From Cytophagales bacterium (GTDB taxonomy: Bacteria > Bacteroidota > Bacteroidia > Cytophagales > Cyclobacteriaceae): DNA of 64,000 bases. Under the pieces are notes generated by a model. The model was not told the origin of the DNA. It did no database searches and saw nothing but the letters and a program-made list of their open reading frames with translations. Of the stretch, positions 1 to 64,000 are shown in pieces. The stretch's first letter is position 1; each line of letters opens with the position of its first letter. The stretch lies in NCBI GenBank assembly GCA_017303805.1, contig JAFLBQ010000007.1, forward strand, positions 124,001-188,000, in the 5' to 3' direction. A program made the translations under genes and the position numbers.

Positions 1-1043
1 TTGGGTGCCGTCATCAAAACTTTGCGTGACTTATCAGCAATCTTTACATCCGCTAACACTAAATTTTGCGTAGCTGTGTAATCCCAAATCTCACCGGGTG
101 TAGTTTGATAATGCCACACCAACCTTCTATCATCCGGATTGATCGCCAGTATCGAAGCGAGATATAGATTATCACCACCGTTCGGACTCCGGAACCAGAT
201 CGGGTATGGCGATGCATTGCCTGTACCCACATACAACAAGTTCAACTCCGCATCATAGGCCGATTCGCCCCACGCTGTTCCGCCACCACCGCTCTGCCAG
301 TGCGAGTTCGCATCCCACGTTTTGGAAGCCACTTCCATTTCCGGATGCTCAAAACCATTCTTCGGATCGCCAGGCACAATAAAGAAACGCCACTTCTGTT
401 CACCACTCACCAGATCATAAGCCGTAACATAACCCCGCACGCCAAACTCCGCACCTGAGTTTCCAATCATAACAATATTGCCCGCAACTTGTGGCGGACT
501 CGTAATGGTATAAGCAACGGTTCTGTCCGTAAAAGTATCTACACGCCACAGCACCGCACCAGTTGCGGCATCCAGACAAACTAAGTACCCATCCAACGTG
601 CCTACATAGACTTTTCCTTGCCACACGGCCACACCACGGTTTACCACATCGCAGCATGACCTGCGCGCATAACTCGCATCAACAGGCGGAAGATATTGCC
701 ACAAGCCTTTGCCCGTGCGCGCATCAAGCGCATATACCGCGCCCCACGCACCCGATGTGTACATCACACCATCCACCACAATAGGCGTGGCCTCCAACCC
801 GCGCGGAACATTGCCAATGTGTGTGCTGGCATCATACTCCCACGCGAAACCCAACTGCTGCACATTGCTTGTGTTCACCTTGTTCAACGGTGAGTAATGC
901 TGCATTTGCTGATTGCCACCCAACGTAAGCCAATCCTTCGCGTGTTGATTGTTCAACCGTTGCTGGTCAACCCAACCAACTGGATTTTCTTTTGAACAAC
1001 TCAACGCAATTGCGAGAAACAGAAAAGCAGAAATCTTTTTCAT
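1..1043 (-). CDS. PQQ-dependent alcohol dehydrogenase-like lipoprotein (N-terminal part, runs off the window)
   Basis: An uninterrupted reading frame of 347 codons starts at an ATG whose first residues are MKKISAFLFLAIALSCSKEN, a lipoprotein-type signal with Cys at residue 17. It continues past the left edge. Quinoprotein beta-propeller features are visible: WLTLGGNQQMQHYSPL near the N-terminus, GLEATPIVVDGVMYTSG, repeated ALDARTGKGLWQY-like blade motifs, an adjacent Cys pair (RRSCCDV, typical of PQQ alcohol dehydrogenases) and GGGGTAWGE. Such enzymes oxidise alcohols or sugars in the periplasm and pass electrons to a quinone or cytochrome. The C-terminus is not visible, so the presence of a fused cytochrome c domain cannot be judged. 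Confidence 0.88.
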   Translation of the reverse strand, partial: MKKISAFLFLAIALSCSKENPVGWVDQQRLNNQHAKDWLTLGGNQQMQHYSPLNKVNTSNVQQLGFAWEYDASTHIGNVPRGLEATPIVVDGVMYTSGAWGAVYALDARTGKGLWQYLPPVDASYARRSCCDVVNRGVAVWQGKVYVGTLDGYLVCLDAATGAVLWRVDTFTDRTVAYTITSPPQVAGNIVMIGNSGAEFGVRGYVTAYDLVSGEQKWRFFIVPGDPKNGFEHPEMEVASKTWDANSHWQSGGGGTAWGESAYDAELNLLYVGTGNASPYPIWFRSPNGGDNLYLASILAINPDDRRLVWHYQTTPGEIWDYTATQNLVLADVKIADKSRKVLMTAP

Positions 1044-1207
1044 GGGAAAGTGTTAGGTTGTTTAAAGATACTGGAAACTGAAGAATAGAATACTATGAAC
1101 CTGTCGGTAGGCAAGTTCACGAATGAAATGCAAATAGTCTTTCGATTAAAGATCTACTAGCTACACCAAACAGGAAGTTTGAGCCATGTTGCTGGGGTTG
1201 CTAAGAC

Positions 1208-2029
1208 CTAATACTCATACTCAACAAGCATTGTATATAGGGTCGGATCAGCATTATAGGCAGGCATCATATCGCGTTGATTGAATATTTTTTTTGCTTT
1301 AATAGTGTTTCCCTGATAAATAGATTCTTCCAATAATCGATCGGTTTCTCCAGTTAATGTTGCGTAAACCCGGTAAAGATTGCCCTCAGCATTATATTCA
1401 TTTTTAATACAATTCCTGCCTTCTGGCATATGAGTCAGCGGGTTACAAGTTTCCATTAAAAGGTCACCAGAATAAACATTCATTTTAGTAACAATATTGG
1501 TAATATAAACTCCATCCCCCCTCCATCGTTCTTCTATTAACCTACCGCTAGTGTCGTAAGTCATTATTGCTGTATAGCTGTAGATGTACCCATTATTTCC
1601 CATGTAGAAATTTTGAATACTGTCAGCATTCATATGATTGCTATAGAAATATTCTGCTTTCGTGGTTTCCGATTGTCCCTGAAATGTCTTTACGACTTTC
1701 AATTGGGTACCCTCATATTCGTACTCAACTGAGCTGATGGCGTTGATATCTGTATATGCAGCGGTCATCTTGGTTTTTCTATTCAACCCGTCATACTCAT
1801 ATTGAATTTCATAACCAGTGGATGAAAACTTGATGTCGATAAATTGTTCTTTTAAGAGCCGTCCTGAGAGGTCATAAGTATAAAGTTTTTCGGCCTGCTT
1901 TTCACCCGTCTCAAGCCTGGTGTATGTTTCTTTCTGGACTATTTGAGCGGCTCGCTTAGACTCTGTTATTTCCTCACAAGAAATGAGCACAATTAATAAA
2001 CAGATTGAGATGTATAAGGTGAATCTCAT
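1208..2029 (-). CDS. YD-repeat-like lipoprotein of unknown function
   Basis: The 273-residue protein begins with a lipoprotein signal (LLIVLISCEEITESK), so it is probably anchored to a membrane. The rest is made of imperfect tyrosine-aspartate repeats: YDLSGRLLKE, YEYDGLNRKTK, YDTSGRLIEE and EYNAEGNLYR. These resemble the beta-hairpin repeats of RHS/YD proteins, but there is no RHS core or toxin domain. Small repeat-only lipoproteins like this are common in Bacteroidota and are of unknown function. Base composition is more AT-rich than the neighbours. It stands alone between the PQQ dehydrogenase and the divergent glutaminase. The ATG start gives a complete signal peptide. Confidence 0.7.
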   Translation of the reverse strand: MRFTLYISICLLIVLISCEEITESKRAAQIVQKETYTRLETGEKQAEKLYTYDLSGRLLKEQFIDIKFSSTGYEIQYEYDGLNRKTKMTAAYTDINAISSVEYEYEGTQLKVVKTFQGQSETTKAEYFYSNHMNADSIQNFYMGNNGYIYSYTAIMTYDTSGRLIEERWRGDGVYITNIVTKMNVYSGDLLMETCNPLTHMPEGRNCIKNEYNAEGNLYRVYATLTGETDRLLEESIYQGNTIKAKKIFNQRDMMPAYNADPTLYTMLVEYEY

Positions 2030-2210
2030 AAATTAGTGTCTATTGATGAATTCTTAATGAATCGAACTAAAGATTATAAATATAATGAAAGCCAAATGAT
2101 GATGCAAACCTTACTTCAAACTCTTGCTCGTGGGGATACAAGCTTGGCACTTGTAGAGACTAACCACAAAAAATAGTCGTACTTTAAAACCAGCAATCTA
2201 AGATCAACCT

Positions 2211-3122
2211 ATGAGCTACCAGGAAATAATTGATGAAGTTTATCATGATGTGAAGGATATTGATGACAAGGGAAAACTGGCTACCTACATTCCGGAGTTG
2301 GCGCGGGTAAGCCCCCAAAAATTTGGGATTCATATCTCTACGGTTAGCAGACATCAACATGGTATTGGCGATTACGAGGAGCGATTTTCCATTCAGAGTA
2401 TTTCAAAAGTGCTGGCATTAACGCTGGCCTATAAAATCAAAAAGCAAGACATCTGGAAGCGGGTGGGCATTGAGCCATCGGGCACGGCCTTTAACTCTCT
2501 CGTGCAACTTGAGGCCGACAAAGGCATTCCCAGAAATCCATTTATCAATGCCGGGGCTATGGTAATTGCCGATATCCTGGTTACGCATTTAAAAAATCCG
2601 AAAAAGGATTTTATTGCCTTCGTTCGAGGCCTCGCGCATAACTCCCGGGTTGATTACAATCAACGCGTGGCTGCCTCAGAAAAATCAGTGGGCTATCGCA
2701 ATGTGGCGCTTTGTAATTTCATTAAGTCGTTTGACAATATTGATAACAACCCGGCAACTGTGCTCGACTTCTACTTTGATCTTTGTTCTATTGAAATGAG
2801 TTGCCAGGAACTTTCTGAAGCTTTTTTGTTTTTAGCCCATGATGGTCGAACGTTAAATGGAACCCAGATTTTAACAAATGCCCAAACGAAAAGAATCAAT
2901 GCCCTTATGCAGACCTGTGGCTTTTACGATGAGTCCGGTGAGTTTGCCTTTAAAGTTGGGTTGCCAGGGAAGAGTGGAGTAGGAGGCGGCATTATTGCTG
3001 TTCATCCGGATAAATACACAATTGCCGTCTGGAGCCCAAGACTAAATGCAAAGGATAATTCGTACAAAAGAGTTCGGGTGCTTGAAAAGTTTACTGTGAA
3101 AACGGAGACTTCGATTTTTTAG
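2211..3122 (+). CDS. glsA: Glutaminase
   Basis: The protein (303 residues, the usual length) is a serine-dependent beta-lactamase-fold glutaminase that hydrolyses L-glutamine to glutamate and ammonia in the cytoplasm. The catalytic SxxK motif is visible at S63-I-S-K66 in FSIQSISKVLAL. Other family blocks are GTAFNSLVQLE, GIPRNPFINAGAMV, FYFDLCSIEMSC and, near the C-terminus, VGLPGKSGVGGGI, the lid/active-site loop. No signal peptide is seen. It is a single gene with no obvious terminator. The start codon is the first ATG and gives the standard N-terminus. Confidence 0.95.
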   Translation: MSYQEIIDEVYHDVKDIDDKGKLATYIPELARVSPQKFGIHISTVSRHQHGIGDYEERFSIQSISKVLALTLAYKIKKQDIWKRVGIEPSGTAFNSLVQLEADKGIPRNPFINAGAMVIADILVTHLKNPKKDFIAFVRGLAHNSRVDYNQRVAASEKSVGYRNVALCNFIKSFDNIDNNPATVLDFYFDLCSIEMSCQELSEAFLFLAHDGRTLNGTQILTNAQTKRINALMQTCGFYDESGEFAFKVGLPGKSGVGGGIIAVHPDKYTIAVWSPRLNAKDNSYKRVRVLEKFTVKTETSIF

Positions 3123-3152
3123 CGAAGGATCTGATTAGTAAGTATTCAAGAC

Positions 3153-3365
3153 TTGATGCTGTGGGTTCGTGAGGACACAAACCTGGGCAAGGGAAATATG
3201 CAGGTGGTTGATCAACTGCTGCAACTGCTACTGATGCTGGTTGTAACCCTGTTGGCCTGGCTGAATGTTCAGCATGAATGGCTACACAAAGCGGTGGCAA
3301 TAATTATTATAGCAACCCTGACGCTAAGCATTATTGTTGAGTGGAATGTGTGGCTGATTGAGTAG
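3153..3365 (+). CDS. Possible small two-helix membrane protein
   Basis: This short frame (70 residues, or 55 if the internal ATG before MQVVDQLL is used) contains two hydrophobic stretches, LLQLLLMLVVTLLAWL and AVAIIIIATLTLSIIV, joined by a short polar loop. That is the layout of a small helical-hairpin membrane protein. It lies downstream of glutaminase on the same strand. No family was recognised and no strong ribosome-binding site is visible, so it may not be a real gene. Confidence 0.35.
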   Translation: MMLWVREDTNLGKGNMQVVDQLLQLLLMLVVTLLAWLNVQHEWLHKAVAIIIIATLTLSIIVEWNVWLIE

Positions 3366-3563
3366 GCCGGAGGGTTTGTAGCGAACAACTAATGAGGAGT
3401 AAAGGGAAAACCAGGCGCTGTCAGTTTTAAAATACCTTAGCGGTTTATGGCTTTGTGTTGTGATGGACTTATAGTAAACGCCTTTATACGAGACTACTTT
3501 GAAGAAAGTAAAGCTCCATCTATCGTCAGGCTTCATTATGTAAGATAGGAATTGATTAATGAA

Positions 3564-3596
3564 ACAAAAAAACGCCTCAGTCTTCCAAGGCGTTTT
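3564..3596 (-). terminator. Intrinsic terminator of the Gfo/Idh/MocA pair
   Basis: A hairpin with arms AACGCCT and AGGCGTT and a 10-nt loop is followed on the minus strand by a run of seven T. It lies just past the stop of the minus-strand oxidoreductase. Confidence 0.8.
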
Positions 3597-3618
3597 GCGA
3601 TTTCAGTGAAATCAATTT

Positions 3619-5049
3619 TTACAAACTCCAACCTGCACGGTATTCACGCTTCACAAACTGGTTGGCTTCATCGTAGTTGGTAATCTTCATGTTCTTCGCA
3701 TCCCACAATAACTTCTTGCGGCCGGTAAAGCCTTTGTCGGTGCGCAGGTTATAACTGCGAATGGCGAGGTTGCCCATTAGCACGGCTTCGGTAAATGGTC
3801 CGGCAAATTCAAATGGAGAGCTCAATTGTATCTTTCCATAACCTGCAATGCAGGCATCCACCCATTGCGTATAATGGCCGGCTTCCTGGCCTTCAACACG
3901 GGGTAGGGTAGGCTTGGGAAAGGTAAGGTCCTTCATACTCGCAGTTGGCAACAACACCGGCATACGTTCATAGTTAGCCATTAGTTTACCTTTGGTGCCT
4001 TCAAAGATGTAACCATTGCCACCGCCATCGCCAAGCTTTTCATCGGGTAGCAATTCATCGGGCCGCTTGGGTAATAAACCGCCATCCATCCACGTAAAGT
4101 TGATGTTACCTTTTCCGTCAGTACGTGGAAACTTTAAATGAATAATTGACGATGCCGGGCAGCTATCAGGGTAATCAGCTAATTTGAAAAAGTCGGCCCA
4201 CGCAGTGGTAGCGCTACATTCTACTTCAGAAGGATAATCGATTGGCAGAATACGGAAGGCGGCATCCATGATGTGGCAACCCATATCGCCCAAGGCCCCG
4301 GTGCCAAAGTTCCACCAGCCGCGCCAGTTAAAAGGGTGGTAGGCGGGGTTATAGTCAACGCCATTTACCGGGCCCAACCATAAATCCCAATCCATTTCTT
4401 TAGGTACTGCATGCTTGCCGGTGGGGGTTGCAATGCCTTGTGGCCACACGGGGCGGTTCGTCCAGCAGTAAACGGTATGCACATCACCGATTAAACCGGC
4501 ATCCACCCATTCTTTCGCTACGCGTACATAATCCGCGGAAGCGTATTGATTACCCATTTGCGTTACTACTTTGTATTTCTTTGCAGCTTCGGTTAAGGCA
4601 CGCGCTTCAAAAATGTTATGCGTAAGCGGCTTTTGTACATACACGTGCTTGCCGCGTTGCATGGCAGCCATAGCCGCCACTGCGTGCGTGTGGTCGGCCG
4701 TAGAAACCGATACAGCATCGATGTTTTTCGATTCCTTATCGAGCATCACCCGAAAATCTTTGTAGTATTTCGCTTTCGGAAAATTCTTTTTTGATTCAAC
4801 GGTTTGGCGTTCGTCCACATCGCACAAAAAAGAAATTTTTGCTTTCGGGTTGCCTTTGGTTTTTCCATCAATACTTCCGGCAAACCCGGTAAGGTCGCTG
4901 GTGCCTTTGCCGCCTACTCCAATGCCGGCAATGTAGAGGGTATCGCTGGGGGCAATGTAGCCCGGCCCGCCAATTACATAGCGAGGTACAATTGAAACGG
5001 CTGCTGCACCGAGTGCGGCCTTCTTCACAAAACTTCTGCGTGAGATCAT
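3619..5049 (-). CDS. Gfo/Idh/MocA family oxidoreductase, Tat-exported (copy 1)
   Basis: The 476-residue protein starts with a twin-arginine signal (SRRSFVKKAALGAAAVSIVP), so it should be exported folded. The NAD(P)-binding Rossmann motif is GIGVGGKG near residue 43. The family motif normally read as EKP is QKP here (GKHVYVQKPLTH). A C-terminal alpha/beta domain follows. Members oxidise or reduce sugars, inositols or their keto derivatives with NAD(P), often as tightly bound cofactor when exported. It forms a two-gene unit with a close paralogue 31 bp upstream and has its own terminator downstream. The substrate is unknown; a role in 3-keto-sugar metabolism is inferred from the neighbours. Confidence 0.9.
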   Translation of the reverse strand: MISRRSFVKKAALGAAAVSIVPRYVIGGPGYIAPSDTLYIAGIGVGGKGTSDLTGFAGSIDGKTKGNPKAKISFLCDVDERQTVESKKNFPKAKYYKDFRVMLDKESKNIDAVSVSTADHTHAVAAMAAMQRGKHVYVQKPLTHNIFEARALTEAAKKYKVVTQMGNQYASADYVRVAKEWVDAGLIGDVHTVYCWTNRPVWPQGIATPTGKHAVPKEMDWDLWLGPVNGVDYNPAYHPFNWRGWWNFGTGALGDMGCHIMDAAFRILPIDYPSEVECSATTAWADFFKLADYPDSCPASSIIHLKFPRTDGKGNINFTWMDGGLLPKRPDELLPDEKLGDGGGNGYIFEGTKGKLMANYERMPVLLPTASMKDLTFPKPTLPRVEGQEAGHYTQWVDACIAGYGKIQLSSPFEFAGPFTEAVLMGNLAIRSYNLRTDKGFTGRKKLLWDAKNMKITNYDEANQFVKREYRAGWSL

Positions 5050-5080
5050 AATAGGTAGTAAAATGAGAGTTTAAAAATAA

Positions 5081-6508
5081 TTACAAGCTGTAGCCATCGC
5101 GGTATGTACGTTTTACAAACTGGTTGGCTTCGTCAAAGTTGGTAATTTTCATATTGGGTCCATCCCAAAGGAGTTTAATGTAACGGCCGGGATAATCGAA
5201 TTGATCGGGGCGGCCTTCGCGCGGCTTGCGAATATCAAAACTACGCAGGGCAAGATTGCCCATTAAAATACTTTCGGTTAAGGGACCTGCCAACGCAAAG
5301 TCTGAACTTAGTTCGGTTTTACCATATCCTGCAATACAACCTTCTACCCATTGCAGGTAGTGTCCGGGTTCGGCACCACCGGCAACACGTTTAATAGTTT
5401 GAGGTACGTTTGCTTCTTTGGTGCGGCTGGTTGGTAATAGCTGTGGATTAATTCCATACGTGCCACACATCATCTTTCCTTTGGTGCCAATCATCAGCAC
5501 CCCGTTGCCACCATCGCCAAACACTTCGTTGGGGCCAAGTTCATCCGGGCGCTCAGGCTGAATGCCGCCATCCATCCAATGAAACTTAATATCGGGTTTG
5601 CCATTCGTACCACTAAACTTTAAGGTAATGTGCGATGAGGGCGGGCAGCTTTCGGGAAAGTAGCCGCGTTTAAATTCATCTACATACACACTGCCCACAC
5701 TTGCTTCCACTTCCGTGGGATAGCCGAGACCCAGTGTGCGGAAAGCGGGTTCAATAATGTGACAGGCCATATCGCCCAAGGCACCGGTGCCATAATCCCA
5801 CCAGCCACGCCAGTTAAATGGAACTAACTTATCTACATAATCTTTATAAGGTGCAGTCCCGAGCCATAAATCCCAATCTAACTCTTTGGGCACCTCGGCT
5901 TTGTTGGCTGACCAGGGAATGCCTTGTGGCCACACGGGCCGGTTGGTCCAGCAATACACGGTGTGCACCTCGCCAATTATGCCGGCCGCATACCATTCGC
6001 GCATTTGCCGAACGCCATCGCCCGAGGCGCCCTGGTTGCCCATCTGAGTTACTACTTTGTATTTCTTAGCAGCTTCGGTAAGCATGCGCGCTTCGAAGAT
6101 GTCGTGCGTTAAGGGTTTTTGCACATATACATGTTTGCCAAGTTTTATGGCAGCCATGGCTTGCACCCCATGCATGTGGTCGGGTGTGGATACCGAAACG
6201 GCATCAATGTGTTTGTGCTCGGCATCGAGCATTTTGCGATAGTCTTTGTAGTACTTTGCCTTCGGAAAGTTTTTTACAGAGTTTGCGGCTCGTCTCTCAT
6301 CCACATCGCACAGGTACGCAATGTTTACATTGGGGCTTTTCGCGAAACTGGAAAGGTCGCTTTGTCCTTTGCCTCCTACGCCTATACCGGCAATCGTAAG
6401 TTTATCGCTTGGTGCGATGAAGCCTTTACCTAATACGTGGCGCGGAACAATAGTTACGGCTGCTGCTGCAAGGCCTGCTGTTTTAATAAAAGATCTGCGG
6501 GTTGTCAT
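5081..6508 (-). CDS. Gfo/Idh/MocA family oxidoreductase, Tat-exported (copy 2)
   Basis: This protein (475 residues) is a close paralogue of the next gene downstream: both share the signal pattern RRSF(V/I)K, the Rossmann block IAGIGVGGKG, the QKPLTH motif, the segment WTNRPVWPQGI and the C-terminal LLWD..NMKITN(Y/F)DEANQFVKR. The pair therefore looks like a tandem duplication that has since diverged. The Tat signal (TTRRSFIKTAGLAAAAVTIVP) points to export. It is separated by about 120 bp of repeat-rich DNA from the subunit-3-like gene upstream, so it may be in the same transcript as the GMC dehydrogenase. The substrate is not known. Confidence 0.9.
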   Translation of the reverse strand: MTTRRSFIKTAGLAAAAVTIVPRHVLGKGFIAPSDKLTIAGIGVGGKGQSDLSSFAKSPNVNIAYLCDVDERRAANSVKNFPKAKYYKDYRKMLDAEHKHIDAVSVSTPDHMHGVQAMAAIKLGKHVYVQKPLTHDIFEARMLTEAAKKYKVVTQMGNQGASGDGVRQMREWYAAGIIGEVHTVYCWTNRPVWPQGIPWSANKAEVPKELDWDLWLGTAPYKDYVDKLVPFNWRGWWDYGTGALGDMACHIIEPAFRTLGLGYPTEVEASVGSVYVDEFKRGYFPESCPPSSHITLKFSGTNGKPDIKFHWMDGGIQPERPDELGPNEVFGDGGNGVLMIGTKGKMMCGTYGINPQLLPTSRTKEANVPQTIKRVAGGAEPGHYLQWVEGCIAGYGKTELSSDFALAGPLTESILMGNLALRSFDIRKPREGRPDQFDYPGRYIKLLWDGPNMKITNFDEANQFVKRTYRDGYSL

Positions 6509-6521
6509 GGTGGAATGTTTC

Positions 6522-6628
6522 TAGTTACTGGTCTATTGTTTTCCGATAGCTATCGGTTGTTTTGACTAACTTACTAAACTGATTACTGATCACCGATCGA
6601 ATACCATTACTGGTAACCGATAACTGAT
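6522..6628. repeat. Period-7 intergenic tract (locus A)
   Basis: The spacer reads as diverged units about 7 bp long based on ACTGATT, ACTGATC, ACCGATC and TAACCGA / TAACTGA. It is one of five spacers in the window with this periodicity and is the most degenerate of them. Confidence 0.5.
6543..6556. repeat. Perfect 14-bp palindrome
   Basis: CCGATAGCTATCGG is a perfect palindrome embedded in the spacer. A partial copy (GCTATCGG) lies in the spacer near 41518, so it may be a dispersed repeat rather than a local operator. Confidence 0.5.
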
Positions 6629-7282
6629 TTAACTATCAAACTTCACACTCTCTGCTAAAGTGCGTTCGTCATACTTCATGCCATACTGGTCGAGTACATC
6701 TTGCGGAACGCCATCCCATTGGTTGGGTTTGTTGCCCATGTAGCCTAAATCTTTTATTCCTATTTCGCTGGTAAAAAAGCCGCAGGCTGTAAGGTCGCGC
6801 ATCAGGTTAAAGAAGGCAACGCCCTGCGCCAGTTCGGGTTTTGCCTTTTCAGGATATGCAATTTCATCGATCATTTCAATTTGCTGTGCTGAGCTGCACG
6901 ATGCAAAGTCTGCATTGAATCGTTTCATGCATTGCAAGTCGAGCCACTTTAGTCCGCCCCGCATGGGAGTTTGGTGCCGCGGCATATCTTTTACGATAAA
7001 CTCAATAAACTCGGGCACTTTCGCATCGGTTGCTGAACCCGAAGTTTCGTCTTTAGGAATGATAATATCCGCCAGCAGACGGATGGTTTTCATTTCGTGC
7101 TCATCGAAAAATGTTTCGCTTAGTAATTTTTGCTCGCGCAATAATTCATCAGGTGTACGATCAATCGTAAACGTTGGCAACTCCGGTGTTTTCTCTTTTG
7201 GCGTTTCGCACGATTGACTGATTAGTGCTGTTGCACCAAGTGAACCAACGGCAAGAGTTTTTAAATATTTTCTTCTGTCCAT
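6629..7282 (-). CDS. Gluconate 2-dehydrogenase subunit 3-like protein
   Basis: The protein (217 residues from this ATG) has a twin-arginine signal with a lipobox-like end (DRRKYLKTLAVGS then ISQSCETP), followed by the subunit-3 fold with LLADIIIPKDETSG and PEFIEFIVKDMP. In characterised FAD dehydrogenases the small subunit helps export and maturation of the GMC catalytic subunit, which carries no signal of its own. That fits here, because the GMC gene lies directly upstream. A GTG nine bases further upstream would add three residues, but it sits inside a repeat element, so the ATG is preferred. The GGGGTGAGG just upstream, supplied by the repeat, could serve as ribosome-binding site. Confidence 0.87.
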   Translation of the reverse strand: MDRRKYLKTLAVGSLGATALISQSCETPKEKTPELPTFTIDRTPDELLREQKLLSETFFDEHEMKTIRLLADIIIPKDETSGSATDAKVPEFIEFIVKDMPRHQTPMRGGLKWLDLQCMKRFNADFASCSSAQQIEMIDEIAYPEKAKPELAQGVAFFNLMRDLTACGFFTSEIGIKDLGYMGNKPNQWDGVPQDVLDQYGMKYDERTLAESVKFDS

Positions 7283-7285
7283 AGA

Positions 7286-7403
7286 CCTCACCCCCAGCCC
7301 CTCTCCGGAGGAGAGGGAGGAGGATTTGTTTTATTTTTGATCATTTATTTATTAACAACAACTCTAAAAGTCCCTCTCCATTGGAGAGTGATTTAGGGTG
7401 AGG
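7286..7403. repeat. REP-like inverted repeat filling the whole intergenic space
   Basis: The left arm (CCTCACCCCCAGCCCCTCTC) and the right arm (GAGAGTGATTTAGGGTGAGG) are inverted copies of one unit. Each arm also holds its own small hairpin (CTCTCCGGAGGAGAG on the left, CTCTCCATTGGAGAG on the right). The element spans exactly from the GMC stop codon to the start region of the next gene. Confidence 0.75.
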
Positions 7404-9143
7404 TTAAATATTCTGTTTTTTCAATTCATCAATGATGTATTCACTTGCACGCATCGACAAGGCCAATATGGTCCACGTAGGATTTTTATCGGCTTGCGAT
7501 ACAAAAGGGCCGCCATCAACTACAAAAAGATTTTTTACTTCGTGAGCCTGATTAAATTTATTCACCACTGATTTTTTAGCATCATTTCCCATGCGCGTGG
7601 TTCCTACCTCGTGAATAATACGACCTGGGGCCTCCAATCCATAATCATTTTCAGCGCTGCCTTTTCCCCACGTAACCACACCACCCATTTTGTCGATTAG
7701 TTCGGCAAAGGTTTCTTTCATGTGTTTGGCTTGCTTCACTTCCTGGTCGCTCCACTTATAGTGAAAGCGCAGTACGGGGATTCCGTATTTATCTACTGTG
7801 GTCGGATCGATTTCACAATAGTTGTCCTCACGGGCAATGGCTTCACCGCGGCCAGCCATTCCAAAAGTTGCTCCATAGAAATACCGGTAGTCGTCTTTCA
7901 GCGAAGCACCATAACCACCGGCTTCTTTTTTGTTTCCATCGCGACCGGGATACTTACCATTTAAACCTTGCATGCCAAACCCGAATCCATATCCGGGCAT
8001 ACCCATGCCGCCCCAGTATTCTATGTGGTACCCGCGTGCAAAATCCAGCTTTTTATTATCCAACCACCAAGGTGTGTACACATGCATGCCGCCTACACCG
8101 TCTTCGTTGTAGCGTTTGCGGCCTATCAGTTTTGGTAAGATACCGCCCATGGAAGCCCCGGTTGAATCATGCAGGTATTTACCCACCACACCGCTTGAGT
8201 TGGCCAGGCCATCGGGGAACAGGCTTGATTTTGAATTGAGTAACAAGCGGGCCGACTCGCAAGCGCTGGCGGCCAGTATTACTACTTTGGCGTTTACGGT
8301 GTATTCTTGCTTATCGTCTTTGTTTACGAATGAAATGCCCGTTGCTTTTCCCGATGCATCGGTAAGTACCTCGCGGGCCATGGCGTTGGGTATCACATCT
8401 ACATTACCGGTTTTTAATGCGGGGTTTACAAGTACCGATGACGAAGAGAAATCGCCATACACCGTACACCCGCGGTTGCATTGCGAGCAATAGAAACATG
8501 CACCACGCTCGTTATTAATTGGTTTGGTTAAGATGGATAAGCGCGATGGAATTACGGGTATATTAAGTTGAGTGGCTGCTTCTTTAATAAACAATTCGTG
8601 TAGGCGAGGTTTTGGTGGTGGAAGAAAAATGCTATCCGGATCATTGGGTAGATTTTCTTTTGAACCAAATACACCAATCAGTTTATCTACCTTATCATAA
8701 TAGGGTGCAACGTCTTCGTAGCCAATAGGCCAGTCATCGCCCAGGCCGTCAATACTTTTGCGTTTAAAATCTTTTGGCCCAAAGCGCAACGAAATTCTAC
8801 CCCAGTGATTGGTGCGACCACCCAACATGCGCGAGCGAAACCAATCGAACTTCGTTCCATTTTTGTGGGTATAGGGTTCGCCTTCCAACTCCCAGCCACC
8901 ATAGGCGGCATCAAAATCTCCGAAGTGGCGATAGGGCGAACTCGCGCCTCTTCGCGGAGACTCCCATGGCCATTTTAATTGGGTAACATTCTTAGCCGGA
9001 TCGTACAACGGCCCTGCTTCCAGCAGCACCACTTTTATACCGGCATTGGCAAGCACATACGCAGCCATGCCACCACCGGCACCTGAACCTACTATACAAA
9101 CATCGTAATCCTTGGGAGTTTTTTTGATTTGAAAATCGGCCAT
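7404..9143 (-). CDS. GMC family FAD-dependent oxidoreductase (sugar dehydrogenase large subunit)
   Basis: The 579-residue flavoprotein has the FAD-binding motif VGSGAGGGMAA at residues 18-28 with ELEGEPYTH and GGRTNHWGR further on, and the C-terminal GMC block GTTRMGNDA ... VVDGGPF ... KNPTWTILALS with the conserved His and Asn region. A cysteine-rich segment, CFYCSQCNRGC, could bind a metal or cluster, as in gluconate/glucoside dehydrogenase relatives. There is no signal peptide, so it is probably exported with its Tat-carrying small-subunit partner, encoded next. The likely role is membrane-linked oxidation of a sugar or glycoside hydroxyl; 3-dehydrogenation of glycosides is a reasonable inference from the Gfo/Idh/MocA neighbours. 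Confidence 0.92.
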   Translation of the reverse strand: MADFQIKKTPKDYDVCIVGSGAGGGMAAYVLANAGIKVVLLEAGPLYDPAKNVTQLKWPWESPRRGASSPYRHFGDFDAAYGGWELEGEPYTHKNGTKFDWFRSRMLGGRTNHWGRISLRFGPKDFKRKSIDGLGDDWPIGYEDVAPYYDKVDKLIGVFGSKENLPNDPDSIFLPPPKPRLHELFIKEAATQLNIPVIPSRLSILTKPINNERGACFYCSQCNRGCTVYGDFSSSSVLVNPALKTGNVDVIPNAMAREVLTDASGKATGISFVNKDDKQEYTVNAKVVILAASACESARLLLNSKSSLFPDGLANSSGVVGKYLHDSTGASMGGILPKLIGRKRYNEDGVGGMHVYTPWWLDNKKLDFARGYHIEYWGGMGMPGYGFGFGMQGLNGKYPGRDGNKKEAGGYGASLKDDYRYFYGATFGMAGRGEAIAREDNYCEIDPTTVDKYGIPVLRFHYKWSDQEVKQAKHMKETFAELIDKMGGVVTWGKGSAENDYGLEAPGRIIHEVGTTRMGNDAKKSVVNKFNQAHEVKNLFVVDGGPFVSQADKNPTWTILALSMRASEYIIDELKKQNI

Positions 9144-9189
9144 ACTTTTTCAGTAAGAAAAAGTAAGATGGCCGAAAGGTTTTACAATT

Positions 9190-9211
9190 CAAAACCAACT
9201 TATGCAGTTGG
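9190..9211 (-). terminator. Likely terminator after yidD
   Basis: On the minus strand CCAAC-loop-GTTGG is followed by TTTTG. A second hairpin (CAACCTT / AAGGTTG) overlaps the yidD stop codon. Confidence 0.45.
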
Positions 9212-9224
9212 CAGCACAACCTTT

Positions 9225-9458
9225 TTAAGGTTGCAAATTGTTTTTTTTCGGAACCGGATCGTACCCGCTGGTGCCCCAGGGATGGCAACGGCTAATTCGA
9301 TTTGCGCCTAATCGGATTCCTTTTATTACTCCCCATTCCTGAATGGCTTCGATGGTGTATTGCGAGCAAGAAGGTGTATGCCGGCAGTGCGCTCCCAGCA
9401 AGGGCGAAATTGCGGCCTGATAGAACCGGATGGGAAGGATGAAAAGTTTCTTAAGCAT
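9225..9458 (-). CDS. yidD: Membrane protein insertion efficiency factor YidD
   Basis: The 77-residue protein matches the YidD family along its length: an N-terminal amphipathic segment ([18 protein letters not shown]), the cysteine-bearing core [19 protein letters not shown] and the block [13 protein letters not shown]. YidD assists insertion of membrane proteins by YidC at the inner face of the cytoplasmic membrane. Its usual rnpA/yidC neighbours are absent here; instead it lies 40 bp downstream of cysS, probably in the same transcript. Confidence 0.95.
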
Positions 9459-9498
9459 GTTGCTCTTTCAACCGGGCAATTAGCGAAATGGTTCGGGG

Positions 9499-11001
9499 TT
9501 ATTCAAACGAATAAGTCATCTCACCGTCTTTTCCATCCTTAACCTGGATGCCCAGTTTTTTAAGATCGTCCCGGATTTTATCCGAAAGCGCAAAGTTCTT
9601 ATCGGTGCGGGCTTTCTTTCGCAAGTCAATCAACAGGTCGATGGTGCCTTTCAGGGTTCCATCATTTTGCTCTTTCTCTTCCTGCAAGCCCAGCACGGCT
9701 TCCATAAACCCGATGTAGGTTTCCTTAAATTCCGCGAAAGCGGTACCGTCAAGCTCCGTTAGTTTCGTATTGCCGGATTTAAGATCGTTAATACGCGCGG
9801 CCATTTCAAAAAGCACTGCCAGGGTTTTAGCCGTGTTAAAATCATCGCTCATGGTCTGGTAGCAATCACGGCTCAACCGCACAAATTCAGCACTCGTTTC
9901 GGCCTTGCCGGGAGCAGGGCCCGCCTCCATTTTCTTAATTAACCCAAGTGCATTTATAAGTTTTTTATACCCCTTTTCAGCCGCCTGTAGCGCTTCGTTC
10001 GAAAAATCGAGTGTGCTGGAGTAGTGCGATTGGAGCATAAAAAAACGAACCGCCATCGGGCCATACCCTTTATCGAGCAACGGGTGCGTGCCAGCAAAGA
10101 GCTCGCGGGGCAGAAACGAGTTCCCTAACGACTTGCTCATCTTTTGCCCGTTAACGGTAAGCATGTTGGAGTGCAGCCAGTAGTTAACCGGTGGTTTTCC
10201 GGTGGCAGCGGTACCCTGTGCTATCTCACACTCGTGATGTGGAAACTTCAAATCCATACCACCCCCATGAATATCAAATGTTTCACCAAGATATTTTGTA
10301 CTCATCACTGTACATTCAATATGCCAGCCCGGAAAGCCATCGCCCCAGGGCGAGGGCCAACGCATGATGTGATAGGGTGAAGCTTTTTTCCAAAGTGCAA
10401 AGTCAATCTTCTCGCGCTTTTCATCCTGATTTTCAAGGTCGCGGCCGCTCTCCATCAGCTCTTCAATATTGCGCCCGGAGAGAATGCCGTAGTGGTGAGT
10501 CTGATTATACTTGCGCACATTAAAATAGACAGAGCCATTTGATACATAGGCTAATCCTTTATCAAGCAGATTTTGAGTAATGTTAATTTGCTCCAGGATG
10601 TGGCCTGTAGCGCTGGGCTCGATGCTGGGCGGCAAAATGTTAAACTGGCGCATTACTTCATGAAAGCCTTCGGTGTAATACTTCACCACCTCCATAGGTT
10701 CCAGTTGTTCTAGCCGCGCTTTCTTAGCGATTTTATCTTCGCCTGCATCGGCATCGTTCTCGAGGTGGCCCACATCGGTAATATTGCGTACGTACCGAAC
10801 CTTGTAACCCAAAAACCGGAAGTACCGCGCTACGATATCGAAGGTTAAAAAGGTACGCACATTACCCAGGTGCACATCGTTATAGACCGTAGGCCCACAT
10901 ACGTACATACCTACAAAACCCGGAGTTATGGCTTTAAAGATTTCCTTTTTTCCTGTTAGTGAGTTGGTTAACGATACCGGGTATCTTTCAAACAGCTTCA
11001 T
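9499..11001 (-). CDS. cysS: Cysteinyl-tRNA synthetase
   Basis: This class I aminoacyl-tRNA synthetase (500 residues, normal length) charges tRNA-Cys with cysteine. It shows the zinc and cysteine-binding start ([11 protein letters not shown]), the HIGH-type motif HLGN, the second zinc ligand region WHIECTVMS with HHECEIAQ, and the KMSKS motif ([12 protein letters not shown]). The C-terminal helical anticodon domain follows and ends with a lysine-rich segment. It is probably transcribed with yidD downstream. The preceding LacI gene is only 37 bp upstream and on the same strand, so partial read-through is possible. Confidence 0.97.
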
Positions 11002-11038
11002 AAATCAAACTTGCAACCGCGAAAATACGATTAAATAC

Positions 11039-12121
11039 TTACTCGGGCAGGTCGGCCGAATAACCTGTATGCAATAAATAAGAGGCTGCGTTTTCAGAAG
11101 TAATTACCTCTAAAGGAAATAAGTATTGGGATTGAAAGGAGCGTTTAAAAAATAAATGATTGGCCAGAATTTGAATTCCAAGCCTGGATTGGCGAAATGG
11201 ATTTTGGTTAATGATGAAATCAATTTTTCCCGTTTGCAGTAAATTCAAGTTAGCTTCGATGAGATCATAACCCACAACCTGAATTGCAGGATTGATTGAT
11301 TTAATAATAGGAGCAACCTGGTAAGCTTTGGAGGTGCTTATCAATACTCCTGCGGGTTGGTTGCTACCAATAATCTCAGCAACGGCTTTTTCAAAATTCT
11401 TTCCTGGCTGGTGATCGATAGTAATCGAAATTGACTGGTTCGATAATCCGGTTTCAGTAAGGTAGTCGGTAAATCCTCGTTCTTTCTCTTTAAGGTGAAA
11501 AGCATTTTGGAGCGATTCGTCAATATGAAGAATGACGTAGCAATTAGCCATTTGTATTTTTTGAAAAAGCAATTGCGCCCCAAGGCGGCCACTCTTGTAT
11601 AAATCCTGGCCAATAAATGCAATCGACTGGCTTTCAGCGATATTGGTATTAACGAAAACAAATGGAACTGCGGCTTGCTGCAAGTCTTTAAGAAAAGATA
11701 TGGCTGTATTAAAGAAGAGCGGTGCTACTAACACACCGTCTGGTTTTGTTCGGATTATTTCCAAGGCAGCTTTCTGAAACGACTCTTTGCTATTCAGGTC
11801 GAAGAAGTGGTTCTCCAATTCAATTTTCAGGCTCAGTTGTGTTAGCTGATGCTGCGCAGACAACATACCATCGTACGACTGTTTCCAGAACGGATCCATT
11901 TGCGGGTCGGGTAGGAGTACAGCAAGTGTATATATCTTACTGTTTCCAAGTGTTCGGGCAATCAAGTTGGGCTTGTAATTGCTTTTGGCAAGCACCCGGT
12001 TAACCTTTTCGGTGGCTAGTTTCGAAACGTTACCCCTTTTGTGGAGCACCCGATCTACGGTTCCTTGCGAAACACCCGCAAGTTGGGCTATATCTTTAAT
12101 CCGAATATTCTTTGGTTTCAA
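11039..12121 (-). CDS. LacI family transcriptional regulator
   Basis: The 360-residue protein has an N-terminal LacI helix-turn-helix (IRIKDIAQLAGVSQGTVDRV) and hinge helix (VNRVLAKSNYKPN), followed by a periplasmic-binding-protein-like sensor domain (LAVLLPDPQMDPFW, GVLVAPLFFN, VVGYDLIEANLNLL). It should bind an operator as a dimer and respond to a sugar or sugar derivative. It is transcribed divergently from the SusC gene across a 311-bp region with palindromes that have a central CG, typical of LacI-type operators, so it probably controls the SusCD locus. Confidence 0.9.
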   Translation of the reverse strand: MKPKNIRIKDIAQLAGVSQGTVDRVLHKRGNVSKLATEKVNRVLAKSNYKPNLIARTLGNSKIYTLAVLLPDPQMDPFWKQSYDGMLSAQHQLTQLSLKIELENHFFDLNSKESFQKAALEIIRTKPDGVLVAPLFFNTAISFLKDLQQAAVPFVFVNTNIAESQSIAFIGQDLYKSGRLGAQLLFQKIQMANCYVILHIDESLQNAFHLKEKERGFTDYLTETGLSNQSISITIDHQPGKNFEKAVAEIIGSNQPAGVLISTSKAYQVAPIIKSINPAIQVVGYDLIEANLNLLQTGKIDFIINQNPFRQSRLGIQILANHLFFKRSFQSQYLFPLEVITSENAASYLLHTGYSADLPE

Positions 12122-12197
12122 AATGAGGCGTTGTTTTTATGAAAAACGTAAATCTTAAAAAGGCTAATTAAGGATACGTAAAATCCAGACAATTTTT

Positions 12198-12215
12198 ACT
12201 GTGTGCGAGCACAGT
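12198..12215. promoter_or_regulatory. Candidate LacI-type operator
   Basis: ACTGTG-TGCGAG-CACAGT has perfect 6-bp arms around a central CG. That arrangement is characteristic of operators bound by LacI-family dimers. It lies 77 bp upstream of the LacI-type gene, so it may serve autoregulation. Confidence 0.45.
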
Positions 12216-12294
12216 TATTTTAACCGGCTAATTGTCGTTAGGACTATAACCTTGCCCAAAAAATGCGAGCAAACAAATTTTGCAAACGAAACCG

Positions 12295-12304
12295 CAATCG
12301 ATTG
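12295..12304. promoter_or_regulatory. Second CG-centred palindrome
   Basis: CAATCGATTG is a perfect palindrome with a central CG in the same divergent region. It is a second operator candidate for the LacI-family protein. Confidence 0.4.
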
Positions 12305-12432
12305 ATATAATTTTTTAGGCAGATTTTCGAATATGTTTGGTTAATAATTATATTTTGTTTCGCAATTGGTGTTCAAACGAAAGTTTGGCATTGATTGAAA
12401 AACACAAACAAAAACCCTAAACTATCTAAAAC

Positions 12433-15400
12433 ATGATGAGAAATCTTTACAGAAAGCTCACGTTGATGCTTTGTTTTCTGCTAACGATTGCATCGGCAAT
12501 GGCTCAGGAAAGAACCATTTCCGGAACAATCACAGATGAATCCGGGTCAGGAATGCCCGGAGTGAACGTCCTTATTAAAGGATCCTCGGTAGGTACCGTG
12601 TCAGACGGAAACGGAAATTTCAGAATTAGTATCCCTAATGACCAGGCAGTACTGGTTGTTTCGTTTGTGGGTTACGCTACCTCTGAAATTCAGGTTGGAT
12701 CACGCTCGGTTGTTAACATTCAATTGGCACCCGATGTTCAGACTCTAACTGAACTTGTTGTAACGGGGTATTCCGTTGACAAAAGACGGGAATTAACCGG
12801 ATCGGTTTCTACCGTAAAAGCAAAAGAGTTAACTATTGCTCCAACCGGTAACGTAGAACAAATGTTACAAGGACGCGTAGCTGGTGTAACCGTTATCACC
12901 AACGGGCAACCGGGAACTTCAAGCCAGATTCGTGTTCGCGGGTTTGGTTCTTTTGGCGGTAATAATCCATTATATATTGTGGATGGGGTACCAACAGAAG
13001 CCGTTGGCTTCATTAACCCAGACGACATTGAAAGTGTAACGGTTCTTAAAGATGCGGCTGCGGCATCTATTTATGGTGCGCGGGCTGCCAGTGGTGTAAT
13101 TATCTACACCACCAAAAAAGGAACTAAAGGCGGCTCGGGTCGTAAAGTAAATGTAACGTATGATCAAATGTTCGGGGTAACAAATCCAGGCAAAGGTCAG
13201 GAGATGCTTAATCCTCAGCAATTTGCTGAATGGACCTGGAATGCACAGCGCAACACGGAAGACGCTGTTGCTCGGTCTGAGAACAGAGCTCCTAATTATG
13301 CTCAACGATTTACAACTTTTAATCATCCGCAGTTTGGTACCGGGCTTACTCCGGTAATACCAGATTGGTTGCGGGTTGGTGGTCAGAATGGCGCGGCAGT
13401 GCAAGCTTCCGGTGTTCCTGTTGACCTAAATGCTCAAAAATTATTATACAATGTGGATCCTCGTCTCGGATCAATTTATAACGTTTTTGCAGCCAATAAA
13501 GCAGGCACAGACTGGTATAAAGAGATAACACGCAACGCTCCAGTTATTCGGCAAACACTGGGCATTAGCGGAGGTGGAGAATCACACAGATTCTATGTTG
13601 GCCTAAGCGGTCAGGATCAAAAAGGTATTTTGTTAAATCAATCCTTTAAGCGTTATGCAATTAGGGCTAACGCTGAATTTGATGTTAAGAAAACTTTTCG
13701 GGTTGGTATAAATACCCAATTTACTTATAATCAGACACTAGGCCTTTTAGGTGATGGAGGCGGGATTGGCAGCGCGGATGATGAAAATGATATTTTATCA
13801 GCTTTCCGGATGCCCACAATTATTCCGGTTTATAATGCCTTCGGAGGCTATGCTGGAACCGCAGCAGGCGGCTTTAATAATCCACGCAATCCGGTTGCGA
13901 CTCGCGATGGAATGAAGAACGATCGTAGTTTTAATGGTTCTGGCTTTGGAAATGTGTATGCGGAATGGGATCTAATACCGGGCTTAACTGCACGTACCAG
14001 TATTGGAGGCAGCTATTCAAGCTACAACTATCGATCTTACGGCAGATGGCAATATGAAAACTCCGAGAATAATTCAGCCTTTAGTTTCAGTCAAGGAAAT
14101 GGCTATAACTATGGATGGACATTCACGAATACACTTAACTATAGAAAAACTATTGACATACATAGTATAGATGTGCTGGTGGGACAAGAAGCTTTAAATA
14201 CTGGCGCAGGCTGGGATTTGAGTGCTTCGGGTTTAAATCCATTTTCCTGGGATCCAAATTTTGTAAACTTATCTCAAACTGGATCACGCGTTGTAAACAG
14301 CTCGCAATACAAGGGTGTGAATTTTTATTCCCTTTTTGGTAGAGTTAATTACAGCTTGAAAGAAAAATATATTCTTAGTGCGGTGGTGAGAAGGGATGGA
14401 TCAAGTCGATTTGGAGCAAATAATCGTTTTGGTGTGTTCCCAGCAGTTTCAGTAGCATGGAGAATTTCGGATGAGGCCTTTATGGATGCACTGCCCTTTG
14501 TTAGTGATTTGAAAATACGCGGAGGATATGGGGCTATGGGTAACTCAAATAACGTGGCGCCTGCCAATCAGTATTTCCTTTATGGCGGCTCGTTAGGTGC
14601 GTCATCCTATGATATTGGTGGCTCCAATAACTCAGCTACCCAAGGTTTTTACAGAACCCGAATTGGTAATGTTGATGCCAAGTGGGAAACTAGTGTTACC
14701 AAGAACATCGGTTTCGATGGAAATCTTTTCGATGGTAGGCTAGATATAATTCTTGATTTTTGGGAAAAGGATACCAAGGACTTGTTACTACAGGTGCCAA
14801 TTACCGCAACTGCTGGACCTAACGCAGAAGCTCCTGCTAGAAATGTTGCCAGAATGCTTAACCGCGGCCTTGATATTGCTGTAACAGGAAAGGGAAAGAT
14901 AGCAGGCGGTTTAACTTATGAGGCAACCCTGAACGGAAGCTTCTTAAAGAATGAGATCACTCAAGTTGTCCCTGGTTTAACCTATTTAACAACGGTAAAC
15001 CCAGGATACAGAGGTATAAATCCTATCCGAAATGGAATTGGACAACCCATTTCTTCATTTTTCGGATACAAAGTTCAAGGAATATTCCAAACTCAAGAGG
15101 AAGTTAATTCATCTCCTGCACAAGCGAATAAGGACATTGGACGCTTCCGGTATGAGGACATTAACAAGGATGGAGTTATTAATGATGCCGACAGGACATT
15201 TATCGGAAGCCCGGTACCTAAATTTACTGGTGGCTTTAATTTTATCCTTCGGTATAAAAACTTCGATTTGGAGGCCTATACTTATGTGTCACTCGGAAAT
15301 AAGATTTTCAATGTTTCGAAATGGTTTACAGACTTCTACCCATCATTTCAAGGTGCTTCAATTAGTGCGCGGGTAAGAGACTCATGGACTCCAAACAATA

Positions 15401-15720
15401 GAAATGCAACAATTCCTATTTTCGAGTCAGCTTCAAATTTCAGCACGAATACACAATCAAATTCATTTTATGTTGAAGATGGAAGCTATTTGCGGATGCA
15501 AAACCTGACACTTGGTTATAACATGCCAAATCAGATTTTAGATAAATTGAAGCTAACAAGAGTTAGGATTTTTGTTTCAACCAACAATTTATTTACAGTA
15601 ACCAAGTATGGCGGACTTGATCCATCTGTTGGGGGTGCTGCTGATACAAGTTTTGGAATTGATGTTGGAAACTATCCAATAACCAGAAGTTTTACAGGTG
15701 GATTTAATATTGGATTTTAA
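12433..15720 (+). CDS. SusC/RagA family TonB-linked outer membrane transporter
   Basis: The 1095-residue protein has a signal peptide ending in ASAMAQ, a carboxypeptidase-D-like domain (ISGTITDESGSGMPGVNVLI), then the TonB plug (YSVDKRRELTGSVSTVKA, SQIRVRGFGSFGGNNPLYIVDG, SGVIIYTTKKG) and a long beta-barrel ending in a terminal aromatic residue (GGFNIGF). SusC proteins import glycans or other large substrates across the outer membrane using TonB energy and work as a complex with the SusD lipoprotein encoded 12 bp downstream. The substrate is not predictable from sequence alone; the neighbours suggest a carbohydrate. The gene is expected to be controlled by the divergent LacI-type regulator. 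Confidence 0.97.
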   Translation: MMRNLYRKLTLMLCFLLTIASAMAQERTISGTITDESGSGMPGVNVLIKGSSVGTVSDGNGNFRISIPNDQAVLVVSFVGYATSEIQVGSRSVVNIQLAPDVQTLTELVVTGYSVDKRRELTGSVSTVKAKELTIAPTGNVEQMLQGRVAGVTVITNGQPGTSSQIRVRGFGSFGGNNPLYIVDGVPTEAVGFINPDDIESVTVLKDAAAASIYGARAASGVIIYTTKKGTKGGSGRKVNVTYDQMFGVTNPGKGQEMLNPQQFAEWTWNAQRNTEDAVARSENRAPNYAQRFTTFNHPQFGTGLTPVIPDWLRVGGQNGAAVQASGVPVDLNAQKLLYNVDPRLGSIYNVFAANKAGTDWYKEITRNAPVIRQTLGISGGGESHRFYVGLSGQDQKGILLNQSFKRYAIRANAEFDVKKTFRVGINTQFTYNQTLGLLGDGGGIGSADDENDILSAFRMPTIIPVYNAFGGYAGTAAGGFNNPRNPVATRDGMKNDRSFNGSGFGNVYAEWDLIPGLTARTSIGGSYSSYNYRSYGRWQYENSENNSAFSFSQGNGYNYGWTFTNTLNYRKTIDIHSIDVLVGQEALNTGAGWDLSASGLNPFSWDPNFVNLSQTGSRVVNSSQYKGVNFYSLFGRVNYSLKEKYILSAVVRRDGSSRFGANNRFGVFPAVSVAWRISDEAFMDALPFVSDLKIRGGYGAMGNSNNVAPANQYFLYGGSLGASSYDIGGSNNSATQGFYRTRIGNVDAKWETSVTKNIGFDGNLFDGRLDIILDFWEKDTKDLLLQVPITATAGPNAEAPARNVARMLNRGLDIAVTGKGKIAGGLTYEATLNGSFLKNEITQVVPGLTYLTTVNPGYRGINPIRNGIGQPISSFFGYKVQGIFQTQEEVNSSPAQANKDIGRFRYEDINKDGVINDADRTFIGSPVPKFTGGFNFILRYKNFDLEAYTYVSLGNKIFNVSKWFTDFYPSFQGASISARVRDSWTPNNRNATIPIFESASNFSTNTQSNSFYVEDGSYLRMQNLTLGYNMPNQILDKLKLTRVRIFVSTNNLFTVTKYGGLDPSVGGAADTSFGIDVGNYPITRSFTGGFNIGF

Positions 15721-15732
15721 TCACTAGATGCA

Positions 15733-17517
15733 ATGAAAAGATTAATTAAAAATTCAAAGAAATGGATTGCAATTGCTGTGATAATGAATCTTGCAATTGT
15801 TTATTCGTGCAATGATAGCTTTCTGGACGTTCCTGCAACCGGAGCCTTGGATATCAATCTCTTGGCTACTGGACCAGGAATGGAGGCTGCTCTGATCTCA
15901 GCCTACTCTCAGGTTAATGGAAGAGCAAATAGAATGGCAAGTGCCACCAACTGGGTATGGGGAAGTATTCGCGGAGGCGATGCTAATAAAGGAACTGACC
16001 CAGGTGATTTTAGTGACATTAATCCTATTCAACTTTACGAGCCAATTCCAACGCAGGGAGTTATTAGTGATTTATACACTGGATCATATGAAGGTGTTGC
16101 TAGAGCGAATGCAGTTTTGAAGTTGGCTAATTTGGCTCCTAATGAAACAACCGCCCAGCAAAATCAAATTTTACAAATCCGTGCGCAGGCAAGATTTTTA
16201 AGAGCCCATTTTTATTTTCAGTTAAAAAGGTCGTTCAACAATACACCTTACGTTGATGAAACTATTGATGTGTTAGGAGCTGGACTTACACCTGGAATTG
16301 AATTGGTGAAAAATGACGTGGATTTGTGGCCAAAAATAGAAGAAGATCTGCAGTTTGCTTATGATAATTTGCCGGTAACTCAGAGCCAGGTAGGTAGAGT
16401 TAATAAGTGGGCCGCTGCCGCCTATCTCGCCAAGGTTTTCATGTATCAAAAGAAGTACGCGCAAGCACGAACCTTGTTTAATTTAATGATTAACCCTGAT
16501 GCCACTGGTAAAGTGGTGACCTCCAATAATAAAACTTGGGGTCTTGTTCCTTATTATGCTAACATCTTCAAAGCCTCAAATGATAACCACGAAGAATCTA
16601 TTTGGGCTTATCAGGCTGCCGCAAATACGGGGTCAGTAAATAATGCAAACCCAGAGTTTGACTTGAACTGGCCTTACAATACCGGAGCTGATGGTCCGGG
16701 TAATTGCTGTGGGTTCTTTCAGCCAAGTTTCGAATTGGCAAATTCATTTCGAACAAGTGCAAGCGGGCTTCCATTGTTAGATGGATCGTATAACACCGGA
16801 GCAAATCAGATAGTAACAGATATGGGATTAGAGTCTGATGACCCATTTACGCCAGATGCAGGAAATCTTGATCCAAGAATTGATCACTCTATTGGTCGTA
16901 GAGGTATCATGTATCTGGACTGGATGAAATTTCCAGGAAAAAAATGGATTCGCAATCAACCCAATGGCGGTCCTTATTCTCCCAAAAAGTATGTTTATTA
17001 TAAATCCGACAGGGGGTCTTTGCAAGACAATAGTACCTGGACTCCTGGTTATACTGCCATCAATTATACAATTATTCGGTATGCAGACATTTTGTTAATG
17101 GCTGCTGAAGCTGAAATTGAAGATGGTGATCCGGCCCTCGCAAAAGTTTATGTAAATGCAGTAAGAGCTCGTGCCGCTAACTCCGTACTGATGGATGGTG
17201 CCGTGCCAGCTGCCAATTATGTAATCAGTCAATATCCTCCAGCTGATACCTGGGCTAAGGATGATGCTACGCGAGAAAAAGTTCGTTTCGAACGTAAGCT
17301 GGAATTGTCTGGTGAGGGCCATCGTTTTTACGACTTGGTTCGCTGGGGAGTTGCAAGTACGGTTATACCGGCATATATAAATTACGAAAAAGCAAAATTG
17401 CCAGGGGCATTCAATGGTGCGGTGTTTAATGCAGGAAAGGATGACTTATTGCCAATACCTCAAGCTCAGATAGATATATCTGGCCCAACAGTTATTACGC
17501 AGAATCCTGGTTTTTAG
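15733..17517 (+). CDS. SusD/RagB family nutrient-binding outer membrane lipoprotein
   Basis: The protein (594 residues) has a lipoprotein signal (AIVYSCNDSFLDVPATG), the SusD N-terminal helices with the RAQARFLRAHFYFQLKRSF segment typical of the TPR-like core, and the C-terminal block RFERKLELSGEGHRFYDLVRWG found in nearly all SusD proteins. It should cap the SusC barrel at the cell surface and bind the glycan. It is translated from the same transcript as SusC, and a strong terminator follows the stop codon. Confidence 0.97.
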   Translation: MKRLIKNSKKWIAIAVIMNLAIVYSCNDSFLDVPATGALDINLLATGPGMEAALISAYSQVNGRANRMASATNWVWGSIRGGDANKGTDPGDFSDINPIQLYEPIPTQGVISDLYTGSYEGVARANAVLKLANLAPNETTAQQNQILQIRAQARFLRAHFYFQLKRSFNNTPYVDETIDVLGAGLTPGIELVKNDVDLWPKIEEDLQFAYDNLPVTQSQVGRVNKWAAAAYLAKVFMYQKKYAQARTLFNLMINPDATGKVVTSNNKTWGLVPYYANIFKASNDNHEESIWAYQAAANTGSVNNANPEFDLNWPYNTGADGPGNCCGFFQPSFELANSFRTSASGLPLLDGSYNTGANQIVTDMGLESDDPFTPDAGNLDPRIDHSIGRRGIMYLDWMKFPGKKWIRNQPNGGPYSPKKYVYYKSDRGSLQDNSTWTPGYTAINYTIIRYADILLMAAEAEIEDGDPALAKVYVNAVRARAANSVLMDGAVPAANYVISQYPPADTWAKDDATREKVRFERKLELSGEGHRFYDLVRWGVASTVIPAYINYEKAKLPGAFNGAVFNAGKDDLLPIPQAQIDISGPTVITQNPGF

Positions 17518-17540
17518 AAGGTAACTAATTATAAAAAAAT

Positions 17541-17572
17541 AAGGCCAACATAGGTTGGCCTTATTTTTTTTT
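17541..17572 (+). terminator. Intrinsic terminator after SusCD
   Basis: A perfect 9-bp stem (AAGGCCAAC / GTTGGCCTT) with a 4-nt loop is followed by ATTTTTTTTT. It separates SusCD from the FG-GAP gene, which begins only 12 bp later. Confidence 0.9.
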
Positions 17573-17584
17573 ATAAAATCGGGG

Positions 17585-20500
17585 ATGAAATACAAATTCT
17601 TAGCCGGACTTATTTTATGTGTGTGTGTGGTAGGGTGCCAGAAGAAAAGCGATACCCTGTTTCGGTTACTCTCATCGGACGAAAGCCAGGTTTATTTTAA
17701 TAACGCCATTGCGGAATCAGATACCTTTAACATTTTAACTTACGAATACATTTACAATGGTGGCGGTGTTGCCATTGCAGATTTCAATAACGACTCAATT
17801 CCAGATATTTTTTTTACCGGTAACCAGGTTTCCAACAGGTTATACCTCGGAATGGGAAATCTCAAATACGAAGACGTAACTGACAAAAGCGGTTTAACAA
17901 CTCTCAATCGCTGGAGTTCCGGTGTTTCTGTGGTGGACATTAATAATGATGGCTGGCTTGATCTTCATGTATGCGCCACTGCACAACCCGATCCGGCTTT
18001 AAGAAAGGATATGCTGTTTATTAATAAAGGCGTTTCAACGGGTGGCGTGCCAGTTTTTGAAGATGCCGCTGCCTCGTATGGTTTGGATTTTAACGGCCAT
18101 AGCATCTCTTCTGCCTTTTTTGATTATGATAATGATGGCGACCTCGACTTATACGTTCTGGTAAACGTTAAACTCAATAATGTTCCAACTACATTCCGCG
18201 CGAAGATTGAAGATGGTACTTCGGCCAATAACGATAGGCTTTTTAGAAATGATGGCAACGGAAAGTTTACGGATGTAACGTTAGAGGCCGGTATTGTCTA
18301 TGAAGGCTACGGACTCGGACTCGCCATTCAGGATTTCAACGGAGACGGTTGGCCGGATATTTATGTGAGTAATGATTATTTGAGTAACGACATCCTTTAC
18401 ATCAACCAAAAGAATGGCAAATTCTTAAATGAAACCAGTAAATTTTTAGGACATCAAAGTCAGTTCTCAATGGGTAACGATGCAGCAGACGTAAATAACG
18501 ATGGATTAGCTGATCTGGTAACATTGGATATGTTGCCAGAAAACAGCGAACGCAAAAAGACGACCATTGGAAATAAGAGTTATCAGAACAATATTAATAA
18601 CGAGACATTCAATTATCAGTATCAGTATGTTAGAAATATGCTTCAGTTAAATGGTGGTTCTAAATTCAGTGAAATTGGGCAACTGGCCGGTGTGTCTCAA
18701 ACGGAATGGAGTTGGTCGCCATTATTTGCAGACTACGATAATGATGGGTTAAAGGACTTGACCATCACCAATGGTTTTCCAAAGGACATAACTGATAAGG
18801 ATTTTGCAAACTTCAGAGCTCGGGTAATTAACATCGCGCCCCCATCGTATATGGTCGATTCGATACCCGTGGTTAAAATCCCAAACTATGCTTTTAAAAA
18901 TAATGGCGATTTAACCTTTACGGATGTTTCCACAAAGTGGGGACTTAATCAACCGTCCTTTAGCAACGGCTCGGCATTTGCCGATCTTGATAATGATGGT
19001 GATCTTGATTATGTAGTAAATAATATTAATTCCACCGCTTTTATATATGAGAATACCTTGATCTCTAAAAAGCCCTCAAAAATAGAGCCTTCGAATTTTT
19101 TACGAATTAAGCTTATAGGTTCAGAAGTAAACCGGCAGGGGATTGGTTCAAAACTATACGTGTATGCCAATGGAAAAATGCAGTATTACGAGCATCATTT
19201 ATCAAGGGGCTTTCTTTCGTCAGTTGATAATACTATTCATTTTGGACTTGGAAATGAAGCAGAAATTGATTCTCTAGTAATAATCTGGCCGGATAATAAA
19301 ACTCAGCTCCTTAAAAGTTTAAAAGCAAATACAGGTTTGAGCCTGTGGTACTCGAATGCAACATCAATAAAACCTTTTATTGGAGAGTCCAACAAACCAT
19401 TCGTTAGAAACATAGCGAAAGAAGTTGGAATTTCTTATTTACATAGACAAAACGATATTATTGACTTCAACATTCAACGAACTATCCCTCATAAATTTTC
19501 TCAGTCAGGCCCTGCGTTGGCAGTTGGAGATATAAACGGTGACGGCCTGGAAGATCTTTACATTTCTGGTGCTACTGGTTATCCGGGGCAATTTTTAGTG
19601 CAAACAAATAATGGAACTTTTCAGGCTGGTCCTACTATTACGGCATCGAATACACTAAACGAAGAAAGAGCTGCTTTGCTTTTTGATTTTGATCAGGATG
19701 GAGATTTAGATTTATACATAGGAGTAAGTGGTTTTGAGCCATTGCCAGGTGGTGTGTACACTAACAAACTTTACATTAATGACGGGAAGGGAAACTTCAA
19801 AGTCGAAAGCACGTTACCCGCAACTAATCTGGCCACGGCTTGTATTCGGGCAGCTGATTACAACAAAGATGGAAAGTTAGATGTTTTTGTTGGCGGCCGG
19901 ATTATACCCGGGCAGTATCCAACGCCACCCCGCAATTATCTTTTAAAGAATGAGAAGAATGGTTTTGTGGATGCAACTGAAGCCGATAGCCCGGAGTTGC
20001 AAACCTTGGGGCTTGTGTCTGATGCAATATGGACTGATTTTGATAATGACGGTTGGATAGACCTGATTGTAGTCGGGGAATTGATGCCTGTGACATTTTT
20101 TAAAAATGAGAACGGTAAACTCAGACCATTCAAGACAGATACGGATAAATACATTGGTTGGTGGAGCAGCATTGTGGGTTCTGATTTCGATGGGGATGGA
20201 GATACAGATTATGTAGTTGGAAACTATGGACTAAATAATTCATATCATGTGAGTTCCGAAACCCCAATGCGGGTTTTTGCTAAAGACTTGGATAACAATG
20301 GCAGCATTGAAGCGCTGATTTTTTGTTATAGTAAAACACTGGACGGGACCGAGAAATTGTGCCCCGCCCATTTTTGGGACGAGCTGAATCAACAAAGTCC
20401 AAGATTTAGGCGACAATTTTCAAAATATAAGAACTTTAGCACAGCAACTTGGGAGACCCTTTTAACAGAGGCAGAAAAAAGAGATGCATACATCGTTGAT

Positions 20501-21091
20501 GTGAATCACCTCTCCTCCAGTTATCTTGAGAATTTAGGAAATGGAAACTTTCGCTTGCACGACCTTCCTGTAGAAGCTCAATTTGCACCTACTACTGGCG
20601 TAGTGGTGTCGGATGTAAACAATGACGGTTTTACCGATGTGGTGATAATTGGAAATGATTTTGGCAACGAAGTATTTATTGGAAGGCACGATGCCCAAAC
20701 CGGGTTAATCTTATTAGGTGATGGTACCGGTAATTTTAAATCGATAACATCAATTAATAGTGGCTTTTCTGTTCCGTACAATGCAAAAGCCCTTGTTAAT
20801 TTGATGGCGGGTAATCGAGATATTTTTATTGCCTCTCAAAATGGCGATAGCCTTATGGTATTTGAAACCCTTAACAAGAATGAAAACCGGGTGTTTAAAC
20901 CAGAGCCAACGGATGCCTGGGCAATCCTTTCTTTTAAGGATGGAAAACAACAGAAGGTTGAGTTTTACTATGGCTCTGGATATTTATCACAATCATCAAG
21001 AAAATGGAAAGTGCCTAAAGACGCAATGGAACTAAAAGTTTTTAATTTTCTTGGCGAATCGAGGATTATAAAGATTAACGGACCACTGTGA
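17585..21091 (+). CDS. Large FG-GAP/VCBS repeat lipoprotein with ASPIC/UnbV domain
   Basis: The lipoprotein (1168 residues from this ATG) begins MKYKFLAGLILCVCVVGCQKK. It contains many calcium-binding FG-GAP/VCBS repeats (for example ADFNNDSIPDIFFTG, DINNDGWLDLHV, DYDNDGDLDLYV, DINGDGLEDLYISG), which build integrin-like beta-propellers. A central ASPIC/UnbV domain (NRQGIGSKLYVYANGK through HFGLGNEAEIDSLVIIWPD) separates two propeller groups. Such proteins are probably surface-exposed and often sit beside SusCD pairs, but their function is not established. An ATG 30 bases upstream is in frame but lies inside the SusD terminator, so it was not used. It is followed after 19 bp by the Gfo/Idh/MocA gene. 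Confidence 0.9.
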   Translation: MKYKFLAGLILCVCVVGCQKKSDTLFRLLSSDESQVYFNNAIAESDTFNILTYEYIYNGGGVAIADFNNDSIPDIFFTGNQVSNRLYLGMGNLKYEDVTDKSGLTTLNRWSSGVSVVDINNDGWLDLHVCATAQPDPALRKDMLFINKGVSTGGVPVFEDAAASYGLDFNGHSISSAFFDYDNDGDLDLYVLVNVKLNNVPTTFRAKIEDGTSANNDRLFRNDGNGKFTDVTLEAGIVYEGYGLGLAIQDFNGDGWPDIYVSNDYLSNDILYINQKNGKFLNETSKFLGHQSQFSMGNDAADVNNDGLADLVTLDMLPENSERKKTTIGNKSYQNNINNETFNYQYQYVRNMLQLNGGSKFSEIGQLAGVSQTEWSWSPLFADYDNDGLKDLTITNGFPKDITDKDFANFRARVINIAPPSYMVDSIPVVKIPNYAFKNNGDLTFTDVSTKWGLNQPSFSNGSAFADLDNDGDLDYVVNNINSTAFIYENTLISKKPSKIEPSNFLRIKLIGSEVNRQGIGSKLYVYANGKMQYYEHHLSRGFLSSVDNTIHFGLGNEAEIDSLVIIWPDNKTQLLKSLKANTGLSLWYSNATSIKPFIGESNKPFVRNIAKEVGISYLHRQNDIIDFNIQRTIPHKFSQSGPALAVGDINGDGLEDLYISGATGYPGQFLVQTNNGTFQAGPTITASNTLNEERAALLFDFDQDGDLDLYIGVSGFEPLPGGVYTNKLYINDGKGNFKVESTLPATNLATACIRAADYNKDGKLDVFVGGRIIPGQYPTPPRNYLLKNEKNGFVDATEADSPELQTLGLVSDAIWTDFDNDGWIDLIVVGELMPVTFFKNENGKLRPFKTDTDKYIGWWSSIVGSDFDGDGDTDYVVGNYGLNNSYHVSSETPMRVFAKDLDNNGSIEALIFCYSKTLDGTEKLCPAHFWDELNQQSPRFRRQFSKYKNFSTATWETLLTEAEKRDAYIVDVNHLSSSYLENLGNGNFRLHDLPVEAQFAPTTGVVVSDVNNDGFTDVVIIGNDFGNEVFIGRHDAQTGLILLGDGTGNFKSITSINSGFSVPYNAKALVNLMAGNRDIFIASQNGDSLMVFETLNKNENRVFKPEPTDAWAILSFKDGKQQKVEFYYGSGYLSQSSRKWKVPKDAMELKVFNFLGESRIIKINGPL

Positions 21092-21110
21092 TTCTATAAA
21101 CCAAATAAGT

Positions 21111-22508
21111 ATGCACACAACCAATAAATCCACCCGTAGAAATTTTATTAAGAAACTGACGGGTACAGCATTGACGGCTACCATGGGTGCCAGCGCCCTT
21201 GCTGCCGGTAGAACTGAGATTTTACAACCGGGCATGCCTGAGTTCAAAACCTATGGCCCGAACGACCAGGTTAACATTGGCATCATTGGAATGGGTATAA
21301 TGGGCTTTAGCAATGCCTATTGGTCGTTGCAGGTACCCGGAGTAAAGTTGGTTGCCGTGTGCGATTTATACAGTGGCCGGTTGGAACATGCGCGCGAAGT
21401 GTATGGCAAGGATCTGATTGTTACTAAGAATTACAAAGAGATACTCGATCGCAAGGATATTGATGCGGTTATAGTTGCTACGTCCGACCATTGGCACGAC
21501 CGGATTTCTATCGAGGCAATGAACAAAGGAAAACACGTGTACTGCGAAAAGCCTATGGTACATCGCCTCGATGAAGGTGCGGATGTAATCGCCACACAGA
21601 AAAAGACCGGCAAGGTGTTTATTGTAGGGAGTCAACGCGTTAGTTCAATTGTTACGCATAAGACAAAAGAAATCTTCGAGTCCAAAACGATTGGCGACCT
21701 GGTAATGGTAGAGACCTGGATGGATCGCCATAGCGCCAATGGTGCCTGGCAATATTCTATTCCCACCGATGCAAATGCTACTACGGTTGATTGGGAAAAT
21801 TTTCAAGGCGATGCACCCAAGCGCCCTTATGATCCGGTAAGGTTTTTCAGATGGCGGAATTACCAGGATTACGGAACAGGCGTTGCAGGTGATTTGTTTG
21901 TGCATTTATTTTCAGCCCTGCATGCGGTAACAAGTTCAAAAGGTCCAAACCGGATTTTAGCCACCGGTGGTTTGCGCTACTGGAAAGATGGCCGCGATGT
22001 GCCCGATGTGATAATGGGTTTATATGACTATCCCGAAACAAAGCAACACCCGGCCTTTAACCTGCAAATGCGCGTAAACTTTGTTGATGGCAGCGAGGGC
22101 GGGGAAGGCCTGCGACTAATTGGTACCGATGGTGTTATTGATATGGGGTGGAGCTCCGTAAAAGTAAAGCACCATAAAATTCATTCCGAACCTGGCTACG
22201 GTGGCTGGGACTCATTTAATACCTTCACCGAAGCGCAGCAGAAAGAGTATGAGAAATGGTACAAGGCGAAATATCCGAAGAAGCCCGGAAGTATTCTGCC
22301 TTCCGACCTTGAGTACCTGGCTCCGGAAGACTACAGCGCCAACCTCGATCATCATATAAATTTTTATAAAGGTATTCGCGAAAAGGCGCCCATTGTAGAA
22401 GACGCTCTGTTTGGCATGCAGGCGGCCGGCCCGGCTCTTGCCACCAACAAAAGTTATTTCGATAAGGCTATAGTTAAATGGAACCCCGACTTAGCGCAGC
22501 TGGCGTAA
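21111..22508 (+). CDS. Gfo/Idh/MocA family oxidoreductase, Tat-exported (third, distinct type)
   Basis: The 465-residue protein carries a twin-arginine signal (STRRNFIKKLTGTALTATMG) and the Rossmann motif IGIIGMGIMG, and keeps the canonical EKP motif (GKHVYCEKPMVH). The middle block FFRWRNYQDYGTGVAGDLFVH is typical of the larger exported members. It differs clearly from the two QKP-type copies at the start of the window. Standing 19 bp downstream of the FG-GAP gene, it should belong to the carbohydrate locus. The reaction is probably NAD(P)-dependent oxidation or reduction of a sugar ring carbon in the periplasm; the substrate is unknown. Confidence 0.9.
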   Translation: MHTTNKSTRRNFIKKLTGTALTATMGASALAAGRTEILQPGMPEFKTYGPNDQVNIGIIGMGIMGFSNAYWSLQVPGVKLVAVCDLYSGRLEHAREVYGKDLIVTKNYKEILDRKDIDAVIVATSDHWHDRISIEAMNKGKHVYCEKPMVHRLDEGADVIATQKKTGKVFIVGSQRVSSIVTHKTKEIFESKTIGDLVMVETWMDRHSANGAWQYSIPTDANATTVDWENFQGDAPKRPYDPVRFFRWRNYQDYGTGVAGDLFVHLFSALHAVTSSKGPNRILATGGLRYWKDGRDVPDVIMGLYDYPETKQHPAFNLQMRVNFVDGSEGGEGLRLIGTDGVIDMGWSSVKVKHHKIHSEPGYGGWDSFNTFTEAQQKEYEKWYKAKYPKKPGSILPSDLEYLAPEDYSANLDHHINFYKGIREKAPIVEDALFGMQAAGPALATNKSYFDKAIVKWNPDLAQLA

Positions 22509-22515
22509 GCAAGAA

Positions 22516-23406
22516 TTATTCACCAACAAATTTAGGCACTTGTAACTGAGTGCCTATTTTTTTGTTCATCTCGGCAATCAGGTATTTGCAGAGTTCGGGC
22601 GAATGAAGTTCTTCGTGCTGATGCATAAAAAAATAAATTCGGTGTATGCCCTGATCTTTCCATTGCTTCATGCGATTTACCCAATCGTCAATACGCGTGT
22701 AATCTGTTGGGTGCAGGCCGTTGCCTACAAAACGCAAAAAGGCCTGCGGTGTGCTTAGGCGCATATGCACGCAATCTCTGCGGGCGCTTGCATCGGTTAT
22801 CACGGCCCCGGCAGCATTCTTCTCCATCATCTCAAACAACTTATCAAACGCTTCGGGGTTCGCATACCAGTCTTTGTGGCGCTGCTCTACAAACAACTCT
22901 ATGTCGTTGGGCATGGCTTCGATAAATGCTTGTTGAACCTCCAGCGACTTTGGGCCCATTTGCGGATGGGGCATCAGAAATATAGGGCCCAGGTTTTCCT
23001 TAAACTCATAAATCGCATCCAGAAATTTATCCACCAACTCTCTGGTTTCTTTTAGCCTTTTAATGTGCGTTATCTGATCTACAAATTTAGGACAGAATTT
23101 AAAGCCTTCGCCCACTTTGCTCTTCCAGGTTTTAATTTGTGCTTTAGTAGGCATCCTGTAAAAGGTGGCATTCAACTCAATGCAATTAAAGTGTTTTGCA
23201 TAATGCGAAAGAAAATCAGCCTGCTTGGTTTTAGGCGGATAGATTTTGCCTACCCAATCGGGCCGACCCCATTTGGCACAGCCTACAAAAAACTGAGTTG
23301 CTGCCTTGCTTTTGGATAGTACTTTAGTTGTTGCCGGATGATCGGGCGGCAGGGTAAAGTCAATGCCCGATAAATCAATTTCGGTTTCTACGCGACCAAA
23401 TTGCAT
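22516..23406 (-). CDS. DUF72 (YecE-like) family protein
   Basis: The 296-residue protein shows the DUF72 TIM-barrel blocks: FFVGCAKWGRPDWVGKIYP, HFNCIELNATFYRMP, FCPKFVDQITH, LGPIFLMPHPQMGP, ELFVEQRHKDWY and FMHQHEE. The family is widespread, is thought to be a metal-binding or nuclease-like barrel, and has no settled function. It is convergent with the Gfo/Idh/MocA gene, seven bases apart. It is about 30 residues longer at the N-terminus than many members. Confidence 0.87.
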   Translation of the reverse strand: MQFGRVETEIDLSGIDFTLPPDHPATTKVLSKSKAATQFFVGCAKWGRPDWVGKIYPPKTKQADFLSHYAKHFNCIELNATFYRMPTKAQIKTWKSKVGEGFKFCPKFVDQITHIKRLKETRELVDKFLDAIYEFKENLGPIFLMPHPQMGPKSLEVQQAFIEAMPNDIELFVEQRHKDWYANPEAFDKLFEMMEKNAAGAVITDASARRDCVHMRLSTPQAFLRFVGNGLHPTDYTRIDDWVNRMKQWKDQGIHRIYFFMHQHEELHSPELCKYLIAEMNKKIGTQLQVPKFVGE

Positions 23407-23500
23407 GGCGAAAGGGTTTCAATTTTAAATAACCGATTCAAGTTATCATAAATATTTGTTCAACCGCCCAAATCCAACTTTTTTCGCTCTTACCAGTTTG

Positions 23501-23530
23501 TTTGCTTGCCACCTGCTTATCGCTACCTTG
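23501..23530 (+). promoter_or_regulatory. Candidate Bacteroidota-type promoter
   Basis: TTTG followed after exactly 19 bp by TACCTTG resembles the -33 TTTG and -7 TAnnTTTG elements of Bacteroidota. It sits about 23 bp before the amidohydrolase start codon. Confidence 0.45.
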
Positions 23531-23553
23531 CATTACCTAAACCATAACCTTTT

Positions 23554-25212
23554 ATGAAGAAGCTTGTCCTTACGCTTTCATTCTTTAGCTGCTGTACAAT
23601 TCTGTTTGCCCAAACCGAAGTGCAACGGGCTTCTAAACTCAAGGCTGAAGCAGCCCTGGAGGTTGATAAGCTTGCCGTGCTGGGCCAACAGATTAACGAT
23701 GTACTCTTCAGTTATGCTGAGTTAGGCTTTCAGGAATTTGAAACCTTTACTTACCTCACCACCTTGTTAGAGAAGAACGGGTTTAAAGTGGAACGCGGAA
23801 TTGCCGGAGTGCCTACCGCATGGATTGCTTCTTGGTCATATGGTTCGGGCAAGCCGGTGCTGGCGTTGGGTTCCGATGTGGATTGTATCCCCAAAGCCTC
23901 GCAAAAGCCGGGTGTAGCCTATGCCGATCCGATAGTGTTGGGTGCACCAGGCCATGGCGAAGGTCACAATTCGGGCCAGGCGCTGAATATTATTTCGGCC
24001 CTTGCGCTGAAGAAGATAATGGAACGTGAGAAGATTTCAGGAACCATACGACTGTGGCCGGGGGTGGCCGAGGAATTGGTGGGCACAAAAGCCTATTACG
24101 TGCGGGCCGGATATTTTAAAGATGTAGATGCTTGTATTTTTACACATGTTGCCAACAACCTGGGTGTAGGCTATGGCGATGCAGGCAACAACGGACTTGT
24201 TTCGGTACGCTTTACATTTGAAGGTGCCGCAGCACATGCTGCCGGAGCTCCGTGGCGGGGCAAGAGTGCCCTTGATGCGGTAGAGCTCATGAACATTGGT
24301 TGGAATTTCAGACGCGAGCACCTCGAACTTACACAGCGCTCGCACTACGTGATTTCCGATGGGGGCGATCAGCCCAACGTGGTTCCTTCCAAAGCGGCCG
24401 TATGGTATTATTTTCGTGAACGAACCTATCCTGGCATTAAGCGTTTGTTCGACATTGGCGTTAAGGTAGCCGAAGGTGCCGCGTTAATGACCGAAACGAA
24501 GTTTACTTACGAAGTATTAGGCTCTGCCTGGCCCGGCCATTTCAACAAACCTATAGCCGAAGCCATGTACGAGAATATGAAAGTTGTTGGATTGCCCAAA
24601 TGGAGCGATGAAGATCAACTGCTTGCCAAGGCAACTCAACTGGAGCTAAAGGCCCCTAAAATTGATGGCCTTGCAACCAAGTTGGATACGTTGGGACTAC
24701 CCACACCCACCGGTCCGGTAAATGTAATGGGGCGCCAGCTAATGGCCATGGGCGGGGGCTCAGACGATATTGCGGATATCAGTTGGACAGTGCCTACCGT
24801 GGTGCTGCGCTATCCTTCCAATATTCCAGGCTTACCGGGCCATCATTGGAGCAATGCCATTTCTATGGCAACACCTATTGCCCACAAAGGCATTGTGTAC
24901 GGGGCCAAAGCAGAGATAATGACCTTACTGGATATGCTGTTGAAACCCGAACTGTTAGCCAACGCATGGACCTACTATCGCGAAGAGCAAACCAAAGATT
25001 TGCAATACACTCCACTGGTAGGCGAAAAAGACAACCCGGCCATTACACTCAATAAAAAGATTATGGAGGAGTATGCGCCTAAGCTGAAACCATTCTACTA
25101 CAACCCGGCTAAGTATAAAACCTACCTCGAGCAATTAGGAATTACTTACCCTACCGTAAAACCGGAACAAAAAGAGGAATTGAAAAAACTGGAAGAGAAA
25201 AAATCAAAGTAA
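23554..25212 (+). CDS. M20 family amidohydrolase/peptidase, secreted
   Basis: The protein (552 residues) has a signal peptide ending in ILFAQ. The M20 metallopeptidase body shows LALGSDVDCIP, the metal-binding segment GAPGHGEGHNSGQ, the catalytic Glu region GVAEELVGTKAYYV and the dimerisation domain (VRFTFEGAAAHAAGAPWRGKSALDAVE). It is most like the AbgB/carboxypeptidase Ss1 branch, which cleaves amide bonds of aminobenzoyl-glutamate or N-acyl amino acids. The usual length is about 480, with the extra sequence in a lysine- and glutamate-rich C-terminus. The stop codon is directly followed by the GTG start of riboflavin synthase, so the two are probably cotranscribed. Confidence 0.88.
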   Translation: MKKLVLTLSFFSCCTILFAQTEVQRASKLKAEAALEVDKLAVLGQQINDVLFSYAELGFQEFETFTYLTTLLEKNGFKVERGIAGVPTAWIASWSYGSGKPVLALGSDVDCIPKASQKPGVAYADPIVLGAPGHGEGHNSGQALNIISALALKKIMEREKISGTIRLWPGVAEELVGTKAYYVRAGYFKDVDACIFTHVANNLGVGYGDAGNNGLVSVRFTFEGAAAHAAGAPWRGKSALDAVELMNIGWNFRREHLELTQRSHYVISDGGDQPNVVPSKAAVWYYFRERTYPGIKRLFDIGVKVAEGAALMTETKFTYEVLGSAWPGHFNKPIAEAMYENMKVVGLPKWSDEDQLLAKATQLELKAPKIDGLATKLDTLGLPTPTGPVNVMGRQLMAMGGGSDDIADISWTVPTVVLRYPSNIPGLPGHHWSNAISMATPIAHKGIVYGAKAEIMTLLDMLLKPELLANAWTYYREEQTKDLQYTPLVGEKDNPAITLNKKIMEEYAPKLKPFYYNPAKYKTYLEQLGITYPTVKPEQKEELKKLEEKKSK

Positions 25213-25800
25213 GTGTTTACCGGAATTGTTGAAGCGGTTGGCGAGGTTAAGCAGGTCGGGTCCGAAAACTCGAATGTTATCTTTTGCATTGAAAGTGAAA
25301 TCAGCACCCAGTTAAAGGTTGATCAGAGTGTAGCACACGATGGTGTTTGCCTTACCGTAACCAAAGTGGAGGGTAGCAGGCATTGGGTTACAGCCGTAAA
25401 TGAGACCTTGAAAAAATCGAACCTGAGTGGGTGGAATGCCGGTACCCGGGTAAACCTGGAACGCTGCATGGTAGCCAATGGCCGGTTTGATGGCCATATT
25501 GTGCAAGGGCATATCGATCAGGTGGGAACCGTAAAGTCAATAAAAGACGAAAACGGCAGCTGGTTGTTTGATTTTGCCTATGATGCTGCCCTGGAAAATG
25601 TTACGGTAGAAAAAGGTTCCATTGCGGTTAATGGTGTAAGCTTAACATGTTTTAATAGCAGGGCGGGGGCATTTACAGTGGCGATAATTCCCTACACGTT
25701 TGAACACACAGGGTTTGCTAAACTGAAAGTGGGCGATCAGGTTAACCTGGAGTTTGATATTATAGGCAAATATGTGAAGCGCTTGTTACGTAACGGCTAA
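25213..25800 (+). CDS. ribE: Riboflavin synthase alpha subunit
   Basis: The protein (195 residues, normal length) joins two molecules of 6,7-dimethyl-8-ribityllumazine to make riboflavin in the cytoplasm. It has the typical start MFTGIVEAVGEV and two related lumazine-binding halves. The first holds SVAHDGVCLTVTKV and the second GSIAVNGVSLTCF, with HIVQGHIDQVG between them. It starts at GTG immediately after the TAA of the amidohydrolase (TAAGTG), so translation is probably coupled. No FMN riboswitch is visible upstream, and other rib genes are not in the window. Confidence 0.95.
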   Translation: MFTGIVEAVGEVKQVGSENSNVIFCIESEISTQLKVDQSVAHDGVCLTVTKVEGSRHWVTAVNETLKKSNLSGWNAGTRVNLERCMVANGRFDGHIVQGHIDQVGTVKSIKDENGSWLFDFAYDAALENVTVEKGSIAVNGVSLTCFNSRAGAFTVAIIPYTFEHTGFAKLKVGDQVNLEFDIIGKYVKRLLRNG

Positions 25801-25809
25801 GCGTGTGCC

Positions 25810-26391
25810 TTATGCCGTAGCTTGTTTATGCCGGTATCGGGCTATAAGTTTTTGAGCCACGCGGTAACTCAACCAACCACAGGTTAAGCCAATCAAACTA
25901 CCTACCAGAATATCACCCGGAAAATGCACGCCCAAATAAATACGGGTATAAGTCATTACGGTAGCCCAAATAAAAATTACCCAACTCCACTTTATATGGC
26001 TACGCAAGGTTAGCCAAACAAATAGCGCAACGCCAAATGTATTGGCTGCGTGCCCCGATGAGAACCCATACGTACCACCCCGGTACCCATTAACATGGTG
26101 CAACAGGCCGTCCAGCGATGGATCGTGCGAAGGCCGCAACCGCTCGAAGAATGGCTTCATAAAAGACGAGGTAATCTGGTCGCAAAGTAATACGGTAAGC
26201 GCAGCCCCAATAAGTATAAACCAGCCTTCCTTTTTATAAAATCGAAATACCAGGTATATCAGAAAACCATAAAGCGGAATCCAAAACCACGTTTTCGTAA
26301 TTAAATACATTACCGGGTCAAGCCAATCAGTATGATAGCTGTTAAGCCAGATCAGCAGCTTTTTATCCCATTCAATCAGTTTATCTAACAC
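25810..26391 (-). CDS. PAP2 family phosphatase, membrane protein
   Basis: The 193-residue membrane protein has about five or six hydrophobic helices and the three phosphatase motifs of the PAP2 superfamily: KPFFERLRP, YGFSSGHAAN and TRIYLGVHFPGD. It should remove phosphate from a lipid phosphate such as undecaprenyl pyrophosphate, phosphatidate or phosphatidylglycerophosphate on the outer face of the inner membrane. It is convergent with riboflavin synthase, nine bases apart, and divergent from the flavoprotein gene. The exact lipid substrate cannot be told from the sequence. Confidence 0.92.
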   Translation of the reverse strand: MLDKLIEWDKKLLIWLNSYHTDWLDPVMYLITKTWFWIPLYGFLIYLVFRFYKKEGWFILIGAALTVLLCDQITSSFMKPFFERLRPSHDPSLDGLLHHVNGYRGGTYGFSSGHAANTFGVALFVWLTLRSHIKWSWVIFIWATVMTYTRIYLGVHFPGDILVGSLIGLTCGWLSYRVAQKLIARYRHKQATA

Positions 26392-26480
26392 GTTTTAAAG
26401 GTAAGATTAATCGGGGTAACCCGTTCTTAAAAAACCACTATAAATTGTACCTTGTACCACTCTTTTTGGCTTTACATGTT

Positions 26481-27962
26481 ATGGAAAAATTTGATCTTGT
26501 TGTAATCGGGGCCGGCCCCTCCGGCTATGCAGCCGCCATGCGGGCTCTCGATTTTAAAAAACGCACCTTGTTAATTGAAAAGAACCGAGTTGGTGGTGCC
26601 GGTGTTACCCATGGTGCGCTCTCTTCAAAAACGTGGTGGGAGTTATCGCGCGAAGCAGCCGCCTTTCGAAAGAATCTGAAGCGGTACAACATTCAGGAAC
26701 CTTCGGTGAGCTTTAAAGAAATTCAGAGCGAAGTTCGTAAGGCAGTAAACGAACGCCTGGGGTTGCTGGAAGAGCACATGCGCGAGTTAAACGCTTCCAA
26801 TTATTCCAACCTGCTGCACTATAAAACAGGGCAGGCGCAACTACTATCTCAGCATGAAATTCAAATTGTAAATGGCACCAGCCAGGAAACCGTTTATGCC
26901 GAAAATATTATCCTGGCAACCGGAAGCCGCCCCCGGTATTTACCCGAGTTACCCATCGATGAAAAGATTGTGCTTACCAGCGAAGGGATTGAAGACCTGG
27001 AAGATTTTCCGGAGAGCATGGTGATAGTAGGAGCCGGGGTAATTGGGTGCGAGTATGCTACCATCTTCAGCGGTTTTGGTCGCACGAAAGTGCACTTGAT
27101 TGACAAAGGCGATAGAATTTTGCCTTTTGAAGATGAGGATGTAGTGCGGATTGTGGAGCGCAACATGGAAAATAATGGGGTATTGATTCATCGGAACTCG
27201 CGGCTGATTGAGATGAAGATTGTAAACAACCGCGTGGAGTACGAGTTGGAATATACCGATGGCAGCCGTAATACCTTTAATGTTGAAAAGGCGCTGGTAT
27301 CAGTAGGGCGTGTAGCCAATATTGAAGATTTGTGGAGCGACAAAGTGGGGATTAATATTACCAAAAGAGGAATTGATAATAACGATACCCAAACCAATGT
27401 AACTAATATTTATGCCGTAGGCGATTTAACAGCCGACATCTCTCTGGTGAATGTGGGTGAGTTGGAGGGGCGGTATGCAGTGGAGCGCATCTTTGGTAAA
27501 CCCGATCGGAAGCTGGTGTACGAGAACATCAGCACCATTATGTTTTTGAGTCCGGAGGTAGCCGGTGTTGGAATGAATGAAATACAGGCCCGCGAAAAGG
27601 GGATAGACTACAAAGTAGTTACCCTGGAATACAGCACCATTAGCCGGGCTATAGCCAAGCGCAACACGCAAGGGTTTATAAAGTTGTTGGTTACGTGCGA
27701 TGAGCACATGAAAATTTTAGGGATGAAAGTGGTAGGCTTGCATGCAAGCAGTGCCATTCAGGCGGTGGCTGTTCTAATCAGCATGGATAAAGGGATTGAA
27801 GAATTGGCGGAGTGTGTACATCCGCACCCCAGCATTACCGAGGGGATTCAGGAGTGTGTGCGAATGTTAATGGGCAAATCGCTGCTGAAGCCGGCTGCGC
27901 TGCGCGGCAAATTATCGTGCCGTACCTGTATTAAAGGTGAGTATTGCGATATAATTTTTTAG
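26481..27962 (+). CDS. Lipoamide-dehydrogenase-like flavoprotein lacking the redox-active cysteine pair
   Basis: The protein (493 residues from this ATG) has the full two-dinucleotide-binding fold: the FAD motif VVIGAGPSGYAAA, the NAD(P) motif VIVGAGVIGCEYATIF, the ATGSRPR block, IYAVGDLTADISLVNVGE and the C-terminal dimer domain with HPHPSITEG. The place normally occupied by GGTCLNVGCIPSK reads GGAGVTHGALSSK (residues 38-50), so both active-site cysteines are missing (Gly41, Ala46). A C-terminal tail adds CRTCIKGEYC. It may act like the soluble transhydrogenase group or use the tail cysteines; the substrate is unknown. An upstream in-frame ATG adds twelve residues but breaks the usual N-terminus. 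Confidence 0.88.
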   Translation: MEKFDLVVIGAGPSGYAAAMRALDFKKRTLLIEKNRVGGAGVTHGALSSKTWWELSREAAAFRKNLKRYNIQEPSVSFKEIQSEVRKAVNERLGLLEEHMRELNASNYSNLLHYKTGQAQLLSQHEIQIVNGTSQETVYAENIILATGSRPRYLPELPIDEKIVLTSEGIEDLEDFPESMVIVGAGVIGCEYATIFSGFGRTKVHLIDKGDRILPFEDEDVVRIVERNMENNGVLIHRNSRLIEMKIVNNRVEYELEYTDGSRNTFNVEKALVSVGRVANIEDLWSDKVGINITKRGIDNNDTQTNVTNIYAVGDLTADISLVNVGELEGRYAVERIFGKPDRKLVYENISTIMFLSPEVAGVGMNEIQAREKGIDYKVVTLEYSTISRAIAKRNTQGFIKLLVTCDEHMKILGMKVVGLHASSAIQAVAVLISMDKGIEELAECVHPHPSITEGIQECVRMLMGKSLLKPAALRGKLSCRTCIKGEYCDIIF

Positions 27963-27964
27963 CC

Positions 27965-28519
27965 ATGTCGCGGATTATACTATTCGGAGTTGCCATTGTA
28001 ATCCTGGGCTCGTGTTCAATCGAAAAACTGTATTCTGTAAAGCAAACTCAAAAAAATTCTGGTTTTGAACAGGTTAATTTTAACGACCTCTTACAACGCT
28101 ATATGTACAAACCAGAAGGTACTAATTCCATCGAAGGAGTATATGCCGTTTCGGTAGTGGTGTTGCGCAAAGGCAAGCCATTTCTTTCATCGGTTGAACG
28201 TGAAAAAATTGTTGATCGAAAAGAAAACTATGGTACCGTTGCCATTCTACGCGATCCTAACAATGCCAGCCGGGAGTACCTCGAAATTTCGCTTGAGAAA
28301 ACCCAGCTATCAGCGTATGCAGTGCGTGGAGAGTTTACGAAACTGGCAGAATCAAACTTGTTGATTTACCGCCACTTTGAACCACGCCAACAAGTGATTA
28401 CCTATACATTTACGTACGATAGTCAAAAGGATATTCTCGAAGGTGTTCGGAAGGAGAATTCGGGAAATTCGGAATTTACCTACACGCTTACCTACGTAAA
28501 ACTTCATCCCAAGCGCTAA
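27965..28519 (+). CDS. Hypothetical lipoprotein
   Basis: The protein (184 residues from this ATG) starts with a lipoprotein signal (LFGVAIVILGSCSIEKLY). No family was recognised. The body is rich in beta-forming residues and includes DPNNASREYLEISLEKTQLSA and a final FTYTLTYVKLHPKR. The gene begins two bases after the stop of the flavoprotein, so they are probably cotranscribed, and it meets the nitroreductase tail to tail without any spacing. Confidence 0.65.
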   Translation: MSRIILFGVAIVILGSCSIEKLYSVKQTQKNSGFEQVNFNDLLQRYMYKPEGTNSIEGVYAVSVVVLRKGKPFLSSVEREKIVDRKENYGTVAILRDPNNASREYLEISLEKTQLSAYAVRGEFTKLAESNLLIYRHFEPRQQVITYTFTYDSQKDILEGVRKENSGNSEFTYTLTYVKLHPKR

Positions 28520-29206
28520 TTAATACTCAACCAATACAGCTTTTAGGTTCTTTCGCTTTAAGCGAGGTACCCACGTTTCTGCATTCGGGTACCCAACCGG
28601 TATGAGTAAGAAAGGCTTTTCATTAGCCGGGCGTTTCAGAATATCCGATAGAAAGTTCATGGGGCTGGGTGTATGTGTTAAGGCTACCAGTCCGGCATGA
28701 TGGATGGCCGTTAATAAAAAGCCACAGGCCAGGCCAACAGATTCAGTTACGTAGTAATTATTCTTTTTAGTGCCATCAGGTTTTACTTCGTACGAATGTT
28801 TAAAAACAATTATCAGATAGGGAGCAGTTTCAAGAAACGGTTTGTTCCAATCGGTTTGTAATGGCTTAATGGCATCCAGCCATTCTTCACTCATGCGATT
28901 TTCATAACTCTCCCGTTCTTCTTTCTCAGCTGCTATCCGGATTTGCTTCTTTAGATTGAGGTCTTTCACAACGCAGAACGTCCACGGTTGCTTGTGTGCA
29001 CCGGATGGCGCGCTGGAGGCGGCTCGAATAAGATTTCTGATTACTGCGGCCGGCACCGGCTTATCCGAAAACTCCCGCACGGTACGCCTCGCATTAATTT
29101 TTTCGAAATAAGTTTTACTGCGCTTCAGCAATTCAGTTTCTGAAAATGATTTGGTTTGAAAGCGTTCAAACTTAAAGCCGTTAACCGTTTTGAATTGGGC
29201 CTTCAT
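28520..29206 (-). CDS. Nitroreductase family protein (FMN-dependent)
   Basis: The 228-residue protein has the nitroreductase signatures RRTVREFSDKPVP, AASSAPSGAHKQPWTF and, near the end, KPFLLIPVGYPN. These enzymes bind FMN as dimers and reduce nitro, quinone or halogenated compounds with NAD(P)H. The N-terminal 35 residues and the block YVTESVGLACGFLLTAIHHAGL match the iodotyrosine-deiodinase-like branch better than the NfsA/NfsB branch; this assignment is an impression only. It lies 27 bp downstream of hisIE and may be the last gene of the his transcript. Confidence 0.87.
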   Translation of the reverse strand: MKAQFKTVNGFKFERFQTKSFSETELLKRSKTYFEKINARRTVREFSDKPVPAAVIRNLIRAASSAPSGAHKQPWTFCVVKDLNLKKQIRIAAEKEERESYENRMSEEWLDAIKPLQTDWNKPFLETAPYLIIVFKHSYEVKPDGTKKNNYYVTESVGLACGFLLTAIHHAGLVALTHTPSPMNFLSDILKRPANEKPFLLIPVGYPNAETWVPRLKRKNLKAVLVEY

Positions 29207-29233
29207 AAAGAGTAAATTAATTTTTTTGGATAT

Positions 29234-29833
29234 TCAGGAATGCCGGGCTTTCAAAACAGCTATTACATCTTTTAACGTATAACCTTTGGCTGTAAGCAAT
29301 ACCAGGTAATGGTACATTAAGTCCGCTGCTTCGCCTAAAAACAATTCGCGATTATTATCTTTTGCTTCGATAACCAATTCAACGGCTTCTTCACCTACTT
29401 TCTGTGCAATTTTGTTGATGCCGGCATCCAGCAATTGATTGGTATAAGAACCAACCTTAGGAGTTGATTTTCTTTTTTGAATGATGTTCTCCAAAAATTC
29501 CAAGCCCTCACTTTGGTTCGTCTCATTGAAGCACGTGTCGGTGCCTGTATGGCAAGCCGGGCCATGAGCCTTTACCTTAAAAAGCAGGGTGTCCTGATCG
29601 CAATCTTGCGTAACCTCAACCAGCGTAAGAAAGTTGCCCGAAGTTTCGCCTTTGGTCCACAGCCTTTTTTTAGACCTGCTATAGAAGGTAAGTTTTTTTT
29701 CGGCAAGGGTTTTAGTAAGCGCTTCGGTATTCATAAAGGCCAGCATGAGTACCTTATTAGTCTGAAAATCCTGCACCACGCAGGGTACAAGTCCGTTCAG
29801 TTTATCGAAGTTTACATTCGTGGGGTCGATCAT
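29234..29833 (-). CDS. hisIE: Bifunctional phosphoribosyl-AMP cyclohydrolase / phosphoribosyl-ATP pyrophosphatase
   Basis: The 199-residue protein fuses two enzymes of histidine synthesis. The N-terminal HisI part has LMLAFMNTEAL, LWTKGETSG and the zinc-binding VTQDCDQDTLLFKV and GPACHTGTDTCF. The C-terminal HisE part has VGEEAVELVIEAKD and GEAADLMYHYLVLL. It carries out steps two and three of the pathway. It is the last his gene of the operon, eight bases downstream of hisF. Confidence 0.97.
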   Translation of the reverse strand: MIDPTNVNFDKLNGLVPCVVQDFQTNKVLMLAFMNTEALTKTLAEKKLTFYSRSKKRLWTKGETSGNFLTLVEVTQDCDQDTLLFKVKAHGPACHTGTDTCFNETNQSEGLEFLENIIQKRKSTPKVGSYTNQLLDAGINKIAQKVGEEAVELVIEAKDNNRELFLGEAADLMYHYLVLLTAKGYTLKDVIAVLKARHS

Positions 29834-29840
29834 AAAATAA

Positions 29841-30596
29841 TCAGGTTCGTACGGGGATGTTGTAATTTTTAAGGTACGATTTTAAATCCGGAACGGAAAG
29901 TTCACCGAAATGAAAAAGCGAGGCTGCCAGCGCTGCATCCGCTTTTCCGAGGGTAAATGCGTGTAGAAAATGTTCTTTGGTTCCGGCCCCACCCGAAGCA
30001 ATTACCGGAATCTGTAACAACTCGTTAAGCTTGGCCAGCGGATCGGTTGCAAAGCCCTGCCTGGTACCATCGTGATCCATGCTGGTGAACAAAATTTCTC
30101 CTGCCCCGCGTTCCTGCCCTTCACGCGCCCAGGAGAAAAGTTTTTTATCGGTGGGCTTGCTGCCTCCATGGGTGTGTACAATCCATTGATTGATAAGCTT
30201 GCGGGCGTCAATGGCCAGCACCACGAACTGTGAACCAAAAGCCTTTACCAGTTCATCAATAAGTTGTGGGTTGCGAACAGCTGCAGAGTTAATGCTCACT
30301 TTGTCGGCCCCGGCCTCCAATAAGGGCGCTACATCGGCCACCGAACTAATACCACCGCCTACGGTAAAGGGAATGTTTACATGGCGCGCAATTTCGCGCA
30401 CCAGCGTAGCAAATGTTTTACGGTTTTCGGTAGTGGCGGCAATATCCAGAAACACCAGTTCATCGGCACCCTGGCTTGCATACGATGCTCCCAGTTCTAC
30501 GGGGTCGCCTGCATCGCGGATATTTACAAAGTTAACACCCTTAACGGTGCGGCCATCTTTTATGTCGAGGCAGGGAATAATTCGCTTGGTAAGCAA
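29841..30596 (-). CDS. hisF: Imidazole glycerol phosphate synthase, cyclase subunit
   Basis: HisF (251 residues) is a (beta/alpha)8 barrel that uses ammonia from HisH to form imidazole glycerol phosphate and AICAR from PRFAR. It begins [23 protein letters not shown] with the catalytic Asp, has [10 protein letters not shown], the second catalytic Asp in [23 protein letters not shown] and the phosphate loop IASGGAG. The partner HisH lies two genes upstream, with hisA between. Confidence 0.97.
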
Positions 30597-30606
30597 GGCA
30601 GTGTTG

Positions 30607-31329
30607 TTAAGAGTTTTGAAAAGCTTTAAGATCGTCCAGCTTTATTTTGCCTTCGTAAATTGCTTTGCCAATTATTACGGCATACACTTTAGCATACTTT
30701 AATTCTTTCAGATCGTCCAGGTTGGCCACACCACCGCTGGCTACTACTTTAAGTGCGGGAAAGCGTTTAATCAACTTTTTATACAAACCGATGTTGGGGC
30801 CATTCAATGTTCCATCGGTTTCGATGTCGGTACACGTAAGGTATTCCAACCCTTCTTGTTCAAACCTGCTCACCAAATCAAACAATCTGAATTTCGAATC
30901 TTCCAACCACCCGTTAATAGCTACATTTTCACCTTTTACATCGGCACTTAAAATAAAATTTTCGGTACCGAATTTCTTTAGCCATTTGCTAAACGTATCA
31001 GGGTCTTTTACGGCAAGGCTGCCCACGTTAATTTGATGTACGCCTAACTCAAGCAGTTGCTCAACTTCGGACTCTGTTTTTACGCCTCCTCCAAAATCAA
31101 CACTTAACGCAGTTTTTTCTTGTATTTCGCGCACCACATCCCAGTTTACCACATGCCCTTCGCGGGCGCCATCCAAATCCACCAAGTGGAGGCAATCCAA
31201 ATCGGCATCCTGAAATTCCAGCGCTACCTCTACCGGATCTTCCCGATAGATTTTCTTCTTACCAAAGTCGCCTTGCGTAAGCCGAACACACTTACCATCA
31301 ATAATGTCGATTGCAGGAATGATGCGCAT
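30607..31329 (-). CDS. hisA: ProFAR isomerase (HisA)
   Basis: HisA (240 residues) is a TIM barrel that isomerises ProFAR to PRFAR in step four of histidine synthesis. The N-terminal block [19 protein letters not shown] holds the catalytic Asp, and [37 protein letters not shown] and VVASGGV are clear family motifs. The gene follows hisH by only two bases, so translation is likely coupled. Confidence 0.97.
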
Positions 31330-31331
31330 TG

Positions 31332-31916
31332 CTAATGCTGATTTAGAAATGAAGTTAAAATTTTTTCGCCTGCTTTTGCAGATTTTTCCGGATGAAATTG
31401 AACCGCATAAAAATTATCTTTTTTGAGGGCCGCACTAAAAGGCAAGGTATAGTCGGTAATGGCAGCCGTAGCTGCATTTGCCGGCACATAGTAGCTGTGC
31501 ACAAAATAAACAAACGCTCCGCTTAGCGAATCGGGTATCCAGCTTTGAGTAGGTGTTAGTGAATTCCAACCCATGTGCGGTACCTTTTCGTTGTTGCGCG
31601 GCTGAAATCGTTTTACCGTTTGATCAAAAATACCAATGCAGGGCGTGTCATTTTCTTCGGAGTAGGTGCAGAGCAACTGCATGCCCAAACAGATTCCCAA
31701 CACGGGTTGCTTCAAATCTTTAATTACCAGATCCAACTTTTTGTCTTTCAGATAGCGCATGGTAGTGCTTGCCTCGCCAACGCCTGGAAAAATTACCTTA
31801 TCGGCTTTCCGGATTTCTTCCGCATTGTCGGTAATGATAAACGGAACATCCAGTCGCTCCAAAGCAAATGCTACTGAACGAATATTGCCTGCGTTGTATT
31901 TTATAACAGAGATCAT
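31332..31916 (-). CDS. hisH: Imidazole glycerol phosphate synthase, glutaminase subunit
   Basis: HisH (194 residues) is a class I glutamine amidotransferase that supplies ammonia to HisF. The catalytic Cys is C76 in LGICLGMQLLC, and the His-Glu pair is in AVQFHPEKS near the C-terminus. YNAGNIRSV and FPGVGEAS are further family blocks. Unlike the rest of the operon it is separated from the gene upstream (hisB) by 120 bp, filled by a period-7 repeat tract. Confidence 0.97.
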   Translation of the reverse strand: MISVIKYNAGNIRSVAFALERLDVPFIITDNAEEIRKADKVIFPGVGEASTTMRYLKDKKLDLVIKDLKQPVLGICLGMQLLCTYSEENDTPCIGIFDQTVKRFQPRNNEKVPHMGWNSLTPTQSWIPDSLSGAFVYFVHSYYVPANAATAAITDYTLPFSAALKKDNFYAVQFHPEKSAKAGEKILTSFLNQH

Positions 31917-31917
31917 C

Positions 31918-32030
31918 TTGGGGTTGGTGGGGTTGCTGGCTTCTGGTTGCTGGTTGCTGGTTACTGGTTACTGGTTACTTGTTACTTGTTACTTGTTACT
32001 GAATACTGATTACTACTTACTCAAATGCCT
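31918..32030. repeat. Period-7 intergenic tract (locus B, inside the his operon)
   Basis: The plus strand reads as consecutive 7-mers: TGGTTGC twice, TGGTTAC three times, TTGTTAC three times, then TGAATAC, TGATTAC and TACTTAC. It is the clearest of the five such tracts and fills the whole hisB-hisH spacer. Confidence 0.85.
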
Positions 32031-32036
32031 AGACTT

Positions 32037-33158
32037 CTAAATAACTCCCTTCGTACTGGGTAATTCATCATTAAACGGATCTTTTCTTACCGCCATTTTA
32101 ATTGCTTTGGCAAATGCTTTAAAGATTGATTCAATTTTATGATGCTCGTTGCTTCCCTCGGCTTTTATGTTCAGGTTACAGCGGGCTGCATCCGAAAAAG
32201 ATTTAAAGAAGTGATAAAACATTTCGGTGGGCATCTCGCCAATTTTTTCCCTTTTAAATTCAGCATCCCACACCAACCAGGGCCGACCACCAAAATCAAT
32301 GGCCACTTGCGCAAGGCAATCATCCATGGGGAGGCAGAAGCCATAGCGCTCAATACCTTTTTTATCAGCCAAAGCTTTGGCAAAAGCTTCGCCCAAGGCC
32401 AAGGCTGTATCTTCAATAGTATGATGTTCGTCAATATGCAAATCGCCTTTTACGGCTATATCCAGATCAATTAATCCATGCCGCGCCAATTGATCCAGCA
32501 TGTGATCGTAAAATCCTAAGCCTGTACTGATTTTTGATTTGCCGGTACCATTCAGGTTAACAGAGATGGCGATGTCTGTTTCTTTTGTGGTTCTGCGAAT
32601 GGTTGCCTGGCGTGCCGGAATAATGGCTTCATAAATCTCTCTCCATTTCGTTGTGGTTAGTACACAAGATTCGGTTAATTTTTTTTCCCTTAGGAGTGGT
32701 GTGAGCGAACCATCGTTAAGAAGAATACCTTTTGCGCCCAGGTTTTTAGCAAGTTCGATGTCGGTAACCCGATCGCCAATTACAAATGAGTTGGCCAGAT
32801 CATAATCGTTTTTAAAATATTCGGTAAGCATTCCGACACCCGGTTTACGGGTAGGCTTATTTTCCTGTGGCAGCGAACGGTCCACATGCACGGCAGTGAA
32901 ATGAATTTCTTCACCAGCCAACGTGTTAATCACAAGATTTTGAACTGGCCAAAAAGTTTCTTCCGGAAAGGAGGCGGTGCCCAGCCCATCCTGGTTGGTA
33001 ACCATTACTAATTCGTATGCGGTTTCGCGCGCTATGCGCCCCAGCCAGGTAAACACACCAGGTATAAATTTTACTTTACTCAGGCTGTCTATCTGTGGGT
33101 CATCGGCTGGCTCAACAATCAATGTACCATCCCGGTCTATAAAAAGTACTTTCTTCAT
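32037..33158 (-). CDS. hisB: Bifunctional histidinol-phosphatase / imidazoleglycerol-phosphate dehydratase
   Basis: The 373-residue protein joins two enzymes. The N-terminal HAD phosphatase shows [13 protein letters not shown] (nucleophile Asp) and VTNQDGLG. The C-terminal dehydratase shows the metal-binding motifs [38 protein letters not shown] and [11 protein letters not shown]. The fusion is the same as in Escherichia coli and is usual in Bacteroidota. Its start overlaps the end of hisC by four bases. Confidence 0.97.
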
Positions 33159-34186
33159 AAGGCGCCAAGTTCGCGGATTAATATTTGATTTTCCTCCAAA
33201 GTTCCTACTGTTATTCGCAGGCAGTTATTGCATAGTATTACAGTGGACCGATCGCGTACAATTATTCCCCGGTCAACCAGTTTGTGGTAAACTAAGGCTG
33301 CATCTTTAATTTGCACCAGCAAAAAATTGGCGGCCGAAGGATAGACCTGAAGCACGATGGGGATCTTTTGCAATTCATTTTCAAGCCGCGTTCGTTCAGC
33401 AATTATCTGCTTAACCCATTCGTTTTTTTGAGCTTCCTGGCTTAGCGCCTCCATGGCCACCTGTTGCGATAATAGACTTATGTTGTAGGGTGGCTTAATC
33501 TTATTCAGTACCTGAACAATTTCTTTTGATGCAAAGCAAATTCCCAACCGGATGGCGGCAAGCCCCCAAGCCTTAGACAACGTTTGAAGGATAACCAAAT
33601 TTGGATATTGGCTGAGATCCGGCACAAAACCCGCGTGCTGTGTGAAGTCAATGTAGGCCTCATCTACAATTACAAGCCCGGTAAAGTCTTTTAGAATTTT
33701 CTTTACAGTAGAATCCGATAGCAAATTTCCGGAAGGATTATTCGGACTGCATAAGAAAATTAGTTTTGTGTTGGCATTGCAGGCGGCCAAGGTCTGTGCT
33801 GCATCCAGGTCAAACTGATCGGTTAGCGCTACGGACTTTATAGCCACATTGTTGATGTTGGCGCTCACCGAGTACATGCCATACGTAGGCTGGGGGATAA
33901 CCACATTATCCACTCCGGGTTCGCAGAACGCACGAATCAGTAAGTCGATAGGTTCATCGCTGCCGTTGCCTAGAAAAATATTTTCAACATCAACGTGTTT
34001 TATTTTACTGAGTTTAGTCTTGAGTTCGATCTGATGCGGATCGGGGTAGCGATTGTAGCCCGTTGGGTAGGGATTTTCATTCGCATCCAGATAGACTGAA
34101 GCTTGCCCCTTAAACTCATCGCGTGCAGACGAATAAGGCTTTAGGTTCAAAACATTTTTTCTTACTAACTGATTTATGTCGAACAT
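33155..34186 (-). CDS. hisC: Histidinol-phosphate aminotransferase
   Basis: HisC (343 residues) is a PLP-dependent class I/II aminotransferase that makes histidinol phosphate with glutamate as donor. Visible motifs are [45 protein letters not shown] and the PLP lysine in [16 protein letters not shown]. The gene overlaps hisB by four bases. Upstream it is separated from hisD by 74 bp holding another period-7 tract. Confidence 0.97.
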
Positions 34187-34189
34187 ACT

Positions 34190-34258
34190 ATGGGTTTCTC
34201 TGGTTTCTGGTTTCTTGTCTCTGGTTACTAGCTACTGGTTACTGAATACCAATCACTA
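34190..34258. repeat. Period-7 intergenic tract (locus C, inside the his operon)
   Basis: The plus strand reads as 7-mers CTGGTTT, CTTGTCT, CTGGTTA, CTAGCTA, CTGGTTA, CTGAATA. It is related in sequence to the tract between hisB and hisH and fills the hisD-hisC spacer. Confidence 0.7.
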
Positions 34259-34260
34259 CG

Positions 34261-35535
34261 CTAATCCAACCTCACCCTCACCGCTTGTGCATGGGCTTTC
34301 AATTGCTCGGCCTCCGCCATGGTTTCCACTATCGGGCCAATAACCTGCAAACCTGCCTTTGTAATTTCTTGTACCGTTATGTATTTGGTAAAGCTTTCAA
34401 GCGATACGCCCCCAAATGCTTTGGCAAATCCGTTGGTGGGCAAGGTATGATTGGTGCCGGAGGCATAGTCACCCACAGCCTCAGGTGTAAAGGCACCTAA
34501 AAATATGGAGCCGGCATTTACTATCTGGGCTTCAATTTCTTTGTTGTTGCTGGTGTTTAAGATAAGGTGTTCGGGGGCATAGGCATTTACAAATGCTATG
34601 AGCGCTGTTTCTGAATCAAACCGAACTGCTAAGCTGTTGCTCAGCGCTTCTTGCGCCAGGTCTTTGCGCGGAAGGCCTTCAAGTTGTTTGTTCACTTCGG
34701 CCTGTACTTTATCTAAAATGGTTTGGGTGGTGGCTGTTAGCACTACCTGGCTGTCGGCCCCATGCTCGGCTTGCGAAAGTAAGTCGGCAGCCACATAAGC
34801 CGCATTGGCCGCGTCATCGGCAATTACCAACACTTCCGAGGGGCCTGCGGGCATGTCAATGGCAATGCCTTGTTGACTTACAATTTGCTTGGCTTTGGTT
34901 ACATATTGATTGCCGGGCCCAAAAATTTTACTCACCTGGGGTATGGATTCCGTACCGTAGGCCATGGCTGCAATTGCCTGGGCACCGCCTGCCTTAAATA
35001 TTTTTGTTATTCCCGTTAACTCGGCAGCAAATAAAATGGCGGCATTGATTGATCCGTTCTTATCAGGAGGCGTGCAGAGTACAACTTCGGTACAGCCGGC
35101 TAAACGCGCGGGTATGCCCAGCATTAACACGGTGGAGAATAAAGGTGCTGTTCCGCCTGGAATGTAAATACCAACCTTTTGAATAGGCGTGGCCTTGCGC
35201 CAGCAGGTAACACCCGGCATGGTTTCTATTTTTTCAATGCTGCGTTGTTGTGCTGCATGAAAAAGCTCAAGATTTTTTGAAGCTGTAAGAATGGCTGCTT
35301 TAAGTTCGGTGCTCAACATTTTTGAGGCGCTGGCAATTTCTGCTTTCGATACCTGCAACGATTCCACCACCGCACCATCAAATTTTTGAGTAAACTCTTT
35401 CAGTGCTGCATCGCCCGATTTGCGTACGCGCTCCAGAATATTGGTTACGCTGCTTTCAAGGAAGTCAAGCTCGAGTTGGGGTCTGGTACACAACTGCGGC
35501 CACTCGCTTACTGCCGGGTTAACAAGGTACTTCAT
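34261..35535 (-). CDS. hisD: Histidinol dehydrogenase
   Basis: HisD (424 residues) carries out the last two oxidations to histidine with NAD+ and zinc. Family blocks seen are VGIYIPGGTAPLFSTVLMLG, FGPGNQYVTKAKQ, DMPAGPSEVLVIAD, LLSQAEHGADSQ (zinc ligands), NAYAPEHLIL with catalytic Glu-His, and GAFTPEAVGDYASGTNHTLP. The gene follows hisG by two bases. Confidence 0.97.
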   Translation of the reverse strand: MKYLVNPAVSEWPQLCTRPQLELDFLESSVTNILERVRKSGDAALKEFTQKFDGAVVESLQVSKAEIASASKMLSTELKAAILTASKNLELFHAAQQRSIEKIETMPGVTCWRKATPIQKVGIYIPGGTAPLFSTVLMLGIPARLAGCTEVVLCTPPDKNGSINAAILFAAELTGITKIFKAGGAQAIAAMAYGTESIPQVSKIFGPGNQYVTKAKQIVSQQGIAIDMPAGPSEVLVIADDAANAAYVAADLLSQAEHGADSQVVLTATTQTILDKVQAEVNKQLEGLPRKDLAQEALSNSLAVRFDSETALIAFVNAYAPEHLILNTSNNKEIEAQIVNAGSIFLGAFTPEAVGDYASGTNHTLPTNGFAKAFGGVSLESFTKYITVQEITKAGLQVIGPIVETMAEAEQLKAHAQAVRVRLD

Positions 35536-35537
35536 AA

Positions 35538-36398
35538 TTATAAGATCATTTTTTCGATAGGAATTACCAAAATACCCTCAGCACCAAACGACTTCAACAA
35601 TCCGATCTTCTCCCAAAAGTCATTCTCGTCCACCACCGAATGCAACGAAGACCAACCTTCGCGACCCAGAGGTAGAATGGTAGGGCTTTTCATCCCCGGT
35701 ATTACTGAGGTAATTTTTTCAATAGCCGTATTCGGACAGTTGAGCAGAATGTATTTATTGTTTTTGGCTAGCTGCACCGCTTGTATGCGAAACAGCAGTT
35801 GCTCTAAAATGTTCTGCTTACTGCTTTCCAGTTGCGGGGTTGCTACCAACACCGCTTCCGATTGCATTACGATCTCAACTTCTTTCAAGCCGTTGCTCAA
35901 CAGGGTGCTGCCGGTACTTACGATATCGCAGATGGCATCGGCCAGACCAATACCGGGCGCAATTTCTACCGAGCCGCTGATCTCGTGTATCCCGGCTTTA
36001 ATACCATGCTTTTGTAAAAATTGCTTAACAATAGTAGGGTAGGAGGTGGCGATGTTTTTGCCATGCAGGTATGCGACTCCAGTGTATTCTTCCGAACGGG
36101 GAATGGCTATGGATAAGCGGCACTTGGCAAAGTCGAGTCGCTTTATCAGCTGATTTTGCTTTTGTTTTTCAATCCAGATGTTTTCGCCCACAATGCCCGC
36201 ATCGGCTACGCGGTCTTCAATGTATTGCGGAATATCATCATCCCGAAGAAAAAGTAATTCGATTGGAAAATTTCTAACCTGCGCCTTAAGTTGGTCACGG
36301 CCGTTGCTGAATTGCAGCCCGCTTTCTTTTAAAAGCTTTAGCGAGTCTTCTTGCAAGCGGCCTGATTTCTGGATGGCGATTCGGAGTAGTGGGTTCAT
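35538..36398 (-). CDS. hisG: ATP phosphoribosyltransferase, long form
   Basis: HisG (286 residues) catalyses the first, committed step of histidine synthesis. The length and the C-terminal part (residues about 210-286, ending AEGILVIPIEKMIL) show the long form with an ACT-like histidine-binding regulatory domain, so feedback inhibition is expected and no HisZ is required. The catalytic domain has RIAIQKSGRLQEDS, the ADAGIVGENI block and the PRPP loop ADAICDIVSTGSTL. It is the first structural gene of the operon, directly after the attenuator terminator. Confidence 0.96.
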   Translation of the reverse strand: MNPLLRIAIQKSGRLQEDSLKLLKESGLQFSNGRDQLKAQVRNFPIELLFLRDDDIPQYIEDRVADAGIVGENIWIEKQKQNQLIKRLDFAKCRLSIAIPRSEEYTGVAYLHGKNIATSYPTIVKQFLQKHGIKAGIHEISGSVEIAPGIGLADAICDIVSTGSTLLSNGLKEVEIVMQSEAVLVATPQLESSKQNILEQLLFRIQAVQLAKNNKYILLNCPNTAIEKITSVIPGMKSPTILPLGREGWSSLHSVVDENDFWEKIGLLKSFGAEGILVIPIEKMIL

Positions 36399-36411
36399 AA
36401 TTGTTTGTCTT

Positions 36412-36450
36412 AAAACAAAAAAGGCTTACCGGTTATTGGCAAGCCTTTTT
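36412..36450 (-). terminator. Attenuator terminator of the his operon
   Basis: On the minus strand AAAAAGGCTTGCC pairs with GGTAAGCCTTTTT across a 7-nt loop (one G-U pair) and is followed by TGTTTT. It lies between the leader peptide and hisG. Confidence 0.9.
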
Positions 36451-36471
36451 AATTTCATGTATATGGTTTAA

Positions 36472-36543
36472 TTAAAACAAAGCACTGCCACTCTTGCGGT
36501 TTGCATGATGGTGGTGGCCGTGTATGTTTTGTCTGTTGTTCAT
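36472..36543 (-). CDS. hisL: Histidine operon leader peptide
   Basis: A 23-codon frame starts with ATG and ends with TAA, and encodes HGHHHH at residues 8-13, five His codons within six. This is the hallmark of a leader peptide whose translation measures charged tRNA-His. The RNA folds as expected for attenuation. GCCAC within the His codons can pair with GTGGC in codons 18-19. If a ribosome stalls on the His codons, that distal segment (GTGGCAGTGCTTT) is free to pair with the 5' arm of the terminator (AAAAAGGCTTGCC) and hisG is transcribed. The symbol follows the enterobacterial analogue. Confidence 0.88.
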   Translation of the reverse strand: MNNRQNIHGHHHHANRKSGSALF

Positions 36544-36553
36544 AATGATGGCT

Positions 36554-36583
36554 CAAAACAACAGAATTGTTTTTAATTGTCAA
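36554..36583 (-). promoter_or_regulatory. Candidate promoter of the his operon
   Basis: On the minus strand TTG is followed after 19 bp by TTGTTTTG, which differs by one base from TAnnTTTG. The leader ATG is ten bases further on, so the leader transcript would have a very short 5' end. Confidence 0.4.
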
Positions 36584-36828
36584 AATGGAAACGGAAAGAA
36601 AAAATGCCGGCTAACAGGTGTATGGAGTCATTTCGATTAAGAGCCTGAGTTTGAAATCGCAGCCAGAGCCTTTGTGGAAAATCCTGAACGCGTGTTTTCT
36701 TAGTTCTAAGTAAGAACTTTATTGCTGAATTTAAACGAAGTATCTCGGTTTCAATTAATGGATCATTCGCCCTGCAGGACTTGCCGAGCTGCTCCCGATT
36801 GTAGCTTTAGAAAAGCAGATGAAAAAAG
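36584..36828. other. Non-coding spacer upstream of the his promoter
   Basis: This 245-bp stretch between the his promoter and the FN3-lipoprotein terminator holds no convincing gene. The only structure seen is a small hairpin, AGTTCT-AAGTA-AGAACT, near 36713. Confidence 0.5.
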
Positions 36829-36857
36829 TAACCCTCGTCTGGCGCAGACGAGGGTTA
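36829..36857 (-). terminator. Intrinsic terminator of the FN3 lipoprotein
   Basis: A perfect 13-bp stem (TAACCCTCGTCTG / CAGACGAGGGTTA) with a 3-nt loop is followed on the minus strand by CTTTTTT. Confidence 0.9.
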
Positions 36858-36874
36858 GATCAGAGTAACAAAAT

Positions 36875-37522
36875 TTATTCTACTAAACTCACTTCCCGGG
36901 TCTGCGAGGCTGGTGAAATTTCTTCGCCTCCTTTGGCATACACCCGGAAGAAATAGGTTTGACCTGCGGTAAGATTAGTTACAGCATACGTAGTTTCACT
37001 CACCTCCAGTTTGTCATAACCTGCCACGATATCTGTAAAACCCGCATCGGTGGCAATCTCCAACAAATACCCATCTGCGCCTTCCACTGCCGACCAGGTA
37101 GCGGTGAAGCCTGTAGCGGATATATCCGTAGCTTCGGCTAATTCCGGAGCTTCCAACGTGCTCTCCAAACTTACCTGCTGAGTTTCAGAGGCCGAAGAAA
37201 TCACATCTCCTTGTTGGGCAAACACGCGTACATAGAAAGTACTGCCTGGTACGAGACCTTCCACAGTAGCTTCTGTGCTCGCAACTATTCTTTTATTGTA
37301 GCCATCCAGGTACGTAGTAAACTCGGCATCGGACGCTACATCTAAAAGATATGCATCGGCCCCGGTTACTGCATTCCAGTTAGCAGTAAAACTGGTAGTA
37401 GTTACATTGGTAACCGGGTTAATAGTAGGCGTTGCCAAATCAACACCGGGTTCGTCATCCTCTTTACAGGCAGCGACCAAAGCAAAAACGGCCAACCAAA
37501 CCAACATCTTCACATGTTTCAT
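36875..37522 (-). CDS. Lipoprotein with two fibronectin type III domains
   Basis: The protein (215 residues from this ATG) has a lipoprotein signal (MLVWLAVFALVAACKEDDEP), then two tandem FN3 domains of about 90 residues. They share the pattern (T/S)FTANWNAVTGADAYLLDVA / GFTATWSAVEGADGYLLEIA and end in TFYVRVFAQ / TYFFRVYAK. It is probably surface-exposed and may serve in binding; no catalytic domain is present. A longer frame starting 16 codons upstream would push the signal peptide inward, so the ATG preceded by AAAAGAAA was chosen. Confidence 0.82.
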   Translation of the reverse strand: MKHVKMLVWLAVFALVAACKEDDEPGVDLATPTINPVTNVTTTSFTANWNAVTGADAYLLDVASDAEFTTYLDGYNKRIVASTEATVEGLVPGSTFYVRVFAQQGDVISSASETQQVSLESTLEAPELAEATDISATGFTATWSAVEGADGYLLEIATDAGFTDIVAGYDKLEVSETTYAVTNLTAGQTYFFRVYAKGGEEISPASQTREVSLVE

Positions 37523-37756
37523 TTTCTTTTGTGTTAGGTTAAACATAAATTTTACTGGCCTTGGACTCAAAATGTGTGCGTAAGTTTATTGGCAGGCACT
37601 ATTTAGCGGTAAACAGACTATATCGGGCGGTTAGCATGTTATTAGCATAGGCCCATATATACATAGTGTGGATAATCTTCGTTGAGTGATTCTACAACAT
37701 GATGGATAATACTACACCCGTGGCCCCGTATATTTACACGATTTTGGAAGTTAATC

Positions 37757-38785
37757 ATGAACAATATAAAGATCTGGCTATTGGGAGCAGTGCTCTTAGC
37801 CTCGTGCAACTCCTCTAAAGAAACCCGCCTGCAGCAGTTTTTACTGAAGGGTAACATTGCCCTTAAGGAAGGAAACTTCGAAAAGGCAAGCTATTACTAT
37901 GGTGAGGCGATAAAAGTTGATGGGTGCTATGCTGATGCCTGGAATAACCTGGGCACCGTTTACTTTAACCAAAAGAATTACCGCCAGGCCCAGCAGCAAT
38001 ACGAAAAAGCGATGGAGTGCAGGCCCAACTTTCTTAATGCACTTATCAATCATGCCAACACCAGTTACGAATTAAAAGAATACTACAAAACCCTTAACGA
38101 CCTGGATAAAGTGCTTGTGTTAAAACCCGATACGGCACTTGCGTGGTTTACGCAGGGGCTTACCTACACCAAAATGCGTGAGTTTAACAAGGCATTGCGC
38201 GCGTTTGGTCGTGCCAAAGCAATTGAACCCACTAACGTAGATGTTCTTGTTAACCAGGCCACCGTTCACTATTACACCAAAAATTTTGATTCAGCCAAGT
38301 ACCTACTCAGGCAGGCGGTACAACTAAAACCCAACGAACCCAACATTTACAACACGCTTGCGCTGATAGAAACCGAGCAACAAAATTTTACAGAAGCACT
38401 GCGGATGGTGGAAGAGGCTTTGACTTTGGAGCCACGCCAACCATTTTACCTTAACAATCGGGGCTTTATTTATTTGAGCTTAAACGAATTAAACAAAGCC
38501 GAGCAGGACATCAACACCAGCATTGCCTTGGATCCTTATAACGCGTGGGCGTATCGCAACAAAGGTATTTTGTACTATACACAAAAAGACTATGTAGCAG
38601 CCGAACGATTATTTAAGCAGGCTCTGGATACCGACCAATTTGTTGATAAGATTTATTTCTACCTGGGCATGACCTACCTGCAACGAGGTGATGCCGGGTT
38701 GGCCTGTGTTGCGTTTAAAAAATCGGAAACGTTGGGCGACCGCATGGTTACCGATGCACAAATCCTAAAGTGCAATAAGAAATAA
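37757..38785 (+). CDS. TPR-repeat lipoprotein
   Basis: The protein (342 residues) has a lipoprotein signal (IWLLGAVLLASCNSSKET) and a run of about eight tetratricopeptide repeats. Examples are YADAWNNLGTVYFNQKNYRQ, PNEPNIYNTLALIETEQQNF and PYNAWAYRNKGILYYTQKDY. TPR lipoproteins act as scaffolds in the periplasm or outer membrane of Bacteroidota; partners are not identifiable here. It is monocistronic and meets the GH140-like gene tail to tail, one base apart. Confidence 0.85.
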   Translation: MNNIKIWLLGAVLLASCNSSKETRLQQFLLKGNIALKEGNFEKASYYYGEAIKVDGCYADAWNNLGTVYFNQKNYRQAQQQYEKAMECRPNFLNALINHANTSYELKEYYKTLNDLDKVLVLKPDTALAWFTQGLTYTKMREFNKALRAFGRAKAIEPTNVDVLVNQATVHYYTKNFDSAKYLLRQAVQLKPNEPNIYNTLALIETEQQNFTEALRMVEEALTLEPRQPFYLNNRGFIYLSLNELNKAEQDINTSIALDPYNAWAYRNKGILYYTQKDYVAAERLFKQALDTDQFVDKIYFYLGMTYLQRGDAGLACVAFKKSETLGDRMVTDAQILKCNKK

Positions 38786-38786
38786 G

Positions 38787-40220
38787 TTAAGGTATTTTGT
38801 AGTTTTTAGCAGCGTCATCAACAATCAAAACCCAATCCTTCTCGGTAGGAGGCAGAAAGCTTACCGCGCCTACGGAGGACTTAGCTGTAATTCGGAAGGA
38901 CTTACCTGTGCGTGGGTCAAACCATGTAAAATTTTTTGTTGTACCACTCAGTTTATCCAGATCGATGGTGAGATTGCTTTTACCTGGGAAATAGATCAAT
39001 GCAAACGAACCGGCTTGATCGCGCAAAGCAATGGCAAGGTCTTTATAATCTTTACCGGCCCCGTTTACAATTAGTGCAGGATCACTAACCCGGTTTGCAA
39101 AAGGTCTTGCGAGCATCAGCTTTTTCAGATACTGCATTTGTGTGGCGGCCTCTGCTTTCAGTGCGGGCTTCCACCCAATTACCGTGTCGCCAATATTTAT
39201 GGGTGCATAAAGTGCGGTATTAAGAAATTGCCACACCTGGTGGTGGCCATAGGTAACACCACAGGCACCCGCGAAAACCGAGCGGTAAATCCGGGCTCGT
39301 ACATCATAGGCAGAAAAATAGCCACGTTCCGCCCGGCTCCACTTACCATCCCACGGGTTTACCGGATGATCTTCGTAACATGGCTCCATGTCAATAGTGG
39401 GCTTTAATGGTTTTAGATTAAGATCGCGCATCACCCAGTCCCAAACTTCCGTTTCGCGGGCACCGTGGCCCGATTGAAATGCGTTCAGATCCAGCCAGCC
39501 ATCCGCATGAAAGTAGGCGCTGCTGGAAGTGCCTCCCATGGGGTGGTAGGTAATCAAGGCCTCTTTGCCCACTACCGATTCAATGCCCCGGGCCATCGCG
39601 CGCCAGATGGCGCGGTCATCAAACTCTTTTTCAACCCCATCCACTTTAAATGTATAAGTGCCGGGACGGTCGCCACCTAAAATCCAGATAATGTTCCAAT
39701 AGTTCGCGTAGCGTGTAGCCAGGGTTGCGGCATAAACTTCTGCGTTAGCTTCGTTAAATACAACCGGGCCATCGCCCCACATATGGGCTACCTTGTCGCC
39801 CCAGGTTGGCAGCAGCCCCACATACATACCTTTAACGGCCATTCTGTTAATGATAAAATCCACATGATCCCAATAGTCGTATTCAGTTTCGTTGGCCGGA
39901 TTGGCACCCGGAGTAACGGCCAGTTGCGTGGGATCTTCCTCAAGCAACGGTAAATCTCCGTAGCGATTTGGTTCGCGCAAGCCATTTACTTCCGCAAGGG
40001 CTACAGCCTGTATCACATTAAATCCTTGTTGCTTTCGTACCTCCAGAAATTCTTCGGCTTCTTCGCGGGTTAGCCGGTGAAATAATTCCCACGCGGTATC
40101 GCCTAACCAGAAGAAGGGCCGCCCATCGGTAGTAATCAGGTAGCGCTGATCGGGGCTTACGCGGATTTGAGCAAAGGAAAGATTAAACGCCAACAGACTG
40201 AGTAAAAACACATATCGCAT
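38787..40220 (-). CDS. DUF4038 / GH140-like glycoside hydrolase, secreted
   Basis: The protein (477 residues from this ATG) has a signal peptide ending in LSFAQ and the DUF4038 TIM-barrel start (TTDGRPFFWLGDTAWELFHRL). Other barrel blocks are FNVIQAVALAEVNG, WNIIWILGGDRPG and PTIDMEPCYE, the last two holding likely acidic catalytic residues, plus the C-terminal DUF5060-like beta domain. Characterised relatives in family GH140 are apiosidases acting on pectin side chains (rhamnogalacturonan II). A 54-residue upstream extension in the same frame overlaps the divergent Nudix gene and lacks a signal peptide, so it was rejected. Confidence 0.85.
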   Translation of the reverse strand: MRYVFLLSLLAFNLSFAQIRVSPDQRYLITTDGRPFFWLGDTAWELFHRLTREEAEEFLEVRKQQGFNVIQAVALAEVNGLREPNRYGDLPLLEEDPTQLAVTPGANPANETEYDYWDHVDFIINRMAVKGMYVGLLPTWGDKVAHMWGDGPVVFNEANAEVYAATLATRYANYWNIIWILGGDRPGTYTFKVDGVEKEFDDRAIWRAMARGIESVVGKEALITYHPMGGTSSSAYFHADGWLDLNAFQSGHGARETEVWDWVMRDLNLKPLKPTIDMEPCYEDHPVNPWDGKWSRAERGYFSAYDVRARIYRSVFAGACGVTYGHHQVWQFLNTALYAPINIGDTVIGWKPALKAEAATQMQYLKKLMLARPFANRVSDPALIVNGAGKDYKDLAIALRDQAGSFALIYFPGKSNLTIDLDKLSGTTKNFTWFDPRTGKSFRITAKSSVGAVSFLPPTEKDWVLIVDDAAKNYKIP

Positions 40221-40285
40221 GTTTAAGTATTTTTGCTTTGCGGGGTTGTTAAAATTACGAATAAGTTGGTGGAGCCTGCAGAAAA

Positions 40286-40912
40286 ATGGAAATAGATTAC
40301 GAAGCATTACGAAAGCGGTTAACCTTACCCTTGCCGGGAGCAAGCGCCCATAACCAAATGCGGGCCGAGCCGGTTGGAGCAATTAAACCCCGGTTTGAAC
40401 ATAAAATGCCACCGCGGCCGGGCAGCGTAATGATTTTACTTTACCCGAATGGTAACGATGTGTTGTTTCCATTAACCAAAAGGCCCGATTACCTGGGCAC
40501 GCACGGTGGACAAATTAGTTTGCCGGGGGGAAAGGCCGAGCCTGGCGAAACTGCAGTTGAGACTGCGTTGCGTGAAACGGAAGAGGAGATAGGCATTAAA
40601 TCAAATGCCATTGAAATAGTAGGAACGCTATCCGACTTCTTTGTAATTCCAAGCAATTTTTTGGTTACGCCAGTTGTAGCGTTAATGCACGCGCAGCCCG
40701 TATTTTCGCCCGACCCGAAAGAAGTAGTAAAAGTATTGCACGGCTCGGTAAGCAAGTTATTGGATGAAGCGGCCATTCGCACCAGAGAAATTCTGGCCGC
40801 TAAAGTATTTCCCATGCGCGCACCGCATTTTGAAATAGAGCAGGAGGTAGTGTGGGGCGCTACCGCCATGATTCTGAACGAATTCAGAACTGTATTAAAG
40901 GAACTTATTTAA
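40286..40912 (+). CDS. Nudix hydrolase, CoA pyrophosphatase type
   Basis: The 208-residue protein has the Nudix box GGKAEPGETAVETALRE with EEIGI. It is preceded by the CoA-pyrophosphatase signature LTKRPDYLGTHGGQISLPGG. These enzymes cleave CoA or its oxidised forms to 3',5'-ADP and phosphopantetheine using a divalent metal. It is divergent from the GH140-like gene and convergent with the SET-domain gene, four bases apart. Confidence 0.9.
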   Translation: MEIDYEALRKRLTLPLPGASAHNQMRAEPVGAIKPRFEHKMPPRPGSVMILLYPNGNDVLFPLTKRPDYLGTHGGQISLPGGKAEPGETAVETALRETEEEIGIKSNAIEIVGTLSDFFVIPSNFLVTPVVALMHAQPVFSPDPKEVVKVLHGSVSKLLDEAAIRTREILAAKVFPMRAPHFEIEQEVVWGATAMILNEFRTVLKELI

Positions 40913-40916
40913 GTGC

Positions 40917-41396
40917 TTACCGCGCTGCCAGCTTCTGCTGAATAAAATCCGTAAAGCGATATTTTCTTACGGCTTGTGCCGAAAGATGTTTCGCGCCTTG
41001 AATTTTACCAATGCAGTCTGAGCTTCCGCAGTGGCATGCAAACGGCCGATCCATATCCCACTCAGCCGAAGGGTAGAAGAAACTGAACTCTTCACCGGCA
41101 GCAATGGGTCTTACGGTAACCAGTTCCATCAGGGTAGTATCAAAGAAGCAATTGGGGTTGCAACTGTGGTTGATACATTCCAGGCATTCCGGAAAAAGTT
41201 CGATGTGGACATCATCGTTAATCTGCACTGTTAAGTAGTTGGGCTTGGCATAGGTGGCGCGGGCCATAAAGCCAATTACTACTTCGTTTGCTTCAAACGA
41301 TTTTTTAGAAAACAAAGAGCGAAATCCGGTAACAGCATCCGTTCGAATTTCTGCCACCTCGGTTAAATCGAGGTCAATGGTTTCAATGAAACTCAT
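40917..41396 (-). CDS. SET domain protein with post-SET zinc motif
   Basis: The protein (159 residues from this ATG) carries the SET hallmarks ECINHSCNPNC (NHSC at residues 76-79) and IAAGEEFSFFYP (in place of the usual GEELTYDY). A short post-SET motif CHCGSSDCIG can complete a zinc site. SET domains transfer methyl groups from S-adenosylmethionine to protein lysines, which in eukaryotes includes histones. Bacterial examples are scattered, and the target is usually unknown. It lies downstream of the TPR/GH140/Nudix group with no clear operon partner. An alternative start adds 21 residues with no recognisable content. Confidence 0.8.
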   Translation of the reverse strand: MSFIETIDLDLTEVAEIRTDAVTGFRSLFSKKSFEANEVVIGFMARATYAKPNYLTVQINDDVHIELFPECLECINHSCNPNCFFDTTLMELVTVRPIAAGEEFSFFYPSAEWDMDRPFACHCGSSDCIGKIQGAKHLSAQAVRKYRFTDFIQQKLAAR

Positions 41397-41621
41397 GGGT
41401 GTAGTGGTTAGTGGTTGTAATGAGTTAAAAAAGTAAAAACATGTTAAAGATATAGACAATACTTATAAAGTCAAGCGATGGATGCTTTAATGCGGTATAG
41501 ATGCTTATCTATAGTAAGCTATCGGTACGAATCAAGTAAAGATGATTTGTTCTATAATTGTTTGAAATACAAGTGAGATACCCCGTTGAATGTATAAACC
41601 TCTTGAACTGCGGATAAAAAG

Positions 41622-41648
41622 AAAGAGCGCCAACTGGTAGCGCTCTTT
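41622..41648 (-). terminator. Intrinsic terminator of the aconitase gene
   Basis: A 9-bp stem (AAAGAGCGC / GCGCTCTTT) with a 9-nt loop is followed on the minus strand by CTTTTTA. It lies 20 bp past the aconitase stop codon. Confidence 0.85.
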
Positions 41649-41667
41649 ACTTTCATGTTACAAACCA

Positions 41668-44193
41668 TTACTTCTTTTTCTTGGCTGCCTTCTTAATCGA
41701 CTTCTTAACTGCCTTTGCTTTTTTTACCACCTTCTTGGCAACCTTCTTCACTACCTTTTTGGCTACCTTCTTAACAGCTTTTTTAGCCACCTTCTTAATC
41801 GGCTTCTTAACTGCCTTGGCTTTTTTTACTGCCTTCTTCACCACCTTTTTGGGTGCTTTCTTGGCCGGTGCTTTTTTGGCAGCCGGTTTAGCAACGGCCT
41901 TCTTAGGTGTGGCTTGCTTTGCATTAGCTGCAGCTTTAGCTGCGCCCATGGCATTAAGAGCCGAACCAGCCTTAAACCAGGTAATCTGGTTCGCATTGTA
42001 GGTATGGTTAACGGTTATCGACTCGCTTGTGCCGTTGCTGTGGCGTATAACAAGGGTTAGCGGTTTATCCGGACTAAAAGAAGTAAGGCCTACAATGTCG
42101 AAGGTGTCATCCTCCTGAATTTTAGTATAGTCCTCCTTATTGGCAAATGTTAGCGCCAGCATCCCTTGCTTTTTCAGGTTGGTTTCGTGTATGCGTGCAA
42201 ATGATTTTACCAGAATAGCACGCACGCCTAAGTGGCGTGGTTCCATGGCAGCATGCTCGCGCGAGGAGCCCTCACCATAGTTTTCATCGCCCACTACAAT
42301 CGAGCCCAAACCTTGAGCTTTGTATGCACGCTGTACATTCGGCACTTCATCGTACTGCCCGGTAAGGCCATTCTTTACGCTGTTGATCTTTTCATTATAG
42401 AAGTTGGTAGCACCAATCAACAGGTTGTTGGAGATATTATCCAGGTGGCCCCGATACTTTAACCATTTACCGGCCATCGAAATGTGGTCGGTTGTACACT
42501 TGCCTTTTGCTTTTATTAATAAGCGCAGGCCTTTCAGGTCGGTACCTTCCCACGGTTTGAATGGTGCAAGTAACTGTAAACGATCGGAGGTGGGACTTAC
42601 TTTAACAATAACACCGCTTCCGTCTTTGGCCGGAGCCTGGTAGCCAGGGTCTTTTACATCGAAGCCTTTTTTAGGTAATTCATCGCCTGTAGGCGGATCG
42701 AGTTTTACCTGTTGACCTTGCTCGTTGGTTAACGTATCTGTTATCGGGTTAAAGCCAAGGTCACCGGCAATAGCTAAGGCAGTTACAAGTTCGGGCGAGC
42801 CCACAAAGGCAAAGGTGTTAGGGTTGCCATCGTTGCGCGATTGAAAATTACGATTAAAGGAGTGTACGATCGTGTTCTTCTCTTTCCGTTCGGCACCAAC
42901 CCGGCTCCACATACCAATACATGGGCCACACGCATTTGCAAAAACCTTTGCACCTATTTTGTTAAAAGTTTCAATAAAGCCATCACGCTCAATGGTATAA
43001 CGCACTTGCTCCGAACCTGGAGTTATAGTGAAAACGGCTTTGGTTTTCAGACCTTTTTCGGCAACCTGCTTAGCCAAACTGGCTGCGCGGGCAATATCTT
43101 CGTACGATGAGTTGGTACACGAACCGATCAGTCCTACTTCCACTTTAAGTGGCCAGCCGTTCTTTTCAGCCTCCGATTTTAATTTTGAAATGGGTGTGGC
43201 CAGGTCGGGCGTAAACGGGCCATTCAGGTGCGGCTCCAATTCCGAAAGATTGATTTCAATTACCTGATCAAAATACTTCTCGGGATTCGCATATACTTCC
43301 GGGTCGGCTGTCAGGTGTTCTTTTATTTTGTCGGCCAGTTGGGCAACTTCGGCACGGCCAGTTGCTATAAGGTAGCGGGCCATGGAATCATCGTATCCAA
43401 AGGTAGAAGTAGTGGCACCTATTTCGGCACCCATGTTACAAATGGTGCCTTTGCCGGTACAACTCATAGAGGTAGCGCCTTCGCCAAAGTATTCAACAAT
43501 GGCACCGGTTCCGCCTTTTACAGTAAGAATGCCGGCTACTTTCAAAATCACATCTTTAGCGGAAGTCCAGCCATTGAGTTTGCCGGTAAGTTTTACACCA
43601 ATCAGTTTTGGAAATTTCAGTTCCCACGCCATGCCGGCCATAACGTCCACGGCATCGGCCCCGCCTACACCAATGGCCACCATGCCCAGGCCCCCGGCAT
43701 TAACCGTGTGCGAGTCGGTACCGATCATCATGCCACCCGGAAAGGCGTAGTTTTCCAATACCACCTGGTGGATAATTCCGGCTCCGGGTTTCCAGAAGCC
43801 AATTCCATATTTATTCGAAACGGAAGAAAGGAAGTCGAATACTTCTTTGCTTTCGCTGTTGGCCACATTTAAATCGTCTTTGGCACCTACCTTCGCTACA
43901 ATCAAGTGATCGCAATGCACGGTAGAAGGCACGGCTACCTTAGGCCTGCCTGCCGACATGAACTGTAACAAAGCCATTTGAGCGGTGGCATCTTGCATAG
44001 CCACACGGTCGGGCGCGAAATCTACATACGACTTGCCGCGCTCGAAATTCTGCAACTTCTGGTCGGTATGCAGGTGCGCATATAGGATTTTCTCAGACAG
44101 GGTAAGGGGCTTACCTACCACTGTGCGTGCTTTTGCAATTCGGCCCGGCATAGCTGCATACAAGGCCTTGATCATGTCTAAATCGAATACCAT
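41668..44193 (-). CDS. acn: Aconitate hydratase with a histone-H1-like lysine-rich C-terminal tail
   Basis: Residues 1 to about 757 are a complete aconitase of the mitochondrial type, which interconverts citrate and isocitrate in the TCA cycle. Seen are [25 protein letters not shown], the 4Fe-4S cysteines in GSCTNSS and [11 protein letters not shown], and the substrate-binding [17 protein letters not shown]. The fold normally ends near WFKAGSALN. Here it continues with 84 residues (758-841) made almost only of K, A, V and P in repeats such as [10 protein letters not shown] and AKKVVKK. The tail has 40 lysines and no acidic residue, like the tails of histone H1 or AlgP. The frame is open throughout, with its own stop and terminator. 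Confidence 0.95.
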
Positions 44194-44239
44194 AAATCGT
44201 GTTAGTTTACGAGCCTCTAAAGTAGTAAATATTGATGAA

Positions 44240-44372
44240 ACTCGGATTGTTGACGGTCTATAGTCCTTAGTCTATAGTCCATAGTATTTTAGTTGTTTTC
44301 GAAGAACCTCAAACTAACCCTATCGACTTGACCTAAAGACCTAATGGACTTTCTACCATTTACTAAGGACTA
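44240..44372. repeat. Period-7 intergenic tract (locus D)
   Basis: On the minus strand the clearest part reads ACTATGG, ACTATAG, ACTAAGG, ACTATAG as consecutive 7-mers; looser copies run up to the end of folE. It fills most of the folE-aconitase spacer. Confidence 0.7.
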
Positions 44373-45059
44373 TTTACTATTGATATAGTTGAGAAACTCG
44401 CGCTTGGTATTTTCTTCTTCGAACTTGCCACCAAAAAATGCCGTTCCGGTTTTGCTGTTGGTATCGCCCACACCCCGCGAGGCCACACACATGTGGTTGG
44501 CATCCATTACCACACCCACGCTTTCGGTACCCAGTATGCGCTGTAGTTCTTTGCCTATCTGCACGGTAAGCCGTTCCTGCACCTGCGGGCGCTTGGCAAA
44601 GTATTGCACTATTCTGTTAATCTTGGAAAGACCTATAACCTTGCCGCTTGAGAAATACGCCACGTGGGCCTTGCCATAGATGGGAACAAAATGGTGTTCG
44701 CAGTGGCTGTAAAAGGTAATGTCTTTTTCTACCAGCATCTGATCGTACCGGTACTTGTTTTCGAATAACCGTGCCTGAGGTCTGTTCTTGGGATTCAGAC
44801 CACTGAACACTTCTTTTACATACATTTTGGCTACTCTTCGGGGCGTGCCTTTCAGGCTGTCGTCTGTTAAATCAAGACCTAAAATCTCCATTATTTCATG
44901 AAACCGCCTTTCGATCTGTTCCACTTTTTCATCATCGCTTAAGGTAAAGGCATCCGCGCGCAAGGGCGTATTCCACGAAGTAAGTATGTGGTCATCGTCC
45001 TGATCTTCTTCCTGCGATTTAATCGGCCGGATATTCAACGCAATTTCTTTCTGTCTCAT
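44370..45059 (-). CDS. folE: GTP cyclohydrolase I
   Basis: The protein (229 residues) converts GTP to 7,8-dihydroneopterin triphosphate, the entry to folate and other pterins. The core shows RRFHEIMEILGLD, GTPRRVAKMYVKE, the zinc site (FYSHCEHHFVP and MDANHMCVASRGV) and GLSKINRIVQYFAKRPQVQE. The N-terminal 40 residues are acidic and variable. Its start lies inside the 3' end of the 6-carboxytetrahydropterin synthase gene upstream (41 bases overlap), which suggests coupled translation. Confidence 0.96.
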   Translation of the reverse strand: MRQKEIALNIRPIKSQEEDQDDDHILTSWNTPLRADAFTLSDDEKVEQIERRFHEIMEILGLDLTDDSLKGTPRRVAKMYVKEVFSGLNPKNRPQARLFENKYRYDQMLVEKDITFYSHCEHHFVPIYGKAHVAYFSSGKVIGLSKINRIVQYFAKRPQVQERLTVQIGKELQRILGTESVGVVMDANHMCVASRGVGDTNSKTGTAFFGGKFEEENTKREFLNYINSK

Positions 45060-45429
45060 ACAATTTCACTTTTAAGTCGAACTGGTTGTCAATATGCTGC
45101 CGCAGAATCCGCCAGATAACCACTGCTATGTTTTCGGCAGTTGGGTTAAGGTTTTTAAAATAAGCAGTATCTAAATTAAGGTTTTTATGATCGAATTTTT
45201 TTACCACATGCTCCTGAATCAAATCGCTCAGCACTTTCATATCAAACACGTAACCTGTTTGAGCATCGGGTATGCCTGTTAGCTTTACTTCCAATTCGTA
45301 ATTGTGCCCGTGGTAATTCGGGTTGCTACATTTTCCGAATACGGCTGCATTCTTTTCGTCATTCCACTCGGGGTTGAACAACCGGTGGGCGGCATTAAAA
45401 TGTTCTTTACGGATAACGGCTACTTTCAT
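45019..45429 (-). CDS. queD: 6-carboxytetrahydropterin synthase / PTPS family protein
   Basis: The protein (136 residues) has the PTPS zinc site (HFNAAHRLF and NYHGHNYELEV), the catalytic Cys region GKCSNPNYHGH and the C-terminal LYETERNCVEYP. QueD makes the 6-carboxytetrahydropterin used for queuosine from the product of GTP cyclohydrolase I, encoded by the next, overlapping gene. Family members can also act in other pterin routes, so the symbol is a best guess. Confidence 0.9.
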   Translation of the reverse strand: MKVAVIRKEHFNAAHRLFNPEWNDEKNAAVFGKCSNPNYHGHNYELEVKLTGIPDAQTGYVFDMKVLSDLIQEHVVKKFDHKNLNLDTAYFKNLNPTAENIAVVIWRILRQHIDNQFDLKVKLYETERNCVEYPAD

Positions 45430-45494
45430 TAGATGTAATTATAACCCCGTAAGCCGAAAATGGTTCAGAAGATTTTGAAAAGATTAGCCGGTTT

Positions 45495-46415
45495 TTAAAA
45501 ACTACTTATCGATCTGTCGTGATAATCGAACACCGGAGTTACTACACCAAGCAGTACTTCGTGGGTATTAAACCGGGTGCCAACCGAATTGTTGGTGGGG
45601 AGTTCGAAGATGTAGGCAAACCGCATGGCATTGCCCAGGCGTGCCTGAAAATGGATTCCTAATGCACCAAAGTTGCGGGTAAAGGCGCCTACCGTAATCT
45701 TTTCGTTGAAGTTGAAGTTAAAATTCAGATCGACAGAAACCGGAGAGCCACTTACAGCCCGCACCAGCGCTGAGGGTTTGAAGCGTACATTTTCATTAAG
45801 AAAAAAGACATACGAGCCAAATACATAAAAGTGTTGCTTATATAACTCAAACTGTTGCCCCGTAGATGAGGCTGTTATTGTGGTAGAGAGCAGGCGAGGC
45901 ACCGAAGCGCCCAGCATGTATCGATCGCTTTTCAGAATCAAGCCGGCACCCAGGTTGGGCTTACTTAAATTTTCGTTTGCCGAAAAAGCAATATCATCGC
46001 GTTGATCGTCTGGTATAGTAAGGGCGTTGTAGTTGGCACGAAAATTAACCATGCCGCCCTGCATCCCAAAGCTTAGCGTACGGTTATCATCCAACGGAAG
46101 TTTGTAAGAGAAGGCCGCTTGTACTTCGGTGTTGGTAATAATGCCCAGCTTATCCTGCGAAAGGATTAGCCCTGCACCCACCTTGTTATTAACCAACGAA
46201 AGGTGTGAGTTTAAATTAAATGTTTTCGGATTGCCATCGAAGCCACCCCACTGGTTGCGGTAGGTGAGGGTAGCATTAAAATTATTATTTAAGCCGGCAT
46301 AAGCAGGGTTAAGCAAAATCGGGTTGTTGATGTATTGGGCATATAAAGGATCTTGCTGGGCCCGGGCGGTTAGCGAAGTAATTACCACCAATGCTAAGAG
46401 CGTAAAGTATTTCAT
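45495..46415 (-). CDS. PorP/SprF family outer membrane protein (type IX secretion related)
   Basis: The protein (306 residues from this ATG) has a signal peptide ending in TARAQ and the PorP/SprF start QQDPLYAQYINNPILLNPAYAG, followed by a beta-barrel pattern (TLTYRNQWGGFDG, NNKVGAGLILSQDKLG). PorP/SprF proteins assist type IX secretion of particular substrates, such as gliding adhesins. The usual SprF partner, a large adhesin gene, is not adjacent, so this is an orphan member. A start nine codons earlier is in frame but gives a poorer signal peptide. Confidence 0.9.
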   Translation of the reverse strand: MKYFTLLALVVITSLTARAQQDPLYAQYINNPILLNPAYAGLNNNFNATLTYRNQWGGFDGNPKTFNLNSHLSLVNNKVGAGLILSQDKLGIITNTEVQAAFSYKLPLDDNRTLSFGMQGGMVNFRANYNALTIPDDQRDDIAFSANENLSKPNLGAGLILKSDRYMLGASVPRLLSTTITASSTGQQFELYKQHFYVFGSYVFFLNENVRFKPSALVRAVSGSPVSVDLNFNFNFNEKITVGAFTRNFGALGIHFQARLGNAMRFAYIFELPTNNSVGTRFNTHEVLLGVVTPVFDYHDRSISSF

Positions 46416-46511
46416 AGGCGCAAGGTTAAAATCCTTAATCAAGCCATTAAATTAGCAATTTTGTTGATTTAATAAGCTACTAATTACAAGGCTTTTCGGA
46501 GCTGTGGAACC

Positions 46512-48104
46512 ATGGAAGATGTAGGCCTCATTATCATTCTGCTTTCTATTGTAACTGCTTTGGCGCAGGTTACCGACCGGGTGCGGATTCCGTACCCGAT
46601 TTTGTTGGTTTTGGCCGGAATTGGGATTGGATTGGTGCCCGGCCTGCCGCATATTCACTTAAATCCCGATGTAGTATTTCTTATTTTCTTGCCGCCAGTG
46701 CTCTATGCTGCGGCCTGGTACACCTCGTGGCCTGATTTCAAAGCCCACATAAGGCCAATTTCGCTGCTGGCAATTGGGTGCGTACTGTTTACCACTGTAT
46801 TGGTAGCCATGGCTGCACATTATTTCATACCGGGTTTCGATTGGCCCGAGTCGTTTGTGTTGGGCGCAATTATTTCGCCACCGGATGCTGTAGCTGCAAC
46901 GGCTGCTACCAAAGGTCTTAAAATTCCCAAACGAATAATTACCATACTGGAAGGCGAAAGCCTGGTGAACGATGCTACCGGCCTGATTGCCTATCGGTAT
47001 GCCATTGCAGCCACCGCTTCGGGTTCGTTTATTTTTTGGTTGGCGGGAATCAATTTTTTTTACGTAGCCAGCCTGGGTGTTGTAGTTGGCCTGGCGGTGG
47101 GTTATGTGTTTTATTGGATTCATCGCATTACGCCCGACAACGCAACCACCGACACCACCTTTACACTGTTGGCACCGTACGCCTCGTACCTGATTGCCGA
47201 AGAGTTTGAAGCATCTGGTGTGTTGGCGGTAGTAGCGGCTGGTTTGTTTTTAAGTCCGCGCTCATCCGAAATTTTTTCAAATCGCACCCGCCTGCAGGCA
47301 ACTGCCGTTTGGGATACCATGATTTTTATTCTGAACGGGTTAATCTTCATTCTTATCGGACTGCAATTGCCGATGATCTTTGAAAACCTCGGCAAGTTTT
47401 CGATGGGCACTTTGTTGCTCTATGGAACGCTGGTTAGCGCAGTTACCATTGTGGCGCGTATTCTTTGGGTGTTTCCGGGTACGTACCTGCCCCGTTGGTT
47501 AAGTAAAGATGTGCGTAACCGCGAGCCTCGGCCAGGTATGCGCCAGGTGGCCATTGTTTCGTGGGCCGGGATGCGGGGCATTGTGTCGTTGGCCGCTGCA
47601 CTCGCTTTACCTTTAATGATTTCAGATAACACGGCTTTTCCGAACCGCGATCTTATTATCTTTTTAACGTTCTGTGTTATTTTTTCTACCCTGGTAGTGC
47701 AGGGCGTGTCGTTGCGAAAGTTGATTCGGCTGTTCCGCATTACAGGCGATGGCGAACACCAGCAAGTGGAGGAACGCACCCGCCTGGCAGTTGCCACACA
47801 GGTAATTGAGCATATTGAAGAATCGTATTCGTTGGGATTGAGTGCGGCTGTACTAAGCCAGATAAAAAGCAAATACGAAATCCGGATTCAACGCTTACAA
47901 AAAGAACAATCGGCAGAAAAATTAACAGCCGAACAAATCGAAGAGTTTTTGAAAATTCAGTTGGAGCTTATCCGGCACGAACGCAGGTTTGTACTCGACA
48001 TGCGCAGACAACATTTGATTAACGATGAGATGGTGCGTAAAATTGAATACGAGCTGGACCTGGAAGAAGCCCGGCTTGAGCTGGAACTGGAGAAAGCGGA
48101 GTAA
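46512..48104 (+). CDS. Na+/H+ antiporter, CPA1 family
   Basis: The 530-residue membrane protein has about twelve hydrophobic helices. Motifs of CPA1 exchangers are FLPPVLYAAAWYTSW, LGAIISPPDAVAATAA, ILEGESLVNDATGLI and WAGMRGIVSLAAALALP. These carriers exchange Na+ or K+ for H+ across the inner membrane for pH and salt balance. The last 110 residues are hydrophilic and form a charged, coiled-coil-like cytoplasmic tail rich in E, R and L. It is monocistronic and divergent from the PorP-like gene. Confidence 0.92.
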   Translation: MEDVGLIIILLSIVTALAQVTDRVRIPYPILLVLAGIGIGLVPGLPHIHLNPDVVFLIFLPPVLYAAAWYTSWPDFKAHIRPISLLAIGCVLFTTVLVAMAAHYFIPGFDWPESFVLGAIISPPDAVAATAATKGLKIPKRIITILEGESLVNDATGLIAYRYAIAATASGSFIFWLAGINFFYVASLGVVVGLAVGYVFYWIHRITPDNATTDTTFTLLAPYASYLIAEEFEASGVLAVVAAGLFLSPRSSEIFSNRTRLQATAVWDTMIFILNGLIFILIGLQLPMIFENLGKFSMGTLLLYGTLVSAVTIVARILWVFPGTYLPRWLSKDVRNREPRPGMRQVAIVSWAGMRGIVSLAAALALPLMISDNTAFPNRDLIIFLTFCVIFSTLVVQGVSLRKLIRLFRITGDGEHQQVEERTRLAVATQVIEHIEESYSLGLSAAVLSQIKSKYEIRIQRLQKEQSAEKLTAEQIEEFLKIQLELIRHERRFVLDMRRQHLINDEMVRKIEYELDLEEARLELELEKAE

Positions 48105-48113
48105 TCAAAAAAA

Positions 48114-48147
48114 GAAGCCGCCCCTTAAAGTGTAAGAGGCGGCTCTT
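48114..48147 (-). terminator. Intrinsic terminator of the DUF1080 gene (possibly bidirectional)
   Basis: The stem AGCCGCC / GGCGGCT is extended by CTT/AAG pairs and has AAAAAAA on its plus-strand left side, giving a T-run on the minus strand. It also lies just past the antiporter stop. Confidence 0.75.
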
Positions 48148-48171
48148 GTAATCTTATAATCGAAAGAGAAG

Positions 48172-48954
48172 TTATAATTTCCGCAACCAGAGATTTCTGA
48201 ATTGGGTTTTGTTGCCATGATCCTGCAAGGAGATCACATCTTCGCCATGGGCTTCAGGATAGTGATGTAATCCAATGTACAGCGTAAGGCCGTTAATGGT
48301 AACGTTATTTTGAATAACCACTCCATTATGCAACACAGTAATCCGCGCAGGATAATCGAGTGAGCCATCGGGCTTAAAGCGAGGTGCCGTGTAAATAATA
48401 TCGTAGGTGTTCCACTCCAAAGGGCTACGCGTTACATTTACTAAGGGTGCATGGTCTTTGTAAATGCTGCCAGCCTGACCATTGCGGTAAGTTCTGTTAT
48501 TATAGGAGTCCAGCACCTGCAGTTCGTACCGGTTCTGAAGAAACACTCCGCTATTGCCACGGCCCTGGCCCTCGCTTTCTACTACATCGGGGGCACTCCA
48601 TTCAACGTGTAACTGGCAGTCGCCAAATTTCAGTTTGGTTTGAATGCCGCCCGAACCGGGCACAACTTCCATGTGATCGTTGTTTACGATTTTCCAGGGG
48701 GCCGGTTTGGTAACATCTTTTTGGCTTACCCATTGATCGAGGTTTTTTCCATTGAATAGGATAATGGCATCGGAGGGCGCATCGCCAAGTAGTTTGGCGG
48801 GTGTTACTACTTTCACTTCAGGCTCCCAGATTTCAGTCATCTCGGGCTTCATGGGTGCCGGAGAAACTTCTGGTGGTTTACTGGAATATTGCGCGTGGGT
48901 AACAATGGCCATGCCCCAAAGTACGAGCGCTGGTAAGGTTAGTTTGGTATTCAT
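48172..48954 (-). CDS. DUF1080 / 3-keto-disaccharide hydrolase family protein, secreted
   Basis: The protein (260 residues from this ATG) has a signal peptide ending in VTHAQ and the DUF1080 lectin-like jelly-roll: AIILFNGKNLDQWVSQ, GSGGIQTKLKFGDCQLHVEW, GQGRGNSGVFLQNRYELQVLDSY (split here across two family blocks) and TQFRNLWLRKL. Characterised relatives hydrolyse 3-keto-glycosides after dehydrogenation. That fits the GMC dehydrogenase and Gfo/Idh/MocA genes elsewhere in the window. It is monocistronic. A 50-residue in-frame extension overlaps the bacilliredoxin gene and was rejected. Confidence 0.88.
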   Translation of the reverse strand: MNTKLTLPALVLWGMAIVTHAQYSSKPPEVSPAPMKPEMTEIWEPEVKVVTPAKLLGDAPSDAIILFNGKNLDQWVSQKDVTKPAPWKIVNNDHMEVVPGSGGIQTKLKFGDCQLHVEWSAPDVVESEGQGRGNSGVFLQNRYELQVLDSYNNRTYRNGQAGSIYKDHAPLVNVTRSPLEWNTYDIIYTAPRFKPDGSLDYPARITVLHNGVVIQNNVTINGLTLYIGLHHYPEAHGEDVISLQDHGNKTQFRNLWLRKL

Positions 48955-49036
48955 ATCAAAATGGTTTGTCGTGCGATAATTCAAACTTATCAGAAATCTG
49001 GAATTATTGCAGCACCGTTCACCAAAATCAGGCCAA

Positions 49037-49057
49037 CAAAAAAAGGCCCGAAGGCCT
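49037..49057 (-). terminator. Intrinsic terminator of the bacilliredoxin gene
   Basis: On the minus strand AGGCC-TTCG-GGCCT is followed by TTTTTT; the loop is a stable UUCG tetraloop. Confidence 0.85.
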
Positions 49058-49087
49058 CTTTCATAAGTTTCAAGTTCCTTAAAACGT

Positions 49088-49504
49088 TTAACAGAATTCG
49101 TCAAATACTTCTACCAAGTGCTCACCAATCATTTGGGCATTGCGGCCTTCAATGTGGTGGCGCTCTACAAAGTGCACCAACTCGCCATCCTTAAATAATG
49201 CAATGGAAGGAGACGAAGGCGGGTATGGTAGCGTGTATTCTCTGGCTTTTGCCACCGCTTCTTTATCCACACCGGCAAATACGGTGGCTAAATGGTTAGG
49301 CTTTTTAGCCGAGTGCTGAATAGCCCACTTAATGCCGGGGCGGGCCGCACCGGCTGCACAACCACACACCGAATTAATTACCAGTAGGGTAGTGCCCTTC
49401 TGATTTTTTAACTCCTGATCTACATCGGCTGCAGTTTTTAATTCTTTAAAGCCGGCCACGGTCAAATCCTGGCGCATGGGGGCTACAAGTGGTTCGGGAT
49501 ACAT
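49088..49504 (-). CDS. Bacilliredoxin (BrxA/BrxB family, YphP/YqiW)
   Basis: The protein (138 residues) shows the family start MYPEPLVAPMRQDL and the CxC active site in INSVCGCAAGAARPG. It also has FAGVDKEAVAKAR, the cis-Pro region PYPPSSPSIALFKDGELVHFVERHHIEGR and a terminal EFC. Bacilliredoxins remove bacillithiol from proteins after oxidative stress or act as disulfide isomerases. Whether this organism makes bacillithiol cannot be judged here. The gene is near the suf operon but separated by a repeat tract. Confidence 0.92.
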   Translation of the reverse strand: MYPEPLVAPMRQDLTVAGFKELKTAADVDQELKNQKGTTLLVINSVCGCAAGAARPGIKWAIQHSAKKPNHLATVFAGVDKEAVAKAREYTLPYPPSSPSIALFKDGELVHFVERHHIEGRNAQMIGEHLVEVFDEFC

Positions 49505-49509
49505 ATTGA

Positions 49510-49620
49510 TTTGAAATTTAGAATTATGAGTTTAAGATTTAAGATTTAAAATTTAGAGCTATTGTATTCAGAACAGTTTCAGACACTAATCAGTTCAATT
49601 CAATTTTTTAATTCGAAATT
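49510..49620. repeat. Period-7 intergenic tract (locus E)
   Basis: The plus strand reads as AT-rich 7-mers, for example ATTTAGA, ATTATGA, GTTTAAG, ATTTAAG, ATTTAAA, ATTTAGA, then looser copies. It fills the spacer between the DUF59 gene and the bacilliredoxin gene. Confidence 0.65.
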
Positions 49621-49971
49621 CTATAAAAATCCAAGTTCCAGTTTGGCGGCTTCACTCATCATATCCTGCGAGTAGGGGGGATCAAACGTTAGCTCCACCT
49701 TCACACTACTTACGCCCGGAATTTCTTTCACTTTTTGTTCTACTTCACCCGGAATTACTTCTGCCGATGGGCAGGAAGGCGAGGTAAGTGTCATTTGAAT
49801 GTACACGTTATTTACCGGAAATACATTGATCTCATAAATCAGCCCCAGCTCATAAACATCTACAGGTATTTCGGGGTCGTAAACGGTTTTTAGTGCGGCA
49901 ATTACTTTGTCGCGCAAATCACCTTGCGGAATTTCTATGGGCAATTCAGTATGTTGTGTCTGTTCGTTCAC
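49621..49971 (-). CDS. DUF59/MIP18-type iron-sulfur assembly protein of the SUF system
   Basis: The 116-residue protein has the DUF59 blocks VYDPEIPVDVYELGLIYEI and QMTLTSPSCPSAEVIPGEVE, the latter with the conserved Cys. The end, FDPPYSQDMMSEAAKLELGFL, is typical of SUF-linked members (SufT-like). These proteins help insert or mature Fe-S clusters. The start overlaps the sufE stop by four bases (ATGA), so it is part of the suf transcript. Confidence 0.9.
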   Translation of the reverse strand: MNEQTQHTELPIEIPQGDLRDKVIAALKTVYDPEIPVDVYELGLIYEINVFPVNNVYIQMTLTSPSCPSAEVIPGEVEQKVKEIPGVSSVKVELTFDPPYSQDMMSEAAKLELGFL

Positions 49972-50402
49972 CGGGCAAGTTCTGTTTGAGTTTTAAAAGC
50001 GAAGGCATATAACTTCATTTGTTTGATCATGGCTGCGAAACCATTGGAACGCTGCGTGCCAATGAAACGTTCCATGCCGATTTTATTCATGAAGTAAAGC
50101 TCGGCATTCAGAATGGCTTCTGGTTTTTGATGGTTAAAAATCCGTACCAGCAAACTCACCAGGCCTTTGGTAATAGCGGTGTTGCTATCGGCTTCAAAAA
50201 CGATTCCGCCATTTTCTAACCGGGCTGTAAGCCAAACTTTCGATTGGCAACCTTTCACCACGTTATCTTCTGTTTTGTCAACTTCTCTCATTGCCGGTAG
50301 TTTCTGACCCAGTTCCATGATATAGAATACAGTCATTTCCATATCGCCATCCAGCAACGAGAACTCGCCTATTATTTCGTCTTGAATCTGGTTGATCGAC
50401 AT
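49968..50402 (-). CDS. sufE: SufE family sulfur acceptor
   Basis: The protein (144 residues) accepts persulfide sulfur from SufS and passes it to the SufBCD scaffold. The active-site Cys is in VVKGCQSKVWLTA; IIGEFSLLDGDMEMTVFYIMELGQKLP is the family N-terminus. It overlaps sufS by one base and the DUF59 gene by four, so all three are translated from one message. Confidence 0.94.
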   Translation of the reverse strand: MSINQIQDEIIGEFSLLDGDMEMTVFYIMELGQKLPAMREVDKTEDNVVKGCQSKVWLTARLENGGIVFEADSNTAITKGLVSLLVRIFNHQKPEAILNAELYFMNKIGMERFIGTQRSNGFAAMIKQMKLYAFAFKTQTELAR

Positions 50403-51637
50403 TACTTAAGGAATTTGATGATTCGTTCAACACCTTCGGCCAGTTGATCAATTTCAGCCTTTGTATTATAAACTGAAAACGATGCTCTCACAGTTCCCTC
50501 AATACCAAGCCGATCCATTAAAGGTTGTGTGCAATGGTGACCCGTGCGCACCGCTATGCCGCGCGTATCTAGCATCTGACCAATATCAAAATGGTGGATA
50601 CCTTCAATCGCAAACGACTGCACACTTACTTTTTTCTTAGCTGTGCCAATCAGTTTAACTCCCTTAATCGCAGATAATTTCTCAACAGCATAAACAAGCA
50701 GTTCATGCTCATAAGCCACTATGTTATCTTTACCCAATTCATTAATGAAGTTAACCGCTTCGTTTAAAGCAACTACATCACCAATGTTGGGAGTGCCCGC
50801 TTCAAACTTGTAGGGGAGGTCGTTGTAAGTTGTTTTGGTAAATGTTACTTCTTTAATCATTTCGCCACCACCCATATAAGGCGGCATTTTTTCCAACAAC
50901 TCTCTTTTACCATACAGAATGCCAGTGCCGGTGGGGCCAAACATTTTGTGCGATGAAATGCAGTAGAAATCGCAATCCAGTTCCTGTACATCAATAGGTA
51001 AATGAGCAGAAGCCTGTGCGCCATCTATTAGTACAACGGCACCGGCTTCATGTGCTAACTTTATTATTTCTTTTACCGGATTAATGGTGCCCAGGCTGTT
51101 AGATGCATGGTTTACGGCCACCACTTTTGGTTTACCCGTAAGTAATTTCCGATACGCATCAAGGTCCAGTTCACCGCTTTCCGTTACCGGGATTACTTTT
51201 ATACGAGCTTTACGTTCTTCACAAATCAGTTGCCATGGAACAATGTTGGAGTGATGTTCCAGCCCGGAGATGATCACTTCATCGCCTGCATGTAAAAAGG
51301 TACGTCCGTACGATGCAGCAACCAGGTTAATACTTTCGGTTACACCTCGGGTAAAGATGATCTCTTCTGAATGCCTGGCGTGAATAAAATTCTGCATCGA
51401 AAGCCGCGTGGCTTCATAGGCTTTAGTAGCCCGCTCGGCCAACGTATGAATGCCCCGGTGAATGTTGGCATTATCGTGCTGGTAATAGTGAGTGAGCGCA
51501 TCAATAACCCGTTGTGGTTTTTGGTTGGTGGCCGCATTATCAAAATATACCAGGGGCTTACCATTTACTAATTGATGCAACACCGGAAATTGAGCCCGGA
51601 TTTTTTCAACATCAATAGGAGCGGTAAGTACACTCAT
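50402..51637 (-). CDS. sufS: Cysteine desulfurase SufS
   Basis: SufS (411 residues) is a PLP enzyme that removes sulfur from cysteine for Fe-S cluster building. Features are YFDNAATNQKP, IFTRGVTESINLVA, the PLP lysine in DFYCISSHKMFGPTGTG and the catalytic Cys in VRTGHHCTQPLMDR. It follows sufD by two bases. Confidence 0.97.
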   Translation of the reverse strand: MSVLTAPIDVEKIRAQFPVLHQLVNGKPLVYFDNAATNQKPQRVIDALTHYYQHDNANIHRGIHTLAERATKAYEATRLSMQNFIHARHSEEIIFTRGVTESINLVAASYGRTFLHAGDEVIISGLEHHSNIVPWQLICEERKARIKVIPVTESGELDLDAYRKLLTGKPKVVAVNHASNSLGTINPVKEIIKLAHEAGAVVLIDGAQASAHLPIDVQELDCDFYCISSHKMFGPTGTGILYGKRELLEKMPPYMGGGEMIKEVTFTKTTYNDLPYKFEAGTPNIGDVVALNEAVNFINELGKDNIVAYEHELLVYAVEKLSAIKGVKLIGTAKKKVSVQSFAIEGIHHFDIGQMLDTRGIAVRTGHHCTQPLMDRLGIEGTVRASFSVYNTKAEIDQLAEGVERIIKFLK

Positions 51638-51639
51638 AC

Positions 51640-52938
51640 CTAAAAGTTCTTTTGTAACCGGTCGGCAATCAATTGATCGAGGTACAATTTCAGCGTTTCG
51701 TTTTGGATAGGTTCTAATACTTCGGCTGCGAACGCATAAAGCAACATGGCCTTGGCGTTGGCTTCGGCAATTCCGCGTGAGCGCAGATAGAACAAGGCTT
51801 CCTCATCCAATTGGCCTGAAGTACATCCATGCGAACATTTCACATCATCGGCCCAGATTTCAAGTTGAGGCTTGGTGTTGATGGTAGCATGGTCGGAGAT
51901 AATAATATTGCGGTTGGATTGAAACGCATTTGTCTTTTGTGCATGGGGCCGCACATAAATCTTTCCATTGAAGACTCCTTTGGAATTTCCATCCATTATA
52001 CCCTTATACATTTCGTTGCTGAATGAGTTGGGCTTTTTATGATCCACCACGGTATGATTATCTGCCAGCGTATTTCCGTTCAGCAGATACAAACCGTAGA
52101 AGTGCGATTCGCAATTTTCACCGTCAATTAAAATCCGGAGGTTATTCCGGATCAATTGCCCATTCAGCGTAAGCGTAAACGTATTGAGTTTACTGGAAGT
52201 GGTTTGATGAATAACAGAATTTGAAACCTGGCAGATTTTGCCCGCATCGTTCTGGATTTTGCAATACTCTAAATGTGCATCGTCTTTTACTACCCATTCT
52301 TCCGCGAAGTTGTGGAATACAACCTCGTTGCCAATGGAATCTGATTTTTCGATTACACTTACGGTAGAACCTTTTTCAATAACGGCTAACAAGCGTGTTT
52401 GCGAAACTACCTGTTCAGCAGATGCATCATGTAGCTGAAGAATAAACACCGGTTTATTAACGGACGTGCTTTCAGGTACGTGAATAAAAACGCCTTCTTG
52501 CCAGGCTGCGGTATTCCAGGCGGCAAAGGCATCTGTTTCATTTTGCAGGTAGTTATTGAAATGCGCTTTGGCTATCGGGTTCTTTAAAAGCGCATCGCTT
52601 AATCTTAAAATGGTTATCTCCGATTCGAGGCTAACTACTTTCGAGAGCAGTGGATTAAACCGCCCATTTACCAACACAACCACGTTGGCGTCCAGGCCGG
52701 GTAGCAAGTAATCTGCAATCGATGAAAGATTGCTTTCGGGTGTGCTTTTATTCCAGTTAAAATTCTTTTCTAAATGCCGGGTAACAGGAGTGAAGCGGTA
52801 TTCTTCCTGTTTGGAATCAGGCAATCCGATTTTTTTTAGTTGAGCCAGCGCTTCGGTGCGCAACTCAGCTTCGGCAGTCAGGCTTTTCTGCGCCTCAATA
52901 ATTTCGGATGTAAGATCGCGTGCGATGGAGGTACTCAT
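51640..52938 (-). CDS. sufD: Fe-S cluster assembly protein SufD
   Basis: SufD (432 residues) forms the SufBC2D scaffold with SufB and SufC. The beta-helix core and the SufBD C-terminus are clear: SNEMYKGIMDGNSKGVFNGKI, SDHATINTKPQLEIWADDV and KCSHGCTSGQLDEEALFYLRSRGI. It follows sufC by two bases. Confidence 0.95.
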   Translation of the reverse strand: MSTSIARDLTSEIIEAQKSLTAEAELRTEALAQLKKIGLPDSKQEEYRFTPVTRHLEKNFNWNKSTPESNLSSIADYLLPGLDANVVVLVNGRFNPLLSKVVSLESEITILRLSDALLKNPIAKAHFNNYLQNETDAFAAWNTAAWQEGVFIHVPESTSVNKPVFILQLHDASAEQVVSQTRLLAVIEKGSTVSVIEKSDSIGNEVVFHNFAEEWVVKDDAHLEYCKIQNDAGKICQVSNSVIHQTTSSKLNTFTLTLNGQLIRNNLRILIDGENCESHFYGLYLLNGNTLADNHTVVDHKKPNSFSNEMYKGIMDGNSKGVFNGKIYVRPHAQKTNAFQSNRNIIISDHATINTKPQLEIWADDVKCSHGCTSGQLDEEALFYLRSRGIAEANAKAMLLYAFAAEVLEPIQNETLKLYLDQLIADRLQKNF

Positions 52939-52940
52939 TT

Positions 52941-53696
52941 TCAGGCTACAGTTGCTTCGCTTTTAATCCAATCGTAACCTTTGGCTTCAAGTTCAAGGGC
53001 CAGTTCTTTCGAGCCAGACTTTACAATCTTGCCTTTGTAGAGTACGTGTACATAATCGGGCACGATGTAATCCAGCAGGCGCTGGTAGTGCGTAACCACA
53101 ATGGTTGCATTGTTTTTAGTGCGGAGTTTGTTTACCCCGTTGGCAACAATGCGCAAGGCGTCAATATCTAATCCAGAATCGGTTTCATCCAGAATGGCAA
53201 GCTTAGGTTCCAGCATGGCCATTTGAAAAATTTCGTTGCGTTTTTTCTCGCCACCGGAAAAGCCTTCATTTAATGAGCGATTCAAGAGCGATTGATCAAT
53301 TTCAACCAGCTTCATTTTCTCTTTCATCAATTGCAGGAACGATACAGCATCCAATGCTTGCTGCCCACGATATTCCCGAATCTGGTTAAGCGCAGTCTTC
53401 ATAAAGTTGATTGTGCTTACGCCCGGAATTTCTACCGGATATTGAAATGCCATAAAGATTCCTTCGCGGGCCCGATCTTCGGGTGATAGCTCCAGCAAGT
53501 CTTTTCCAAGAAAATACACTTCGCCACCACTTACTTCATAATCTTCCCTGCCTGAAAGTACCGAGGCCAATGTACTTTTACCGGAGCCGTTCGGTCCCAT
53601 AATTGCATGTACTTCTCCGGCATTTACCTGCAGGTCAATCCCGTTAAGGATTTGTTTCTCGCCAATTTTTGCTTGTAAGTTCTTTATTGATAACAT
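52941..53696 (-). CDS. sufC: Fe-S cluster assembly ATPase SufC
   Basis: SufC (251 residues from this ATG) is an ABC-type ATPase that drives shape changes of the SufBCD scaffold. Walker A is GPNGSGKST at residues 34-42, the signature is FSGGEKKRNEIFQM and Walker B is LAILDETDSGLDIDAL. An ATG eight codons earlier is in frame; the later one gives the standard N-terminus MLSIKNLQAKIG. Confidence 0.96.
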   Translation of the reverse strand: MLSIKNLQAKIGEKQILNGIDLQVNAGEVHAIMGPNGSGKSTLASVLSGREDYEVSGGEVYFLGKDLLELSPEDRAREGIFMAFQYPVEIPGVSTINFMKTALNQIREYRGQQALDAVSFLQLMKEKMKLVEIDQSLLNRSLNEGFSGGEKKRNEIFQMAMLEPKLAILDETDSGLDIDALRIVANGVNKLRTKNNATIVVTHYQRLLDYIVPDYVHVLYKGKIVKSGSKELALELEAKGYDWIKSEATVA

Positions 53697-53746
53697 AGTT
53701 CTATTGTTCAAATTATTCACGCAAAGACGCTAAGGCCGCAAAGAGT

Positions 53747-55192
53747 TTATCCAACGCTTCCTTCCAATGTTAAGGCTAAAAGCTTTTGTGCTTCTACTGC
53801 GAACTCCATTGGAAGCTGGTTCAAAACTTCTTTAGCATAACCGTTCACAATTAACGCTACCGCTGATTCTTCATCGATGCCGCGTTGCAAACAGTAGAAT
53901 ATCTGATCTTCGCCAATTTTTGATGTGGTAGCTTCATGTTCGATGCGGGCCGAGTTATTCTCAACATCAATATAAGGGAAGGTGTGTGCACCGCACTGAT
54001 CGCCCATCAACAACGAGTCACATTGCGAGTGGTTACGGGCGTTGGCAGCACGTTTCATTACATGCACTTGTCCTCGATAGCTATTTTGAGATTTGCCAGC
54101 CGAGATGCCTTTGCTCACAATCCGCGAACGCGTGTTTTTACCAATGTGAATCATCTTTGTACCGGTATCGGCTTGCTGATAGTTGTTGGTAACAGCAACC
54201 GAATAAAATTCACCTACTGAATAATCACCCTTCAATACACACGATGGATATTTCCAGGTTATGGCCGAGCCGGTTTCTACCTGGGTCCACGAAATCTTGG
54301 AATGATCACCAGCACACAAGCCGCGTTTGGTTACAAAGTTGTAAATGCCACCTTTACCTTGCTTATCGCCTGGGTACCAGTTTTGCACCGTAGAGTATTT
54401 TATTTCGGCTCCCTTCATGGTATAAAGTTCTACCACGGCTGCATGCAGTTGGTTTTCATCGCGCATGGGCGCAGTGCACCCTTCCAGGTAGCTTACATAA
54501 GAACCTTCATCGGCAACAATTAACGTTCTTTCAAACTGGCCGGTGTTGGCCGCATTGATGCGGAAGTAAGTCGAAAGTTCCATCGGGCACCGTACGCCTT
54601 TTGGTATGTAGCAGAACGACCCATCGGAAAACACAGCCGAATTGAGTGCTGCAAAATAGTTATCCGTCATCGGCACAACCGAACCGAGGTATTTCTTTAC
54701 CAACTCCGGATGTTCTTTAACGGCTTCGCTGAAGGAACAGAAAATGATTCCCAGTTCGCTCAGCTTTTCCTTAAACGTAGTTGCCACAGATACACTGTCG
54801 ATAACGGCATCAACCGCTACACCGGTTAACCTTTTTTGCTCGGTTAAAGAGATGCCCAGTTTTTCAAAAGTCTTGATCAGTTCCGGATCTACCTCTTCCA
54901 AACTGGTGGGTTTAACTTTTTGCTTGGGCGCAGAGTAATAAATGATGTCCTGGTAGTTGATGGCAGGGTAGGTTACGTTGGGCCATTTGGGTTCAACCAT
55001 TTTCTGCCATTGCCGAAAGGCTTTCAGGCGCCATTCCAGCAACCACTCCGGCTCATTTTTTTTAGCTGAAATAAACCGAACGATGTCTTCACTCAACCCT
55101 TTGGGGGCTTCATCTGCCTCCAGGTTTACAGTCCAGCCATGCTCGTATTCTTTCGAGGTGATTTCTTCCAGAACCTGATTGCTTTTACTCAT
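53747..55192 (-). CDS. sufB: Fe-S cluster assembly protein SufB
   Basis: SufB (481 residues, normal length) is the main scaffold on which the nascent Fe-S cluster is built. Seen are [52 protein letters not shown] and the C-terminal [23 protein letters not shown]. It is the first gene of the operon sufB-C-D-S-E plus DUF59. Two copies of TACTTTTG lie 34-52 bases upstream. Confidence 0.97.
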
Positions 55193-55225
55193 CGCAGTCT
55201 ATTTAGACCAATTTTAAATTGGATA

Positions 55226-55244
55226 CAAAAGTACAACAAAAGTA
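55226..55244 (-). promoter_or_regulatory. Twin -7 type promoter boxes upstream of sufB
   Basis: On the minus strand two exact TACTTTTG boxes, each a perfect match to the Bacteroidota TAnnTTTG element, stand three bases apart. No clear -33 TTTG at the usual 19-bp distance was found for either. Confidence 0.45.
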
Positions 55245-55284
55245 CCCGTTTAAGGTTCTCAAAAGGCTTAAAATTTCTTGAAAA

Positions 55285-55749
55285 TCAGGTTAGTTTAAGA
55301 TTTCTGTCCAGGCTTTCTTCAAGCGAAATCATGGTTTCAGTTCGCTCTATTCCTTCTACCTGCTGCATTTTGTCGTGTAAAACTTCTTTCAGGTGGCTGG
55401 TATCGCGGCAATGAATGCGCACAAACATGCTATAATTGCCTGTGGTGTAGTGAATGTTGGTGATTTCGGGAATGCCTTTAAGTTTGGCTAACACCATTTC
55501 GTATAAGGCGCTTTTCTCCAGGTAAATACCTATGAATGCGGTGATGTCGTAGCCCAACTTAGCGTAATTGATTTTGAGTGTTGTTTTCTCCAGAATGCCT
55601 GCATCTTCCATTTTATTCATGCGCACGTGAACTGTTCCTTGTGAAACATTTACCCGCTTTGCCACCTCGGTATATGGCCGCTTGGCGTCTTGCATCAGGA
55701 TCTCGAGGATTCGAAGGTCGGTTTGATCAATTTCAAAATGACGGCTCAT
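55285..55749 (-). CDS. Lrp/AsnC family transcriptional regulator
   Basis: The protein (154 residues) has the AsnC-type winged helix-turn-helix (ILEILMQDAKRPYTEVAKRV then VSQGTVHVRMNKMEDAGIL) and the C-terminal RAM ligand-binding domain (YDITAFIGIYLEKSALYEMV, EITNIHYTTGNYSMFVRI). Members sense amino acids and control their metabolism. It precedes the suf operon on the same strand, 92 bp away, but a functional link is uncertain. Confidence 0.93.
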   Translation of the reverse strand: MSRHFEIDQTDLRILEILMQDAKRPYTEVAKRVNVSQGTVHVRMNKMEDAGILEKTTLKINYAKLGYDITAFIGIYLEKSALYEMVLAKLKGIPEITNIHYTTGNYSMFVRIHCRDTSHLKEVLHDKMQQVEGIERTETMISLEESLDRNLKLT

Positions 55750-55869
55750 ACTGATAGTGTTTTTGTAAAATTATCAATAAATATTCTATATTATTAAATT
55801 ATATCTAAAATTTAGTTCTGTTTGTTGACTTAAAATACCATGTATGCGTTACTTTGTGATATAATTTAT

Positions 55870-55896
55870 AATTCACAAAACGGGACGATGTGAATT
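55870..55896 (+). other. Hairpin upstream of the tRNA-like RNA
   Basis: AATTCAC and GTGAATT form a perfect 7-bp stem with a 13-nt loop in the otherwise empty spacer. It could be part of a 5' leader of the RNA or an operator. Confidence 0.4.
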
Positions 55897-55930
55897 GGAG
55901 CGAAAAGCTGAGGATGTTCTTTTAAAACAA

Positions 55931-56077
55931 TGTAGGGTGTTGAAACTGGCAGACAAGCCCTCCTGTCTCGGGGGTGGAGAGCAAAGGATAAACGCAAGGT
56001 AATGGGTTGACCACTAAAATGTTTTCTTATGCCTTGCAGCTAACTTCTCCGTGGAGGTTCGAACCCTCCCTCTACAG
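55931..56077 (+). ncRNA. tRNA-like structured RNA with a giant variable arm and GUC anticodon-like loop
   Basis: A full tRNA frame can be folded. Acceptor TGTAGGG pairs with CTCTACA (one G-U). T8 is present. The D arm is TTG / CAA with loop AAACTGGCAGA, like tRNA-Leu. The anticodon arm is CCCTC / GGGGG with loop CTGTCTC (anticodon GTC). The T arm GGAGG-TTCGAAC-CCTCC is canonical and the discriminator is G; CCA is not encoded. Between anticodon and T arms lie about 77 nt instead of the usual 13-20. They form an outer stem GGAGA / TCTCC and an inner stem GCAAGGTA / TGCCTTGC. A terminator follows directly. It could be an odd tRNA, an intron-bearing tRNA or a mimic. tRNA type is unresolved. Confidence 0.65.
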
Positions 56078-56081
56078 CAAC

Positions 56082-56114
56082 AAGCCTCTCGGTTTATTAC
56101 CGGGAGGCTTTTTT
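56082..56114 (+). terminator. Intrinsic terminator of the tRNA-like RNA
   Basis: An 11-bp stem (AAGCCTCTCGG / CCGGGAGGCTT, one G-U) with a 7-nt loop is followed by TTTT. It begins four bases after the discriminator base of the RNA, which marks it as a separate transcription unit. Confidence 0.9.
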
Positions 56115-56199
56115 CGTTTAAATTGAGCCTAACAATCGATTGCCGGTACCACCTTTTTTTTATTTCTTTAGAATTCAATAGAAGCTAAAAAGAGAATCG

Positions 56200-57879
56200 A
56201 TGAATTATCCGTGGTATTCAAAATATCCGAAAGGCACACCGCAGCAAATTGGTACACTCGAGTATAACTCGCTCATTGAATTGTTCGAGGTGGCTGCCCA
56301 GAAGTATCCGAACCGAATTGCTTTCGAAAACTTTGGAAAGCAAATAACCTTTGCCGAAATAGATGCACGTTCTACTGCCTTTGCAGCCTACTTGCAAAAT
56401 GAGTTGAATCTAAAAAAGGGTGATCGCGTTGCTATTCAAATGCCCAACCTGATTCAGTTTCCCATTGCATTTATGGGTGTAATTAAAGCCGGGCTCATCG
56501 CTGTAAACACCAACCCACTTTACACCCCACGCGAAATGGAACATCAGTTTAACGATGCCGGAGTTTCCGCCATTGTTATTGTAGCCAATTTTGCGCACAA
56601 CCTCGAACAGATTTTACCTAGATTGAAAAACAAGCCGCAGATTATTCTAACCAGCATGGGCGACATGGTGGGCGGCTTAAAGGGTACCATTCTGAATTTT
56701 GTAGTGAAGCATGTAAAGAAAATGGTACCAGCCTTTCGCTTGCCTGAAGCCATTTCTTTTAATGCTGCGCTGACTAAAGGAGCCAATCTAACGTACCAAA
56801 AACCACCACTTAACATTGAAGATATTGCCGTGTTGCAGTACACCGGGGGTACCACCGGGATTTCAAAAGGTGCGCAGCTTTCGCATCGCAACCTTATTGC
56901 ACACAACGCCATGATAACGCATTGGTTCAGACCTATAATGACAGAGGGCCGGCAAGATATTATTATTACCGCATTGCCACTCTACCACATTTTTGCGCTT
57001 ACGGTAAATGGGTTGTTAATGTACACACAAGGAGTAAAGAGTATTTTAATTACCAATCCGCGCGATATACCCGGTTTTGTAAAAGAGCTGAAGAAGCATC
57101 GCTTCTCGGTAATGACCGGAGTTAACACTTTGTTTAACGGACTGCTTAATAATCCCAACTTTAAGGAATGCGATTTCTCTGCTCTAAAGGGTGCTATTGG
57201 TGGTGCTATGGCCGTTCAGGATGTTGTTGCCGATAAATGGGAGAAGCTTACCGGGTGCCCGATAATTGAGGGCTATGGCTTAAGCGAAACCTCTCCGGTG
57301 TTGTGTTGTAATCCGCTTGATGGAAACCATAAACGCGGCACCATTGGCTTGCCCATGCCCAGCACCGAGATTGGAATTTTTGATGACGATGGCAATCAGT
57401 TACCGCAAGGAGAAGTAGGTGAAATCTGTGCCCGCGGCCCGCAGGTAATGCGTGGTTATTGGAACCAAGACAATACGGGGGTGTTCTTTCATAATGAATG
57501 GTTTCGCACGGGCGATATTGGTGTTATGGATACAGAGGGCTACTTTAAAATTGTGGATCGCAAAAAAGATATGATTAAAGTTTCTGGCTTTAATGTGTAT
57601 CCCAACGAAGTAGAGAATGTGCTGGCCGGTAATCCTAAAGTGCTGGAAGTAGCTGCAATTGGTGTACCCGATGCTAAATCGGGCGAGGCTATTAAAGTAT
57701 TTGTGGTAAAAAAAGACGAATCGCTTACCGAAGAAGAATTAAAACACTACGCGCACGAAAACCTTACCAACTATAAAGTGCCGCGCCATATTGAGTTTAG
57801 AAATGAGCTACCGAAAACCAATGTGGGCAAAATTTTAAGACGTGCGTTAAAGGAAGAAGAGAAACAGAAGGCAGCCTAA
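56200..57879 (+). CDS. fadD: Long-chain acyl-CoA synthetase (AMP-forming)
   Basis: The protein (559 residues) activates fatty acids to acyl-CoA by way of acyl-AMP. The AMP-binding motif YTGGTTGISKGAQLSHRN, the block GYGLSETSPVLCCNPL, WFRTGDIGVMD, the hinge DRKKDMIKVSGFNVYPNEVE and the catalytic lysine in PKTNVGKILRRALKEE are all present. The length and motifs match FadD. The ATG follows an AT-rich leader. The next gene is 86 bp downstream. Confidence 0.94.
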   Translation: MNYPWYSKYPKGTPQQIGTLEYNSLIELFEVAAQKYPNRIAFENFGKQITFAEIDARSTAFAAYLQNELNLKKGDRVAIQMPNLIQFPIAFMGVIKAGLIAVNTNPLYTPREMEHQFNDAGVSAIVIVANFAHNLEQILPRLKNKPQIILTSMGDMVGGLKGTILNFVVKHVKKMVPAFRLPEAISFNAALTKGANLTYQKPPLNIEDIAVLQYTGGTTGISKGAQLSHRNLIAHNAMITHWFRPIMTEGRQDIIITALPLYHIFALTVNGLLMYTQGVKSILITNPRDIPGFVKELKKHRFSVMTGVNTLFNGLLNNPNFKECDFSALKGAIGGAMAVQDVVADKWEKLTGCPIIEGYGLSETSPVLCCNPLDGNHKRGTIGLPMPSTEIGIFDDDGNQLPQGEVGEICARGPQVMRGYWNQDNTGVFFHNEWFRTGDIGVMDTEGYFKIVDRKKDMIKVSGFNVYPNEVENVLAGNPKVLEVAAIGVPDAKSGEAIKVFVVKKDESLTEEELKHYAHENLTNYKVPRHIEFRNELPKTNVGKILRRALKEEEKQKAA

Positions 57880-57930
57880 CCATAACATAGTGGCCGGAAC
57901 CGTAACACAATGGTAGCCTAACCATAACGC
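57873..57930. repeat. Short direct repeats after fadD
   Basis: AGCCTAACCATAAC occurs twice, 42 bp apart, the first copy overlapping the fadD stop codon. A degenerate copy (ACCGTAACACAATGG) lies between them, so the unit is about 21 bp. Confidence 0.55.
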
Positions 57931-57965
57931 TGCACTTACAGTAATATCATTTTTTTGCTCGCAGC

Positions 57966-59066
57966 ATGCGGGCACTAAATGTTTTACTTATAACTCAGGA
58001 AGACTACCTGGCCGGCTCGACCTTTTCGGTGAGCTATTTAGCTAAAGGGTTACAACAAAGAGGGCATAAGGTGGTTGTAGTGGCCCGCCCGGATTCCCTG
58101 TTGCAAAAACAGGTAGCCGGTACCGGTGTGGTGTTCAAGCCATTAGTTATCCGCTCACGTTTCGATTGGAAAGCCATTGGGCAACTTAAAACGATTGTAC
58201 TGAAATTTGGAATCCAAATAGTCAATGCGCAATCAAGTAAAGACCGGTATGTAAGTGTGTTGGCCCGATGGGTATTTCGGCTGCCTGTTTTAGTTATTCA
58301 CACACGCAGGCAGGTTGCTCAAAGTATTGGCGGATTTTTGCAATACTTGTTCTATGTTAACGGCACCGATAGGATTGTTGCCGTTAGCCACGGAGTTAAA
58401 AAATCCCTCGTCCGCAAAGGAATCCCTCAAAATCATGTGCAGGTAATTTTTAACGGCACACCCCGCGAAAAATATCAGCTATCTCAACAAGTTACTGAGA
58501 ATTTAAAAAGTAAGTTAAAAATTACAGCGTCCGATGTGGTAGTAGGCTGCGTATCGCGAAGAAAGAATCAAGAGCAGTTGTTGCTAAGCCTAAACTATTT
58601 AAGTTTTCCTGTTACAGTAATTTTTGTAGGTATTGCGGAAGACGATGAACTGCGCGCTTTACGAAAGCAATTAATGTTGCCGCATAAACTACATTATGCA
58701 GGTGAGGTGCCCGGAGCAGAGGTGCTTCACTATTTTAAGCTGTTCTCGTGCATGGTGCTTTGTTCCGTAATTGAAGGACTTTCTCAGTCATTGCTGGAGG
58801 CTATGTACCTGGGAGTGCCCGTAATTGCTACGGCTGCAGCCGGAAATCTGGATTTGATCGAACATCAGAAAAATGGCCTCCTGTACTCCGATAAAGACTA
58901 TGCCGGATTGGCCCTGCAAATTCAATCCGCTTTGAATAACCCCGCATTGCGGTCAACAATTATCTCGGGCGGAATTACTACCGCCAGCGATACTTTTTCA
59001 ATAGACAGAACCTTGCAGCAATACGAAGAGTTTTACGCGCACTTGCTATCTTCGCGGCAGTTTTAA
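57966..59066 (+). CDS. Glycosyltransferase, GT4-like
   Basis: The 366-residue protein has the two-domain GT-B layout. The N-terminal domain (VLLITQEDYLAGSTFSVSYL, HKVVVVARPDS) and the C-terminal nucleotide-sugar domain (LHYAGEVPGAEVLHYF, then EGLSQSLLEAMYLGVPVIAT with the EX7E motif) fit family 4. Such enzymes transfer sugars from nucleotide sugars onto lipids or polysaccharides at the inner membrane. It is not embedded in a polysaccharide cluster, so its acceptor cannot be guessed. The start is the ATG giving the MRALNVLLIT beta strand. Confidence 0.88.
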   Translation: MRALNVLLITQEDYLAGSTFSVSYLAKGLQQRGHKVVVVARPDSLLQKQVAGTGVVFKPLVIRSRFDWKAIGQLKTIVLKFGIQIVNAQSSKDRYVSVLARWVFRLPVLVIHTRRQVAQSIGGFLQYLFYVNGTDRIVAVSHGVKKSLVRKGIPQNHVQVIFNGTPREKYQLSQQVTENLKSKLKITASDVVVGCVSRRKNQEQLLLSLNYLSFPVTVIFVGIAEDDELRALRKQLMLPHKLHYAGEVPGAEVLHYFKLFSCMVLCSVIEGLSQSLLEAMYLGVPVIATAAAGNLDLIEHQKNGLLYSDKDYAGLALQIQSALNNPALRSTIISGGITTASDTFSIDRTLQQYEEFYAHLLSSRQF

Positions 59067-59076
59067 CACGGTTGTA

Positions 59077-60156
59077 ATGAAAGTAGTATTTATAGTAGTG
59101 GCATGGTGTATTAGTAGCAGCGCCTTTGCCCAACCCACAAGCCAGCCTTCTTTAACGCACTACCCGCAAGAGCAGCACCTTAAAAACGTGCGCCAGTTAA
59201 CCTTTGGTGGCGATAATGCCGAGGCATATTGGAGTTTTGATGGTAAGAAGGTGAGCTTTCAATCCAACAACAAAGCATGGGGGCTGGCATGCGATCAAAT
59301 CTTTTACATGCCTGTTGAAGGACTGGATTTACAACAGACCGGCAAGCAACCAACCCGCATAAGTACGGGCTTAGGGCGTACCACCTGTGCATTTTTTATG
59401 CCGGGCGATAAACAGATTTTATACGGCTCCACACATTTGGGTGCTAAAGAATGCCCACCCGATCCGGGGCGTGCCCCCGGGGGTAAATATCTTTGGCCGA
59501 TTTACGATAGCTACGACATTTTTGTAGCAGACCTAAAAGGGAAAGTGAAGAAGCAGTTAACTAAAACACCTGGTTACGATGCCGAAGCCACGGTTTCGCC
59601 CCAAGGCGATAAAATTGTTTTTACCTCTACCCGCAATGGCGACCTCGACTTATACATTATGGACATTGATGGAAAAAATGTGAAGCAGATAACGCACGAA
59701 CTTGGTTACGATGGAGGGGCCTTCTTCTCGCCCGATGGCAAGAAGTTGGTGTTTCGGGCATCGCGGCCAAAAACAGAAGAAGCGAAAAAAGAATACCGGG
59801 AATACTTGAAGCAAGGGTTGGTGGCGCCCACCGATATGGAAATTTATACCTGCAATGTAGATGGCACCAACCTGAAGCAAATTACCAACCTGGGCAAAGC
59901 AAACTGGGCTCCGTTCTATCATCCATCGGGCAAAAAAATCTTATTTAGCTCTAACCATAAGAGTGCGCGTGGGTTTCAGTTTAATATTTTTATGATGAAC
60001 GAAGACGGCACCGGTCTGGAACAAATAACGTATGATGGGGTGTTTGATTCGTTTCCCATGTTCTCGCCCGATGGCAAACGGCTTATCTTTTCCAGCAACC
60101 GGAACAATGGCGGCAACCACGATACTAATTTGTTTGTTGCCGATTGGGTGGATTAA
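59077..60156 (+). CDS. TolB-like beta-propeller protein, secreted
   Basis: The 359-residue protein has a signal peptide ending in SSAFAQ and five or six WD40-like PD40 blades. Examples are GYDAEATVSPQGDKIVFTST, YDGGAFFSPDGKKLVFRA and FDSFPMFSPDGKRLIFSSN, with DLYIMDIDGKNVKQITH between them. It resembles the propeller of TolB, but the other Tol-Pal genes are absent. It is probably periplasmic; function is unknown. It lies 10 bp after the glycosyltransferase stop and is likely cotranscribed. Confidence 0.88.
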   Translation: MKVVFIVVAWCISSSAFAQPTSQPSLTHYPQEQHLKNVRQLTFGGDNAEAYWSFDGKKVSFQSNNKAWGLACDQIFYMPVEGLDLQQTGKQPTRISTGLGRTTCAFFMPGDKQILYGSTHLGAKECPPDPGRAPGGKYLWPIYDSYDIFVADLKGKVKKQLTKTPGYDAEATVSPQGDKIVFTSTRNGDLDLYIMDIDGKNVKQITHELGYDGGAFFSPDGKKLVFRASRPKTEEAKKEYREYLKQGLVAPTDMEIYTCNVDGTNLKQITNLGKANWAPFYHPSGKKILFSSNHKSARGFQFNIFMMNEDGTGLEQITYDGVFDSFPMFSPDGKRLIFSSNRNNGGNHDTNLFVADWVD

Positions 60157-60208
60157 TCCTTAAATACGTTACGCGTTGCTGGTTAAGACCAAACAAGCAA
60201 CGACCTTC

Positions 60209-61642
60209 TTAAATAAGATTCTCGATTCCGAAAAATTTCTCCAGAATAATAATAATGGAGAGCACGCCAAGCAAGATAGGAGCAATCCACTTTAGGGTAA
60301 CGTGCAAGAAAATCCGCACCCTCGATTTCATATAGTGCGCGTTGCCTTGCTCCAGTTCAGCATCCATGCTATGGATACCCCACCTGCGTGAAATGAAGAT
60401 CGACATTAAGCAGCCACCCACCGTTAAGCAGATATCGCTCATATCGGCAATAAAGGTTAGAAAATCCTGCCCGCGGTAAAAGGGCAAATTATTAAGCGCA
60501 GGTATCATACCCTGGCTGATCATACTCGGCAGGCCGCATACAAAGATTATCAAAGCCATTAACCACACCACGCGCTTGCGATTCCATTTTTTCTGATCTA
60601 CCAGGTAAGCAACGGGTACTTCTAACAAAGAAACCGTAGAAGTTAACGCAGCAAAGCAAACAAGTAAAAAGAAGGAGCCCCCGATTACACGGCCTAGTAC
60701 CGGCCCCATTTCATAAAAAATTTGTGGTAACACAACAAAGATCAGAGGCGGGCCCGAGGTGCCAATTTCCTGCGGATTGATATTGAGTTTGAAGGCAAGA
60801 AAATGAACCAATGGAAACACCATAAGTCCCGAAACAAATGCTACCGAAGTATCGGCAATGGAAATAATTGCAGCCGAAGAAGTAATGTTTTCTTTTTTGT
60901 TGAAATAAGAGCCGTAAGTGATTAGCGCGCCCATGCCCAGCGACAATGAAAAGAATGCTTGCTTTAAACCATCTACCAGCGTTTGGATTTTAAGTTCACT
61001 AAAATCGGGTATTAAATAGAACTTAACCCCCGAAGAGGCATTGGGCAAGGTAAGGCTGTAGATAATAATGCCAATTAAAATGGCGTAGAGCGAGGGCATC
61101 ATTATTTTATTGGAAGCTTCGATACCTTTTTGAATTCCTTGCGAAACAATGAGCGCTGTTAGGCACATGAATACAAGTGAGAAAACCAAATTAGAGTTGG
61201 CTATGCCACCGAGGCTGCTCAGATCTAAGATGTCGTTTACATATTCGCCAAAGAAGCCCCCAAAACTTTCGTGGTTAAGTAAATCGCCAAAAGAAATATG
61301 CAGGAAATATCCAAAAGCCCAACCGGCCACTACATTGTAAAATGAAAGAATTAAAATTCCGGCAAGGATTCCGAACAACCCGAGGTAGCCCCACTTCTTG
61401 CCACCCAGTTTAGAGTAGGAACCGTAGGCATCGCTGTTGGCCGCGCGCCCGATCGCGATTTCGCCAACCATAACAGGGTAACACAGTAAGAAGATGCAGC
61501 ACAAGTAAACCAGCAAAAAGATGGCGCCTCCGTTTTCGCCAGCCAGATAAGGAAACCGCCAAATGTTACCTAATCCAACGGCCGAGCCTGCTGCGGCCAA
61601 AATAAATCCAAGTCGTCCGCTAAAGTTACCTCTGTTTGCCAT
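60209..61642 (-). CDS. Sodium-dependent neurotransmitter:sodium symporter (NSS/SNF) family transporter
   Basis: The protein (477 residues from this ATG) begins with the family signature RLGFILAAAGSAVGLGNIWR and has about eleven to twelve membrane helices. Further motifs are GENGGAIFLLVYL, AFFSLSLGMGALITYGSYF and SVLEVPVAYLV-like SLLEVPVAYLVDQ. Bacterial members such as LeuT carry amino acids or related small molecules with Na+. A 59-codon in-frame extension upstream was rejected because it runs over the divergent gene and is not hydrophobic. Confidence 0.92.
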   Translation of the reverse strand: MANRGNFSGRLGFILAAAGSAVGLGNIWRFPYLAGENGGAIFLLVYLCCIFLLCYPVMVGEIAIGRAANSDAYGSYSKLGGKKWGYLGLFGILAGILILSFYNVVAGWAFGYFLHISFGDLLNHESFGGFFGEYVNDILDLSSLGGIANSNLVFSLVFMCLTALIVSQGIQKGIEASNKIMMPSLYAILIGIIIYSLTLPNASSGVKFYLIPDFSELKIQTLVDGLKQAFFSLSLGMGALITYGSYFNKKENITSSAAIISIADTSVAFVSGLMVFPLVHFLAFKLNINPQEIGTSGPPLIFVVLPQIFYEMGPVLGRVIGGSFFLLVCFAALTSTVSLLEVPVAYLVDQKKWNRKRVVWLMALIIFVCGLPSMISQGMIPALNNLPFYRGQDFLTFIADMSDICLTVGGCLMSIFISRRWGIHSMDAELEQGNAHYMKSRVRIFLHVTLKWIAPILLGVLSIIIILEKFFGIENLI

Positions 61643-61763
61643 GGTTGGTTTTTTCTGTTTGCGCAAAATAGACCTTAAACTAAAATTATCAAAAAGACGT
61701 TTCTTTAGCGGCATGGTGCGTATCTTGGCCATGCAATTTTTGGCGGTCGAAAACCGAAGCGAG

Positions 61764-63197
61764 ATGGAAGAAAAGAAACTGACAACGCAAGAGAAAGCAT
61801 TACGAACTAATCTGAGCAAAAGTATTTATGGCTCGTTTGCCGAAATTGGTGCCGGGCAGGAGGTTGCCGCAAATTTTTTTAAAGTAGGGGGCGCCTCGGG
61901 TACCATTGCCAAAACCATGTCGGCCTACGACATGAAATTCAGCGATGCAATTTACGGTGTGTGCGAGCGCTATGTTTGTGAAGACCGACTTTTGCAAATG
62001 CTCAACCACGAGTACCATCTGTTGCCGGAGCGGTTGCCGCATCGCATTGCTTCCACCCGCTTTTTTGCGTTCGCAGATACGGTAGAGATTCTGAATTTTG
62101 AACGCACCAACCAAGGCCATGGCTGGATTGGACTGCGGTTTCAACTGAAACCCGAAGGCCCCTACAACGATTGTGTACTCCACGTAAAAATGCTCGATAA
62201 CGATCCGCTGCAACAGCAAATGTCGTTGGGCATCTTGGGAGTAAACATGATTTACGGGTGTATGTTTATCAAAGACCCGGAAGCGATTATCAATTCACTT
62301 TTAGATGGGTTAACTACCCGCAGAATGGAGGTGGATATGTTCCGTCTTAGCGGCCCCGACTTTGCACATGTGGACAACCGGCTAATGGCACTGAAGCTGG
62401 TGAAGAACGGGCTTACCAAAGTGGCCATGTTTGGTCCCGATGGTACGGTTATGCAACCATCCGAAGCATTGTACAAGCGCAACGTGTTGGTGCTTCGGGG
62501 GCGTTTCAGGCCTGTTACCCACGTTAACGTAGATATGTTACTTTCTTCGCGCAGGCACTTTAAGCGCGAAACCGATGTGGACAAAGCCCGCATGGTAGTG
62601 TTAACCGAATTAACCTTAAACGATCTTAGTACCGAAGGCGAAATTGACGAGAAGGATTTTCTTTACCGGGCTGATATTATCTGTTCGCTCGGGCAAACCG
62701 TTTTGGTATCGAACTACTTTGAATACTACCGGTTGGTTGATTATTTATCGCGCATAACGCGTGGTAAAAAAATAGGCTTGGTGCTGGGAATTTATGCCTT
62801 GCAAAAAATCTTTGAAGAGAAAACCTACGAAAATCTGCGGGGTGGAATTCTGGAGAGTTTTGCACCTTTATTTGGTAATAATATCAAACTCTACATTTAC
62901 CCTTCGCTACGGCCGGGTTCTAGTCAGTTGTTTACGCTGGCCGATTTTGAAAAGGAATTGCCGCACAACCTGCAGGCATTATTCCGTTACCTGATGGATA
63001 ACAATAAGTTGGAAGACATAAAGAATGCAAACACAACAAACCTGCATATTATTTCCGATAACGTATTGGCCATGATTCGAAAAGGCGAACCGGGGTGGGA
63101 GCAATTTGTGCCTACCAAAGTAAGCGAGGCCATAAAAGAAAATGGATTCTTTGATTATCCGCTGGGCGGCAAACAACTCGAAGCGGTTTCTGTTTAA
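61764..63197 (+). CDS. Conserved protein of unknown function, possibly Bacteroidota-specific
   Basis: The protein (478 residues from this ATG; ATG codons 33 and 51 bases upstream are possible alternatives) was not assigned to a family. It has no signal peptide or membrane segment and appears cytoplasmic. Conserved-looking stretches are SIYGSFAEIGAGQEVAANFF, VGGASGTIAKTMSAYDMKF, RIASTRFFAFADTVEIL and FRPVTHVNVDMLLSSRRHF. No Walker, HxGH or nucleotide-binding motif was found. It stands between two Na+-coupled amino-acid transporter genes, both on the other strand, which might be coincidence. It is divergent from the NSS transporter and convergent with the AGCS symporter, two bases apart. Confidence 0.75.
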   Translation: MEEKKLTTQEKALRTNLSKSIYGSFAEIGAGQEVAANFFKVGGASGTIAKTMSAYDMKFSDAIYGVCERYVCEDRLLQMLNHEYHLLPERLPHRIASTRFFAFADTVEILNFERTNQGHGWIGLRFQLKPEGPYNDCVLHVKMLDNDPLQQQMSLGILGVNMIYGCMFIKDPEAIINSLLDGLTTRRMEVDMFRLSGPDFAHVDNRLMALKLVKNGLTKVAMFGPDGTVMQPSEALYKRNVLVLRGRFRPVTHVNVDMLLSSRRHFKRETDVDKARMVVLTELTLNDLSTEGEIDEKDFLYRADIICSLGQTVLVSNYFEYYRLVDYLSRITRGKKIGLVLGIYALQKIFEEKTYENLRGGILESFAPLFGNNIKLYIYPSLRPGSSQLFTLADFEKELPHNLQALFRYLMDNNKLEDIKNANTTNLHIISDNVLAMIRKGEPGWEQFVPTKVSEAIKENGFFDYPLGGKQLEAVSV

Positions 63198-63199
63198 GA

Positions 63200-64000
63200 T
63201 TATAAATTTCCTTGCTTCCGCATTCGTTCAAAATACGACCGTGCTTCCGCTAAAACTTTTGGAGCCAATACAAACCCCGAGATCATGGTAGGGAAGGCCA
63301 TGAGGGCATACGCTACATCGATGATGTTCATTACATCGGCCATCGATAAAATGGCTCCCAGAACTACGGTAATCAGGTAAAAATAATTGTAATAGTTACC
63401 GGCTTTTACGCCTCCTAAAAAACTCATGGCTTTATTACCATAGTAACTGTAGGAGAACAACGAAGTAACGGCAAAGAAAAATCCGCAAAGCAATAACAGG
63501 TACTTGCCGGGTAATCCCAACGAACTTTCGAAGGCCGAAGCGGTAAGCGTTACACCGTTTGCTCCCGTAGTTTGCCAAACCCCCGTAGTTAATATTGCCA
63601 ACGCAGTAAGCGTACAAACCAACAGGGTATCAATTGCAGGGCTCAGCATCGAAACCAGACCTTCGCGAATGGGTTCGGCACTTTTAGAAGCTCCCAGCGC
63701 CATGGGGGCCGTGCCGATGCCGGCTTCATTCGAAAATGAAGCCCTGCGAACCCCGGCTACAATCAGGCCTCCCACAATACCGCCCAATGCCGGCTCGCCC
63801 CGGTAATGGTCGGCAGAAAATGCATCGGTAATAACCATCCACAGGTAATGTGGTACCGAACTTATGTTGATGATAAGAATTGTAATTACTGAAAAGAAGT
63901 AAATGAGGATCATTAAGGGTACCATTTTGCCGGCCCATTTACCAATGCGCTGGATACCGCCAATAATTACCACTCCGGAAATAAGCATGAGCACCACGCC
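63200..64000 (-). CDS. Alanine/glycine:cation symporter (AGCS) family, C-terminal part
   Basis: About 267 codons are visible, open to the right edge, so the N-terminal half is missing. The AGCS signature VRRASFSNEAGIGTAPMALGA is clear, with several membrane helices (MVPLMILIYFFSVITILII, YLLLLCGFFFAVTSLFSY, and a last pair near AYALMAFPTMISGFVLAP). Members import alanine or glycine with Na+ or H+. The Met near the right edge lies inside a helix and is not the true start. Confidence 0.92.
   Translation of the reverse strand, partial: GVVLMLISGVVIIGGIQRIGKWAGKMVPLMILIYFFSVITILIINISSVPHYLWMVITDAFSADHYRGEPALGGIVGGLIVAGVRRASFSNEAGIGTAPMALGASKSAEPIREGLVSMLSPAIDTLLVCTLTALAILTTGVWQTTGANGVTLTASAFESSLGLPGKYLLLLCGFFFAVTSLFSYSYYGNKAMSFLGGVKAGNYYNYFYLITVVLGAILSMADVMNIIDVAYALMAFPTMISGFVLAPKVLAEARSYFERMRKQGNL

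Follow-up and report, generated by a model that had tools for sequence, protein, structure and literature searches.

To our knowledge, all known tRNA-dependent amino acid synthesis makes use of tRNAs that also decode. tRNAs that work outside decoding are known as well, such as the tRNA-Gly of peptidoglycan synthesis. As far as asparagine is concerned, the regulator AsnC senses this amino acid, and in Escherichia coli the asnC gene is divergent from asnA, with a gap of 151 bp. A tRNA-dependent route to asparagine relies on a non-discriminating (ND) AspRS, tRNA-Asn and GatCAB (Deinococcus, Thermus, Bdellovibrio). The Bacillus cereus pseudo-tRNA is a further non-translating tRNA, going by the excerpt of PMC3399842. 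As for the molecular signals involved, bacterial GatCAB recognizes U1-A72 (excerpt of PMC4206432), and the bacterial Asp set consists of G73, G10, G34, U35, C36 and C38, with G2-C71 as a minor determinant and G1-C72 as a helping pair (excerpt of PMC9976931).

In this work, we describe a tRNA-like RNA encoded in a 64,000-nucleotide stretch of DNA from a Cytophagales bacterium, the whole of which we call the window. Going by its sequence signals, the adjoining gene and its distribution among genomes, this RNA is probably a non-decoding tRNA dedicated to the tRNA-dependent synthesis of asparagine, which would be charged with Asp and then amidated to Asn. This supports and sharpens one of the three readings offered by the first-pass annotation, that of a tRNA for a non-ribosomal use; the regulatory RNA that it also offered explains less, and the intron has to be given up, as detailed below. 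The RNA was scored with two covariance models, R1, which derives from an alignment of 32 sequences (A1), and R2, with which ordinary tRNAs score at most 62 bits. The features of the locus are the following:

55285 to 55749, minus strand: AsnC-like transcription regulator, 42% identical to E. coli AsnC over 149 aa, divergent from the RNA
55750 to 55930, no strand: divergent intergenic region, holding the -7-like box TTACTTTG at 55849-55856
55931 to 56078, plus strand: tRNA-like RNA (171.7 bits with R1, 118.6 bits with R2)
55931 to 55937, plus strand: 5' acceptor strand, U1 G2 U3 A4 G5 G6 G7
55963 to 55969, plus strand: anticodon loop CUGUCUC, with GUC at 55965-55967 and U37
55975 to 56052, plus strand: structured variable region of 78 nt, with outer stem, internal loop GAYAAA/CUAA and inner hairpin
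56053 to 56069, plus strand: perfect T arm, GGAGG-UUCGAAC-CCUCC
56082 to 56114, plus strand: intrinsic terminator, a 12-bp hairpin (56082-56093/56099-56110) followed by a T run

The acceptor helix (55931-55937/56070-56076) has seven pairs, one of which is G-U, and it is followed by T8 and by a three-pair Leu-like D stem carrying U10; the anticodon stem pairs 55958-55962 with 55970-55974, and the 3' end is made of G73 (56077) and C74 (56078). The anatomy given in the first-pass annotation (acceptor, T8, Leu-like D loop, U10, anticodon stem, U37, T arm and terminator) is indeed present, and the long insert that it put at about 77 nt is structured and measures 78 nt. The mature RNA is expected to span 55931-56077 plus CCA, with C74 encoded in the genome at 56078. 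Most other tRNA genes of the same genome likewise end in N73-C without the full CCA, so that such a 3' end is normal there. The region 55931-56115 folds with a z of -2.4 (5 of 200 shuffles as good). We take TTACTTTG to be a near-consensus Bacteroidota -7 box for the RNA gene; upstream of the window RNA it does not match the strict form TAnnTTTG, and similar boxes precede many of the 115 listed copies.

In its own genome the RNA is single-copy (one blastn match) and terminator-ended. This genome also has a normal tRNA-Asp (GUC) with G1-C72, a tRNA-Asn with U1-A72, and at least 34 matches to family RF00005 of Rfam (of 238 candidates, 150 were scored). ARAGORN, one of the checks suggested beforehand, called no tRNA in the window, and no Rfam family, tmRNA included, matched the window at its gathering score; matches to PyrR, STnc and the like lay far below gathering scores and were rejected.

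Homologues were found by blastn in 40 of 58 genomes (own included); eight genomes of the same genus gave no match, G030 and G005 among them being near complete. In A1, 18 of the 31 pairs show double changes, 94.4% of cells are paired and none of 500 shuffles is as good. Homologues with compensatory changes, on which the first-pass annotation had made its proposal depend, thus clearly exist. A larger set of 55 chosen loci yielded 100 copies, 94 of them distinct, on which all counts out of 94 are based. Here 24 of 31 pairs show double changes, with a covariation of 0.400 versus 0.160 in an alignment fitted to the model, and the T-arm pairs are paired in 100% of cells. U1-A72, G2-C71, U8-A14, A15-U48, G18 G19, U35, C36, C38, the UUCGA T loop, G73 and C74 are invariant in all 94, so the tertiary features of the canonical L shape (U8-A14, 15-48, G18 G19, T loop) are present throughout. 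The canonical decoding loop, U33 followed by a purine at 37, is not maintained: position 33 is U in 78 copies and A, G or C in 16, and position 37 is always a pyrimidine (U in 91, C in 3). From this conservation, the RNA body appears to retain the features required by tRNA-handling enzymes and by a synthetase that reads the anticodon, and to lack those required for reading codons. In some copies (L031/L175, L037, L132) the T stem carries two inserted bases, as in GAGTTGG, which is unusual for a tRNA.

The variable arm is ordered as an outer stem, an internal loop with GAYAAA opposite CUAA, and a hairpin of free length. The two pairs that close the internal loop, formed in 90 of 93 and 88 of 93 copies, covary to a degree that none of 2000 shuffles reached, and we take this loop to resemble the UAA/GAN motif. 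Homologues range in length from 77 to about 196 nt. An intron, which the first-pass annotation had considered, is rejected: the insert is a class II variable arm, with a covarying stem and an inner hairpin, is placed outside the anticodon loop and differs freely in length between homologues.

The RNA family is widespread. The search with a covariance model across the Cytophagales, which had been advised at the outset, placed the RNA in 221 of the 291 genomes searched (R1, with an R2 recheck of part). Over these and 395 genomes of the phylum, the listed R1 scores split into values of at least 79 bits and an ordinary-tRNA background of about 64 bits or less, the latter being included in the raw tallies at E 0.001 (367 phylum and 282 order genomes). 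Genomes G049, G556 and G575, where the copy is either split or truncated at a contig end, were counted as RNA-bearing. The RNA-bearing families comprise 15 of the 22 drawn from the order, f22, f23 and f26 elsewhere in the class and, beyond the class, f66. With R1, the genomes sampled from f24, f25 and f29 yielded background scores or nothing. A sequence pattern that fits 88 of the 94 distinct copies retrieved at least 120 stretches from the collection, with Hymenobacter, Spirosoma, Dyadobacter, Algoriphagus, Cyclobacterium, Chitinophaga, Pedobacter, Mucilaginibacter, Saprospiraceae and an Ignavibacteriales bin among the matches listed; plasmids gave no copies at the sensitivity used. Tandem arrays reach six copies (L138, L145). 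In these two loci and in L136, L137, L139, L140 and L134, four to six copies stand in tandem about 185-230 bp apart, those of the same array being by eye nearly identical or differing mainly in the variable arm.

The RNA is also found in phages (loci L296-L331 and L400). Viral contigs gave 36 pattern matches, all 36 confirmed by R1, with two copies truncated at contig ends; in many of these contigs the RNA sits among ordinary tRNA genes, in L311 and L316 together with tmRNA and an ordinary tRNA-Asp, and the phage genome LR756504 (636 kb) carries one copy. Twelve phage copies are short forms of 91-96 nt, which ARAGORN labels tRNA-Asp (it missed the long forms tested); seven of the twelve adjoin tRNA-Met, four of those seven tRNA-Leu as well. 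All 28 distinct complete phage copies have U1-A72, G2-C71, the CAGC end, G34, U35, C36 and C38.

The identity elements of the RNA agree with the greater part of the bacterial Asp set, and with the GatCAB signal (excerpts of PMC9976931 and PMC4206432, respectively). Of the AspRS identity elements named in the first-pass annotation, U35, C36, C38 and G73 are kept in all 94 copies and G34 in 87. The complete tRNA-Asp set is not there, and against an Asp carrier one must count G10 in only 5 of 94 copies (position 10 is mostly U or A), G1-C72 in none and G34 replaced in 7. The AsnC-type regulator beside the RNA, AsnC being a sensor of asparagine, also pointed to Asp/Asn. The Asp signals of the anticodon combined with U1-A72 led us to predict AspRS and then GatCAB as partners, and a search for GatB, taken as the marker of GatCAB, was run on that prediction. 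GatB was found in 10 of 10 chosen RNA-bearing genomes and in 0 of 20 chosen RNA-less ones (Fisher p 3e-8, without correction for kinship), and in 12 of 14 control genomes, E. coli and Bacteroides ihuae being those without. In the whole order, by hand count, it is present in 216 of 221 RNA-bearing and 48 of 70 RNA-less genomes, and of the 27 genomes without GatB, 22 lack the RNA too; the RNA-bearing genomes without GatB (G513, G553, G571, G584, G592) are all fragmented assemblies of 220-690 contigs. The 48 genomes with GatB and without the RNA speak against the asparagine carrier; 21 of them belong to the small-genome family f21. R2 was run on 29 genomes of the order that have GatB without the RNA, on 3 from family f21, and on 6 negatives as well as 2 positives, the remaining RNA-less genomes of the order being judged by R1 alone. 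A hidden short form in the RNA-less, GatB-bearing genomes was rejected, as R2 gave only background there (27 of 28 top background loci are tRNA-Leu by ARAGORN), except in G556 and G575, whose copies are truncated at contig ends, and in G683, which holds a decayed remnant.

The synthetase content of these genomes was also considered. Each of the 30 chosen genomes has three or more class IIb synthetases, three matches being taken by count as Asp-, Asn- and LysRS, and 27 have GlnRS, which is absent from the RNA-bearing G545, G330 and G338. Seven of the ten chosen RNA-bearing genomes, the own one included, have GlnRS and, by count, AsnRS, so that in these seven GatCAB is unneeded for the charging of tRNA-Gln and tRNA-Asn. 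The control genomes of Thermus and Deinobacterium also pair GatB with GlnRS. Two candidate partners were discarded. A dedicated extra class IIb synthetase does not emerge, as 28 of 30 genomes give three matches, with four in the RNA-bearing G545, where the fourth falls in its AsnA, and in the RNA-less G285. GlnRS had been suggested by U1-A72, G2-C71 and G73, and the RNA is present in the three genomes that lack it. In an AspRS alignment of 10 RNA-bearing plus RNA-less genomes, no column separates the two groups, which speaks against the asparagine carrier.

The RNA and the asparagine synthetases have a largely complementary distribution. With joined E. coli AsnA and AsnB as query (59 genomes, E 1e-20), AsnA or a full-length AsnB was found in 5 of 27 RNA-bearing genomes versus 25 of 32 without the RNA (Fisher p 6e-6, again uncorrected for kinship). 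All 20 genomes that lack both the RNA and GatB have one of these enzymes; among 12 further RNA-less genomes, five have one (G051, G610, G642, G677, G701) and seven do not, and among ten RNA-less GatB-bearing genomes outside f21 that were tested, five lack both AsnA and an E. coli-type AsnB (G036, G037, G041, G574, G653), which counts against the carrier reading. On the RNA-bearing side, 22 of 27 have neither AsnA nor a full-length AsnB. Four of them (G206, G234, G045, G304) gave no match at 1e-20. In the remaining 18, the only matches are proteins of about 600-700 aa with weak similarity to E. coli AsnB, mainly in its glutaminase part. The own genome has three such AsnB-like proteins of about 600-640 aa (L368, G000:C12:182856, G000:C1:478464). 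The one scanned passes the cut-off of the asparagine synthase model (497 bits for 267) and misses that of an exopolysaccharide amidotransferase model (516 bits for 817), so we do not claim that this genome depends on the RNA; the second weak protein scanned, from the RNA-less G653, also exceeds the asparagine synthase cut-off. The five RNA-bearing genomes with AsnA (G328, G222, G047, G545, G044) count against the carrier reading. G047 and G222 hold altered loops (AUC in the 77-nt form; CUC), and their genus-mate G683 holds only a decayed remnant (L365:1354-1470, minus strand), which would fit a relaxed need for the RNA, although this is only suggestive; G545 and G044 keep the normal loop.

The regulator gene also points to asparagine. 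The NCBIfam AsnC model (PRK11179) is the best of all models for three members of the family (168, 166 and 161 bits), the window regulator scoring 168 bits with it and 46 bits with Lrp; we name it AsnC-like because these scores stay below the curated cut-off of 227. Its best solved structure is 2cg4, which is E. coli AsnC. Of 40 loci (the window and 39 others), 27 have a gene of the Lrp/AsnC family, each time upstream and divergent, at 109-214 bp. Among the matches listed, 78 of the 108 loci with room have the regulator (12 of 120 have no room): 74 are divergent within 300 bp, 2 lie further off and 2 overlap, which looks like the result of an over-long frame. No other arrangement was seen in the 40 loci or among the 108 matches listed, two sets that have some genomes in common, and the regulator is not beside the RNA in 13 and 30 loci, respectively, which counts against the asparagine reading. 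The genes beside the AsnC-like gene in the window (49968-55192) resemble a SUF iron-sulphur cluster operon, whose members were seen again in as many as 10 of the 40 loci; no conserved gene stood out downstream of the RNA among the loci compared.

The same slot can be occupied otherwise. In two genomes without the RNA, G110 and G410, an AsnB gene takes its place, divergent from the AsnC-like gene at a distance of 118 bp, and the AsnB of G110 is over the asparagine synthase cut-off and just under that of the AsnB model. The RNA-less G477 keeps the FadD-AsnC-SufB order of the window (names given by eye) with the RNA gone from between; GatB is absent from it and AsnB present. In G477 and G059, also RNA-less, the AsnC-like genes are not beside their AsnA or AsnB. 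At L395:2172-2411, an RNA-less slot between AsnC-like and FadD-like genes, a promoter-like box and a terminator-like hairpin remain, by eye.

From these observations we infer charging, amidation, release, exclusion from decoding and a direction of regulation. The divergent promoter, under the asparagine-sensing AsnC-like regulator, would transcribe the RNA, which would be trimmed in the fashion of a tRNA. The normal AspRS would load it with aspartate through G34, U35, C36, C38, G2-C71 and G73, and GatCAB would recognize U1-A72 and amidate Asp to Asn on the RNA; the true tRNA-Asp of the own genome, with its G1-C72, lacks this signal. Asn would then be freed as an amino acid and become available to AsnRS; we know of no enzyme here for this release. 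The loop, without a fixed U33 and with a pyrimidine 37, would bar Asn-RNA from Asp codons. A possible role of the long variable arm is to keep the enzymes together, although its length is not essential, as the short phage forms show. We somewhat favour the broader picture in which this Bacteroidota chimera of AspRS and GatCAB substrates replaces asparagine synthetase behind an AsnC-type switch, in multiple copies, and is carried by phages to sustain asparagine during infection.

Other readings have to be weighed. The RNA could be bound or charged by AspRS and/or GatCAB as a sensor of, or a competitor for, the Asp/Asn-tRNA supply, without being an intermediate of synthesis, as the adjoining regulator gene, the single terminator-ended copy in the own genome and the AspRS and GatCAB signals would allow; we find this unlikely, because arrays of up to six copies and the complementary distribution with asparagine synthetases fit a work-horse better, and in phages the RNA stands among ordinary tRNAs. 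We regard it as very unlikely that asparagine is made on the ordinary tRNA-Asn by a non-discriminating AspRS and GatCAB, as proposed for Bdellovibrio, with the RNA merely correlated, even though the U1-A72 of the own tRNA-Asn opens this classical route and the excerpt of PMC4206432 lists Bacteroidetes among the clades with AsnRS, GlnRS and GatCAB and without asparagine synthetase. This would leave the AsnC slot and the presence of AspRS signals and U1-A72 in one RNA unexplained. A His in AspRS, which we take as the mark of the non-discriminating type, is absent from 10 AspRS of RNA-bearing genomes and from RNA-less ones as well, which makes it a weak test.

Charging by SerRS with a serine that would be donated outside the ribosome is barely credible, as U35, C36 and C38 are invariant although SerRS does not read the anticodon, and as the 77-nt form has no long arm and no link of serine to GatB or AsnC is apparent. 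Its appeal lies in the class II shape and G73, the bacterial Ser set being G73, G2-C71, R4-Y69 and a large variable region (excerpt of PMC9976931), but the RNA has A72 where C72 is expected. An extra decoding tRNA-Asp, in keeping with the GUC of most copies and the ARAGORN label of the twelve short phage forms, is most improbable given the variable position 33, the constant pyrimidine 37 and the normal tRNA-Asp of the own genome and of several of the same phage arrays.

If the asparagine carrier reading is true, a tRNA can turn into a pure metabolic cofactor, and the retention of GatCAB in many Bacteroidota despite AsnRS and GlnRS, a question raised for such genera in the excerpt of PMC4206432, would be explained. 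No earlier description of the RNA was recognised in the open-access PMC literature, as represented by excerpts; this widespread family is missed by ARAGORN (long forms tested) and has no Rfam match in the window, and the RNA is a clear target in phage biology.

Compared with the known systems, the proposed one comes closest to the ND-AspRS route, with which it shares GatCAB kept despite AsnRS and GlnRS, a U1-A72 substrate and, often, the lack of AsnA and of a full-length AsnB. Here, however, the proposed carrier is not tRNA-Asn but a separate RNA with an Asp anticodon and a non-decoding loop, and the RNA-bearing genomes tested have no extra class IIb synthetase, bar the weak AsnA-type match in G545. 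With tRNA-Asp (GUC), the RNA shares G34 (87 of 94), U35, C36, C38, G73 and G2-C71, but it has U1-A72 instead of G1-C72, mostly U10 or A10 instead of G10, a class II body with a long variable arm, a Leu-like D arm, an unfixed U33 and a pyrimidine 37. With tRNA-Leu, whose members are the best-scoring ordinary tRNAs of the model and score at least 16 bits lower with R2, it shares the D arm and the class II architecture, and it differs by G73 instead of A73, another anticodon loop and a usually much longer variable arm. Like the Bacillus cereus pseudo-tRNA and the peptidoglycan tRNA-Gly, it is tRNA-shaped and apparently non-decoding, and it is set apart from them, judging from their descriptions, by lineage and proposed role. 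Finally, as in the E. coli asnC-asnA pair, an AsnC-type regulator is divergent from a gene that would serve to make asparagine, with the difference that the partner here is an RNA gene.
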